Assembly: GCF_017312725.1 (NCBI RefSeq)
Contig: NZ_BOPO01000026.1
Span: forward strand, 1-39,469
Direction of reading: 5' to 3'
Source: Actinocatenispora comari
Lineage (GTDB): Bacteria; Actinomycetota; Actinomycetes; Mycobacteriales; Micromonosporaceae
Length of the DNA: 39,469 nucleotides
Position 1 is the first letter of the stretch. The number at the start of each line of letters is the position of its first letter. Positions 1 to 39,469 of the stretch are shown piece by piece. Both the position numbers and the translations under genes were made by a program. Under the pieces are notes generated by a model. It was not told the DNA's origin. It did not search any database and saw nothing but the letters and a program-made list of their open reading frames with translations.

Positions 1-1
1 C

Positions 2-580
2 GACGGCGCCGACACCGCGGGCCGGCCCGCGGCTGCCGGCGGGCGGCTGCCGGGCGCGCGGCGGCGCCGCTGGCTGCGGCTGGCCGCGGCCGCGGTGGCG
101 GTGGACGCGGTGATCGCGGTGCTGATCTCGCTGCCGGTGCTCCCGGTACGCGTGGCCGGGCAGACCCCGATCCCGGCACTCAACCCGACCATGCGCGACG
201 CGGTCGGCTGGCCGGCGTACGTGCGGCAGGTCGAGGCGGTCTACCGGGCGGTGCCAGACAAGGCCGCCACCACGCTGCTCGCCGCCAACTACGGCGAGGC
301 CGGGGCGCTCGCCCGGTTCGGCACCGGGCTACCTGCTGTCCACAGCGGACAGAACGAGCTGTGGGAGCAGGGCCCGCCGCCGTCCACCGCCACCGCCGCC
401 GTGGTCGTCGGCCTGGACCCGGGCGACCTGCCCGGCGTCTTCGCGCGCTGCGAGGTACGCGCCCGGCTGGACAACGGCGTCGGCGTCGACAACGAGGAGC
501 AGGGCCGCCCCGTCCTCTACTGCACCGGCCGCACCGCCCCCTGGGCCACCCTCTGGCCCCACCTCCGCCACCTGGACTGA
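2..580 (+). CDS. C-terminal part of a GT39-type membrane glycosyltransferase (partial)
   Basis: The frame is open from the left edge, so the true start lies outside the window. The visible 192 residues begin with an Arg-rich loop, then one hydrophobic helix (about residues 27-47), then a soluble extracytoplasmic tail. The tail holds short runs such as LAANYGEAGAL and a final NEEQGRPVLYCTG. I recognise this tail from actinobacterial glycosyltransferase family 39 (ArnT/PMT-like) proteins, which move a sugar from a lipid-linked donor on the outer face of the membrane. The catalytic N-terminal part is not visible, so the substrate cannot be given. The neighbour to the right is convergent, so this is the last gene of its unit. 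Confidence 0.72.
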   Translation, partial: DGADTAGRPAAAGGRLPGARRRRWLRLAAAAVAVDAVIAVLISLPVLPVRVAGQTPIPALNPTMRDAVGWPAYVRQVEAVYRAVPDKAATTLLAANYGEAGALARFGTGLPAVHSGQNELWEQGPPPSTATAAVVVGLDPGDLPGVFARCEVRARLDNGVGVDNEEQGRPVLYCTGRTAPWATLWPHLRHLD

Positions 581-751
581 CCCCACCCGAGCACGGAGAG
601 CGCCGGCACCCGGCCGCCGTGGCCACGGGCGGCGGACCGGCGGGCGATCACCGCGGTGGTCGCGCCGGTGCCTGGCCGCCGCGGACAGTGGTCCCTGCCG
701 TTCGGGCCGGGCCGATCGTCGCGCCGAACGAGGGCCGGCCGCCGCGGCGGG

Positions 752-1075
752 TCAGTGGCCGTAGGGGCAGCGCGAGCCGCGCCAGTGGTCGGTGCAGTAG
801 GAGCGCTCGCAGACCGGGCAGAAGTACGGCGCCCAGGCCGGGTCCCGGTCGTACAGCACGCCGGGCAGGTCGTCGTCCGCCGACCGGACCCGGTGCGCCA
901 GCCGCTCGTCGGCCAGCGGTTCCGCCACGTCGGTCGCGCCGAAGCCGGACACCATCAGGGTGGCGTGGTCGCCGGGGCCCGGGAGCAGCTCCACCATCGC
1001 GGCCGCCTGGCGGCAACCGTGGTACTGGCAGGCGACGGCGGTGCGGGTTCGCGCCGGAGGTGTTGAGTCGAGCAC
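752..1075 (-). CDS. Small Cys/His-rich putative zinc-binding protein
   Basis: A protein of about 107 residues with an N-terminal CQYHGC cluster and a C-terminal FCPVCERSYCTDHW...CPYGH segment, which look like zinc ligands. I do not know its function. An in-frame ATG at 1144 would add 23 residues. That stretch (1076-1144) is clearly less GC-rich than the rest and reads like a promoter or leader, so I prefer the GTG at 1075. Neither start has a good ribosome binding site. The gene lies about 170 bases downstream of the O-methyltransferase on the same strand and could be co-transcribed with it. The C-terminal CPxC...C..H pattern supports a treble-clef or zinc-ribbon fold, but that is inference. 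Confidence 0.6.
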   Translation of the reverse strand: MLDSTPPARTRTAVACQYHGCRQAAAMVELLPGPGDHATLMVSGFGATDVAEPLADERLAHRVRSADDDLPGVLYDRDPAWAPYFCPVCERSYCTDHWRGSRCPYGH

Positions 1076-1247
1076 CTGGCAAGTGTGCCGAAAGCCCACA
1101 ACCTGATCTATTCGCAAGATCACTTTGCTCAGATGTTGACACATCCGATCCGCCCTCCAGCGACGCGGCGCCGACGGCCGGCGCGGGTGGTCGTCGACGG
1201 TGTCGCGCTGCCGGCCCTCCCCACGCTCACCGCGCCGACCGTCACGC

Positions 1248-1892
1248 TCAGCGGGTGCCGTGGGTGCGGACGGCGGCGAGCAGACCGTCGGCGACCGGGA
1301 GCAGCGCGGGCAGCCAGTCGTCGCTGTCGCGTACCGACTTGGCCAGCTCGCGCAGCGTCACGCTCTGCGGGTCGCGGGCGGCCGGGTCGGGCACCCGGCC
1401 GCCGCCGAGCGCGCCGGCCACCGCCACCACGCCGCCCGGCCGCAGCAGCCGGTACGCCTCCGCCACGTACTGCGGGTACTCGGCCCGGTCGCCGTCGACG
1501 AACACCATGTCGTACGCGCCGTCGGCCAGCCGCGGCAGCACGTCCAGCGCGCGGCCGGCGATCAGCCGGGTCCGGGACGGGGTGAACCCGCCCTCCCGGA
1601 ACGCCAGCCGCGCCTGCCGCTGGTGCTCCGGCTCCAGGTCGATGGTGGTGAGCACGCCGTCCGGGCGCATGCCGCGCAGCAGCCAGACCGAGCTGACGCC
1701 GACCCCGGTACCGACCTCGACCACCGCCCGAGCACCCGCTGCCGCGGTGAGCAGGCGCAGTGCGGCGCCGGTACCGGTATCCACCGGATCGACGCCGATC
1801 TCGGTCGAACGGGCACGGGCGTCCGCCAGTACGTAGTCTTCGGCAACGTACGACTCGGCGAAAACGTGGCTCTGCGGTCCCAGGGTGGCCAT
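1248..1892 (-). CDS. Class I SAM-dependent O-methyltransferase (Rv1220c-like)
   Basis: The 214-residue protein has the Rossmann motifs of family 3 O-methyltransferases (catechol/caffeoyl-CoA type). Motif I is VEVGTGVG (58-65), an acidic strand end IDLEP lies at 84-88, the metal/catalytic region FVDGDR at 131-136, and LLRPGGVV follows at 149-156. It would transfer a methyl group from S-adenosylmethionine to a hydroxyl of an unknown small molecule in the cytosol. The length is normal for the family. In mycobacteria the orthologue Rv1220c stands next to sigE, rseA, htrA and tatB. Here it is divergent from the htrA-like gene with only 164 bases between starts, and sigE/rseA are missing. The start is ATG with a weak ribosome binding site. 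Confidence 0.88.
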   Translation of the reverse strand: MATLGPQSHVFAESYVAEDYVLADARARSTEIGVDPVDTGTGAALRLLTAAAGARAVVEVGTGVGVSSVWLLRGMRPDGVLTTIDLEPEHQRQARLAFREGGFTPSRTRLIAGRALDVLPRLADGAYDMVFVDGDRAEYPQYVAEAYRLLRPGGVVAVAGALGGGRVPDPAARDPQSVTLRELAKSVRDSDDWLPALLPVADGLLAAVRTHGTR

Positions 1893-2056
1893 GGCCTAGA
1901 GCCTAAGGAATGATCCGTCCGACTCGGGGATGCCATGACGTGTAATCCTGGAATACGGCGCCACCGGGCTGTCCGACGCGGGCGAACACGGTGCCACCGC
2001 ACGCTCACCGCGTGCACGACCGGGATACCCGGACACTGGGGAGAGGTGGACCAAGG

Positions 2057-3403
2057 GTGACCGACGGCAGCACGACCGGTTTCCCCGACCCGCAGTGGTC
2101 GAGTGGCGGGCAGCGCCCACCGACCGCGTGGCCGGGCGGCGCGCCGCAGCCCCCGACGCCGCAACCATCGTCCCCACCCCAGCCCTCGTCGGCCTGGTGG
2201 TCCAGCGGCGGCGGCCACGATCCGTGGCGGAACCCGCAGACCCCGGCGGTACTGCTGCACCAGACCAACGGTGAGCCGGGGCCGCCGCTCGATCCGGTCC
2301 CCGACCCGCCGGCGCCCGGCGCGGCGCCCCGCCGTTCGGTCGGGCTGGCGGTGACGATCGTGGTGGCGTTGCTGGCCGGCGCGCTGGGCGGCGCGCTCGG
2401 CTACCTCGGCGCCGCCGGCGGCGGCACCGGCCACGGCGTGCTCGGCGCCTCCGCGACCGACAAGCCCAAGGCCGCCGACCGGGCCCCGGAGTCGGTGTCG
2501 GCGGTGGTCAAGAAGGCGCTGCCGAGCGTGGTGACGATCCTGATCCGGACCGACAAGGTGGAGGGCAACGGCTCCGGCTTCGTCATCTCCTCGTCCGGCT
2601 ACATCCTGACCAACAACCACGTCGCGGCGGCCGGTTCCGGCGGCGAGCTGAAGGTCGCGTTCTCCGACGGCACCACGGCCGACGCCACCGTCAAGGGCAC
2701 CGACCCGGAGTCCGACCTGGCGGTGCTCAAGGTCGACAAGAGCGGGCTGACCCCGATCAAGTTCGGCGACTCCGACCGGATCGCGGTCGGTGACCCGGTG
2801 ATCGCGATCGGCGCGCCGTACGGGCTGTCCAACACCGTCACCACCGGCATCATCAGCGACCTCGACCGGCCGGTGATCACCGGCAAGGACGAGAGCAGCG
2901 AGGCGTACATGGCGGCGATCCAGACCGACGCCGCCATCAACCACGGCAACTCGGGCGGTCCGCTGCTGGACGGCGCCGGCCGGGTCATCGGCGTCAACAC
3001 CGCCATCCGCACCGCGGACGAGTCCGGCTCGGACGAGAACAGCGGCGGCAACATCGGCCTGGGCTTCTCGATCCCGATCAACCAGGCCAAACGGGTCGCC
3101 GACGACATCATCCAGACCGGCAAGGCCCGCCGCACCGTGATCGGCGCCACCGTGGACAGCTCGTACGACAGCACCGCCGGGGCGCGGATCAACAAGGTCG
3201 TCGGCGGCGGCCCCGCCGACAAGGCCGGGCTCAAGGACGGCGACGTGATCGTGCGCTACGACGGCCAGCTCGTCGGCTCCGGTACCGACCTGATCGCGTT
3301 CGTGCGCAAGGACGCACCCGGCACGGTCGTCCCGGTCGAGTACGCGCGGGACGGTGGCAAGCACAGCGCCAACATCACCCTCGGCGCCGCCACCCCGAAC
3401 TGA
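2057..3403 (+). CDS. HtrA/DegP-like membrane-anchored serine protease with PDZ domain
   Basis: A 448-residue trypsin-like protease of the HtrA family, which degrades or senses misfolded proteins outside the membrane. The first 90 or so residues are Pro-rich and cytoplasmic, followed by one TM helix (about 94-118). The protease domain has the full triad: His188 in TNNHV, Asp220 in ESDLAVL and Ser299 in GNSGGP. A PDZ domain follows (about 360-445, with GPADKAGLKDGDVI). I chose the GTG at 2057 because GGGGAGAGG stands about ten bases upstream; an in-frame ATG at 1991 has no such site. It matches the mycobacterial Rv1223/htrA position, upstream of tatB. The sigE-rseA pair that normally precedes it is absent. 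Confidence 0.9.
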   Translation: MTDGSTTGFPDPQWSSGGQRPPTAWPGGAPQPPTPQPSSPPQPSSAWWSSGGGHDPWRNPQTPAVLLHQTNGEPGPPLDPVPDPPAPGAAPRRSVGLAVTIVVALLAGALGGALGYLGAAGGGTGHGVLGASATDKPKAADRAPESVSAVVKKALPSVVTILIRTDKVEGNGSGFVISSSGYILTNNHVAAAGSGGELKVAFSDGTTADATVKGTDPESDLAVLKVDKSGLTPIKFGDSDRIAVGDPVIAIGAPYGLSNTVTTGIISDLDRPVITGKDESSEAYMAAIQTDAAINHGNSGGPLLDGAGRVIGVNTAIRTADESGSDENSGGNIGLGFSIPINQAKRVADDIIQTGKARRTVIGATVDSSYDSTAGARINKVVGGGPADKAGLKDGDVIVRYDGQLVGSGTDLIAFVRKDAPGTVVPVEYARDGGKHSANITLGAATPN

Positions 3404-3405
3404 CC

Positions 3406-3445
3406 GGTACCGGCGACCCGATACCTCCGGTTCGTCGCCGGTGCC
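3406..3445 (+). terminator. Probable terminator after the HtrA-like gene
   Basis: An inverted repeat starts three bases after the stop codon. The left arm GGTACCGGCGAC pairs with the right arm GTCGCCGGTGCC through twelve pairs including one G-T, with a 16-base loop. There is no clear T-run, which is common in actinomycetes. It suggests that tatB is transcribed separately. Confidence 0.6.
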
Positions 3446-3575
3446 GGGTTCGCCGGGCGACCGCGTCGGAGAATGCCACCGACCGCGGACTCCCACACCG
3501 GCCGGCGCGGTGCGTAAGGTGGGTGCGTTGCCCGGGGTTCGCGACGACCCCGGGCCCGCAGGGTGAGGAGCGTGG

Positions 3576-3971
3576 ATGTTCGACAGTCTCGGCTGGCCGG
3601 AGATCTTGGTGCTCGTCCTCATCGGCCTGTTCATCTTCGGCCCGGACAAGCTGCCGAAGTTGATCTCCGACGGGGTCAACATGATCCGGCAGCTGCGCCG
3701 GATGGCCACCAACGCCACCGGCGACCTCTCCCGCGAGCTCGGCACCGACATCTCGCTGGAAGACCTGCACCCGAAGACGTTCGTGCGCAAGCACATCCTG
3801 TCCGAGGACGACCAGGACGCGATCCTGCGGCCGTTCAAGGAGGTCTACTCGGAGGCCAGCGACACCGCCGGCTCCCTCGACCTCAACTCGGCACTCAACG
3901 ACGAGGACGACGCGCCGGCGGTCGACTCCGGCTCGCGCCGCCGCCCCCGCTTCGACGTCGACGCCACCTGA
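3576..3971 (+). CDS. tatB: Sec-independent protein translocase subunit TatB
   Basis: A 131-residue protein with the Tat A/B layout: an N-terminal membrane helix (about 5-23, ILVLVLIGLFIFGPDKLP) with the conserved FGPDKLP hinge, then an amphipathic helix (NMIRQLRRMA) and an acidic tail. TatB works with TatC as the receptor for twin-arginine signal peptides. A client is encoded nearby: the serine hydrolase at 6491 has a Tat signal. A strong GGTGAGGAG site lies upstream of the ATG. The location downstream of htrA matches Mycobacterium (Rv1224) and Streptomyces. Its stop is separated by only three bases from the convergent sigma-factor gene. Confidence 0.9.
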   Translation: MFDSLGWPEILVLVLIGLFIFGPDKLPKLISDGVNMIRQLRRMATNATGDLSRELGTDISLEDLHPKTFVRKHILSEDDQDAILRPFKEVYSEASDTAGSLDLNSALNDEDDAPAVDSGSRRRPRFDVDAT

Positions 3972-3974
3972 CCG

Positions 3975-4931
<957 letters not shown>

Positions 4932-5104
4932 GCGTCCCCCCGGGCATCGACTCGGCCACCTCGGCCGATCAGGGCGCCGAGTCTACGACGGACCCCCGAC
5001 GTTTTCGGGCTGCTCGCGTCAGCTCCGACCGAATGACCGATGACGATCCCGCGGCCGGGGCCGCGACCCGGGTACTTCGAGACGGGCCCGCAGGGAACGG
5101 GCGA

Positions 5105-6253
5105 TCAGGCCGGGGACAGCCCCAGCGAACGGCCGGCCAGGCTCTCCCGGCGCACCGCGAGCCGCTCGGCCACCGCCGACAGCGCCACCGCGGCGGGCGA
5201 CTCCGGATCGGACAGCACCACCGGGTCGCCGGCGTCGCCGGCCTCCCGTACCCGGGTGTCCAGCGGGATCTGACCCAGCAGCGGCACCTCGGCGCCGATC
5301 GTGGTGGACAGCGTCTCGGCGACCCGGGCGCCACCGCCGGCACCGAAGACCTCCATCCGCTCCCCGGACGGCAGCTCCAGCCAGGACATGTTCTCCACCA
5401 CGCCGACCAACCGCTGATGGGTCTGCAGCGCGATCGCGCCGGCCCGCTCGGCCACCTCGGCGGCGGCCAGCTGCGGCGTGGTCACCACCAGCAGCTCGGC
5501 GGTGGGCAGCAGCTGGGCGATGGAGATCGCCACGTCGCCGGTACCCGGCGGCAGGTCGAGCAGCAGCACGTCCAGATCGCCCCAGTACACGTCGGCGAGG
5601 AACTGGGTGAGCGCCCGGTGCAGCATCGGGCCGCGCCACACCACCGCCGCGTTGCCCTGGGTGAACATCCCGATCGAGATGACCTTCAGGCCGTGCGTCG
5701 CCTGCGGCGGCATGATCATGTCCTCGACCCGGGTCGGGCGGTCGGTGACGCCGAGCATCCGCGGCACCGAGTGGCCGTAGATGTCCGCGTCGACCACGCC
5801 GACCGACAGGCCGCGCGCGGCCAGCGCCGCGGCCAGGTTGACCGTCACGCTCGACTTGCCGACGCCACCCTTGCCGGAGGCCACCGCGTACACCCGGGTG
5901 CGCGAGCCGGGCTGGGCGAACGGGATGACCGGCTCGCCGCCGCCCGCGCCGCCGCGCAGCTTGGACTGCAGGTCGCGACGCTGCTGCTCGGTCATCACGC
6001 CGAAGTCGACCCGGACCGAGGAGACGCCCGGCACCGCGCCGACCTCGCGCGAGATGTCGGACTGCAGGGTGTCGCGCAGCGGGCAGCCGGCGACGGTCAG
6101 CAGCAGGCCGACGGTGACGCCGCCGTCCGCGTCGATGTCGATCGAGCGGACCATGTCCAGCTCGGTGACGGGGCGGCGGATCTCCGGATCCTGCACCTTC
6201 GACAGCGCGGTGCGGATCTGCGGTTCGAGCTCGGCAATGGCAGGGGCGGACAT
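5105..6253 (-). CDS. mrp: Mrp/NBP35-type iron-sulfur cluster carrier ATPase
   Basis: A P-loop ATPase of about 382 residues. An N-terminal MIP18 (DUF59) domain covers residues 5-100, with the conserved Cys57 in VAGCPLRD. The ATPase domain carries GKGGVGKS (127-134), DADIYGHS, DLPPGTGD and TTPQ. The family binds and passes on Fe-S clusters in the cytosol. The C-terminal CxxC cluster ligand of E. coli ApbC/Mrp is missing: the ENMS motif is followed by WLELPSGE. From memory the mycobacterial protein also lacks it, so this looks like an actinobacterial trait. I chose the ATG at 6253 with GGGGA just upstream; 6262 is the alternative. A small GC hairpin (5050-5065) lies downstream. It corresponds to Rv1229c. 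Confidence 0.9.
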   Translation of the reverse strand: MSAPAIAELEPQIRTALSKVQDPEIRRPVTELDMVRSIDIDADGGVTVGLLLTVAGCPLRDTLQSDISREVGAVPGVSSVRVDFGVMTEQQRRDLQSKLRGGAGGGEPVIPFAQPGSRTRVYAVASGKGGVGKSSVTVNLAAALAARGLSVGVVDADIYGHSVPRMLGVTDRPTRVEDMIMPPQATHGLKVISIGMFTQGNAAVVWRGPMLHRALTQFLADVYWGDLDVLLLDLPPGTGDVAISIAQLLPTAELLVVTTPQLAAAEVAERAGAIALQTHQRLVGVVENMSWLELPSGERMEVFGAGGGARVAETLSTTIGAEVPLLGQIPLDTRVREAGDAGDPVVLSDPESPAAVALSAVAERLAVRRESLAGRSLGLSPA

Positions 6254-6490
6254 GTTCCCCATGCTACGAGCCCGTTCGCGGTTCGCCCGCCGAGGTCGAC
6301 GTGACCCGCGGCTCGTCACCCGCGCCCGGATGCCGGCGGCCGGCCCGCGGTGACCGACTCGTACCGTTCCCTGGTGGGATGTTCCGATCCCGGACCGCGC
6401 CGGCGAGGGGGAAAGCCCGCGGAAAGGGTTTACCTGGCCCATTCGACTGGTGCAGGATTCCTTCGGTATCTGGACGGATGGAGGACACGC

Positions 6491-8299
6491 ATGTCCGAGA
6501 TTTCCCGACGGTCATCGGTTTCCCGACGGTCGCTGCTGCTCGGCGGTGCCGGTGGAGCCGCCGCCATCGCCCTCGGCGGTACCGGCGCCCTCGCGCCCGG
6601 CGCCGCCGCCGAGGCCGCGCCCGTCGGCCACCGGGGCGACCCACCCACCGCCACCGAGGCCGACATCCGGTTCAGCCCCGGCCGCACCCTGCGCACCGGC
6701 CGCCCCGGCCAGGCCGGCCTGGTCGGCGACACCGTCCAGGGGATGCCGGACGACCTCGCCCGCTACCTGACCACCACCCCGGAGAACCCCAGCCACCCGA
6801 TGTACGCGGGCGCCGCGGTCATCGCCGTCAAGGACGGCGTGATCGTGCAGCACGCCGCGGTCGGCGACGCGGTGCGCTACACCCTCGACGGCACCACCGT
6901 GGTGGAGCTGCCCGCCGACCAGCGCATCGCCGCGACCACCGACACCATCTGGGACCTCGCCTCGATGTCGAAGCTGTTCACCGCCACCTCGGTGATGCAG
7001 CTGATCGAGCAGGGCAAGGTCGACCTGAACGCGCCGGTCGTCACCTACCTGCCGGCGTTCGCCTCGCACGGCAAGTCCGACATCACCGTGCGCAACCTGC
7101 TCACCCACACGAGCGGGCTGATCCCCGACCCGATCCCGTCGCTGTGGGCCGGCTACCAGACGATCCCGGAGCGCAAGGCGGCGATCCTGGACACCACGCC
7201 GTCGGCGCCGCCGGACACCCAGTACGTCTACTCCGACCTCAACTTCCTCACCCTCGGGTTGATCGTCGAGACGATCAGCGGCCAGAGCCTCGACGGGTAC
7301 GTCCGCGAGCACATCACCGAGCCGCTCGGCCTGCACGACACCATGTACAACCCGCCCGCCGCGCTCCAGCACCGCGTCGCGGCCGAGGAGTACGAGCCGT
7401 GGGCCGACCGCGGGCTCGTCTGGGGCCAGGTGCACGACGAGAACGCCTGGGCGCTCGGCGGCGTCGCCGGCCACGCCGGCGTCTTCTCCACCACCCACGA
7501 CCTCGCCATCTTCGCCCAGATGTACCTCAACGGCGGCCGGTACGGCCGGGCCCGGATCCTGAAGGACGAGACCGTGCGGCTGATGCTGCACGACTACAAC
7601 GGCGCCCAGTTCCCGTACGACACGCACGGGCTGGCCTGGGAGCTCGGCCTCAACTGGTACATGGGTGCGCTCGGCTCGCCGGTCACCTTCGGGCACACCG
7701 GCTACACCGGCACCTCGATCGTGGTGGACCCGCTGTCGCACTCGTTCGTCATCCTGCTCACCAACCGGGTGCACCCGAGCCGCGACTGGGGCTCCAACAA
7801 CATCTCCCGCCGGGTCGCCGCCGACGACCTCGGGCTGGCGCTGCCGGTACGGGACACCCACCACGCCTACTACAGCCGCACCGACCACGCGGACAGCACG
7901 CTCACCGTGCCGGTTCCGGACGGGGCGACCACGCTGCGGTTCCGCCTCTGGTACGACACCGAGCCGCTGTCGGACTTCCTCACCCTGCAGGCGTCGGGCA
8001 ACGGCACCGACTTCACCGGGCTGAGCTGCGACCTCGCCGGCGGGCCGTGGTCCTGGACCGCCGGGGACGGCTCGGTCAACGGGTACGGCGGGCGGCGCTG
8101 GCTGTCCGGCACCGCGCAGGTACCGGCCGGCACCACGGCGCTGCGCTGGCTCTACGCCACCGACACCAACTCGCAGGGCCGCGGCGTGTACGTCGACGAC
8201 GTCACCGTACTGGGGCGCCACGGCGTGCTGTTCGACTCGCGCCGCTCCGCCGACGCGGCACGGATTTCGCTGGTTGGCTGGACGCGGCTCGACGGCTGA
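6491..8299 (+). CDS. Tat-exported beta-lactamase-fold serine hydrolase with C-terminal beta-sandwich domain
   Basis: A 602-residue protein. The N-terminus has a twin-arginine signal (VSRRSLLLGG, then a hydrophobic stretch ending in AAAEA), so it is probably exported folded through the Tat system. The class C beta-lactamase/PBP-like domain shows Ser158-x-x-Lys161 in ASMSKLF, Tyr247-Ser-Asp249 and His402-Thr-Gly404. Such enzymes act as esterases, D-Ala-D-Ala peptidases or beta-lactamases; the substrate cannot be read off. Residues from about 455 on form a separate beta-rich domain (TLRFRLWYDTE ... GVYVDDVTVLG), reminiscent of the accessory domain of immune-inhibitor peptidases. I chose the ATG at 6491 because GGAGG lies six bases upstream and the Tat signal begins there. 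Confidence 0.88.
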   Translation: MSEISRRSSVSRRSLLLGGAGGAAAIALGGTGALAPGAAAEAAPVGHRGDPPTATEADIRFSPGRTLRTGRPGQAGLVGDTVQGMPDDLARYLTTTPENPSHPMYAGAAVIAVKDGVIVQHAAVGDAVRYTLDGTTVVELPADQRIAATTDTIWDLASMSKLFTATSVMQLIEQGKVDLNAPVVTYLPAFASHGKSDITVRNLLTHTSGLIPDPIPSLWAGYQTIPERKAAILDTTPSAPPDTQYVYSDLNFLTLGLIVETISGQSLDGYVREHITEPLGLHDTMYNPPAALQHRVAAEEYEPWADRGLVWGQVHDENAWALGGVAGHAGVFSTTHDLAIFAQMYLNGGRYGRARILKDETVRLMLHDYNGAQFPYDTHGLAWELGLNWYMGALGSPVTFGHTGYTGTSIVVDPLSHSFVILLTNRVHPSRDWGSNNISRRVAADDLGLALPVRDTHHAYYSRTDHADSTLTVPVPDGATTLRFRLWYDTEPLSDFLTLQASGNGTDFTGLSCDLAGGPWSWTAGDGSVNGYGGRRWLSGTAQVPAGTTALRWLYATDTNSQGRGVYVDDVTVLGRHGVLFDSRRSADAARISLVGWTRLDG

Positions 8300-8316
8300 G
8301 CCAAGATGACGGCAAC

Positions 8317-8355
8317 CGGCCGCGTGCCCTTTCCACCCCTTGGGGCACGCGGCCG
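8317..8355 (+). terminator. Strong stem-loop terminator after the serine hydrolase
   Basis: Left arm CGGCCGCGTGCCC (8317-8329) and right arm GGGCACGCGGCCG (8343-8355) pair perfectly over 13 bases around a 13-base loop rich in T and C. It starts 17 bases after the stop codon and separates the hydrolase from the GNAT gene. Confidence 0.75.
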
Positions 8356-8412
8356 TCGTCTCGGCTCCGGCGCGGCACCGTGCCCGGGCCGTACCGGACG
8401 GGGGTGGTGCCG

Positions 8413-8955
8413 GTGAGCCGCGAGATCGTGACGTGGTCCGCCGACGAGGTGGTGGCCAACGCCGACCGGCTGGCCGCCGTGTACGGGGTCGCGTTCGCCG
8501 CGTACGGCGAGACCGACGAGGACACCGCGGCGTTCCGGCACCGGTCGTTGCCGATCCACGCCGGCCGGGACGACTTCCGCTGCGTCGTCGCCCTCGACGG
8601 CGACGAGCTGACCGGCTTCGGCTACGGCTACCAGGGCGCGCCCGGGCAGTACTGGACCGACCGGGTCGCCGACCTCGCCCCGCCGGCGGTGGTCCGCGGC
8701 TGGCTCGGCGGCCACTTCGAGCTGGTGGAGCTCGCGGTACTGCCGGCCAGCCAGGGTTGCGGTCTCGGCGGCGCCCTGCACGACGCGCTGCTCGCCGACC
8801 TGCCGCACCCGGCCGCGCTGCTGTCCACCTGGCAGTACGACACGCCCGCCCGGCGGCTCTACCTGCGCCGCGGCTGGCAGCCGCTGGCCGAACTGCCCGA
8901 CGCCACCCTGATGGGCACCCGGCTGCCGTTCACCGCCACGGCCCGTCCCGCCTGA
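8413..8955 (+). CDS. GNAT-family N-acetyltransferase
   Basis: About 180 residues with the GNAT layout: an N-terminal half with FRCVVALDGDELTGFGYGY, then the core ELAVLPASQGCGLGGALHDALL. The latter is motif A with the Q-x-x-G-x-G/A acetyl-CoA pyrophosphate loop (QGCGLGG), and ARRLYLRRGW is motif B. It would acetylate an amine of an unknown small molecule or protein. Several in-frame GTG codons (8380, 8404, 8407, 8413) are possible starts; 8413 has a G-run at a good distance. It stands alone between a terminator and a convergent gene. Confidence 0.82.
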   Translation: MSREIVTWSADEVVANADRLAAVYGVAFAAYGETDEDTAAFRHRSLPIHAGRDDFRCVVALDGDELTGFGYGYQGAPGQYWTDRVADLAPPAVVRGWLGGHFELVELAVLPASQGCGLGGALHDALLADLPHPAALLSTWQYDTPARRLYLRRGWQPLAELPDATLMGTRLPFTATARPA

Positions 8956-9089
8956 CCCGCCGGCGGATCGGGTACTCCTGCCGGACCTCCGGCCCGAATC
9001 CAGGACCTGTGGCCGGCGAGTCGTGCCCGACGCGCCCGGCGCAGGTCCGGGGTCGGCCGCGGCTGCGCGATCGCCGCGCGGGGCGAGGG

Positions 9090-10553
9090 TCAGTTGGCGT
9101 CGTCGGCGCCCGCGCTGGCCGGCGGGTTGGCCGGCGGCGACGTCGGCGCCTCGCTGGTCGGAGCCTCGGTCGGCGACGGCGCCGTGCTGTGCGTCGGGGT
9201 CGGCGCGCCGGTGCGCGTCGGCCCGGTACTCGGGTGCTGGTCCGGCCGCGCACTGTCGCTCGGGCTCGGCGAGTGCGAACCGGTCGGGCCGGCGGAGTGG
9301 CCGTTGCCGCCGGTGTCGTCGGACCCGTCGGTCGACCGTCCGTGGTGACTGCCGCCGTCGAGCACCGCGCCGGCGGTGCTGCCGCTGTCGCCGTGTCCCC
9401 ACAGCGCGGAGAACGACGTGCCCATCAGCGCCTCGATCCCGGTCAACGCGCCGAACGCCAGCACGAAGATCAGCGCGGCACTGCCGACCAGGATCGCCGC
9501 ACGCCGGGGGAGCGGTCGCCGGCGCGGCGCCCCGTACACGCCGCCCGGCCGGCCCGCCCCGCTGCCCCTGGCCGGGCCGGCGGCGTCGGCCGCGCTCGCG
9601 CCGGGCCGCGCCGGCTCCGCGCCACCGCCGAGCGGGCGGGTGGCCTCGTCGCGCGGGCCGAGTGGCTCGCTCGCTTCGCCGAGCGGTCGGGTCGGTTCGT
9701 CGCCGGCGCCGAGCGGTCGGGTCGGCTCGTCGTTCGTGCCGTGCGGCCGGGTCGGTTCGTCGTTCGCGCCGAGCGGTCGGGTCGGTTCGTCGAGCGGTCC
9801 GGTCGGTACGGTGCGTCCGCCGTGCGGTCGGGTCGGCTCGCCGTGTGTGTCGAGCGGTCGGGTCGGTTCGTCGAGCGGTCCGGTCGGTACGGTGCGTCCG
9901 CCGTGCGGTCGGGTCGGCTCGCCGTGTGTGTCGAGCGGGCGGGTGGCCTCGTCGTTCGGGTCGAGCGGGCGGGTCGGTTCGCTGCCGTCGGGCTGCGGGA
10001 CCGCGGCCCGCAACGGCTGGCTGGGTATCCGTGCCGTCGCCGAGACGACCTGGGCCTGCCCAGCGCCGGCCCGCCCGAGCGCCGGCGCACCGCCGACCGT
10101 GGCGATGCCCTGGCCGGTCCGGGCGCCCCGTACCGGCGCGGTGCCCCGGCCCGGGGCCGGCCCGGTACCGGTGCTCGGAGGCACGGTACGGCTGGTCTCG
10201 GCGGTCGTGGCGCCGGCGAGGGCGGCGGCGCCGCTGCCGATCGCGGCCCGGGCGTCGCCGGGGGCGGCCCGGGTGGCGCCGTTCCGGCGCAGCACCTTGA
10301 CCTGCGCGTCCTTCAGCGTCTCCTTGCCGCGCTTGAGCGACGCGGTGTACAGCGCGTTGCCGACCGTGGCGACGACGCTGACCAGAGCGGTACCCACGAC
10401 GGTGCCGGCGACGCCGAGCGCGGACGCGGCGACCGCGGCCGAGACGGCCGCGGCGACCGACGCGACGATCTGTACCCCGGACAGCTCGATCCGGCGCCGC
10501 TTGCTGCGAGTCGCGGGCTCACCGGTGGCGGCTCGGGTCTCGTCGGGGGGCAC
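9090..10553 (-). CDS. Two-TM protein with a TRPL/TRPH repeat region and Ser/Thr/Pro-rich tail
   Basis: I do not recognise a named family. The 487 residues fall into zones. A hydrophobic Ala/Val-rich stretch covers about 26-70 (GVQIVASVAAAVSAAV). A basic linker follows (KRGKETLKDAQVKVLRR). Residues about 190-305 hold ten copies of E[PA]TRP[LH] separated by four to thirteen residues. One TM helix lies at about 352-372 (AAILVGSAALIFVLAFG), and a Ser/Thr/Pro/Gly tail of some 110 residues is probably outside the cell. The GTG at 10553 has GAGAGGA six bases upstream; an ATG at 10589 lacks a site. The acidic-Pro-Thr-Arg-Pro repeats could be targets of Ser/Thr kinases, which is speculation. The repeat DNA contains a perfect 81-base duplication. 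Confidence 0.72.
   Translation of the reverse strand: MPPDETRAATGEPATRSKRRRIELSGVQIVASVAAAVSAAVAASALGVAGTVVGTALVSVVATVGNALYTASLKRGKETLKDAQVKVLRRNGATRAAPGDARAAIGSGAAALAGATTAETSRTVPPSTGTGPAPGRGTAPVRGARTGQGIATVGGAPALGRAGAGQAQVVSATARIPSQPLRAAVPQPDGSEPTRPLDPNDEATRPLDTHGEPTRPHGGRTVPTGPLDEPTRPLDTHGEPTRPHGGRTVPTGPLDEPTRPLGANDEPTRPHGTNDEPTRPLGAGDEPTRPLGEASEPLGPRDEATRPLGGGAEPARPGASAADAAGPARGSGAGRPGGVYGAPRRRPLPRRAAILVGSAALIFVLAFGALTGIEALMGTSFSALWGHGDSGSTAGAVLDGGSHHGRSTDGSDDTGGNGHSAGPTGSHSPSPSDSARPDQHPSTGPTRTGAPTPTHSTAPSPTEAPTSEAPTSPPANPPASAGADDAN
9771..9932 (-). repeat. Perfect 81-base tandem duplication in the TRP-repeat gene
   Basis: Positions 9771-9851 and 9852-9932 are identical base for base. Each copy encodes 27 residues (starting DTHGEPTRPHG on the minus strand and ending EPTRPL). 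The pair sits inside a longer degenerate array of EPTRPL-type units (about 9640-9985). Identity including third codon positions indicates a recent slippage or recombination event that kept the reading frame. Confidence 0.95.
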
Positions 10554-10745
10554 CGTCGTCCTCTCGGGGGGTAGGGGAGGCCGGCGCATCGGTGGTCGTG
10601 GCCGTACCTCGGGACCCTTCCAGAGTGGCGGCGACCTGCTGCTGCGTTCAGTGGTTCGGGACCGATGTGGGAGACGACACCGGATTCCGGTTACGCACGC
10701 CACTGCAACCGCGACGCACCGTGTCGGCGCGGACGCGGTCCGCCG

Positions 10746-11267
10746 TCACGGCTCCGGCGTGGCCGCGGGTACCGGATTCGGCGGGTCCCGGCGGTCGATC
10801 TCCTCGATCAGCCGGGACAGCTCCGAGCGGACGAAGTCGCGGGTGGCCACCTCGCTCAGCGCGATCCGCAGCGCGGCGATCTCCCGGGCCAGGTAGTCGG
10901 TGTCCGCCTTCTGCGCCGCGGCCCGGCGGCGGTCGGCGTCGGCCTGGATCCGGTCCCGGTCGTCCTGCCGGTTCTGCGCCAGCAGGATCAGCGGCGCCGC
11001 GTACGACGCCTGGGTGGAGAAGAACAGGTTGAGCAGGATGAACGGGTACGGATCCCAGCGCAGCCCGGCCAACCCGATCAGGTTGACGCTCACCCACAGG
11101 ATGACCACCACCGTCATCACCACGATGAACTGGGCGGTACCCATGAACCGGGCGGCGGCCTCGGCGAACCGGCCGAACGTGTCCGCGTCCCAGCGCGGCA
11201 GCCGGAACCGGCCCGGCACCCGCGGCTGATCCAGCCGGCCGCGCACCGGCCGCTCCCCGTCAGGCAC
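10746..11267 (-). CDS. DUF1003 membrane protein
   Basis: A 173-residue protein with the DUF1003 core: two TM helices (about 45-68, FIVVMTVVVILWVSVNL; about 74-97, PFILLNLFFSTQASYAAPLILL) with the conserved WDPYPFILLNLFFSTQA run. A coiled-coil-like basic helix follows (QNRQDDRDRIQADADRRRA). The function is unknown. It begins with GTG inside the last eight bases of the MgtE-N/CBS gene, so translation is probably coupled. The same pair occurs in mycobacteria and Streptomyces. A 6-bp hairpin (10729-10743) follows the stop closely and may end the transcript. Confidence 0.87.
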   Translation of the reverse strand: MPDGERPVRGRLDQPRVPGRFRLPRWDADTFGRFAEAAARFMGTAQFIVVMTVVVILWVSVNLIGLAGLRWDPYPFILLNLFFSTQASYAAPLILLAQNRQDDRDRIQADADRRRAAAQKADTDYLAREIAALRIALSEVATRDFVRSELSRLIEEIDRRDPPNPVPAATPEP

Positions 11268-12510
11268 GGTCCCGGTCCCGCCAGTCCTCGGGCAGCAGGT
11301 GGTCGAGCACGTCGTCCACCGTCACCACGCCGACCAGCCGGTTCAGCTCGTCCACCACCGGCATCGCGACCAGGTCGTAGGTCGCCATCTGTCGGGTCAC
11401 CTCGGCGATCGGCGTCTGCGGCCCGACCGGATCCAGGTCGTCCACCACCACGCCGCCGACCAGATCCGACGGCGGCTCCCGGAGCAGCCGCTGGAAGTGC
11501 ACCATGCCCAGGAACCGGCCGCTCGGCGTCGCCGCCGGCGCCCGGCTGACGAACACCTGCGCCGCGACCACCGGCGAGCGCTTCGGCTCCCGGATCGCAG
11601 CCAGCGCCTCGGCGATCGTCACGTCCGGCAGCAGGATCACCGGATTGGTCGTCATGATCGACCCGGCGGTACCGGCCGCGTAGTCCATCAGCCGCCGCAC
11701 CGGCGCCGCCTCCGCCGGCTCCATCAGCGCGAGCAGCTCGTCCTTCTCCGGCTCGGGCAGCTCGGCCAGCACGTCCGCCGCGTCGTCCGGATCCATCGAC
11801 TCCAGGACGTCCGCGGCGCGCTCGACGCCGAGCGACTCCAGGATCTCCACCTGGTCGTCGTTGGGCAGCTCCACCAGCACGTCGGCCAGCCGGTCGTCGT
11901 GCAGCGCGCCGGCCACCTCCAGCCGGCGCCGGCCGGACAGGTCCTGCAGCGTGTTCGCCAGGTCCGCGGCGCGCATCTGGTCGAGCACGGCGAGCAGGTT
12001 CGCGGTGCCCTGCTCGCCGGCCGCGTCCGACAGCCCGGTGACCTGCTCCCAGTCGACCTGGCGCAGATGACCGCGCCGGCCCAGATGGGTCGGGGTCGCG
12101 CGCACCGCCAGCCGGCGCAGCGACCACTCACCGGAGCGCTCCTGCTCCATCCCGACGTCAACCACACTGCCCGGCCGGGGGTCGCTGCCCGGTTCGGTGA
12201 CGCTGACCCGCCGGTCCAGCAGGTCCTCCAGCACCAGCGCCTCGCCCGGCTTCTTCTCGAACCGCTTCAGGTTCAGGGTGCCGGTCGACAGCAGTACCGC
12301 GTCCGCCTCGATCGTGGTGACCCGGCCGATCGGCACGAAGATCCGGCGCCGGACCCCGATCTCGACCACCAGGCCGACCACCCGCGGCGGCGCGTTGCCC
12401 GGGCGCATCCGGATCACCGCGTCGCGCACCCGGCCGACCTGGTCGCCGTTCGGGTCGTACACGACGATGCCGGCCAGGCGCGCCACGTACACCCTGGTCG
12501 CCGCTGCCAC
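11260..12510 (-). CDS. MgtE N-domain/CBS domain protein (Rv1232c-like)
   Basis: A 416-residue soluble protein. Residues about 5-85 resemble a PRC-barrel (GIVVYDPNGDQVGRVRDAVIRM). Residues about 165-280 form the MgtE N-terminal superhelix (ADLANTLQDLSGRRRLEVAGALHDDRLADVL split over several helices). Residues about 285-405 hold two CBS motifs (GSIMTTNPVILLPDVTIAEAL and TYDLVAMPVVDELNRLVGVV, read as separate segments). The MgtE channel helices are absent, so this is not itself a magnesium transporter; it may sense Mg2+ or nucleotides for a partner. The neighbouring DUF1003 membrane protein, with which it overlaps, is a candidate partner. It starts at GTG 12510. Confidence 0.86.
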   Translation of the reverse strand: MAAATRVYVARLAGIVVYDPNGDQVGRVRDAVIRMRPGNAPPRVVGLVVEIGVRRRIFVPIGRVTTIEADAVLLSTGTLNLKRFEKKPGEALVLEDLLDRRVSVTEPGSDPRPGSVVDVGMEQERSGEWSLRRLAVRATPTHLGRRGHLRQVDWEQVTGLSDAAGEQGTANLLAVLDQMRAADLANTLQDLSGRRRLEVAGALHDDRLADVLVELPNDDQVEILESLGVERAADVLESMDPDDAADVLAELPEPEKDELLALMEPAEAAPVRRLMDYAAGTAGSIMTTNPVILLPDVTIAEALAAIREPKRSPVVAAQVFVSRAPAATPSGRFLGMVHFQRLLREPPSDLVGGVVVDDLDPVGPQTPIAEVTRQMATYDLVAMPVVDELNRLVGVVTVDDVLDHLLPEDWRDRDRA

Positions 12511-12726
12511 GCCGTCAGCCTAACGACTTGGTGGCCGAGAGCACGGCGGGCCGCGCCGGCTCGCGACCGCGCCGCCGTCGCCCACCGAGTCGGGACGGCA
12601 ACGCCCCCGTCCCGCGCCTTCGGCGGGTACGCACGCGCTGCTCCGGTACTCGCGGGTGCACGCGCAGGGTCCACCGTGCTCGGAGTGGCCCTGTGCCGAC
12701 CCGAGCCGGCGGCCTACGGTTTCGGC

Positions 12727-13578
12727 ATGCTTCGGTACGAGATCGTCGACGTGTTCACCGACCGGCCCTACGCTGGCAACCCGCTCGCCGTGGTCTTCGG
12801 CGCCGACTCGCTGGACGACGCCCAGCTGCTGTCGATCGCCGGCGAGTTCAACCTGTCCGAGACCGCGTTCGTCCTGCCGCCGGCCGCCGGTGGCAGCTAC
12901 CGGGTGCGGATCTGCACCCCGCAGAGCGAGCTGCCGTTCGCCGGGCATCCCAGCGTCGGCACCGCCACCACCCTGGTACGGCTCGGCCGGCTCGCGCCCG
13001 GGCCGCTGGTCCAGGAGTGCGGCGCGGGCAACCTGCCGATCGAGGCGACCGCGGAGCGCGCCACGCTCACCGGCGGCGAGCCGAGCGTCGGGCCCGAACT
13101 CGACCCGGCGCCCTACCTCGACGCCGTCGGGCTGACCGCCGCCGACCTGGCCGGCCCGGCGCCCCGGCTCGCCGGTACCGGAATCGACTCGGTACACCTG
13201 CTGGTGCGGCCGGACGCGCTGGCCCGCACCGTGCCCGAGGTGGCGAGGATCCGCGCGGTGGCGCACACCATCTCGGTCAGCGCCTGGGACCCGGCCAGCG
13301 CCACCTCCCGGGCCCGGGTGTTCGCCGGCGACCTCGGCGTGGCGGAGGACCCGGCGACCGGATCGGCGGCGCTGGCGCACGGCGCGTACCTGGTGGCGGT
13401 CGGGCTGCTGCCGGCCGACGGCGTCACCGGCTACACCGTCCGGCAGGGCGTCGAGATGGGCCGACCGTCCACATTGCAGGGTGAGGTCACCGCGGTGGCC
13501 GGCCGCGCCACCCGCTGCCGGGTCTCCGGCGAGGTCGTCCCCGTCGCCGCCGGCGAACTGCGCGAACCACCCCGCTGA
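12727..13578 (+). CDS. PhzF-family isomerase/epimerase
   Basis: A 283-residue member of the PhzF/diaminopimelate-epimerase-fold family. It starts with the typical VDVFTDRPYAGNPLAVVF. The presumed catalytic acid Glu45 lies in FNLSETAFV, the active-site loop in PFAGHPSVGTA (70-80), and the second loop in EDPATGSAA near the C-terminus. PhzF itself isomerises dihydrohydroxyanthranilate in phenazine synthesis. No other phenazine gene is visible, so a housekeeping or unknown isomerisation is more likely. The start ATG at 12727 is the one conserved in the family; the upstream region lacks a strong binding site. It is divergent from the CBS-protein gene. Confidence 0.9.
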   Translation: MLRYEIVDVFTDRPYAGNPLAVVFGADSLDDAQLLSIAGEFNLSETAFVLPPAAGGSYRVRICTPQSELPFAGHPSVGTATTLVRLGRLAPGPLVQECGAGNLPIEATAERATLTGGEPSVGPELDPAPYLDAVGLTAADLAGPAPRLAGTGIDSVHLLVRPDALARTVPEVARIRAVAHTISVSAWDPASATSRARVFAGDLGVAEDPATGSAALAHGAYLVAVGLLPADGVTGYTVRQGVEMGRPSTLQGEVTAVAGRATRCRVSGEVVPVAAGELREPPR

Positions 13579-13589
13579 ACCCCACCGCG

Positions 13590-13619
13590 GCGCCGGGCCG
13601 ACGACGCTCGGCCCGGCGC
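13590..13619. terminator. Bidirectional terminator between two convergent genes
   Basis: A perfect 12-bp stem, GCGCCGGGCCGA against TCGGCCCGGCGC, with a 6-base loop (CGACGC). It lies 11 bases after the stop of the PhzF-like gene and 45 bases after the stop of the convergent split-barrel gene, so it can serve both. Confidence 0.75.
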
Positions 13620-13664
13620 GGCAACCGCCGGCGAGAGCCGCGCTGGCGGCCGGGTCGCCACCGG

Positions 13665-14174
13665 TCAGCGGCGGCGGGGCGTGCGGTGCAGGTGGAACGG
13701 GGTCGCGGTGCGCCGCGCCGCGGGCGTCTCCGCCGCCGGTGCGGCGAGCGAACCGTCCGGCAGCGGCCCCGGCGCACCGGCCGGCGTCAGCCGCGACACC
13801 ACGCACTCGGCCGCCCAGCGCGCGCCGGTGTCCTCGTTCGCCGGCAGGTTCAGCCGCTTCGCCGCGAGCTGCGGCACCACCCGCTCCCACTCCTCGCCGC
13901 CCGGCTCGACCCGCCCCACCGTCGCCGGCCAGGTCACGATCCGCCCGCCGCTGTCGCCGCGCGCGGTCACCGTGCACCGCCGCGCCTCCGCCAGCCCCGG
14001 CACCGACTGCTCGCCCGGCCCGGACACCACGTACAGCGCGCCGTCCAGCCACGCGCACCACACCGTGCTGGCCCGCTCCGGCGGCCGGCCCGGCAGCTCG
14101 GCGAGCCACGCCACCGACGCCTTCCGCATCGCCTCGACGACCAGCGGTACCGGTTCCTCCGGGGAGTTCGTCAC
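13665..14174 (-). CDS. Putative FMN-binding split-barrel (PPOX-like) protein
   Basis: About 169 residues. The middle resembles the pyridoxamine-phosphate-oxidase-like split barrel: ASTVWCAWLDGALYVVSGPGEQSVPGL in outline, then RRCTVTARGDSGGRIVTWPATVGRV, and a GEEWERVVPQLAAKRLNLP segment with a conserved-looking KRLNLP. I place it in that fold with moderate trust; cofactor and substrate are unknown. The GTG start at 14174 has AGGATGG five to nine bases upstream. The AMMECR1 gene ends 49 bases upstream on the same strand, so the two are probably one operon. Confidence 0.68.
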   Translation of the reverse strand: MTNSPEEPVPLVVEAMRKASVAWLAELPGRPPERASTVWCAWLDGALYVVSGPGEQSVPGLAEARRCTVTARGDSGGRIVTWPATVGRVEPGGEEWERVVPQLAAKRLNLPANEDTGARWAAECVVSRLTPAGAPGPLPDGSLAAPAAETPAARRTATPFHLHRTPRRR

Positions 14175-14223
14175 CGCACCATCCTGACCGATCCGGGCCC
14201 GGCAGTCAGCCGCGCCGCCTCCG

Positions 14224-14850
14224 TCACGCGCCGAGCGGGCCGCGCGGCGCACGATCGTGGAACTCGACCGTGCGGTACCGGCTCGCGGCCAGCCCCGTCG
14301 GCCACCCGCCGGCCGCCCAGCCACCCTTGACCAGCAGCCGGTCCAGGAACACCGCCGGATCGGCGATCTTCGCCCACACCGCCGGCAGGAACGTCGAACG
14401 CCGCACACCGTCGGTCAGCACCAGCCCGTCGACGCCCGGGCGCAGCGCCGCGAGCAGCTCCGCCCGGCCGGCCACCGCCAGCGGCTCGGCCGGCGTCAAC
14501 ACCGACACCTCGACGTCCAACTCCGGCCAGTCGTCCGCGGACACCGGAGGCAGCCGCGGATCGCGCATCGCCCGGCCCGCGTTGCGGGCCACGTCCAGAA
14601 ACAGCGGCCGCACCGGCTGCAGCGAACCGATGCACCCGAGCAGCCGACCGCGCCGCTCCAGCGTCACGAACGACGCGCCCCGCTCCGCCAGCACCGGGTC
14701 ACCGGGCGGCGCCAGCGCCGGCTCCGCGCCGAGCAGGCGATGACGTACCGTCGCGGCCGCCAGGCCGGCCAGCACCGCGCCCTCGGCCGGTGTCAACGCG
14801 CAGCCACGTGCCGCCCGTGCGGTCGGCTCGGCTTCTGGGTCGGTTGCCAT
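14224..14850 (-). CDS. AMMECR1-domain protein (AmmeMemoRadiSam protein A)
   Basis: A 208-residue AMMECR1-domain protein. The family signature appears as GRLLGCIGSLQP (the usual form is LRGCIG), followed by VARNAGRAMRDPRLPPVSADD and the conserved LVLTDGVRRSTFLPAVWAKI...PAVFLDRLLVKGG. Such proteins are often encoded with a Memo-like protein and a radical SAM enzyme as the AmmeMemoRadiSam system of unknown function. Neither partner is in this window; the radical SAM gene at 16679 belongs to another family. The first 20 residues are an acidic lead. It shares a probable operon with the split-barrel gene downstream and is divergent from the SDR gene. Confidence 0.88.
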   Translation of the reverse strand: MATDPEAEPTARAARGCALTPAEGAVLAGLAAATVRHRLLGAEPALAPPGDPVLAERGASFVTLERRGRLLGCIGSLQPVRPLFLDVARNAGRAMRDPRLPPVSADDWPELDVEVSVLTPAEPLAVAGRAELLAALRPGVDGLVLTDGVRRSTFLPAVWAKIADPAVFLDRLLVKGGWAAGGWPTGLAASRYRTVEFHDRAPRGPLGA

Positions 14851-15104
14851 GATTCACCCGCAGTTCTCCGATCGGGGCCGCCGGTCCGCGGCGCTTCGCG
14901 CGGCGGCGCCACACGCACCGTCGTACCGCACCCGGTCCACTCCCGCCACCGCGGTTCACCGGGACGGCCGACCCGGCGACCGGATGCCACCGGCGCGACC
15001 AAACGCCGGACCGGACCGGGCCGGACCCCGTAGGTTCGCACTACCGCGGAGAAGGGCCGCGCGGGTCGTTGCGCCGCCACGCACGGAAAAGGGAGGATCA
15101 CGGC

Positions 15105-15905
15105 ATGACCGACCAGACGAGGCAGGACCTCCCGGCTCCGCTCACCGACGACCTCACCGGGCGCACCGCCCTGGTCACCGGCGCCGGCAGCCCCAACGGC
15201 ATCGGCTTCGCCACCGCGCGCCGGCTGGCCGCGATGGGTGCCCAGGTGGCGATCGTGTCCACTACCCGCCGCATCCACGACCGGGCCAAGGAACTCGGCG
15301 CCACCGGCTTCGTCGCCGACCTCACCGACGAGTCCGAGGTCGGCGCGCTCGCCGACGCGGTCACCGACCAGCTCGGCGACGTCGACGTGCTGGTCAACAA
15401 CGCCGGCCTCGCCTCCAAGACCAGCCCGGAGGTGTTCCGGCCGGTCACCCAGCTCAGCCACGAGCAGTGGCGGGCCGAACTGGACCGCAACCTGACCAGC
15501 GCCTTCCTGATGAGCCGGGCGGTCGTCGGGGCGATGGCCGAGCGCGGCTGGGGCCGGGTCGTCAGCGTGTCCGCCACCGAGGGCCCGATCAACGCCATGC
15601 CCACCGAGGGCGCGTACGCCGCGGCCAAGGCCGGCGTGCTCGGCCTGACCCGGGCGCTGTCGATGGAACTGGTCGCCGACAACGTCACCGTCAACGCGGT
15701 CGCACCCGGGCTGGTGCACACCGACGCGTCCACCCTCACCGAACTGCGGCAGGGTCTCGACACGCCGATGGGACGGCCCGGCACCGCCGACGAGGTCGCC
15801 GCCGTGATCGCCTTCCTGTGCACCCCGTCCGCCTCGTACGTCACCGGGCAGCTGATCGTGGTCGACGGTGGCAACAGCATCCGCGAGTCGCACTACCGCG
15901 GCTGA
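15105..15905 (+). CDS. Short-chain dehydrogenase/reductase
   Basis: A classical SDR of 266 residues. It has the cofactor loop [10 protein letters not shown] (25-34), NNAG (98-101), a catalytic Ser in VSVSATEG (about 154-156), Tyr171-x-x-x-Lys175 in YAAAKAG, and the C-terminal [11 protein letters not shown] signature. It reduces or oxidises a carbonyl/hydroxyl with NAD(P)H; the substrate is unknown, and the FabG-like end pattern does not fix it. ADLTD at about 71-75 is the usual position of the DxxD adenine contact. GGGAGGA lies eight bases before the ATG at 15105, which decides against an earlier in-frame ATG at 15069. Confidence 0.9.
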
Positions 15906-15921
15906 GCCGACCGCCTGCCGG

Positions 15922-16008
15922 CCGGATCAGCCCCGCACAGGCCGGTGAGCACCGGCGACACGAACCGGATCAGCCGCCGAACAGGCTGGTGAGCACCGGC
16001 AGGACGAA
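15922..16008. repeat. Imperfect tandem copy of the DUF4190 gene's 3' end
   Basis: Copy A (15922-15964) and copy B (15965-16008) share most of about 43 bases (CCGGATCAGCC..., ...GGTGAGCACCGGC..., ...ACGAA). Copy B contains the stop codon and last codons of the DUF4190 gene (PVLTSLFGG). Copy A, just downstream, is a decayed duplicate with a shifted frame (PVLTGLCG). Confidence 0.8.
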
Positions 16009-16470
16009 GCTGTAGCCGTCCGAGCCGCTGTCGTAGCTGCTGGTGCTCGCCGCACCGATCGCCAGCACCACGATGCCGATGTAACCGAGGCAGCCCAGCA
16101 CGTACAGCCCGGCGAAGATGTAGCCGACGATCAGGCCGGCGGTCGCCATCCCGTCGCCCTGCTCGCCGGACAGCTTGATCTGCTTCTTCGCGATGTGCCC
16201 GAAGATGATGCCGAGAACCGACCCGATGATCGGGACCACGAAGGCGCCGCACAGCGAGCAGACCAGCGAGGCGATGGCCATCGAGTTCGTGGTGGTCGAC
16301 TGCACCTGGTAGCCGTAGCCGGCCTGACCGTACGGCGGGGGCGGGCCGTAGGGCGGCGGCGGCCCGTACGGCGGGGGCTCGCTCCCGGCGGGCAGCGCGT
16401 ACGGCGAGTAGGGCTGCTCGTCGTAGTAGGGGCCGCCCGGTGGCTCGCCCTGGGGCGTTGGCCAGCTCAT
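15970..16470 (-). CDS. DUF4190-type membrane protein with Pro/Tyr-rich N-terminus
   Basis: A 166-residue protein. The first 60 residues are rich in Pro, Tyr and Gly with three PPPYG units. A DUF4190-like core follows: a helix NSMAIASLVCSLCGAFVVP then GSVLGIIFGHIAKKQI (about 62-97), and a second helix pair GMATAGLIVGYIFAGLYVLGC split over about 105-140. Such proteins are common in actinomycetes and have no assigned role. GGAAGGA lies eight bases before the ATG at 16470. It is downstream of the radical SAM gene but behind a strong terminator, so it has its own promoter. Its 3' end is partly duplicated just outside the gene. Confidence 0.82.
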   Translation of the reverse strand: MSWPTPQGEPPGGPYYDEQPYSPYALPAGSEPPPYGPPPPYGPPPPYGQAGYGYQVQSTTTNSMAIASLVCSLCGAFVVPIIGSVLGIIFGHIAKKQIKLSGEQGDGMATAGLIVGYIFAGLYVLGCLGYIGIVVLAIGAASTSSYDSGSDGYSFVLPVLTSLFGG

Positions 16471-16630
16471 CGGTGTGTCCTTCCGTGCCAGCCCCGTGCG
16501 GAGCGCAACCCACGTGCGCCCGACGGCAGACGCGAGTCTTCTGGGGGTGCGCCCGAGGCTACCTGCCGCGTGCACGTCGACGCTCGCGGCACGGACGTTT
16601 CCGCCCCAGACCGGGCAGTGTCGCGGCAGG

Positions 16631-16663
16631 CCGCGGGCGGTCGGCGTCGCCGTCCGCCCGCGG
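16631..16663 (-). terminator. Terminator of the radical SAM gene
   Basis: A perfect 10-bp inverted repeat (CCGCGGGCGG and CCGCCCGCGG) with a 13-base loop. It begins 15 bases downstream of the stop codon at 16679 on the minus strand. Confidence 0.7.
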
Positions 16664-16678
16664 CATCCGGCCCTGGCG

Positions 16679-18613
16679 TCAGACCAGTCGCAACTGCTCC
16701 GCCGGCCGCCCTGCCGGCGGCGCGCCCGGTGCGGCCTCGCCGACGTCCCGGAAGTTCTCGGCGGAGCGGTCCGGCAGGCCGTGCCGGCGGCAGGCGGACC
16801 GCACCCGGGCGACGACGGTGCGCTGGTAGGCGGCGGGTGCGTAGCTGCCGTTGCGGTAGAGCCGCCGGTACGGCTGGACCAGCCGCGGGAAGTGCCGCTC
16901 CAGGAACGACTGGTACCACTCGCGGGCGCCCGGCCGCAGGTGCAGCACGATCGGCGTGATGCTGGTGACGCCGGCATCGACCAGCGCCGCCACGGTGCGG
17001 TCCAGCTCGGCCTCCTGGTCGGTGAGACCGGGCAGGATCGGTGCCATCAGCACCGAGCAGCCGATGCCCGCGTCGGTGAACCGGCGGACCAGATCGAGTC
17101 GACGAGACGGTGCCGGGGTGCCCGGCTCGACCAGCCGCCACAGCGCCTCGTCCAGGAACCCGATGGAGAACGCGACCGACACGTCGGTGGTCGCCGCGGC
17201 CTGGGTGAGCAGATCCTGGTCGCGCTGGATCAGCGTGCCCTTGGTCAGGATCGAGAACGGGTTGGCGTGGTCGCGCAGCGCGCCGAGGATCTCCCGCATC
17301 AGCCGGTAGCGCCCCTCGACCCGCTGGTACGGATCGACGTTGGTGCCCATCGCGATCGGCTCACCGCACCACCGCGGCGAGGCCAGCTCGCGCCGCAACA
17401 GCGGCCCCGCGTTGACCTTCACGATGATCTTCGAGTCGAAGTCGTGCCCCGCGTCCAGATCGAGATAAGTATGCGTATTCCTCGCAAAGCAGTTGTGGCT
17501 GATCACGCCGTTGGCGACGAAGTCCCCGGTCCCGGTCGTGATGTCGTACATCTCGCGTTCCTCGCCGAGATCCTCGATCGAGACGACCCGCAGGTCCGCC
17601 GCGCACTTGACCGCGGTTCCGCTCAGCGCGCGCTTGCGGTCGATCGCCGGATCGGTCAGTGCGAAGAAGCGCATCCGCTGCGGCAGACCGCCCCGAATCC
17701 GCACGTACTGGAGGCTGTCGGCTCGGTCTCGCCGCTCGACGACGGGGTCGAAGTCGAATCGTCGCAGCGCCGCGCTGGCCCGGCCGATGAGCTCGGGGTC
17801 GGTGTTGGCGATGCGAAAGATGCCCTGGCTGTGGCTCCCCTCCGCGTCGAAGACGCCCGCAAGGAAACCGCGATCCCACTCCGCCGTCGTGGCCGCCGGA
17901 TAGGCGATGAGCTCCCGGGTGCGGGCCACATCGTCGCGTCGCGAACTGGTGCCGTCGCCTCGGACGATCCCGGACAGGTACCCGCGGCGATAGTCCGGCC
18001 CCGCATCGACCGGGACGGGGAGCGATCCGATGCCCATCAGCGAGTTGCCGGTGGTCAGGTACGGCCGTCGTGCGGCGCCGTTCATCGCGCCGCGGACGTG
18101 CTTCCAGCCGCGCTCGGTCAGGAAACGGTGATCGCCACTGGCCACGATGGTCGTGCCGTCCGCGAGGGTGACCCGGTACGCGTGTTTGACGGTTCGCCAG
18201 TGCGCCAGCACCTGAGTCGGGACGTACCTCCGGTAAACGCCGTCGCGACGGGTTCCGTAGATCTCGTCGCCGACCTGCAACTCGGCGATCGGACGCGAGC
18301 GCCCGTCCGCGAGCAGCACCTGCGTCGCGCCGTCCAGGCAATACACACACGCGTGGGTGCAGCCTCGGTAGGGGTTGATGGTCCAGCGGAACGGCATGGC
18401 GGACTCGCCCGGGACGCGGTTGATCAGCGACTTGGCCTGGATCTCGATCGCCATCGCGTCGTCGGTGCCGGCGATGACCGGACCGGTCGGGGCGAGCTGC
18501 AGCCCGGCCCGACCCGAGCCGCGTCGCTGCGCCGACGGATCGGGCAGGCCGAGCGGCAGCGCCTGCTCGGCGAGATGGTCGGCCCGCTGCTGTTCCCAAC
18601 GCATGCCCTCCAT
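16679..18613 (-). CDS. Rv2578c-family radical SAM protein interrupted by an intein
   Basis: The precursor has 644 residues. After removal of residues 92-374 an enzyme of about 361 residues remains, matching the Rv2578c/SplB-like radical SAM family. The extein reads INPYRGCTHACVY before the intein and CFARNTHTYLDL after it. The cluster motif CxxxCxxC (Cys85, Cys89, Cys375) is therefore complete only after splicing. Other family parts follow: MGTNVDPYQ, FSILTKGTLI, VLMAPILPGLTD and VLHLRPGAREW. COG1533 members are linked to DNA-lesion repair, but the reaction of this subfamily is not known to me. A perfect LexA box abuts the ATG at 18613. A second in-frame ATG at 18604 (MRWE...) resembles the start of most relatives and may be the true one. 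Confidence 0.92.
   Translation of the reverse strand: MEGMRWEQQRADHLAEQALPLGLPDPSAQRRGSGRAGLQLAPTGPVIAGTDDAMAIEIQAKSLINRVPGESAMPFRWTINPYRGCTHACVYCLDGATQVLLADGRSRPIAELQVGDEIYGTRRDGVYRRYVPTQVLAHWRTVKHAYRVTLADGTTIVASGDHRFLTERGWKHVRGAMNGAARRPYLTTGNSLMGIGSLPVPVDAGPDYRRGYLSGIVRGDGTSSRRDDVARTRELIAYPAATTAEWDRGFLAGVFDAEGSHSQGIFRIANTDPELIGRASAALRRFDFDPVVERRDRADSLQYVRIRGGLPQRMRFFALTDPAIDRKRALSGTAVKCAADLRVVSIEDLGEEREMYDITTGTGDFVANGVISHNCFARNTHTYLDLDAGHDFDSKIIVKVNAGPLLRRELASPRWCGEPIAMGTNVDPYQRVEGRYRLMREILGALRDHANPFSILTKGTLIQRDQDLLTQAAATTDVSVAFSIGFLDEALWRLVEPGTPAPSRRLDLVRRFTDAGIGCSVLMAPILPGLTDQEAELDRTVAALVDAGVTSITPIVLHLRPGAREWYQSFLERHFPRLVQPYRRLYRNGSYAPAAYQRTVVARVRSACRRHGLPDRSAENFRDVGEAAPGAPPAGRPAEQLRLV
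17492..18340 (-). mobile_element. Intein with LAGLIDADG homing endonuclease
   Basis: A 283-residue intein (precursor residues 92-374). It begins with Cys1 (CLDGATQVLLADG, block A) and has a block B-like GTTIVASGDHRFLT. Two LAGLIDADG helices follow: YLSGIVRGDG at 212-221 and FLAGVFDAEG at 250-259. It ends with MYDITTGTGDFVANG (block F) and VISHN before the +1 Cys (block G, His-Asn/Cys). Each LAGLIDADG copy keeps its terminal acidic-Gly pair, so the endonuclease could be active. The splicing residues Cys1, block-B His, His-Asn and Cys+1 are all present, so splicing should be functional; that is inference from known intein chemistry. Confidence 0.95.
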
Positions 18614-18629
18614 TCGAACACACGTTCGA
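18614..18629 (-). promoter_or_regulatory. Perfect LexA/SOS box
   Basis: The palindrome TCGAACACACGTTCGA matches the actinobacterial/Bacillus-type SOS box (TCGAAC-N4-GTTCGA) at every defined position. It ends one base before the radical SAM start codon. LexA binding there should block transcription until DNA damage. A scan by eye of other GAAC sites in the window found no second match. Confidence 0.82.
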
Positions 18630-18744
18630 TCGATCGTCCACCGAAACCGCAGATCCGGCCGGCGCGGTCGCTTCCGGGGGCGGTGTCGGGCGACACCGGC
18701 GGGATCGGTGGCCGGCGGCGGTGAAGAGGGGCAGGATTGGCGGT

Positions 18745-19128
18745 ATGACCGGCGATCGCCCCACGTTTCTGTTCGATGGCGACTGCGCGTTCTGCTCGAG
18801 CTGCGCGGGGTTCATCGAGCGGCACATCCCGACCCGGGCCGCGGTGCTGCCCTGGCAGCGGGTCGACCTCGACGCGCTGGGCGTCAGCCAGCGGCAGGTC
18901 GACGAGTCGGTGCAGTGGATCGACGCGGCCGGCGTCGCCTCCGGGCCGGACGCGATCGCCCGGCTGCTGCGCGACGCCGGTTCGTTCTGGCGGCCGCTGG
19001 GGGTGGTGCTCGGTGCGCCGCCGGTGCGCTGGCTGGCCTGGCCGGTGTACCGGTGGATCTCCCGGCACCGTGACCTGATGCCCGGCGGGACCGCGGCCTG
19101 CGCGCTCCCCGCCGCCGACCGCCCCTGA
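18745..19128 (+). CDS. DCC-family (DUF393) thiol-disulfide oxidoreductase
   Basis: A 127-residue protein. The family signature is near the N-terminus: FLFDGDCAFCSSCAGF (DxDCxxC form, Cys at about 14, 17 and 20), followed by the usual IDAAGVASGPDAIARLL and a C-terminal WPVYRWISRHR. DCC proteins are thought to be thioredoxin-like redox proteins; their partners are unknown. In many actinomycetes DCC and HTTM genes occur together, and here an HTTM gene lies convergently 53 bases away. GCAGGA is eight bases before the ATG. It is divergent from the radical SAM gene. Confidence 0.87.
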   Translation: MTGDRPTFLFDGDCAFCSSCAGFIERHIPTRAAVLPWQRVDLDALGVSQRQVDESVQWIDAAGVASGPDAIARLLRDAGSFWRPLGVVLGAPPVRWLAWPVYRWISRHRDLMPGGTAACALPAADRP

Positions 19129-19181
19129 CCGTCCCGCGCCGCCCGTCCCGTGCCAGGCCGGGCGGGGTGGGGCGGGGTGGG

Positions 19182-20063
19182 TCACTCCGCCAGTGGGGGA
19201 GCGGTACGGCCGCGCAGCAGCCGGGCCGCCCAGCGCACCGGGCGGACCCGCTCCAGCGGCAGGAAGCTCGTCATCGCGATCAGGTGCGGGACGAAGCTGA
19301 TCGTCACCGCGGCGAACACCATCAGGTGGAACGCGTACATCAGCGTGACATGCAGGTAGTACCAGCGACCGCGGAGCAGGAACACGATCGGGGTGGTCAG
19401 CTCGAACGCGACGATCAGGAACTGCACCACGACCAGCAGGTGCGGTACGTGGGTGGACCACTCGACGAGCTCGGTGCCGCGGCGCAGCACGGCGCGGGCC
19501 ATGGTGGCGCCGGTCAGCCACTCCAGCCCGCCGAACCGGAACTTCGCCCAGGAGGACAGGAAGTAGGTGGCGACCACGGCGAGCTGCGTGCAGCGCAGCG
19601 CCCAGCCGGCCTTCTCCGACCGGGTCGTGTCGCCGTGCCGGGCCGCGCCGACGGTCGGCAGTACGGCCAGCGCCACCAGCAGGTCGAACCGGTCGTGGTC
19701 GACCTTGCCGTAGCTCATGGCGACGAGCATCCACTCCAGGTACAGCGCGAAGACCAGCCAGCCGAGCAGCCGGGGTGCGCGTCCGGTGGCGGCCAGCAGC
19801 GCGGCGGCCAGCAGTACCCAGAACAGCACGGTGGTCAGCAGCCAGCCGGGGGTGGGCAGCGGCAGCAGCCGGCCGATCAGCAGCGGCTGGTACAGCGTGC
19901 CCGGCACGTCGGCGTGCAGCCGTACCCACGGCGTGAACACGACCAGGTCGGCCGCCACGAACAGGTAGACGAGGGTACGGAACGCGGCGATCCGGCCCAG
20001 CGGCACCGGGCTGGTGAACCACCGCGCCACCGCGCCGGCGGGCCGGCCGAGCCGCGCGCTCAC
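19182..20063 (-). CDS. HTTM-domain membrane protein (vitamin K carboxylase-like membrane domain)
   Basis: About 293 residues with six to seven hydrophobic helices and the HTTM pattern: PVPLGRIAAFRTLVYLFVAADL at the start, then MLVAMSYGKVDHDRFDLLVALAVLP with the Lys/His/Asp positions typical of the domain, and FELTTPIVFLL...HLMVFAAVTISFVPHL later. HTTM is the membrane domain shared with vitamin K-dependent gamma-carboxylase. The lumenal carboxylase part is not present, so gamma-carboxylation is not implied. The GTG start overlaps the stop of the upstream gene (GTGA), so the two are translationally coupled. It converges on the DCC gene. Confidence 0.87.
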   Translation of the reverse strand: MSARLGRPAGAVARWFTSPVPLGRIAAFRTLVYLFVAADLVVFTPWVRLHADVPGTLYQPLLIGRLLPLPTPGWLLTTVLFWVLLAAALLAATGRAPRLLGWLVFALYLEWMLVAMSYGKVDHDRFDLLVALAVLPTVGAARHGDTTRSEKAGWALRCTQLAVVATYFLSSWAKFRFGGLEWLTGATMARAVLRRGTELVEWSTHVPHLLVVVQFLIVAFELTTPIVFLLRGRWYYLHVTLMYAFHLMVFAAVTISFVPHLIAMTSFLPLERVRPVRWAARLLRGRTAPPLAE

Positions 20064-20557
20064 CGGGCCCGCCAGGTGGCCTCGGTACGTTCGGTGTAGG
20101 CGCCGGTGGGCCGCCCGTCGCGCAGCGCGAGCAGCCGGACCACGACGTCGATGCGCACCAGCCGCGGCGCGTCCGGCTGCCGCCGGTGGTACGCGGTGGC
20201 GATCGCGCCGAGCAGCTCCGGGTGCCGCTGGATGCGGGGCAGCTGCCCCTCCAGCTCGGCGCGGCGGAACCCGGTCTGGGTGTCGGTGAGCTGCAGGTGC
20301 CGGCCGGACGCGTCGACCGCGCGCAGCCGGGTGTCGTGCACCGGTGCGTTCAGCTTGTCGGCGGTCGCGTACATCCGGAACGGGCCGAACGGGAAGTCGT
20401 CGTCCTGCCCGACCAGGGTGCCCACCAGCAGCAGCGCCGCGCCGGCGAGCGCCACCACGACCCGGATCGCGCGGCCGTGCGGGCTCAGCCGCCGCACCGG
20501 TGGCTCGTCCGGTACCTCGTCGTCGGTACCGGCCCGGGTGGTGATCTGCCCCTGCAT
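20060..20557 (-). CDS. Membrane-anchored protein of unknown function, partner of HTTM gene
   Basis: A 165-residue protein I cannot assign. Residues 1-28 are polar, about 29-49 form one TM helix (IRVVVALAGAALLLVGTLVG), and the rest is soluble, starting with DDDFPFGPFRMYA, a segment I have seen beside HTTM genes in other actinomycetes. A C-terminal RLVRIDVVVRLLALRDGRP suggests a beta-sheet domain. It overlaps the HTTM gene by four bases, so the products are probably made in step and may form a complex. The ATG start at 20557 is clear but has a weak binding site. Confidence 0.75.
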   Translation of the reverse strand: MQGQITTRAGTDDEVPDEPPVRRLSPHGRAIRVVVALAGAALLLVGTLVGQDDDFPFGPFRMYATADKLNAPVHDTRLRAVDASGRHLQLTDTQTGFRRAELEGQLPRIQRHPELLGAIATAYHRRQPDAPRLVRIDVVVRLLALRDGRPTGAYTERTEATWRAR

Positions 20558-20814
20558 GCGCAGAGTCTGGCACGCCGCCTGCTCCCGCGCGTGCGGCCCC
20601 GGCCGGTACCGCCGGGTCGACGGGTGTCGTGCCGGCCGGGCGCGCGGTACGGCAGACTTGCCGGCGGTGGCCGCGAACCGGCCGCCGCGTCGTCGGGCCG
20701 TGCACGGCCCGGGCAGGACATCGTTCAGAGGCTGTGGGGGACCTTCGGGCGTACGGGCCCGGTGCGGCCGAGCATGCGGCCCCCACAGCCACTCAGGTCG
20801 AGGGAGTCGCCGTC

Positions 20815-21594
20815 GTGCCGCTGTTCCGCCGCAACAAGCCGAGCTGGGAGCCGGACTGGCAGACCTTCCCGGGCCGGGTGCCGGCGTCCGCGGGCGGGCC
20901 GGAGGCCGACGCGATGCTGCACGCCGACCTGGCCGCGGTGGCCGCCGCGCCGATCGCGGAGCTGCCGGTCCGGCTGACCGTGCGGGTCGCGTTCGGCGCC
21001 ACCCGACCGGACGGTTCGCCGGCGGCGGGTGCGGCGCACCAGCTGTACGTGTTCGAGGACAAGCTGGCGGCCGAGGTGGCCAAGCGGGCCGACGGGCAGT
21101 ACGTGGGCCGGGTGATCAGCGCCGGTGAGTGCACGTTCGTGTTCCAGCTGCCGGCCGAGCCGGGGGAGTGGAAGCTGCCGGCGGGCCCGGAGTTGCCGAC
21201 CGGCCCGGCAGTACCGGTGCGCCACGCCGAGGCCGATCCGGACTGGAGCTACGTCCGGACGGTGTTCACCAAGGATCCGGCGGCCGAACAGCGCAGCTAC
21301 AACCGTCCGCTGGTGGCGGCGCTGGTGGCCCGGGGCGACCGGGCCGAGGTGCCGCGGCCGATCGAGCACTCGGCGCACTTCGCCGACCAGGCCGGTGCCG
21401 GTGCGACCGGCAAGGAGCTGGGCGCGCTGGGCTACCGGGTCACCGCCAGCACCGATCCGGAGGGCGGCGTCACGCTCACCGCGGTACGGGCCGCGCCGCT
21501 CACCGCCATCGACGAGGCGTCGGTGCAGGTCCAGGCGGTCGTGCAGGCGCACGGCGGTGACTACGACGGTTGGGGCAGCGACCTGGTCCGCTGA
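20815..21594 (+). CDS. DUF695/RraB-domain protein
   Basis: A 259-residue protein. The N-terminal part (about 10-150, PSWEPDWQTFPGRV ... GECTFVFQLPAE) resembles DUF695. The C-terminal 80 residues (HSAHFADQAGAGATGKELGALGYRV ... read in segments, ending VVQAHGGDYDGWGSDL) match the RraB ribonuclease E-regulator fold. In E. coli RraB binds RNase E; whether this two-domain form does so in actinomycetes is unknown. The GTG at 20815 has GAGGGAG eight bases upstream, and an in-frame ATG at 20629 lies in a region without coding character. Confidence 0.8.
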   Translation: MPLFRRNKPSWEPDWQTFPGRVPASAGGPEADAMLHADLAAVAAAPIAELPVRLTVRVAFGATRPDGSPAAGAAHQLYVFEDKLAAEVAKRADGQYVGRVISAGECTFVFQLPAEPGEWKLPAGPELPTGPAVPVRHAEADPDWSYVRTVFTKDPAAEQRSYNRPLVAALVARGDRAEVPRPIEHSAHFADQAGAGATGKELGALGYRVTASTDPEGGVTLTAVRAAPLTAIDEASVQVQAVVQAHGGDYDGWGSDLVR

Positions 21595-21730
21595 CCCGCG
21601 TGTACCGCACGACATCCTGACGTAACGTCGCCGATCCGACACCTGACGTGCTGGCATCGAGTTCGGAACGTCCCGTCACCGGACATTCCGGCTCTATCCT
21701 GAGACCGGAGCCGAGGGTGCGGAGGCGAAC

Positions 21731-22249
21731 ATGACCAGTCAGACGCAGCACCGGGACGTCACCGACTTCACGCCGCACGAGTGGCAGCTGCTCGTCGAGC
21801 TGCCGGAGCGGGTGGTGATCGCGGCGACCTCTGCCGAGGCGGACGGGATGCGCCGCACCATCGACGAGGGGCTCGCCGGCGACCGGGCCATCGAGACCGG
21901 CCGGCACTCGGACAGCCCGCTGGTGCGCCGGGTCGCCGCCGAGCTGTGGACCGACGACGACCCGGAGGCGCCGCGGCCGGCGGCGGTCGAGTTCAACGAC
22001 CGGGCCCGCGGGGTCGCCGAGGTGCTCGCCGCCTGCCGCCGGGCCGCGGACGTGCTCGCCGCCAAGGCGGCGCCGGCCGACGCCGCGGCGTACCGGGACT
22101 GGATCGGCGCGATCGCCGACCGGGTCTGCGCGGCGGCCCGGTCCGGCGGGTTCCTGGGTATCGGCGGTGAGGCGGTCTCCGCGGCGGAGCGGCGCTTCCT
22201 GGCCGAGCTGGCCAGCGCCTTCGGCGACCCGTTCGGGCAGGCCCGCTGA
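21731..22249 (+). CDS. Conserved protein of unknown function
   Basis: A 172-residue, mostly helical, soluble protein without signal or TM segments. It starts with TDFTPHEWQLLVELPERVVIAA in segments and ends in a Gly-rich FLGIGGEAVSAAERRFLAELASAF. I recall small bacterial proteins with the same start (FTPxEWxxL) and the FLGIGG end, but none with a known role. The ATG at 21731 follows GGTGCGGAGG. It stands alone between two other plus-strand genes; a 16-base perfect palindrome downstream may end its transcript. Confidence 0.7.
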   Translation: MTSQTQHRDVTDFTPHEWQLLVELPERVVIAATSAEADGMRRTIDEGLAGDRAIETGRHSDSPLVRRVAAELWTDDDPEAPRPAAVEFNDRARGVAEVLAACRRAADVLAAKAAPADAAAYRDWIGAIADRVCAAARSGGFLGIGGEAVSAAERRFLAELASAFGDPFGQAR

Positions 22250-22280
22250 CCGGAGCCGGCATCCGGCGCCGACCCGCACC

Positions 22281-22296
22281 GGCGCCGATCGGCGCC
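22281..22296. terminator. Perfect palindrome, possible terminator
   Basis: GGCGCCGATCGGCGCC reads the same on both strands. It lies 31 bases after the stop of the preceding gene within GC-rich intergenic DNA that repeats CGGCGCC/CGCCG elements. It could fold as a short hairpin in RNA. Confidence 0.35.
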
Positions 22297-22424
22297 GTGC
22301 GCCGACCCGTGCTCGGCGTCGTGCGCCGGCCGTGACGCGCGTCGAGGACCCGCGTCGGGCGCGAACTCGTGATCGGCGTCCGGCGGCGCGGAACCGGTGC
22401 CGGAGGCGCCGTATCGTCGTCAGC

Positions 22425-23108
22425 GTGCACGACGAACAGGACGCCGGTGTGGGGATGGGCCCCTGGTCCGGGCCGTGGCCGGACGACCCGCGGTTCGACC
22501 CGGAGCTGCTCGCCGGCGGCGACCGGCGCAACGTGGTCGACCGCTACCGGTACTGGCGGCGCGAGGCGATCGTGGCCGACCTGGACACCCGGCGGCACGA
22601 CTTCCACGTGGCGGTGGAGAACTGGCAGCACGACTTCAACATCGGCACCGTGGTGCGCACCGCGAACGCGTTCCTCGCCCGCGAGGTGCACATCGTCGGC
22701 CGGCGCCGCTGGAACCGGCGCGGCGCCATGGTGACCGACCGGTACCAGCACATCCGGTACCACCCGGGCATCGAGGACCTGCTCGGGTACGCGGCGGAGG
22801 CGGGTCTCACCCTGGTCGGCATCGACAACCTGCCCGGGTCGGTACCGCTGGAGTCGGTGTCGCTGCCCCGGCGCAGCCTGCTGCTGTTCGGGCAGGAGGG
22901 GCCGGGACTGTCCCAGCCGGCCCGGCGGGCGGCGAGCCTGGTCTGTTCGATCGCCCAGTACGGCTCGACCAGGTCGATCAACGCCGGCGTGGCGAGCGGC
23001 ATCGCCATGCACGCCTGGATCCGGCAGCACGCGGCACCGGCGGCCGGCCCGGCGGGTGGCGCGCCCGCGGAGGCCGGTTCTCCTGCGGCGCCCGCGGTGT
23101 CGACTTGA
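22425..23108 (+). CDS. SpoU/TrmH-family RNA 2'-O-methyltransferase
   Basis: About 227 residues with the three SPOUT motifs: NIGTVVRTANAF (motif 1), LLLFGQEGPGLS (motif 2) and SIAQYGSTRSINAGVASGIAM (motif 3, here 21 residues given as SIAQYG-STRSINAG-VASGIAM). The trefoil-knot fold uses SAM to methylate the ribose of tRNA or rRNA. The motif-3 QYG-STRSIN form is nearer to TrmH/SpoU than to TrmL, but the target base cannot be read. The start is uncertain: GTG 22425 or ATG 22455 (MGPWSGPW). The tail is a Pro/Ala-rich extension. Confidence 0.87.
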   Translation: MHDEQDAGVGMGPWSGPWPDDPRFDPELLAGGDRRNVVDRYRYWRREAIVADLDTRRHDFHVAVENWQHDFNIGTVVRTANAFLAREVHIVGRRRWNRRGAMVTDRYQHIRYHPGIEDLLGYAAEAGLTLVGIDNLPGSVPLESVSLPRRSLLLFGQEGPGLSQPARRAASLVCSIAQYGSTRSINAGVASGIAMHAWIRQHAAPAAGPAGGAPAEAGSPAAPAVST

Positions 23109-23139
23109 CGGGGCCGATGCGGACGATCACCGTGGACGG

Positions 23140-23781
23140 GTGAGTGCGGCGAGGTGCCCACGATGCGGACGGCCGGTCCACCGGTCGGACGCCGGGCCCG
23201 GCGAGTGGGTCTGTGCGCGGCACGGGCCGGTGCCGCCGCTGCAGATCCCGGCCCGGGTCGGCCCGGCCGAGGTGGACGCGGTGCGTGCCGGCGGCCGGGT
23301 ACCGCTGTGGTGCCCGTGGCCGCCGCTGCCGGACTGGATGCTGACCGGTGTCGGCTGGGCGGGTGACGTGCCGGCCGGCGCGGTGGCGACCGTCTCGGCC
23401 TGCTCGGGGCCGGCGCCGCTGGGTGGCCCGGCCGACGTCGTGCTGGTGGCCGAGGAGCCGGGCGTGGGGCTCGGCTGCTGGTTCGCCGGCATCGACGGCA
23501 CCGACCCGGGCCCGGTGCTCGCCGCGGCGGTGTCCGCCGACGTGGCGCACGCCAAGATCATCGCCGGTGGCCATCCGACGCCGCTGTGGTCGGTGCCGTC
23601 GATCGACGACCGCAGCGTCTACGTCGGCGAGGCGAAGGGCCTCTGGCTGTACGCGATAGCCCATCCGGCCTCGGCCGGCTACGTGCTCGCCGAGCACGTC
23701 GTGCTGCACGATCTCACCGATTCCCGACCTGCGGAACTCGTGTACGGAGCGTTGTCGCCGTACCTGTCCGCGGTGCGCTGA
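23140..23781 (+). CDS. DUF6758-like zinc-ribbon protein
   Basis: About 213 residues. An N-terminal zinc ribbon (CPRCGRPVHRSDAG, then WVCARHG) precedes a domain with VPLWCPWPPLPDWMLTGVGWAGD and GPADVVLVAEEPGVGLGCW, then HPTPLWSVP and GLWLYAIAHPASAGYVL. This matches, from memory, a conserved actinobacterial family (DUF6758) whose Streptomyces member lies in the same neighbourhood. No activity is known. The GTG at 23140 is 31 bases after the methyltransferase stop, so the two genes may share a transcript. Confidence 0.75.
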   Translation: MSAARCPRCGRPVHRSDAGPGEWVCARHGPVPPLQIPARVGPAEVDAVRAGGRVPLWCPWPPLPDWMLTGVGWAGDVPAGAVATVSACSGPAPLGGPADVVLVAEEPGVGLGCWFAGIDGTDPGPVLAAAVSADVAHAKIIAGGHPTPLWSVPSIDDRSVYVGEAKGLWLYAIAHPASAGYVLAEHVVLHDLTDSRPAELVYGALSPYLSAVR

Positions 23782-23957
23782 GCAGATCCGGCCCTACCAG
23801 CGACGTCGGCCGAATCGCCGAGGATGCCCGAACACTGTGCGTACCGGCGCGGTACGCGGCGACCGACCGTGCCCGGATCGTCGGGTACCGTGTTGGAGGG
23901 TGACGTGACACGGTGCCGGAATCGTGACTGATTACCCCGGTGAATTCAGGCCGAAGA

Positions 23958-23986
23958 TTCACAGTGTGGCGTTGAGCTGATACGCT
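23958..23986 (+). promoter_or_regulatory. Sigma-70-type promoter for the 52-residue peptide gene
   Basis: A -35 box TTCACA (23958-23963) and a -10 box TACGCT (23981-23986) are separated by exactly 17 bases in a stretch that is less GC-rich than its surroundings. Transcription would start near 23993, about 25 bases before the ATG at 24018. Confidence 0.55.
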
Positions 23987-24017
23987 AAGTAGCGATATGT
24001 GACGTCGGGGAGGGACA

Positions 24018-24176
24018 ATGATCAAGAAGATCCTCACCTGGGGTGGCCTGGCCTTCCTGATTTTCTTCATCGCCTACAAGCCCACTTCGGCCGCGACGGT
24101 CGCCAAGACCATCGGCGGTGGCATTGTCGACATTCTGACCGGCGTGGGTAACTTCTTCTCCAGCCTCGTGGGTTAA
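24018..24176 (+). CDS. 52-residue single-pass membrane peptide
   Basis: ATG at 24018 with a near-ideal GGGGAGGGA site about three to four bases upstream, ending in TAA. The peptide starts MIKKILTWGG, continues with a hydrophobic helix (LAFLIFFIAY, to residue 20), and ends with an amphipathic part (IVDILTGVGNFFSSLVG). Two Lys near the start and the helix suggest an N-in single-pass protein. I recall near-identical small proteins in other Micromonosporaceae, which supports a real gene, but no function. It stands eight bases before the bacterial PH-domain gene and probably shares its promoter (23958-23986). Codons are less GC-biased than in the neighbours, as in well-expressed small genes. Confidence 0.75.
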   Translation: MIKKILTWGGLAFLIFFIAYKPTSAATVAKTIGGGIVDILTGVGNFFSSLVG

Positions 24177-24184
24177 TTTGAGGG

Positions 24185-24979
24185 ATGCACCGCGACGAGG
24201 CCGACCGGTCGGCGGATGACGCTCGGCGCGATACCGAGCCCATCCCCGGAATGGCGCATCCCCCACGAAACCGGGCCGACGACCTGCTGGGCGACGGCGA
24301 CTCGCCGCCACCCAGCGGCCGGGCCGACATTCCACCGCCGATCGAAGAACCGGTCGGCGGCTACACCGACACCGACGACTTCGACTCGGCCACCGGGCTG
24401 CCCAACGACGGCCCGCGCCGGGTCACCTCGGTCGAGCCGGAGCCCAGCGCCTATGTCGCGCGCTACCTGTTCCCGACGGAGAAGTACCGCGGGGAGTGGC
24501 GCCGGCACTGGATCCACATCATCGTGCCGATCATCGTGCTGATCGTCGCCACGTTCCTGATGGGCTTCGTCAGCAGCCTGCTCGCCCACTACAAGGCCGA
24601 CATCGCGGTGACGGTCGTGGTGCTGCTGTGGGTGCTGTCGCTCATCTGGGTCGGCTGGCGCACGTTCGACTGGTTCCAGGACAGGTTCATCCTGACCAAC
24701 AAGCGGGTCATGCTGATCAACGGGCTGATCACCCGCAAGGTGGCGATGATGCCGCTGCTGCGGGTCACCGACATGAAATACCAGCAGTCCCCGCTGGGCC
24801 GGATGCTCAACTACGGCACGTTCGTGCTCGAGTCGGCCGGTCAGGACCAGGCGCTGCGCGAGGTGCCGCACCTGCCCAACCCGAACGAGCTCTACCTGCG
24901 CGTGGTCGAGGAGATGTACGAGCCGGAGGCGGTCGAGGCGCGGCTGGGCGAGTCCGAGTCGGACGGCAGCGACGCCTGA
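24185..24979 (+). CDS. Bacterial PH-domain (YdbS-like) membrane protein
   Basis: A 264-residue protein. About 95 polar residues (EPIPGMAHPP ... ATGLPNDGPRR) lead to two TM helices (about 110-131, IIVPIIVLIVATFLMGFVSS; about 138-158, IAVTVVVLLWVLSLIWVGW). A bacterial PH domain (bPH2) follows, with DRFILTNKRVMLINGLITRK and MPLLRVTDMKYQQSPLGRML, and it ends with an acidic tail. The ILTNKRV and RVTDMxYQQS elements are typical of the YdbS/YdbT group, whose role is not settled. The start at 24185 has GAGGG directly adjacent, which is tight; an internal start (ATG 24251) is possible. It follows the 52-residue peptide gene by eight bases. Confidence 0.86.
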   Translation: MHRDEADRSADDARRDTEPIPGMAHPPRNRADDLLGDGDSPPPSGRADIPPPIEEPVGGYTDTDDFDSATGLPNDGPRRVTSVEPEPSAYVARYLFPTEKYRGEWRRHWIHIIVPIIVLIVATFLMGFVSSLLAHYKADIAVTVVVLLWVLSLIWVGWRTFDWFQDRFILTNKRVMLINGLITRKVAMMPLLRVTDMKYQQSPLGRMLNYGTFVLESAGQDQALREVPHLPNPNELYLRVVEEMYEPEAVEARLGESESDGSDA

Positions 24980-25052
24980 CCCCGGTCGGCCGCGGGTGGC
25001 GCCGCGCCGATCGGTACCGACCGGCGCGGGTCGCACCGGCAGAATGAGCGGC

Positions 25053-25931
25053 ATGCGCATCGACCTGCACGTGCACTCCTCGGCCAGCGACGGTACCGAT
25101 TCGCCGGCGGCGCTGCTGGGGCTGGCCGGGCAGGTCGGTCTCGACGTGGTCGCGCTGACCGACCATGACACCACCGCCGGCTGGGCGGAGGCGATCGCCG
25201 CGGTACCGCCGGGGTTGACGCTGGTGCCCGGCATCGAGATCTCGGCCCGCTGGTGGGAGGGGCCGGGCTCGCCGATCGGTCTGCACCTGCTCGCCTACCT
25301 GCCCGACCCGGACGAGCCGGAGCTGGCCGCGGCGCTCGCCGCGGTCCGGCGCAACCGCAGCACCCGCGCGCAGCGGATGGTCGACCTGCTGCGCGCCGGT
25401 GGCATCGACGTCACCTGGGACGAGGTGCTGTCCGACGCGGCCGGTGCGCCGGTCGGCCGGCCGCACCTGGCGCAGGCGTTGATCCGGCGCGGGCTGGTCG
25501 ACACGGTCAGCGAGGCGTTCGCCCCGCAGTGGCTGGGCCAGCAGTTCCGGCTGCCGAAGGACGACCTGGAGGTCTTCGACGCGCTGCGGCTGATCCGCGG
25601 CGCCGGCGGGGTACCGGTGTTCGCGCACCCGCTCGCGCACCGGCGCGGCCGGGTGGTCCCGGACACGGTGATCGCCGAGATGGCCGCGGCGGGACTGGCC
25701 GGGCTGGAGGCCGACCACCCCGACCACGGGCCGGCCGAACGCGATCACGCCCGCCGGCTGGCCACCGAGCTCGGGCTGTTCGTCACCGGCTCCAGCGACT
25801 ACCACGGCAGCAACAAGCCGACCGGGATCGCGGTCGAGCTGACCAGCCCCGCCTCGTACGAGCAGATCCTCGACCAGGCGACCGGCAGCACACCGGTGGC
25901 GAGCCCGGTCACCCCGGACCGCACCGGCTGA
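25053..25931 (+). CDS. PHP-domain metal-dependent phosphoesterase
   Basis: A 292-residue stand-alone PHP protein. The metal ligands are visible: HVHS (His6, His8), TDHDT, PGIEIS, RPHLA, FAHPL and GSSDYHG. The family includes the 3',5'-nucleoside bisphosphate phosphatase/5'-3' exonuclease type (RNase AM, YciV), which is the closest pattern, so it may remove nucleotides from RNA ends or break down pAp. I chose the ATG at 25053 (MRIDLHVHS), the conserved start; ATG 25044 adds three residues. It lies 73 bases after the PH-domain gene on the same strand and 51 bases before marC. Confidence 0.88.
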   Translation: MRIDLHVHSSASDGTDSPAALLGLAGQVGLDVVALTDHDTTAGWAEAIAAVPPGLTLVPGIEISARWWEGPGSPIGLHLLAYLPDPDEPELAAALAAVRRNRSTRAQRMVDLLRAGGIDVTWDEVLSDAAGAPVGRPHLAQALIRRGLVDTVSEAFAPQWLGQQFRLPKDDLEVFDALRLIRGAGGVPVFAHPLAHRRGRVVPDTVIAEMAAAGLAGLEADHPDHGPAERDHARRLATELGLFVTGSSDYHGSNKPTGIAVELTSPASYEQILDQATGSTPVASPVTPDRTG

Positions 25932-25982
25932 ACGTACCGGCGGTCGGGCTGGTATCCGTGGGTGTCGGAGGAGGGGGCGGGG

Positions 25983-26591
25983 ATGGATCTGCAGCTGTTC
26001 GGCACGGCGGTGGTGACGCTGTTCGTCATCGTCGACCCGCCCGGTTCGGTGCCGATCTTCCTCGCGCTGACCCGCAGCATGGACTTCCGCGCCCGCAACA
26101 AGGCCGCGTGGCAGGCGGTGTGGCTGTCGTTCGGGGTGATCGTGGCGTTCGCCGTGGCCGGCGGCCAGATCCTCAAGTACCTCGGCATCTCGCTGCCGGC
26201 GATGCAGGCGGCCGGCGGTCTGCTGTTGCTGCTGGTAGCGCTGGAACTGCTGACCGGCAAGCAGGACGACCCGGACTCGACCGCCACCTCCAACGTCGCC
26301 CTGGTACCGCTGGGCACCCCGCTGCTCGCCGGGCCCGGCGCGATCGTGGCGTCGATCGTGTTCGTCCGGCAGGGCGACGGGATCACCGACTACGTGGCGA
26401 TCGCGGCCGCGATCGTCGCGGTGCACGCCATCATCCTGGGCTTCCTGCGTTTCTCGAACGTCATCGTCCGGGTGCTCAAGCAGGGCGGCATCGAGGTGCT
26501 GACCAGGATCTCCGGTCTGCTGGTCGCCGCGATCGCGGTGCAGCTGATCGCCGACGCGATCGCGAGCTTCGTCCGCCAGTACGGCGGCTGA
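25983..26591 (+). CDS. MarC-family integral membrane protein
   Basis: A 202-residue protein with six hydrophobic helices. The family start is clear: TLFVIVDPPGSVPIFLALTR. It is followed by AGGLLLLLVALELLTGKQ and VPLGTPLLAGPGAI, the conserved PLGTPLLAGPG loop. MarC proteins are named after multiple antibiotic resistance, but the resistance role was not confirmed and their transport substrate is unknown. A GGAGGAGGGGGCGGGG leader precedes the ATG at 25983; an in-frame ATG at 25962 is weaker. Its stop codon directly abuts the stop of the convergent TetR gene (TGATCA). Confidence 0.9.
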   Translation: MDLQLFGTAVVTLFVIVDPPGSVPIFLALTRSMDFRARNKAAWQAVWLSFGVIVAFAVAGGQILKYLGISLPAMQAAGGLLLLLVALELLTGKQDDPDSTATSNVALVPLGTPLLAGPGAIVASIVFVRQGDGITDYVAIAAAIVAVHAIILGFLRFSNVIVRVLKQGGIEVLTRISGLLVAAIAVQLIADAIASFVRQYGG

Positions 26592-27176
26592 TCAGCCGGC
26601 GATCCGGCGCACCATGGCCACCAGCGCGGCGCGCCGACCCGCGGAGGTGTCGGCGTCGGCTCCGGCGGTCATCATCCGCACGATCTGCGGTACCGAGAAC
26701 CACCAGACGGTCAGCGCGACCACGGCGTAGAGCAGGTACGCCGGGTCCTCGCCGGCGGTGAGGGTGCCGCGGCGCTGCGCCCGAGCGAGCGCCGCCACCT
26801 TGCCGGCGTAGTACCGGGTGCGGTCCGTCTCGGCGGGTACCGGTCGGTCGTCGGCCTGCAGCCCCTCCCACTGCATCAGCCGGACCAGGTGCGGGTGCTC
26901 GGCGTGGTAGTCGTAGACCCGCCCGGCGTACTCGCCGAGGTCGTCGGCGAGCTCGTCGCTGAGCGGGACCGCGGCGGCCAGCCGGCCGAGTTCCTGGTCC
27001 AGCACGACGCCGAACAGCTGCTGCTTGTTGCCAAAGTACTGGTAGATGCGCTCCTTGTTGACGCCGGCCGAGCTCGCGATCCGGTCCATTCGGGCGCCGA
27101 CCGGCCCGTACTGCGCGTATTCCTGGACGGCGGCGTCGAGCAGGAGCTGTCGGGTGCGTGCGGTGTCCCAAGCCAT
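26592..27176 (-). CDS. TetR-family regulator
   Basis: A 194-residue TetR regulator. The N-terminal HTH is LLLDAAVQEYAQYGPVGARM (helix 1), DRIASSAGVNKERIYQYFGNKQQLF (recognition region, given in two parts: DRIASSAGVNKERIY, QYFGNKQQLF). The C-terminal ligand domain is generic. A -10-like TATGCT ends six bases before the ATG, so the mRNA may be leaderless. The start at 27176 is the normal one for the family. Two inverted repeats lie in the 103-base gap to the divergent two-TM gene, the classic arrangement of a repressor controlling itself and its neighbour. The inducer is unknown. Confidence 0.9.
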   Translation of the reverse strand: MAWDTARTRQLLLDAAVQEYAQYGPVGARMDRIASSAGVNKERIYQYFGNKQQLFGVVLDQELGRLAAAVPLSDELADDLGEYAGRVYDYHAEHPHLVRLMQWEGLQADDRPVPAETDRTRYYAGKVAALARAQRRGTLTAGEDPAYLLYAVVALTVWWFSVPQIVRMMTAGADADTSAGRRAALVAMVRRIAG

Positions 27177-27196
27177 GCGCCGAGCATACGGCAACT

Positions 27197-27254
27197 CCAA
27201 CTGGCCAGTTGCATTTGCGGTCGAGGTCGTGGCAGTATCCAACCAGCCAGTTGG
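27197..27254. promoter_or_regulatory. Pair of TetR operators in a divergent promoter
   Basis: Site 1 (27197-27212) is CCAACTGGCCAGTTGC; its core CAACTGGCCAGTTG is a perfect palindrome. Site 2 (27239-27254) is CCAACCAGCCAGTTGG, with perfect CCAAC/GTTGG arms. Their centres are 42 bases apart, about four helix turns. Site 1 covers the expected -35 zone of the tetR gene. Site 2 overlaps the TATCCA -10-like hexamer of the two-TM gene. Confidence 0.75.
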
Positions 27255-27279
27255 AATTGCTCGACGAAAAGAGAACGTG

Positions 27280-27552
27280 ATGACCGAGTCGTCCGCCACC
27301 GTCGCCCGCGCCACCTGCCCCGCAGCGCCCACCGCGCCGTCGGTGCACCGGCGCGCGGCGCTGACCTGGATCGCCGTCTACGGCGCCATCACCACGGCGC
27401 AGCTGCTGCTGGGTGACCTGATCGGAGCACTACCGATGCCGCTGCGCACCCTGGTGCTGACCGGGTTGGTGGTGCCGCTGGTGGTCTACGTGCTGGTGCC
27501 GCGGTTGCTGCGGCTCGACGCCGCGGTCACCCGCCGGGGCGCCCGGCGCTGA
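27280..27552 (+). CDS. Small two-TM membrane protein under TetR control
   Basis: A 90-residue protein I cannot assign. After a polar start (TESSATVARATCP), helix 1 covers about 27-48 (ALTWIAVYGAITTAQLLLG) and helix 2 about 56-76 (RTLVLTGLVVPLVVYVLVP), followed by a basic tail. The layout (N-in, short loop, C-in) is common in accessory membrane proteins. It is divergent from the TetR gene, with operators between, so the regulator probably represses it. AAGAGA lies seven bases before the ATG at 27280. No transporter or enzyme follows in the operon, so this small protein itself would be the regulated product. Confidence 0.75.
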   Translation: MTESSATVARATCPAAPTAPSVHRRAALTWIAVYGAITTAQLLLGDLIGALPMPLRTLVLTGLVVPLVVYVLVPRLLRLDAAVTRRGARR

Positions 27553-27681
27553 ACCCGACCGGGCGATGCGATGCGGTGGTCACCGGCCTGCGATGGCGCG
27601 TGGGATCACCCGGTGTGGCGGTGCGGCGATCGGGCCGGATCAGCCGGTGCGCGGTGTGCGGTGTGCGGTGGTCGCGCGGGA

Positions 27682-28026
27682 TCAGGCGGTGCCCTCGGCG
27701 GCGCGCTCCGCTGCGGCGGCCCGGGCGGCGGCGATCGCCTCGGAGCTGCGCCGGCCCAGCCGGGCCGCGCCGGGCACGGTGGCGCTCGGGTCGTCGGCGC
27801 CGGTGACGGTGCCGCGGGACCTGATCACCGCGACGCCGCGCTCCAGGTCGACGCCGCCGGGCGCGTCGTTGCCGATGTCCTGCCGTTTGCTCTTGAGCTC
27901 CTGGATCAGCTCGGTCTGCTTGCGTTTGCCCGGCTGCAACAGGCCAGCCAGCTCACCGAGACCGGCCGCAGCCATCGCGGCCGAGGGTGAGTCGCTGTCG
28001 CCGCGCATCCACTTCAACAGACCCAT
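27682..28026 (-). CDS. DUF6191-like small protein
   Basis: A 114-residue soluble protein. It starts MGLLKWMRG, and the middle LLQPGKRKQTELIQELKSKR, then QDIGNDAPGGVDLERGVAVIR, matches by memory the DUF6191 pattern (ELF.PGRKH...L.R...GD..PGRGPIDL.SG...I). The C-terminus is Ala/Arg-rich. No function is known. A very good GGAGGTG site lies four bases before the ATG at 28026. It is divergent from the RecB-like nuclease gene and convergent with the two-TM gene; the 129 bases between the latter contain GTGCGG-type low-complexity DNA and nothing else I can support. Confidence 0.65.
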   Translation of the reverse strand: MGLLKWMRGDSDSPSAAMAAAGLGELAGLLQPGKRKQTELIQELKSKRQDIGNDAPGGVDLERGVAVIRSRGTVTGADDPSATVPGAARLGRRSSEAIAAARAAAAERAAEGTA

Positions 28027-28208
28027 GGACACCTCCGGAGGGGATCGCCGCCACAGTACTCCACGGGGCGGGCCGGCCGCCTCGCCAGCGCGGGTGGCCT
28101 GGGTGACCCGGCGGTGCCGGACGGCCCGGCTGCGCCGTAACGTCACACCCTGCTGGCAGGATCGAGGCTGTCCGGGTTTGTGGCGTGGCGAGCGGTTGAG
28201 GGGTGCTG

Positions 28209-29117
28209 ATGTCGGAGCAGGTGCGGCCGCGGGCGGCGGTGCCGGAGCAGCTGGCACTGGGTGGGATGCCGGAGAAGCTGTTCGTGTGCACGCCGAGCAA
28301 GCTCGGCGCGTACGAGGACTGTCCGCGCCGCTACCGCTACCAGTACGTGGACCGGCCGCAGCCGCAGAAGGGGCCGCCGTGGGCGCACAACTCGCTCGGC
28401 GCCAGCGTGCACACCGCCCTGAAGAACTGGTACGCGTTGGACGTCGAGGCGCGCACCGTCGAGGCGCTGCCGCGGTTGCTGCGCGCCACCTGGGTCACCG
28501 AGGGCTACCGGGACGGCGCGCAGGAGCGTGCGGCGTTCGACGTGGCGCTGCGCTGGCTGGAGGAGTACGTCGGCACGCTCGATCCGGCCGACGACCCGGT
28601 CGGTGTCGAGCGGGTCGTCGCCACCCGCACCCCGGTGCTCGCCTTCAACGGCCGGGTCGACCGCATCGACCGGCGCGGTGACGAGCTGGTCATCGTCGAC
28701 TACAAGACCGGTCGTGCCCCGCTGACCAGCGACGACGCCCGAGGCTCGCGGGCCCTCGCGCTGTACGCGTTCGCCGCCGAGCGGACCATGCACCGGCGCT
28801 GTCGCAGCGTCGAGCTGCACCACCTGCCGACCGGTTCGGTGGCCGCGCACGAGCACACCGACGAGTCGCTGCGCCGGCACGTGACCCGGGCCGAGGACAC
28901 CGCGCGCGACATCGTCGCGGCGCAGCGCCGGATGGAGGCCGGCGAGGACGCCGACACCGCGTTCCCGACCACGCCGTCGAACCGGTGCTCCTGGTGCGAC
29001 TGGCGGCGGGTGTGCCCGGCCGGGCGGGACGCGGTCGAGCGGGAGCCGTGGTCGTCGGTGCAGCGGGCGCTCGATCCGGCCGACGGCGCCGGCGAATCGA
29101 CCCCCGCGGCCGGCTGA
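28209..29117 (+). CDS. RecB-like PD-(D/E)XK nuclease with probable 4Fe-4S cluster
   Basis: A 302-residue stand-alone nuclease of the PDDEXK_1/RecB-AddB group. Nuclease residues: His68 in SVHTALKNW, Asp151 in GRVDRID, Asp164 and Lys166 in VDYKTG. Four Cys typical of AddB/Cas4-type Fe-S nucleases are present: Cys38 in YEDCPRRYRYQ, and Cys260, Cys263 and Cys269 in CSWCDWRRVCP. No helicase domain is attached. It probably cuts single-stranded or end DNA in repair; this is inference from the family. I chose the ATG at 28209 with GAGGGG five bases upstream over the GTG at 28203. Confidence 0.9.
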   Translation: MSEQVRPRAAVPEQLALGGMPEKLFVCTPSKLGAYEDCPRRYRYQYVDRPQPQKGPPWAHNSLGASVHTALKNWYALDVEARTVEALPRLLRATWVTEGYRDGAQERAAFDVALRWLEEYVGTLDPADDPVGVERVVATRTPVLAFNGRVDRIDRRGDELVIVDYKTGRAPLTSDDARGSRALALYAFAAERTMHRRCRSVELHHLPTGSVAAHEHTDESLRRHVTRAEDTARDIVAAQRRMEAGEDADTAFPTTPSNRCSWCDWRRVCPAGRDAVEREPWSSVQRALDPADGAGESTPAAG

Positions 29118-29203
29118 AAAGCGAGTAATTTTCGGATACGCTGCGCGGCACCGGTGTCGGGAGCGTCCCCGGCAGCGGTGAGCCCGATCGGCGACCGCCC
29201 GCG

Positions 29204-29219
29204 CACCGCCCGGGCGGTG
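29204..29219. promoter_or_regulatory. Perfect 16-base palindrome before the MFS gene
   Basis: CACCGCCCGGGCGGTG lies five bases before the GGAGG ribosome binding site of the MFS gene. It could be an operator or, as RNA, a hairpin that hides the start. A weak promoter (CTGAAA, 17 bases, TACGCT at 29137-29142) stands upstream. Confidence 0.35.
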
Positions 29220-29236
29220 GCGAAACGGAGGCGGCG

Positions 29237-30451
29237 ATGCGGCAGTCGGTCCAGGCTTCGGCGGACGCCGGTGCATACCGGGACCCGGTGACGCGCCGCG
29301 CCGTCGGCGTCGCGTACGCGGTGCAGGGGTTGTGTTTCGCCGCGCTGCTGACCCAGGTGCCGGTGCTGCAGGACAAGTTCGACTTCTCCGACGGCGCGCT
29401 GACCCTGCTGCTGCTCGCCGTGCCGGTGGTGGCCGGGCTGGGCAGCGTGCTGGCCGGCTTCTTCGCCGAGCGGTTCGGCAGCGCGGTGGTGCTGCGCATC
29501 GCCCAGCCGCTGGTCTGCCTGTCGGTCCTCGGCGCCGGCGCGGTCGGCGACCGGCCCCTGCTGTACGGCGTGCTCGCGGTGTTCGGGCTGTCGGTCGGCG
29601 CGGTCGACGCCACCATGAACATGCAGGGCGTCAGCCTGGAACGGCGGTACGGGCGGGCCATCCTCGCCTCGTTCTACGCGGTGTGGAGCGCGGCGGGCAT
29701 CGTCGGCGCGCTCAGTTCGTCGGCGAACGAGCACTGGCACCAAGCGCTGTGGGTCGGGTTCGGGGTGGTCGCGGTGCTCGGCATCGCGGCGTCGGCGGTG
29801 ACCGGTCGCCGGCTGATCCGGCGCGACGCCGAGCGGGCGCTCGCGGTCGACCCGACCGCGGTGCCGGCGGTGCCGTGGCGGCCGATCGTGCTGATCGGCA
29901 TCGGCGTCGCCCTGATGTACGTGGCGGACTCCGCGACGTCCAACTGGAGCGCCGAGTACCTGCGCCGCGGGCTGTCCTCCCCGGCCGAGTTCGCGGCCTG
30001 GGGTTACGCGGTCTACCAGGCGTGCATGGTGCTCGGCCGGCTCGGCGCCGACCAGGCGGCCCGGCGGTGGGGCCCGGTCACCGCGGTACGGGCCGGGGTC
30101 GCGGTCGGCGTGCTCGGCCTGGCGGTGGTGGTCGCCGCGCCCGACACCGCGGTGGCCATCGTCGGCTTCGGCATTCTCGGGTTCGGCCTCAGTGTCGTGG
30201 TGCCGCAGTCGTTCTCGGCCGCCGGCCAGTACGACCCGGCCGGCACCGGGTTGGCCATCGCCCGGGTCAACCTGTTCAACTACGTGGGTTTCCTGGTCGG
30301 TGCGCCGCTGGTCGGCGCCGCCGAGCAGCTGACCACCTGGCGGGTCGGGTTCGCCGTCCCGCTGGTGCTGGTCGCCGCGATCATTCCGCTCGCGACGGCG
30401 TTTCGGCCGGCTCGGCGGCAGTCGGCATCGGCCGTGCCAGTCGGCGAATGA
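29237..30451 (+). CDS. MFS transporter
   Basis: A 404-residue carrier with about 12 TM helices. The first half has AYAVQGLCFAALLTQVPVL and the loop between helices 2 and 3, LAGFFAERFGSAVVLRI, a form of the MFS motif A. VFGLSVGAVDATMNMQG in helix 4-5 and NWSAEYLRRGL after helix 7 are typical of the FucP/YbjJ-like DHA group. The substrate is unknown. A GGAGGCGGCG leader precedes the ATG. The last 71 bases overlap the end of the convergent TetR gene, so the two are probably not expressed at full level together. Confidence 0.88.
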   Translation: MRQSVQASADAGAYRDPVTRRAVGVAYAVQGLCFAALLTQVPVLQDKFDFSDGALTLLLLAVPVVAGLGSVLAGFFAERFGSAVVLRIAQPLVCLSVLGAGAVGDRPLLYGVLAVFGLSVGAVDATMNMQGVSLERRYGRAILASFYAVWSAAGIVGALSSSANEHWHQALWVGFGVVAVLGIAASAVTGRRLIRRDAERALAVDPTAVPAVPWRPIVLIGIGVALMYVADSATSNWSAEYLRRGLSSPAEFAAWGYAVYQACMVLGRLGADQAARRWGPVTAVRAGVAVGVLGLAVVVAAPDTAVAIVGFGILGFGLSVVVPQSFSAAGQYDPAGTGLAIARVNLFNYVGFLVGAPLVGAAEQLTTWRVGFAVPLVLVAAIIPLATAFRPARRQSASAVPVGE

Positions 30452-31028
30452 TGCCGACCAGCGTCTCGCCGTAGCGCCAGCGAAACTCCGGGTCGCTCGG
30501 GTCGGTGCCGAACAGCCGGCGGGCCAGCTGCGGCATGATCACCGGTGCCATCACCATGCCGCGGATCGCGAGCAGCACCGCGGCGGTGTCGACGTCGTCG
30601 GCCAGCTCGCCGCGCTGCTGCCAGGCACGGGCGCGCGGCTCGTCGTCCTCCTCGGCGAGCACGTCCGGTGAGCCGTCGTCGCCGAGGCCGCTCCAGGCGA
30701 TCAGCCGGGCCGGGCACGGATCGGTCAGTCCGGCTGCGAGGTAGCTGAGCACCGCCTGTTCCAGCGGCGTGTCCGGACCGGCGAACTCGTCCTCGCGCTC
30801 CCGCCAGCGGTCGTGCAGGGCGCGGTAGATGCCCTCCTTACCGCCGAAGTAGTAGCTGATCAGCTGCTTGTTGACGCCGGCGCGGGCGGCGATGTCGGCG
30901 ACCTTGGTACCCGCGTACCCGTGCGCGGCGAACTCGTGCAGCGCGGCGTCGAGCAGCAGCCGCTTGGACCGTTCGGCGTCGCGCTGCCGCTCGTCCGGGT
31001 TCGGGGTGCGGCGGGGACCTGCGGGCAT
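30381..31028 (-). CDS. TetR-family regulator
   Basis: A 215-residue TetR protein. The HTH is RLLLDAALHEFAAHGYAGTK and VADIAARAGVNKQLISYYFG, with GGKEGIYRAL completing the helix pair. The C-terminal domain resembles TetR_C_17-like regulators (VLSYLAAGLTDPCPARLIAWSGL). It is divergent from the NmrA-like gene with 89 bases between, including an inverted repeat. AGGA lies nine bases before the ATG. Its 3' end overlaps the MFS gene by 71 bases on the opposite strand. It probably regulates the NmrA-like gene and itself. Confidence 0.88.
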   Translation of the reverse strand: MPAGPRRTPNPDERQRDAERSKRLLLDAALHEFAAHGYAGTKVADIAARAGVNKQLISYYFGGKEGIYRALHDRWREREDEFAGPDTPLEQAVLSYLAAGLTDPCPARLIAWSGLGDDGSPDVLAEEDDEPRARAWQQRGELADDVDTAAVLLAIRGMVMAPVIMPQLARRLFGTDPSDPEFRWRYGETLVGIIRRLARPMPTAAEPAETPSRAE

Positions 31029-31059
31029 GGCGTCATCCTAATCCGCCACCCGGGCTAGT

Positions 31060-31081
31060 TAGTCATCCATCGAGATGATTA
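31060..31081. promoter_or_regulatory. Inverted repeat, probable TetR operator
   Basis: The arms TAGTCATC and GATGATTA flank a 6-base spacer; seven of eight pairs match, with perfect TCATC/GATGA cores. The right arm runs into a -10-like TATGCT (31080-31085) for the NmrA-like gene, which fits repression. Confidence 0.6.
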
Positions 31082-31117
31082 TGCTGGCGGACGAGTTGAT
31101 TAACGAGGGGAGTCACC

Positions 31118-31942
31118 ATGATCGTCGTGACCGGGGCGACCGGCGGAGTCGGTGCCGAGGTAGTGCGTGGGCTCGTCGAGTCCGGCCACCGGGTCCGTGC
31201 CCTGTCCCGCCGCCCGGACGAGCTGACCGTGCCCGCCGGGGTCGAGACCGCCCGCGCCGACCTCGCCGACGCCGACTCGCTCGCCGCGGCGTTCGCCGGC
31301 GGTACCGCCCTGTTCCTGTACTCGACGTTCGGCGATCCGGCGATCCCGGTCGCCGCCGCGAAGGCCGCCGGCATCGAGCGGATCGTGCTGCTGTCCTCGG
31401 CCGCGGTACGAGACGGCGCCGACGACCCGATCGCCCGGCACCACCGCGCCGTGGAGCAGGCGGTCGAGTCGTCCGGCCTGGCCTGGACGCACCTGCGGCC
31501 GGGCGGGTTCGCGAGCAACGCCCGCTGGCTCGCCCCGCAGGTACGGGACGGGGTGGTGCGATTGGCCTACCCCGAGGTCGGCACCGCACCCATCGATCCG
31601 GCGGACATCGCCGCGGTGGCCGTCCGGGCCCTGACCGAGGACGGCCACGCCGGCCGGGCGTACCCGCTGACCGGGCCGGAGTGGCTCACCCAGGCCGACG
31701 AGATCCGCATCCTCGCCGCCGCGCTCGGCGTGCCGCTGCGGGTGGAGCGGGTCGACGCCGAGGCCGAGATCGCCGTGCTCACCGGATCGATCCCGGAGCG
31801 CTTCGCCCGCGGGCGCCTGGAGATCCAGGCGGCCATGGTCGACCGGCCCTCGTACGTGGTCGACACGGTCGAGCGCATCCTCGGCCGTCCGGCCCGGACG
31901 TTCGCCGACTGGGTCGCCGCGCACGTCACCGAGTTCAAGTGA
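31118..31942 (+). CDS. NmrA-like NAD(P)-binding oxidoreductase
   Basis: A 274-residue atypical SDR of the NmrA/SDR_a group. The Rossmann loop VTGATGGVGAEVV is at the N-terminus, followed by RALSRRPDEL, the acidic ARADLAD, and VLLSSAAV where classical SDRs carry the catalytic Ser. The usual SDR Tyr-x-x-x-Lys is replaced by HHRAVEQAV, so it may be a sensor or a quinone/azoreductase-like enzyme (compare QOR2/YtfG). GGGGAG lies six bases before the ATG. Control by the divergent TetR gene is likely. Confidence 0.87.
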   Translation: MIVVTGATGGVGAEVVRGLVESGHRVRALSRRPDELTVPAGVETARADLADADSLAAAFAGGTALFLYSTFGDPAIPVAAAKAAGIERIVLLSSAAVRDGADDPIARHHRAVEQAVESSGLAWTHLRPGGFASNARWLAPQVRDGVVRLAYPEVGTAPIDPADIAAVAVRALTEDGHAGRAYPLTGPEWLTQADEIRILAAALGVPLRVERVDAEAEIAVLTGSIPERFARGRLEIQAAMVDRPSYVVDTVERILGRPARTFADWVAAHVTEFK

Positions 31943-32015
31943 GCTCGGTCGGGCCATGCGCCGCACCGGGTGCCGTCGAGCCGGCCGGCGGCCGCTGCCC
32001 GTTCCTGGCCGGTGG

Positions 32016-32879
32016 TCAGAGCCGCGGGTCGTGGCCGGCGAGGCGGGCCCGGTGCAGGCCGTCGCGGACCCGGGGGGAGTGCCGGTAGCGCTCCGGCAAC
32101 GCGGCGGTGGCCAGCCGCAGCGACCGGGCGGCGAGGCTCGCGCCGAGGTCACCGACCGGCAGGCCCAGACCGCCGTACCGGCGCCGGGCCCAGCCGGGCA
32201 GCAGCCCGAACGCGGCGGCCGCCACCGCCATCCAGCCGCCGCGGGCCGGGGTGTACCCGAGACCGCGCGGCATGGTCGGCCAGAACAGGAACGCCGCCGC
32301 GGTCGCCGCCTCCCGGGTGATCGCCAGCCGCGGCTGCATCGCCGCGTAGTACTCGGTGATCTCGGCCGCGGAGGCCGGTACCGTGCCGGGATCGAGCCCG
32401 ACCAGTTCGGCGGCGCGCAACTGCTCGGTGTAGTACCGGTCGACGTCGGCGTCGGTGAGTCGGATGCCGCCGCGCCGGGCCGTCGACACGAACGACTCGA
32501 CCTCGCACACGTGCGTCCAGCGCAGCAGTTCCGGCTCGTCGATGCGGAACTCCGCCCCGGAGAACGGGTCGCGCCCGCGCAGCCGCCGATGGATGCCGCG
32601 CACCTTCGCGCCGGCGCGCCGCGCCTCGTCGCTGGTCCCGAACGTCACGGTCGCGACGTAGTCGCCGGTGCGGTACAGCCGGCCCCACGGGTCGGTGCGG
32701 AAGTCGGAGTTCTGCGCGACGCCGGCCATCGCCCGGGGATGCAGCGCCTGCAGGAACAGCGCGCGCAGCCCGCCGACGGCGAGCAACAGGTTGCCGTGCA
32801 CCCGCCAGCTGACGCTGTCCGGACCGAACAGGCCGAGGTCGGTGCGCGCCGAGCCATCGACCGGCTTCGCTACGTTCAC
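32016..32879 (-). CDS. DUF2236/MpaB-type heme oxygenase-like protein
   Basis: About 287 residues of the oxygenase MpaB/Lcp (DUF2236) family. Its typical run SWRVHGNLLLAVGGLRALFLQALHP has AMAGVAQNSDFRTDPWGRL after it. Further family parts are GIHRRLRGRD, LLRWTHVCEVESF and PSSAAEI-like segments. Relatives are b-type heme proteins that cleave rubber or act in mycophenolate breakdown; the substrate here is unknown. The GTG at 32879 has no clear binding site. The open frame continues upstream, but that stretch lacks family similarity, so I prefer this start. It is convergent with the NmrA-like gene. Confidence 0.85.
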   Translation of the reverse strand: MNVAKPVDGSARTDLGLFGPDSVSWRVHGNLLLAVGGLRALFLQALHPRAMAGVAQNSDFRTDPWGRLYRTGDYVATVTFGTSDEARRAGAKVRGIHRRLRGRDPFSGAEFRIDEPELLRWTHVCEVESFVSTARRGGIRLTDADVDRYYTEQLRAAELVGLDPGTVPASAAEITEYYAAMQPRLAITREAATAAAFLFWPTMPRGLGYTPARGGWMAVAAAAFGLLPGWARRRYGGLGLPVGDLGASLAARSLRLATAALPERYRHSPRVRDGLHRARLAGHDPRL

Positions 32880-33165
32880 CGGCTCAGCGTGCCACGGTGG
32901 CGCCGGGCGCCCGGCCCGCCCCCGCACCGGTGTCCGGCCCGCCACCTCCGCCCCGGACACCGGCGCGGTCTCGTCGAAACGCAACGTCACCCAGAAGGTG
33001 ACGCTTCGTGGTGGAAGGTTTGCGGTTAGGCGTCCGTAAAAACCCACCGAGTGGCGTCCGGTCGACCTGATGCGGGGCGTTTCGGGAGGTAGCTTGGGCT
33101 GTGTCGACGGTGGTAGCGAGCCCTCGGCGATGCCGAGAGCCCTCGGACGAAGGGCACGATGCGAC

Positions 33166-33519
33166 ATGCTGACGGATCTTGCGCATGGCGATCTGGCGAC
33201 CGCACCGTATGTCTTCCTGACCACGCATGGTCGCGGTGAGGGCCGTTCGCAGACCGTCGAGCTGTGGTTCGCGGCCTATCACGACACGGTGTACCTGCTC
33301 TCGTCGAGCGGGGACCGGCCCGAGTGGGTCCGCAACCTCGCCCGCGACCCCGACGCGGAGCTTCGGATCGGCCGCTACACCCGGCGCGGGAAGGGCCGCA
33401 TCATCGACGACCCGGACGAGGCGAACCGGGCCCGCCGCCTGGTGGCCTGCAAGTACGCCCCGCACGCGCCGAGCGGCTGGGGCAGCGAGTGCCTCGCCGT
33501 GGCGGTCGACCTGAGCTGA
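33166..33519 (+). CDS. Deazaflavin/F420-type split-barrel reductase
   Basis: A 117-residue protein with the pattern of the nitroreductase-family deazaflavin-dependent oxidoreductases (DUF385-like): VFLTTHGRGEGRSQTVELWF, then DTVYLLSSSGDRPEWVRNL and DAELRIGRYTRRGKGRII. Such proteins use F420H2 or FMN to reduce quinones or unsaturated compounds; the cofactor here is inferred. The short length is normal for the group. The ATG at 33166 has AAGGG about 11 bases upstream, longer than ideal; the open frame extends to 33070 without a better start. It ends six bases from a convergent gene. Confidence 0.82.
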   Translation: MLTDLAHGDLATAPYVFLTTHGRGEGRSQTVELWFAAYHDTVYLLSSSGDRPEWVRNLARDPDAELRIGRYTRRGKGRIIDDPDEANRARRLVACKYAPHAPSGWGSECLAVAVDLS

Positions 33520-33525
33520 CCGTGG

Positions 33526-33840
33526 TCAGCCGACCAGCCGGGCACACACCACGATGATCAGCACCAGCACGACCGCGCCGGCGACCAGCCCCACCCCGTA
33601 GGTGATGGTGCGCGCGGCCCGCTCCTGCTCGTCGAGCACGGCGTGCTGCTGTACTGGCATGTCGCGCGGTGGTGCCGTCGGCACCACGACCTGCGGGCGC
33701 CACCCCGGCGGCGGCGGCGTGCTCGGCGGCGGCGGCTCGTAGCGGGGCTCCGGCGCGGCGGCCGGCTCACGCCGCGGTGCGGCGGCACCGTTCGGTGGCC
33801 GCCGCCAGTACGCGTCGTCGGCGCGGTCCGCGTTCGTCAC
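33526..33840 (-). CDS. Small Pro-rich single-TM protein
   Basis: A 104-residue protein without a known family. Residues 1-60 are polar and Pro-rich (PEPRYEPPPPSTPPPPG). Residues about 80-102 form a C-terminal TM helix (TYGVGLVAGAVVLVLIIVVCARL). It would be a tail-anchored protein with a cytoplasmic Pro-rich part. The GTG at 33840 is the best start, though its binding site is weak. It follows the helicase gene on the same strand, but a strong terminator stands between them. Confidence 0.66.
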   Translation of the reverse strand: MTNADRADDAYWRRPPNGAAAPRREPAAAPEPRYEPPPPSTPPPPGWRPQVVVPTAPPRDMPVQQHAVLDEQERAARTITYGVGLVAGAVVLVLIIVVCARLVG

Positions 33841-33872
33841 GGCACCGACGCTACCAACCGGGTGCCGGCGAA

Positions 33873-33900
33873 GCGCCCGCGCCACAGTGAGCGCGGGCGT
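33873..33900 (-). terminator. Terminator of the DEAD-box helicase gene
   Basis: CGCCCGCGC and GCGCGGGCG pair perfectly (nine pairs plus one G-T) around the 8-base loop CACAGTGA. It starts eight bases after the helicase stop codon on the minus strand. Confidence 0.75.
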
Positions 33901-33907
33901 ACCGGCA

Positions 33908-35725
33908 TCAGTCGGTGCCGGGATCGATCGACGGATCGGCGTTACCGCCGCGCGCCTGCGCCGGACGGCGACGACGCCGCCGGTTGCGCCGGGCGGCCGA
34001 ACCGCCCTCGCCGGTACTCGCCGTGTCCGCCGGGCCGGCCGACTCGGCCGGCTTCCCGGTGTCGGCGGCGCGCTCGACCACCGCACCGTCGTCCAGCCGG
34101 CGCCGGCGCCGCCGGCGACCACCGGTCGCCTCGGCCGCAGCCGGCTCGGACCGGTGCCCGGGCCCGTCGGTACGGGCCGGGGTGTCCGGACGCTCGCCGC
34201 GAGTCCGGCCGCGCCGGCCACTGCCGCCGCCGCCGCTGGACCGCCGGCGACCCGCCGCCGGCCTGCGGTGCGGCTCGATGTCCTCTTCCTCCTCGGCCGC
34301 GAGGCCGGCCCGGGTGCGCTGCTCCGGCGCCAGCGTGCCGGGTGCGCCGGCCGGGATGTCCAGGTCGGCGTAGAGGTGTTCGGAGGTGTGGTAGGTCTCC
34401 GGCGGGTCGACCACCCCGGCCCCCAGCGCCTTGTGGATCAGCTTCCAGCGGGGCAGGTCCTCCCAGTCCACGAACGTCACCGCGACCCCGTGCGCGCCGG
34501 CCCGGCCGGTACGCCCGATGCGGTGGGTGTAGGTGTCCGGGTCTTCCGGGCAGTCGTAGTTGATCACGTGCGTGACGCCGGTCACGTCCAGCCCGCGGGC
34601 CGCGACGTCGGTGGCGACCAGCACGTCGATCTTGCCGGTACGAAACGCCCGCAGCGCCTGCTCGCGCGCGCCCTGCCCCAGGTCACCGTGCACCGCGGCG
34701 GCCGCGTACCCGCGGAAGTCGAGGTCGTCGGCGAGCTTCTGGGCGGCCCGCTTGGTGCGGCAGAACACCATCGTCAGCCCGCGCCCGCGCGCCTGCAGGA
34801 TGCGTGCCACGACCTCCGCCTTGTTCAGCGAGTGGGTGCGGTACACGTACTGCTCGGTGAGCGGGTTGGGGCCGGTCTCGGCGGTGTGCGTGGCGTGGAT
34901 GGTGATCGGCCGGTGCAGGTAGTTGCGCGACAGCGCGACGATCGGGTCCGGCATGGTGGCCGAGAACAGCATCGTCTGCCGTTTCGTCGGCAGCATCTTG
35001 ACCAGCTTCTCGATGTCCTCCTGGAAGCCCAGGTCGAGCATCCGGTCGGCCTCGTCGAGCACCAGGATCCTGATCCCGGTGAACACCAGGTGCTTGGACT
35101 TCGCCAGGTCCAGCAGCCGGCCCGGGGTACCGACGACCACGTCGACGCCGGTGGTCAGCGCCTCGATCTGCGGCTCGTACGCCCGGCCGCCGTAGACCGG
35201 CAGCACCCGGATGCCGCGCAGCTTTCCCGCGGTCTCGATGTCGCGGGCGACCTGCAGCCCGAGCTCCCGGGTCGGCAGCACGACCAGCGCCTGCGGCCGG
35301 CCGTCGGCGCCCTCGGTGGGGCCGACGATGCGCTGCAGGATCGGCACGCCGAACCCGAGCGTCTTGCCGGTGCCGGTCGGCGCCTGGCCGATCACGTCGG
35401 AGCCGCGCAGCGCGATCGGGATCGCGTCCTGCTGGATGGCGAACGCGTGCTCGATGCCGACGTTCGCCAGTGCCTGCACCGTCTCGTCCCGCACGCCCAG
35501 CGCGCGGAAGGTGGGGCTGTCGGGCCGGACCGGCGCGCTCGCAGCGAGCTCGCGCACCGCCTCGGCGGGGGAATCAGCTGAATTGTCGGGGTTGGCGAGC
35601 GACCCGGTCGGGGCGGCGACTGCGTCCGCGGGGGCCGCGCTCGGCGTGTCGCCGGCGGCCTCGTCCCGGTCCGGACGCGGGTCGCTCTCGGTGTGTGTCT
35701 GCAGTGTGTGTCCCTCTCCCGCCAC
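33908..35725 (-). CDS. DEAD-box RNA helicase (RhlE-like) with basic tail
   Basis: About 605 residues. The Q-motif Phe/Gln region (FRALGVRDETVQAL, HAFAIQQDAIP) is at 73-103, Walker A APTGTGKT at 115-122, PTRELGLQ at 151-158, DEAD at 224-227, SAT at 255-257, and HRIGRTGRAG in motif VI. The last 150 residues are Arg-, Gly- and Asp/Glu-rich with RRRRRR runs, probably an RNA-binding tail. The protein unwinds RNA duplexes, likely in ribosome assembly or RNA decay. The mycobacterial orthologue is Rv3211 (rhlE), also next to a ferritin-like gene. The start is uncertain: GTG 35725 is my choice, since upstream candidates lack ribosome binding sites. Confidence 0.93.
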   Translation of the reverse strand: MAGEGHTLQTHTESDPRPDRDEAAGDTPSAAPADAVAAPTGSLANPDNSADSPAEAVRELAASAPVRPDSPTFRALGVRDETVQALANVGIEHAFAIQQDAIPIALRGSDVIGQAPTGTGKTLGFGVPILQRIVGPTEGADGRPQALVVLPTRELGLQVARDIETAGKLRGIRVLPVYGGRAYEPQIEALTTGVDVVVGTPGRLLDLAKSKHLVFTGIRILVLDEADRMLDLGFQEDIEKLVKMLPTKRQTMLFSATMPDPIVALSRNYLHRPITIHATHTAETGPNPLTEQYVYRTHSLNKAEVVARILQARGRGLTMVFCRTKRAAQKLADDLDFRGYAAAAVHGDLGQGAREQALRAFRTGKIDVLVATDVAARGLDVTGVTHVINYDCPEDPDTYTHRIGRTGRAGAHGVAVTFVDWEDLPRWKLIHKALGAGVVDPPETYHTSEHLYADLDIPAGAPGTLAPEQRTRAGLAAEEEEDIEPHRRPAAGRRRSSGGGGSGRRGRTRGERPDTPARTDGPGHRSEPAAAEATGGRRRRRRRLDDGAVVERAADTGKPAESAGPADTASTGEGGSAARRNRRRRRRPAQARGGNADPSIDPGTD

Positions 35726-36102
35726 GGCGCTGACGGCGCGGCCTTCGCGGCGCGCCGCGGCCGACCGATGCGTCGGCCACAATCAACCACCGACCCTCGC
35801 CGCCACGCCGAAAGACTCGGCGTGCGCTCGGCGTTGCGGCCGGGGGGCCAGACCCGGCGCCGGTGCCACCATGGCGGTGCTCCGGCGTGCGGGGCGGCGT
35901 CGCGGGTATCCGTGGCGTCTTCTGTGTGGGTCCGTTGTCCCCACCTCACGCGCCATGGTACGTGCTGATCGGATGATCTGCCGAACCGGCGGTGACCGGG
36001 CGGCGGCCGTCCGGCGTCCCGGGCGGTAACCTGCCGTCGACACGCGCGCCGGTCCGACCGGGGCGCGAGCGGATCGGCCGGGGCGTGGAGGAGGCTGGCG
36101 GG
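35726..36102. other. Divergent intergenic region, helicase and ferritin-like genes
   Basis: 377 bases without a gene I can support. It must hold the promoters of both flanking genes. A possible plus-strand pair is TTGTCC (35935-35940) and TACGTG (35959-35964), 18 bases apart, but the -10 is poor. The GGAGGAGG ribosome site of the ferritin-like gene lies at its right end. Confidence 0.5.
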
Positions 36103-36792
36103 GTGGCAGAGGGCACGCAGGACGGGCCGGTGATCGACGACGGGTACGTGCCGCCGACCGAGGCGGTGGTCGCGCTGCTCGGCGTGCTGGCGTACGGCAC
36201 GCTGGTGGCGTTCGACCGGATCGCCGCGGATGCCCGCATGGCACCTGACCTGCGCCGACGTGCCATGCACTCGGCGATGGCGGCGGTCGAGATCGGCAAC
36301 TACCAGCGGCTCGCCGACCGGCTCACCGAGCTGGGGGCCGACCCGGATGGGGCGATGGCCCCGTTCGCCGGACCGCTGGATGCCTACCACGACTCCACCC
36401 AGCCGCGGGACTGGCTGGAAGGCCTGGTCAAGGCGTACGTGGGGGACGGCATCGCGGACGACTTCTACCGCGAGGTGGCCCGGGTGCTCGCGCCGCGCGA
36501 CCGCGAGCTGGTGCTCGACGTGCTGCACGACACCCGGTACGAGGACTTCGCCTCGGCCGAGATCCGGGCCGCGATCGCGGCCGACCCGAAGGTGGCCAAC
36601 CGGCTGGCGCTGTGGGCGCGGCGGTTGATGGGCGAGGCGCTCAGCCAGGCCCAGCACGTCGCCGCCGAACGCGACGAGCTGACCATGCTGGTGTTGCACG
36701 GTTCCGGCGACATCGCCGGGGTGATGGACCTGATCAAGCGGCTGACCGCGGCGCACACCGACCGGATGACCAGCCTCGGCCTCAACAACTGA
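36103..36792 (+). CDS. Ferritin-like fold protein (MiaE-like, Rv3210c type)
   Basis: A 229-residue, all-helical protein. Glu and His residues that could form a di-iron site occur in AAVEIGNYQRL and DAYHDSTQPRDWLEGLVK, with HDTRYEDFASAEI and AQHVAAERDELTM later. It resembles the actinobacterial ferritin-like group related to the tRNA hydroxylase MiaE. Hydroxylation of tRNA would suit its helicase neighbour but is not proven. The GTG at 36103 lies eight bases after GGAGGAGG, which decides the start. The same divergent pair with the helicase exists in mycobacteria (Rv3210c/Rv3211). A bidirectional terminator follows. Confidence 0.82.
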   Translation: MAEGTQDGPVIDDGYVPPTEAVVALLGVLAYGTLVAFDRIAADARMAPDLRRRAMHSAMAAVEIGNYQRLADRLTELGADPDGAMAPFAGPLDAYHDSTQPRDWLEGLVKAYVGDGIADDFYREVARVLAPRDRELVLDVLHDTRYEDFASAEIRAAIAADPKVANRLALWARRLMGEALSQAQHVAAERDELTMLVLHGSGDIAGVMDLIKRLTAAHTDRMTSLGLNN

Positions 36793-36857
36793 CGGGCGCA
36801 GCACGGCGCCGGGCGGTCGAGCGGGCCGCGGGGATGACCGGTCGCCGGAACGACCGA

Positions 36858-36897
36858 GGGGCCGCCGGTGGTCGCTTTCGCGACCTCCGACAGCCCC
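36858..36897. terminator. Bidirectional terminator
   Basis: The inner stem GGTCGC/GCGACC (36870-36875 and 36880-36885) has a TTTC loop, and the outer stem GGGGC/GCCCC is separated from it by an internal loop. It lies between the stops of the convergent ferritin-like and DUF3107 genes. Confidence 0.6.
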
Positions 36898-36912
36898 TGC
36901 GGTGCCGCCGAC

Positions 36913-37140
36913 TCAGCCGGCGGAGAAACCGATCGGCCGCGGGCTGGACTCGGCGATCTCGACGTAACCGATCTTGTCGACCGGGACGATCACCCGCCGG
37001 CCCTTCTCGTCCTCCAGCGCCAGCACACCGGACTTGCCGGCCAGCGCTTCGGTGACGGCCTGCTCCACCTCGGCCGGAGTCTGCTTGCTCTCCAGCACGA
37101 GCTCCCGCGGTGCATATTGCACACCGACCTTGACCTCCAC
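36913..37140 (-). CDS. DUF3107 protein (TB9.4-like)
   Basis: A 75-residue protein: MEVKVGVQYAPRELVLES, then TPAEVEQAVTEALAGKSGVL and a C-terminal VDKIGYVEIAESSPRPIGF. This is the DUF3107 family; the mycobacterial member Rv3208A (TB9.4) has the same neighbours. Its role is unknown. AAGGAGG lies five bases before the GTG start, a strong site that suggests good expression. It follows the TetR gene by 127 bases with a hairpin between, so it probably has its own promoter; a GATACGCT element stands about 35 bases upstream of the start. Confidence 0.9.
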   Translation of the reverse strand: MEVKVGVQYAPRELVLESKQTPAEVEQAVTEALAGKSGVLALEDEKGRRVIVPVDKIGYVEIAESSPRPIGFSAG

Positions 37141-37198
37141 GGCCGCCTCCTTGCTCGCCTCACGCTGCGATCAGAAGCGTATCCGACCGATCACCGGT

Positions 37199-37219
37199 CG
37201 ACGGCCGTTGGGGCCGTCG
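37199..37219 (-). terminator. Probable terminator of the Rv3208-like TetR gene
   Basis: CGACGGCC and GGCCGTCG form an 8-bp stem with a 5-base loop (GTTGG), 48 bases after the TetR stop codon on the minus strand and upstream of the DUF3107 gene. Confidence 0.55.
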
Positions 37220-37267
37220 CGCACCGGCCCGAAGTGCGGCGTCGCGGCCACCCCGGGGCCCGCCGGG

Positions 37268-37924
37268 TCAGTCGTCCGGGCGGCCGTCGGCCAGCGGGAA
37301 GTTCGAGATGCCGCGCCAGGCGAGCGCCGCGACCAGCGCGATCGCGTCCGGCTTGGGCACCGCGCGAGCCGACGCGAGCCAGAAGCGGGCGGCGTTCTCG
37401 GCGGCGCCGGTGAGCGCCACGGCGAGCAGCTCGGCCCGGTCCCGGCTGACCCCGGTGTCGGACATGATCGTCTCGGTCACCGCCTCGATGCAGCCGCGCT
37501 CGGCCCGCTCCACCCGTTCGGCCACCGCCGGGTCGTTGCGCAGGTCGGACTCGAAGACCAGCCGGTACGCCTCGCCCTCGCCGTCGACGAAGTCGAAGTA
37601 GGCCTGCATGGCGCCGGCGACCCGGATCTTGTTGTCGCTGGTCGCGGCCATCGCGTCGCGGACCCGGCTGACCAGCGCGTCGCAGTGCTTGTCCAGCAGC
37701 GCGAGGTAGAGCTCGAGCTTGCCGGGGAAGTGCTGGTACAGCACCGGCTTGGAGACGCCGGCCCGCTCGGCGATGTCGTCCATCGCGGCGGCGTGGTAGC
37801 CCTGCGCGACGAACACCTCCTGGGCGGCGGCGAGCAGCTGGGCGCGGCGCTGCGACCGCGGCATCCGCACCGGCTGCGGCCGGGTCGCGCCGGAGCGCGC
37901 CGCCGGGCCGGGATGCGCGGTCAT
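37268..37924 (-). CDS. TetR-family regulator (Rv3208-like)
   Basis: A 218-residue TetR protein. A basic lead (about 1-22) is followed by the HTH: RAQLLAAAQEVFVAQGYHAA, then MDDIAERAGVSKPVLYQHFP with GKLELYLALL. The C-terminal part (AYFDFVDGEGEAYRLVFESD, RAELLAVALTGAAENAARFWL) matches the Rv3208 group, which is conserved next to DUF3107 in actinobacteria. Its targets are unknown. AGGTG lies six bases before the ATG at 37924. An alternative start at the internal Met (PVRMPRSQRR) is possible. Confidence 0.9.
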   Translation of the reverse strand: MTAHPGPAARSGATRPQPVRMPRSQRRAQLLAAAQEVFVAQGYHAAAMDDIAERAGVSKPVLYQHFPGKLELYLALLDKHCDALVSRVRDAMAATSDNKIRVAGAMQAYFDFVDGEGEAYRLVFESDLRNDPAVAERVERAERGCIEAVTETIMSDTGVSRDRAELLAVALTGAAENAARFWLASARAVPKPDAIALVAALAWRGISNFPLADGRPDD

Positions 37925-38387
37925 GCCGACACCTGCCGGGCCGCGGGCACCTGGCAGGGGCACCTGGTGGGTAACTCGTATGCCCGCATGAGTGGCCTCG
38001 CTTTGCTGCGGCGGACCCGGCCACGTCGCGGGGCTGCGGTGCGGTCCATGGCCGGCTGTTCCCTGTGAGCCTAACGGAGTCCGGGAGCGTCCCCTCCCGA
38101 CCCGCGCAGTACCGGACGAGTCGCTGTGTGCCGTCAGGTGCGGGACAGACGTGATCTTCCGGTACCGACGGGTAACGTTGCGGTGGTTTCGGTGCGACCG
38201 CCGTCGCTGTGCCACGCCGAGCCAGCGGCGCATAATGTTCGCCGATCCGGCACAATCGGCGGACACCGGCGGGCACGGCACGACGCGCTCCGGCAGGTCG
38301 ACCCGCGCAGGGCGGGCGAGCGGCGGCGGCCAGTGCGGCCGAGCCGGTGTGGCCGAGGACGGGACAACCCGGGTGGGGAGCGTGCGG
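37925..38387. other. Divergent intergenic region with an inverted repeat at 38241-38262
   Basis: 463 bases without a gene I can support; open frames here have no coding character. It contains a 7-bp inverted repeat (CGCCGAT and ATCGGCG, 8-base spacer) and a CATAAT hexamer (38232-38237) just upstream of it, possibly an operator/promoter pair for the gene at 38388. I found no convincing -35 box. Confidence 0.45.
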
Positions 38388-39469
38388 GTGTACGAGCCGA
38401 CCAGACCAGATCCGCCGGCGCCGGAGGACTCCGGTTCGCGCGGCTACCGGATCGGTCCGTGGCCGCCGGTGCCCGCGGAGCCCTCGGGCACACCGGACAG
38501 CGAGTCCACCGCCCGGCTGTCCCGCCGGCACCAGCGAGCCGAGCCCGAACCGCCGGCCGAACCGCCGGCGCGGCCCCGGCGCCGGCACGGCCGCGACGAC
38601 ACCACCCAGACGCCGATCCTCGGGCAGATGCCCGCCGCGTTCGGTGCTCCCGGCCCCGTGCCGCAGTGGACCCAGCCGGAGCCCACCGAACCGGCGCCAC
38701 CCGCCTCGGCCGGCCCGTGGCCACCGCAGGAGCCGTCCGGCCAGTGGTCCGCTCCGGACCAGGGCGGGCAGTGGCTCGCACCGGGCGGGTTCGCCGCAGC
38801 GCCGGAGCAGCCGGCCGCGCCGGTCGATCGGTCGAGCCAGTGGCCGGCACCGCCGGCCGAAGCGGCGGACGACTGGCTGGCGCTGCCCGAGCAGCCCGGC
38901 TGGGGCGTGCCGGCGGACCGGTCCGGGCAGCCGGCGCAGCCGGGCCAGCCGAGCCAGCCGGGGCAGTTCGGCCAGCCGGGTCAGTTCGGCCAGCAGGCAC
39001 CGGTCGATCAGCCGCAGTCCACACAGCCTGGCCAGCCAGGTCCCGGACACGCCGGTCAGCCGGGCACGGTGGGGTCGCCGCAGACCGGCGAACCCTCGGG
39101 TCAGTGGTCGGCGCCGCCAGGCCCGTCGGGTCCCTGGTCGGCACCGCCCGAGCCGTCCGGCCAGTGGTCCGCGCCGCCGGCGGCCCGACGGGCCCGGCAC
39201 GCGCACCCGGAGTCCGAGCCGGGCCCCGGTGACGGGTCGTCGATGTTCGGCTTCGAGCCGACGACCCGGCACGCGCCGACCGGGCCGGACGAGCCGGCGC
39301 CGGCGCTGCCGGTACGGCTCGGGCCGCTGCCACCGAGGCTGGAACCGCCGGCCGGGCGACCGCCGGCCGAGCCGACCGCGTACGGCTCCACCGCGTTCGG
39401 GCAGCCGGGCCAGCCGAACGCGTCCGGCACCGACGTCGGCCCGGCCGGCGGGCAGCCCGGGAGCGGGTC
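38388..39469 (+). CDS. Pro/Gln-rich N-terminal part of a probable DUF3152 protein (partial)
   Basis: The frame is open to the right edge (at least 360 residues) with no stop. It starts at GTG 38388 (VYEPTRPDPP), seven bases after GGGGAG; GTG 38382 is an alternative. The whole visible part is low-complexity, rich in Pro, Gly, Gln and Ser, with SGQWSAP units (about residues 119, 258 and 279) and QPGQFGQ runs around residue 190. No TM helix or enzyme domain has appeared by the window end. In mycobacteria the gene beside the Rv3208 regulator is Rv3207c, a DUF3152 protease-like protein, and actinomycete forms often have such a Pro-rich lead. The assignment rests on this context. Confidence 0.6.
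   Translation, partial: MYEPTRPDPPAPEDSGSRGYRIGPWPPVPAEPSGTPDSESTARLSRRHQRAEPEPPAEPPARPRRRHGRDDTTQTPILGQMPAAFGAPGPVPQWTQPEPTEPAPPASAGPWPPQEPSGQWSAPDQGGQWLAPGGFAAAPEQPAAPVDRSSQWPAPPAEAADDWLALPEQPGWGVPADRSGQPAQPGQPSQPGQFGQPGQFGQQAPVDQPQSTQPGQPGPGHAGQPGTVGSPQTGEPSGQWSAPPGPSGPWSAPPEPSGQWSAPPAARRARHAHPESEPGPGDGSSMFGFEPTTRHAPTGPDEPAPALPVRLGPLPPRLEPPAGRPPAEPTAYGSTAFGQPGQPNASGTDVGPAGGQPGSG

Follow-up and report, generated by a model that had tools for sequence, protein, structure and literature searches.

The mycobacterial gene Rv2578c is under LexA control. In Streptomyces venezuelae, the radical SAM gene vnz_31145 is reported to carry a LexA ChIP site and to respond to mitomycin C with a 19.97-fold increase in RNA, and a similarity to enzymes that repair thymine crosslinks caused by UV is claimed for it (PMC9380542). 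We consider it likely that vnz_31145 is an Rv2578c-family gene. Furthermore, comparative genomics has placed splB under SOS control in alpha- and beta-Proteobacteria (PMC3323433), and likewise SplB-like COG1533 genes in Bacteroidetes (PMC8565304), and SplB-like radical SAM genes have been linked to ImuB-C operons (PMC3765255). A UVC-induced gene of the spore photoproduct lyase (SPL) family was described in a non-sporing actinobacterium (Curtobacterium), the authors of that report wondering about damage control (PMC12029717). The Streptomyces gene SAM40697_5543, called a member of the Rv2578c family, is the attB site of phage Samy (i.e. the target of a serine integrase), and the same paper calls a DNA-repair link speculative (PMC12924846); its main text holds no mention of LexA or of inteins. 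The string '2578' is absent from the main text of the mycobacterial LexA paper PMC8151990, and among the papers listed by the literature searches none deals with an Rv2578c-family intein or with the promoter layout presented below.

The stretch of DNA analysed here (39,469 nt, hereafter the window) contains a gene of this family and, next to it, a palindromic site:
16679..18604, minus strand: intein-containing radical SAM gene of the Rv2578c family, 641 codons plus stop (NF038136, NF038135)
18614..18629, no strand assigned: LexA operator (SOS box) TCGAACACACGTTCGA, perfect TCGAAC-N4-GTTCGA (by consensus match and conservation in relatives)

The encoded protein passes the cut-offs of both family models (NF038136: 789.2 bits, cut-off 700; NF038135: 463.6 bits, cut-off 430), and is thus a member of the Rv2578c family and of its intein form, with no difference from either. 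The LexA site claimed by an earlier note on this DNA is present at 18614-18629, where TCGAACACACGTTCGA agrees with the actinobacterial SOS consensus at 12 of 12 defined positions. It is the sole site without mismatch in the window, which at up to three mismatches holds 25 sites (14.6 in shuffles). The expected number of perfect sites is 0.0013 per window and 0.25 per genome under a first-order Markov model of the window, and 0.0005 and 0.10, respectively, under a base-composition model; the genome itself (7.96 Mb) contains nine perfect boxes and none of the reversed-pattern control (64 and 8 sites, respectively, when one mismatch is allowed).

The company of the box within this genome is that of DNA-damage genes in several cases. 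The genome encodes LexA (TIGR00498, 247.8 bits), and the genome-wide motif scan proposed by the earlier note found the box to mark lexA (a perfect box in the region shared with a divergent LysM gene, adjoined by a one-mismatch box) and recA (one mismatch, 83 nt upstream of the probable start), as well as ruvC (perfect, 12 nt away) and two imuA' genes (perfect, 11 nt away). As lexA, ruvC, imuA' and recA carry copies of it, TCGAAC-N4-GTTCGA was taken as the SOS box of this genome. Both imuA' genes (near-identical, at L019:1567-2481 and L023:1567-2481) are without a Pfam match; the one that was scanned is confirmed by NF058630, and the other is read as its near-copy. At L019 the next long reading frame after imuA' is a convergent ATP-dependent ligase and not imuB. 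Four of the nine perfect boxes adjoin a P450 gene, a PNPOx-like gene, an FtsK-like neighbourhood and a hydroxyacid dehydrogenase gene (L016, L020, L021 and L022), for which we know of no SOS role.

Relatives were gathered by NF038135 searches in the phylum, family, order and class, in overlapping samples of which 27/246, 103/121, 71/121 and 80/197 genomes, respectively, exceeded the cut-off. A subset of the matching rows, uneven in kinship, was taken as 219 loci (99 as L024-L122, with the window locus L045 included, and 120 other rows picked for spread), and 211 of these were usable (left out: L048, L051, L140, L155, L194, L201, L230 and L241; other scans showed a box at L048, L051, L230 and L201). 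Boxes were counted in the 110 nt upstream of the start, which was set by a short motif, so that the assigned start may be off in a few loci outside the class; the count was confined to this region because the codons for P/T-E-Q-L/M-F-E resemble the box, and in three loci from outside the class (L128, L133 and L134) these are the first codons of the gene, a trap for motif scans. At up to two mismatches the box was present in 173/211 loci, and at up to one mismatch in 137/211, as compared to 1/211 and 0/211 for the reversed pattern, and 0.3% and 0% for plain permutations of the upstream regions. Outside the window's class 37 of 49 loci had the box (up to two mismatches), and the supposition of the earlier note that this control is old is supported by its occurrence at the radical SAM gene in a range of taxa that extends from the genus of the window to lineages beyond the class. 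Named genera in which such a box lies at 7-11 nt include Micromonospora, Nonomuraea, Nocardiopsis, Mycobacterium, Nocardia, Gordonia, Amycolatopsis, Arthrobacter, Microbacterium and Agrococcus. Within a set of 80 named loci (overlapping partly with the 219), 45 had a box with at most one mismatch (reversed control: 0/80, and 1/80 at up to two), and 52 of the 74 with a recognised start had one with at most two mismatches at 7-11 nt.

The 38 loci without a box at up to two mismatches comprise 12 of the 13 Streptomyces-type loci, all five of the lowest-scoring loci outside the class, and 21 others. The Streptomyces-type loci (L024-L029, L105, L107-L109, L111, L116 and L121; among the named loci L254, L255, L257-L259, L261, L262 and L268) carry GGGAAC-N4-GTTCTA (3 mismatches), which retains the core GAAC-N4-GTTC but not the flanks; it lies mostly 30-33 nt ahead of the start, the leader is of GGAGG type, and the 13 loci have no intein. 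These orthologues have neither the perfect box nor the leaderless layout, although strong induction is reported for a radical SAM gene of S. venezuelae. One family of the class contributes four family members with weaker scores (L197-L200, 304.6-378.2 bits), which in two of these four genomes are second copies; L197-L199 have no box within three mismatches, and L200 has one with two. In a further locus (L201, ~1375-11400) the radical SAM gene is interrupted by some 10 kb of prophage-like DNA that includes a large serine recombinase and a tape-measure gene, and the box of the radical SAM gene (one mismatch) is intact. As with phage Samy, the integration site of this element is an SOS-driven gene, and one may speculate that damage-triggered excision could restore the radical SAM gene just as LexA releases it.

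The position of the box in relation to the gene was examined by means of the following features:
18602..18604, minus strand: probable true start codon ATG (MRW...), expected at about the transcript start (leaderless), from profiles and relatives
18612..18617, minus strand: TCGAAT, a -10-like hexamer that overlaps the box at its 3' arm (inferred from comparison)
18635..18640, minus strand: -35-like hexamer TGGACG, matching TTGACA at 4/6 positions, 17 bp from the -10-like hexamer

The box was held by the earlier note to touch the start codon; it does touch an in-frame ATG (18613-18611, minus strand), but the probable start is the ATG at 18604. The match to the NCBIfam profiles starts at MRW, i.e. 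at residue 4 as counted from the ATG at 18613, and in 111 of the 148 relatives aligned to the N-terminus a box with up to two mismatches ends 7-11 nt before the MRW start. Because the profiles begin at MRW and the spacing between box and MRW is nearly fixed in relatives, the ATG at 18613, which overlaps TCGAAT, is probably not the start, whereas the one at 18604 lies at a distance of 9 nt. In 100 of the 111 aligned relatives the box is followed, at the second base, by a T, which would be the final T of the -10-like TCGAAT; hexamers matching TTGACA at 4/6 positions or more are spaced from the -10 by 17 bp in 55 of the 111 and by 18 bp in 16 (at most 4 for any other spacing). The layout in the window is TGGACG (18640-18635), 17 bp, TCGAAT (18617-18612), 7 nt and ATG (18604). 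A generic sigma-70 promoter scan of 18500-18800 found none; its rule requires the second hexamer to have A as its second base, which excludes TCGAAT, so that the promoter assignment rests on the comparison of relatives. Given the position of the -10-like hexamer, transcription would start at about ATG 18604 and the radical SAM mRNA is expected to be leaderless. As far as can be judged from sequence, the operator sits so as to block the putative promoter, an arrangement that appears conserved in the orthologues.

With regard to the enzyme itself, the window protein has a CX3CX2C motif, which is split by the intein, and an inteinless relative (L059; structure model with mean pLDDT 90.4 and pTM 0.85) was used for comparison of folds. 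The best six matches of this model are spore photoproduct lyases (E 6.3e-10 to 7.7e-9, TM 0.57-0.60, rmsd 4.3-4.5, 15-16% identity), as are the best five of a profile search (E 1.7e-4 to 1e-3), and an EPGT...RL motif is common to SPL and the Rv2578c-family relatives. Hydrogen transfer in SPL involves the residues Cys140 and Tyr98. The position of Tyr98 (the residue after the third cluster Cys) is occupied by Phe in 76 of 81 relatives, and across the non-cluster Cys columns no conserved counterpart of Cys140 was found, the best column reaching 49/81. The SPL model TIGR04070 does not match the window protein at 0.001, and of five relatives three score 18.5-21.5 bits (cut-off 400) and two are unmatched. 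As Tyr98 is not kept, no conserved Cys stands in for Cys140 and TIGR04070 stays far from its cut-off, we regard the protein as SplB-like in fold. The alternative that the gene encodes a true actinomycete spore photoproduct lyase, induced by UV damage, draws on the fold and profile matches, on the common motif and on the UVC-induced Curtobacterium gene (likened by its name, 'spore photoproduct lyase family'; PMC12029717); we consider it unlikely in view of the low identity, the large rmsd, the replacement of Tyr98, the lack of a conserved Cys140 counterpart and the failure of TIGR04070, and caution is also counselled in PMC12924846.

Judged by regulation and fold, the substrate of the enzyme is most likely a DNA or nucleotide lesion. 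We tentatively suggest, as a possibility that could well prove wrong, that Rv2578c enzymes are core members of the actinobacterial SOS response which process or reverse such a lesion by a radical SAM reaction unlike that of SPL, with the invariant Asp137, Tyr139 and Glu143 (L059 numbering) replacing Cys140 and Tyr98. The DNA-damage role put forward in the earlier note is thus supported in its direction only, by the company of boxes at lexA, recA, ruvC and imuA', by SPL as the nearest fold, and by the SOS control that others have reported for SplB-like genes and for vnz_31145.

The cluster motif of the window protein is interrupted by:
17492..18340, minus strand: intein, 283 aa, inside the CX3CX2C motif, with a LAGLIDADG match; ends CLDG...ISHN/C

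The Cys that opens the intein (residue 1) occupies the third cluster position, and the third Cys of the extein itself comes as the +1 residue. Cys1, the terminal His-Asn, the +1 Cys and an endonuclease domain identify a class 1 intein with a LAGLIDADG endonuclease; the latter may be decayed, as 283 aa is shorter than the other long inteins (288-379 aa). At the CX3CX2C site, to which the search was confined, 73 inteins of 143 to 379 aa were delimited among the 219 loci, while five further flagged loci, in which an intein was not delimitable, appear inteinless. That SOS induction and intein might form a two-step switch, in which damage or redox state also gates splicing, would accord with the location of the intein, which interrupts the cluster motif and has a cluster ligand as its +1 Cys, with the stress-responsive splicing of mycobacterial DnaB (PMC6195587), and with the higher frequency of boxes with up to one mismatch in loci with an intein (57/70 versus 80/128, p 0.006, uncorrected for kinship). 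On the other hand, inteinless relatives carry the same box, and at up to two mismatches its presence is independent of the intein (63/70 with versus 109/128 without, Fisher p 0.39; the 128 exclude the 13 Streptomyces-type loci, with which the count is 110/141). Moreover, within the genus the box is perfect throughout, irrespective of whether the intein is missing (L203), reduced to a mini-intein (189 aa in L204, 205 aa in L205) or 283 aa long (window), and the patchy occurrence and length range of the inteins fit a decaying homing element. We therefore judge such a switch to be improbable, and the claim that SOS induction is coupled to splicing is not supported. We read the intein as a passenger, which needs to be spliced for the cluster site to form, and not as a partner of SOS control.

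On the far side of the box lies a divergent gene:
18721..19128, plus strand: DCC1-like thiol-disulfide oxidoreductase gene, divergent, ATG at 18746 possible (PF04134, 58.1 bits)

The two genes have the upstream region with the box in common, and the box, at 116 nt from ATG 18746, could in principle serve the DCC1-like gene, or both genes. No conserved partner gene was found, as no neighbour family occurs in more than 13 of the 80 named loci, and the radical SAM protein therefore probably acts alone. Since it is the radical SAM gene that the box accompanies from locus to locus while neighbours do not recur, and since the geometry matches the radical SAM promoter, the assignment to the DCC1-like gene was rejected as very improbable. 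A chance palindrome, or a mere promoter component, is hardly tenable: the -10-like element overlaps the 3' arm, so promoter constraint could explain part of the conservation, yet the 5' arm, outside both hexamers, is kept as well (C 100, G 110, A 85, A 110 and C 109 of 111 relatives, preselected for a box with up to two mismatches, which favours arm conservation), and the genome holds nine perfect sites versus none for the control.

Taken together, LexA control of the radical SAM gene is very likely, and we assign a probability of about 0.88 to the reading in which the box is a LexA operator that blocks the radical SAM promoter until damage occurs, the product being a SplB-like enzyme after splicing. 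The box itself, the genes that it accompanies in the genome, and its position and conservation are directly observed, and from them we infer the following course of events. Once bound, LexA would occupy the -10 region of a sigma-70-like promoter, together with most of the spacer up to the -35, and would keep RNA polymerase off, the transcript otherwise beginning at or next to ATG 18604. Upon DNA damage, RecA would trigger the self-cleavage of LexA and the radical SAM gene would be released. Its product would be a stand-alone SplB-like radical SAM enzyme, and in the present genome the polypeptide would first have to splice out the intein that interrupts the [4Fe-4S] cysteine motif. As the box is kept in most of the relatives examined, with or without an intein, it points to a DNA-damage role of the enzyme.

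This reading places an uncharacterised enzyme family among the DNA-damage genes across much of the phylum, and the promoter layout indicates how the radical SAM gene would be switched on; a direct biochemical search for the substrate is therefore worthwhile. It further sets the regulation of the gene apart from the intein, which is a patchy element, and bears, as far as regulation can, on the doubt expressed in PMC12924846 that the link to repair is merely speculative.

In comparison with described systems, the nearest relation by solved fold and sequence profile is to spore photoproduct lyase (4fhc, 4k9r), from which the window family differs by Phe in place of Tyr98, by the lack of a conserved Cys for Cys140 and by having no endospore tie. 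The box reported for vnz_31145 (TCGACCGTTCGCTC at -61; PMC9380542) is unlike the boxes of the present loci, including those of Streptomyces type (n=13), in which GGGAAC-N4-GTTCTA lies mostly 30-33 nt from the start. The splB genes of Proteobacteria and the SplB-like genes of Bacteroidetes, likened here by their published description, are under LexA as in the window, in other phyla and by different LexA motifs of their own. SOS control of SplB-like genes is thus already known in kind, and what is added here, within the literature searched, is the breadth of its conservation and the layout of the promoter.
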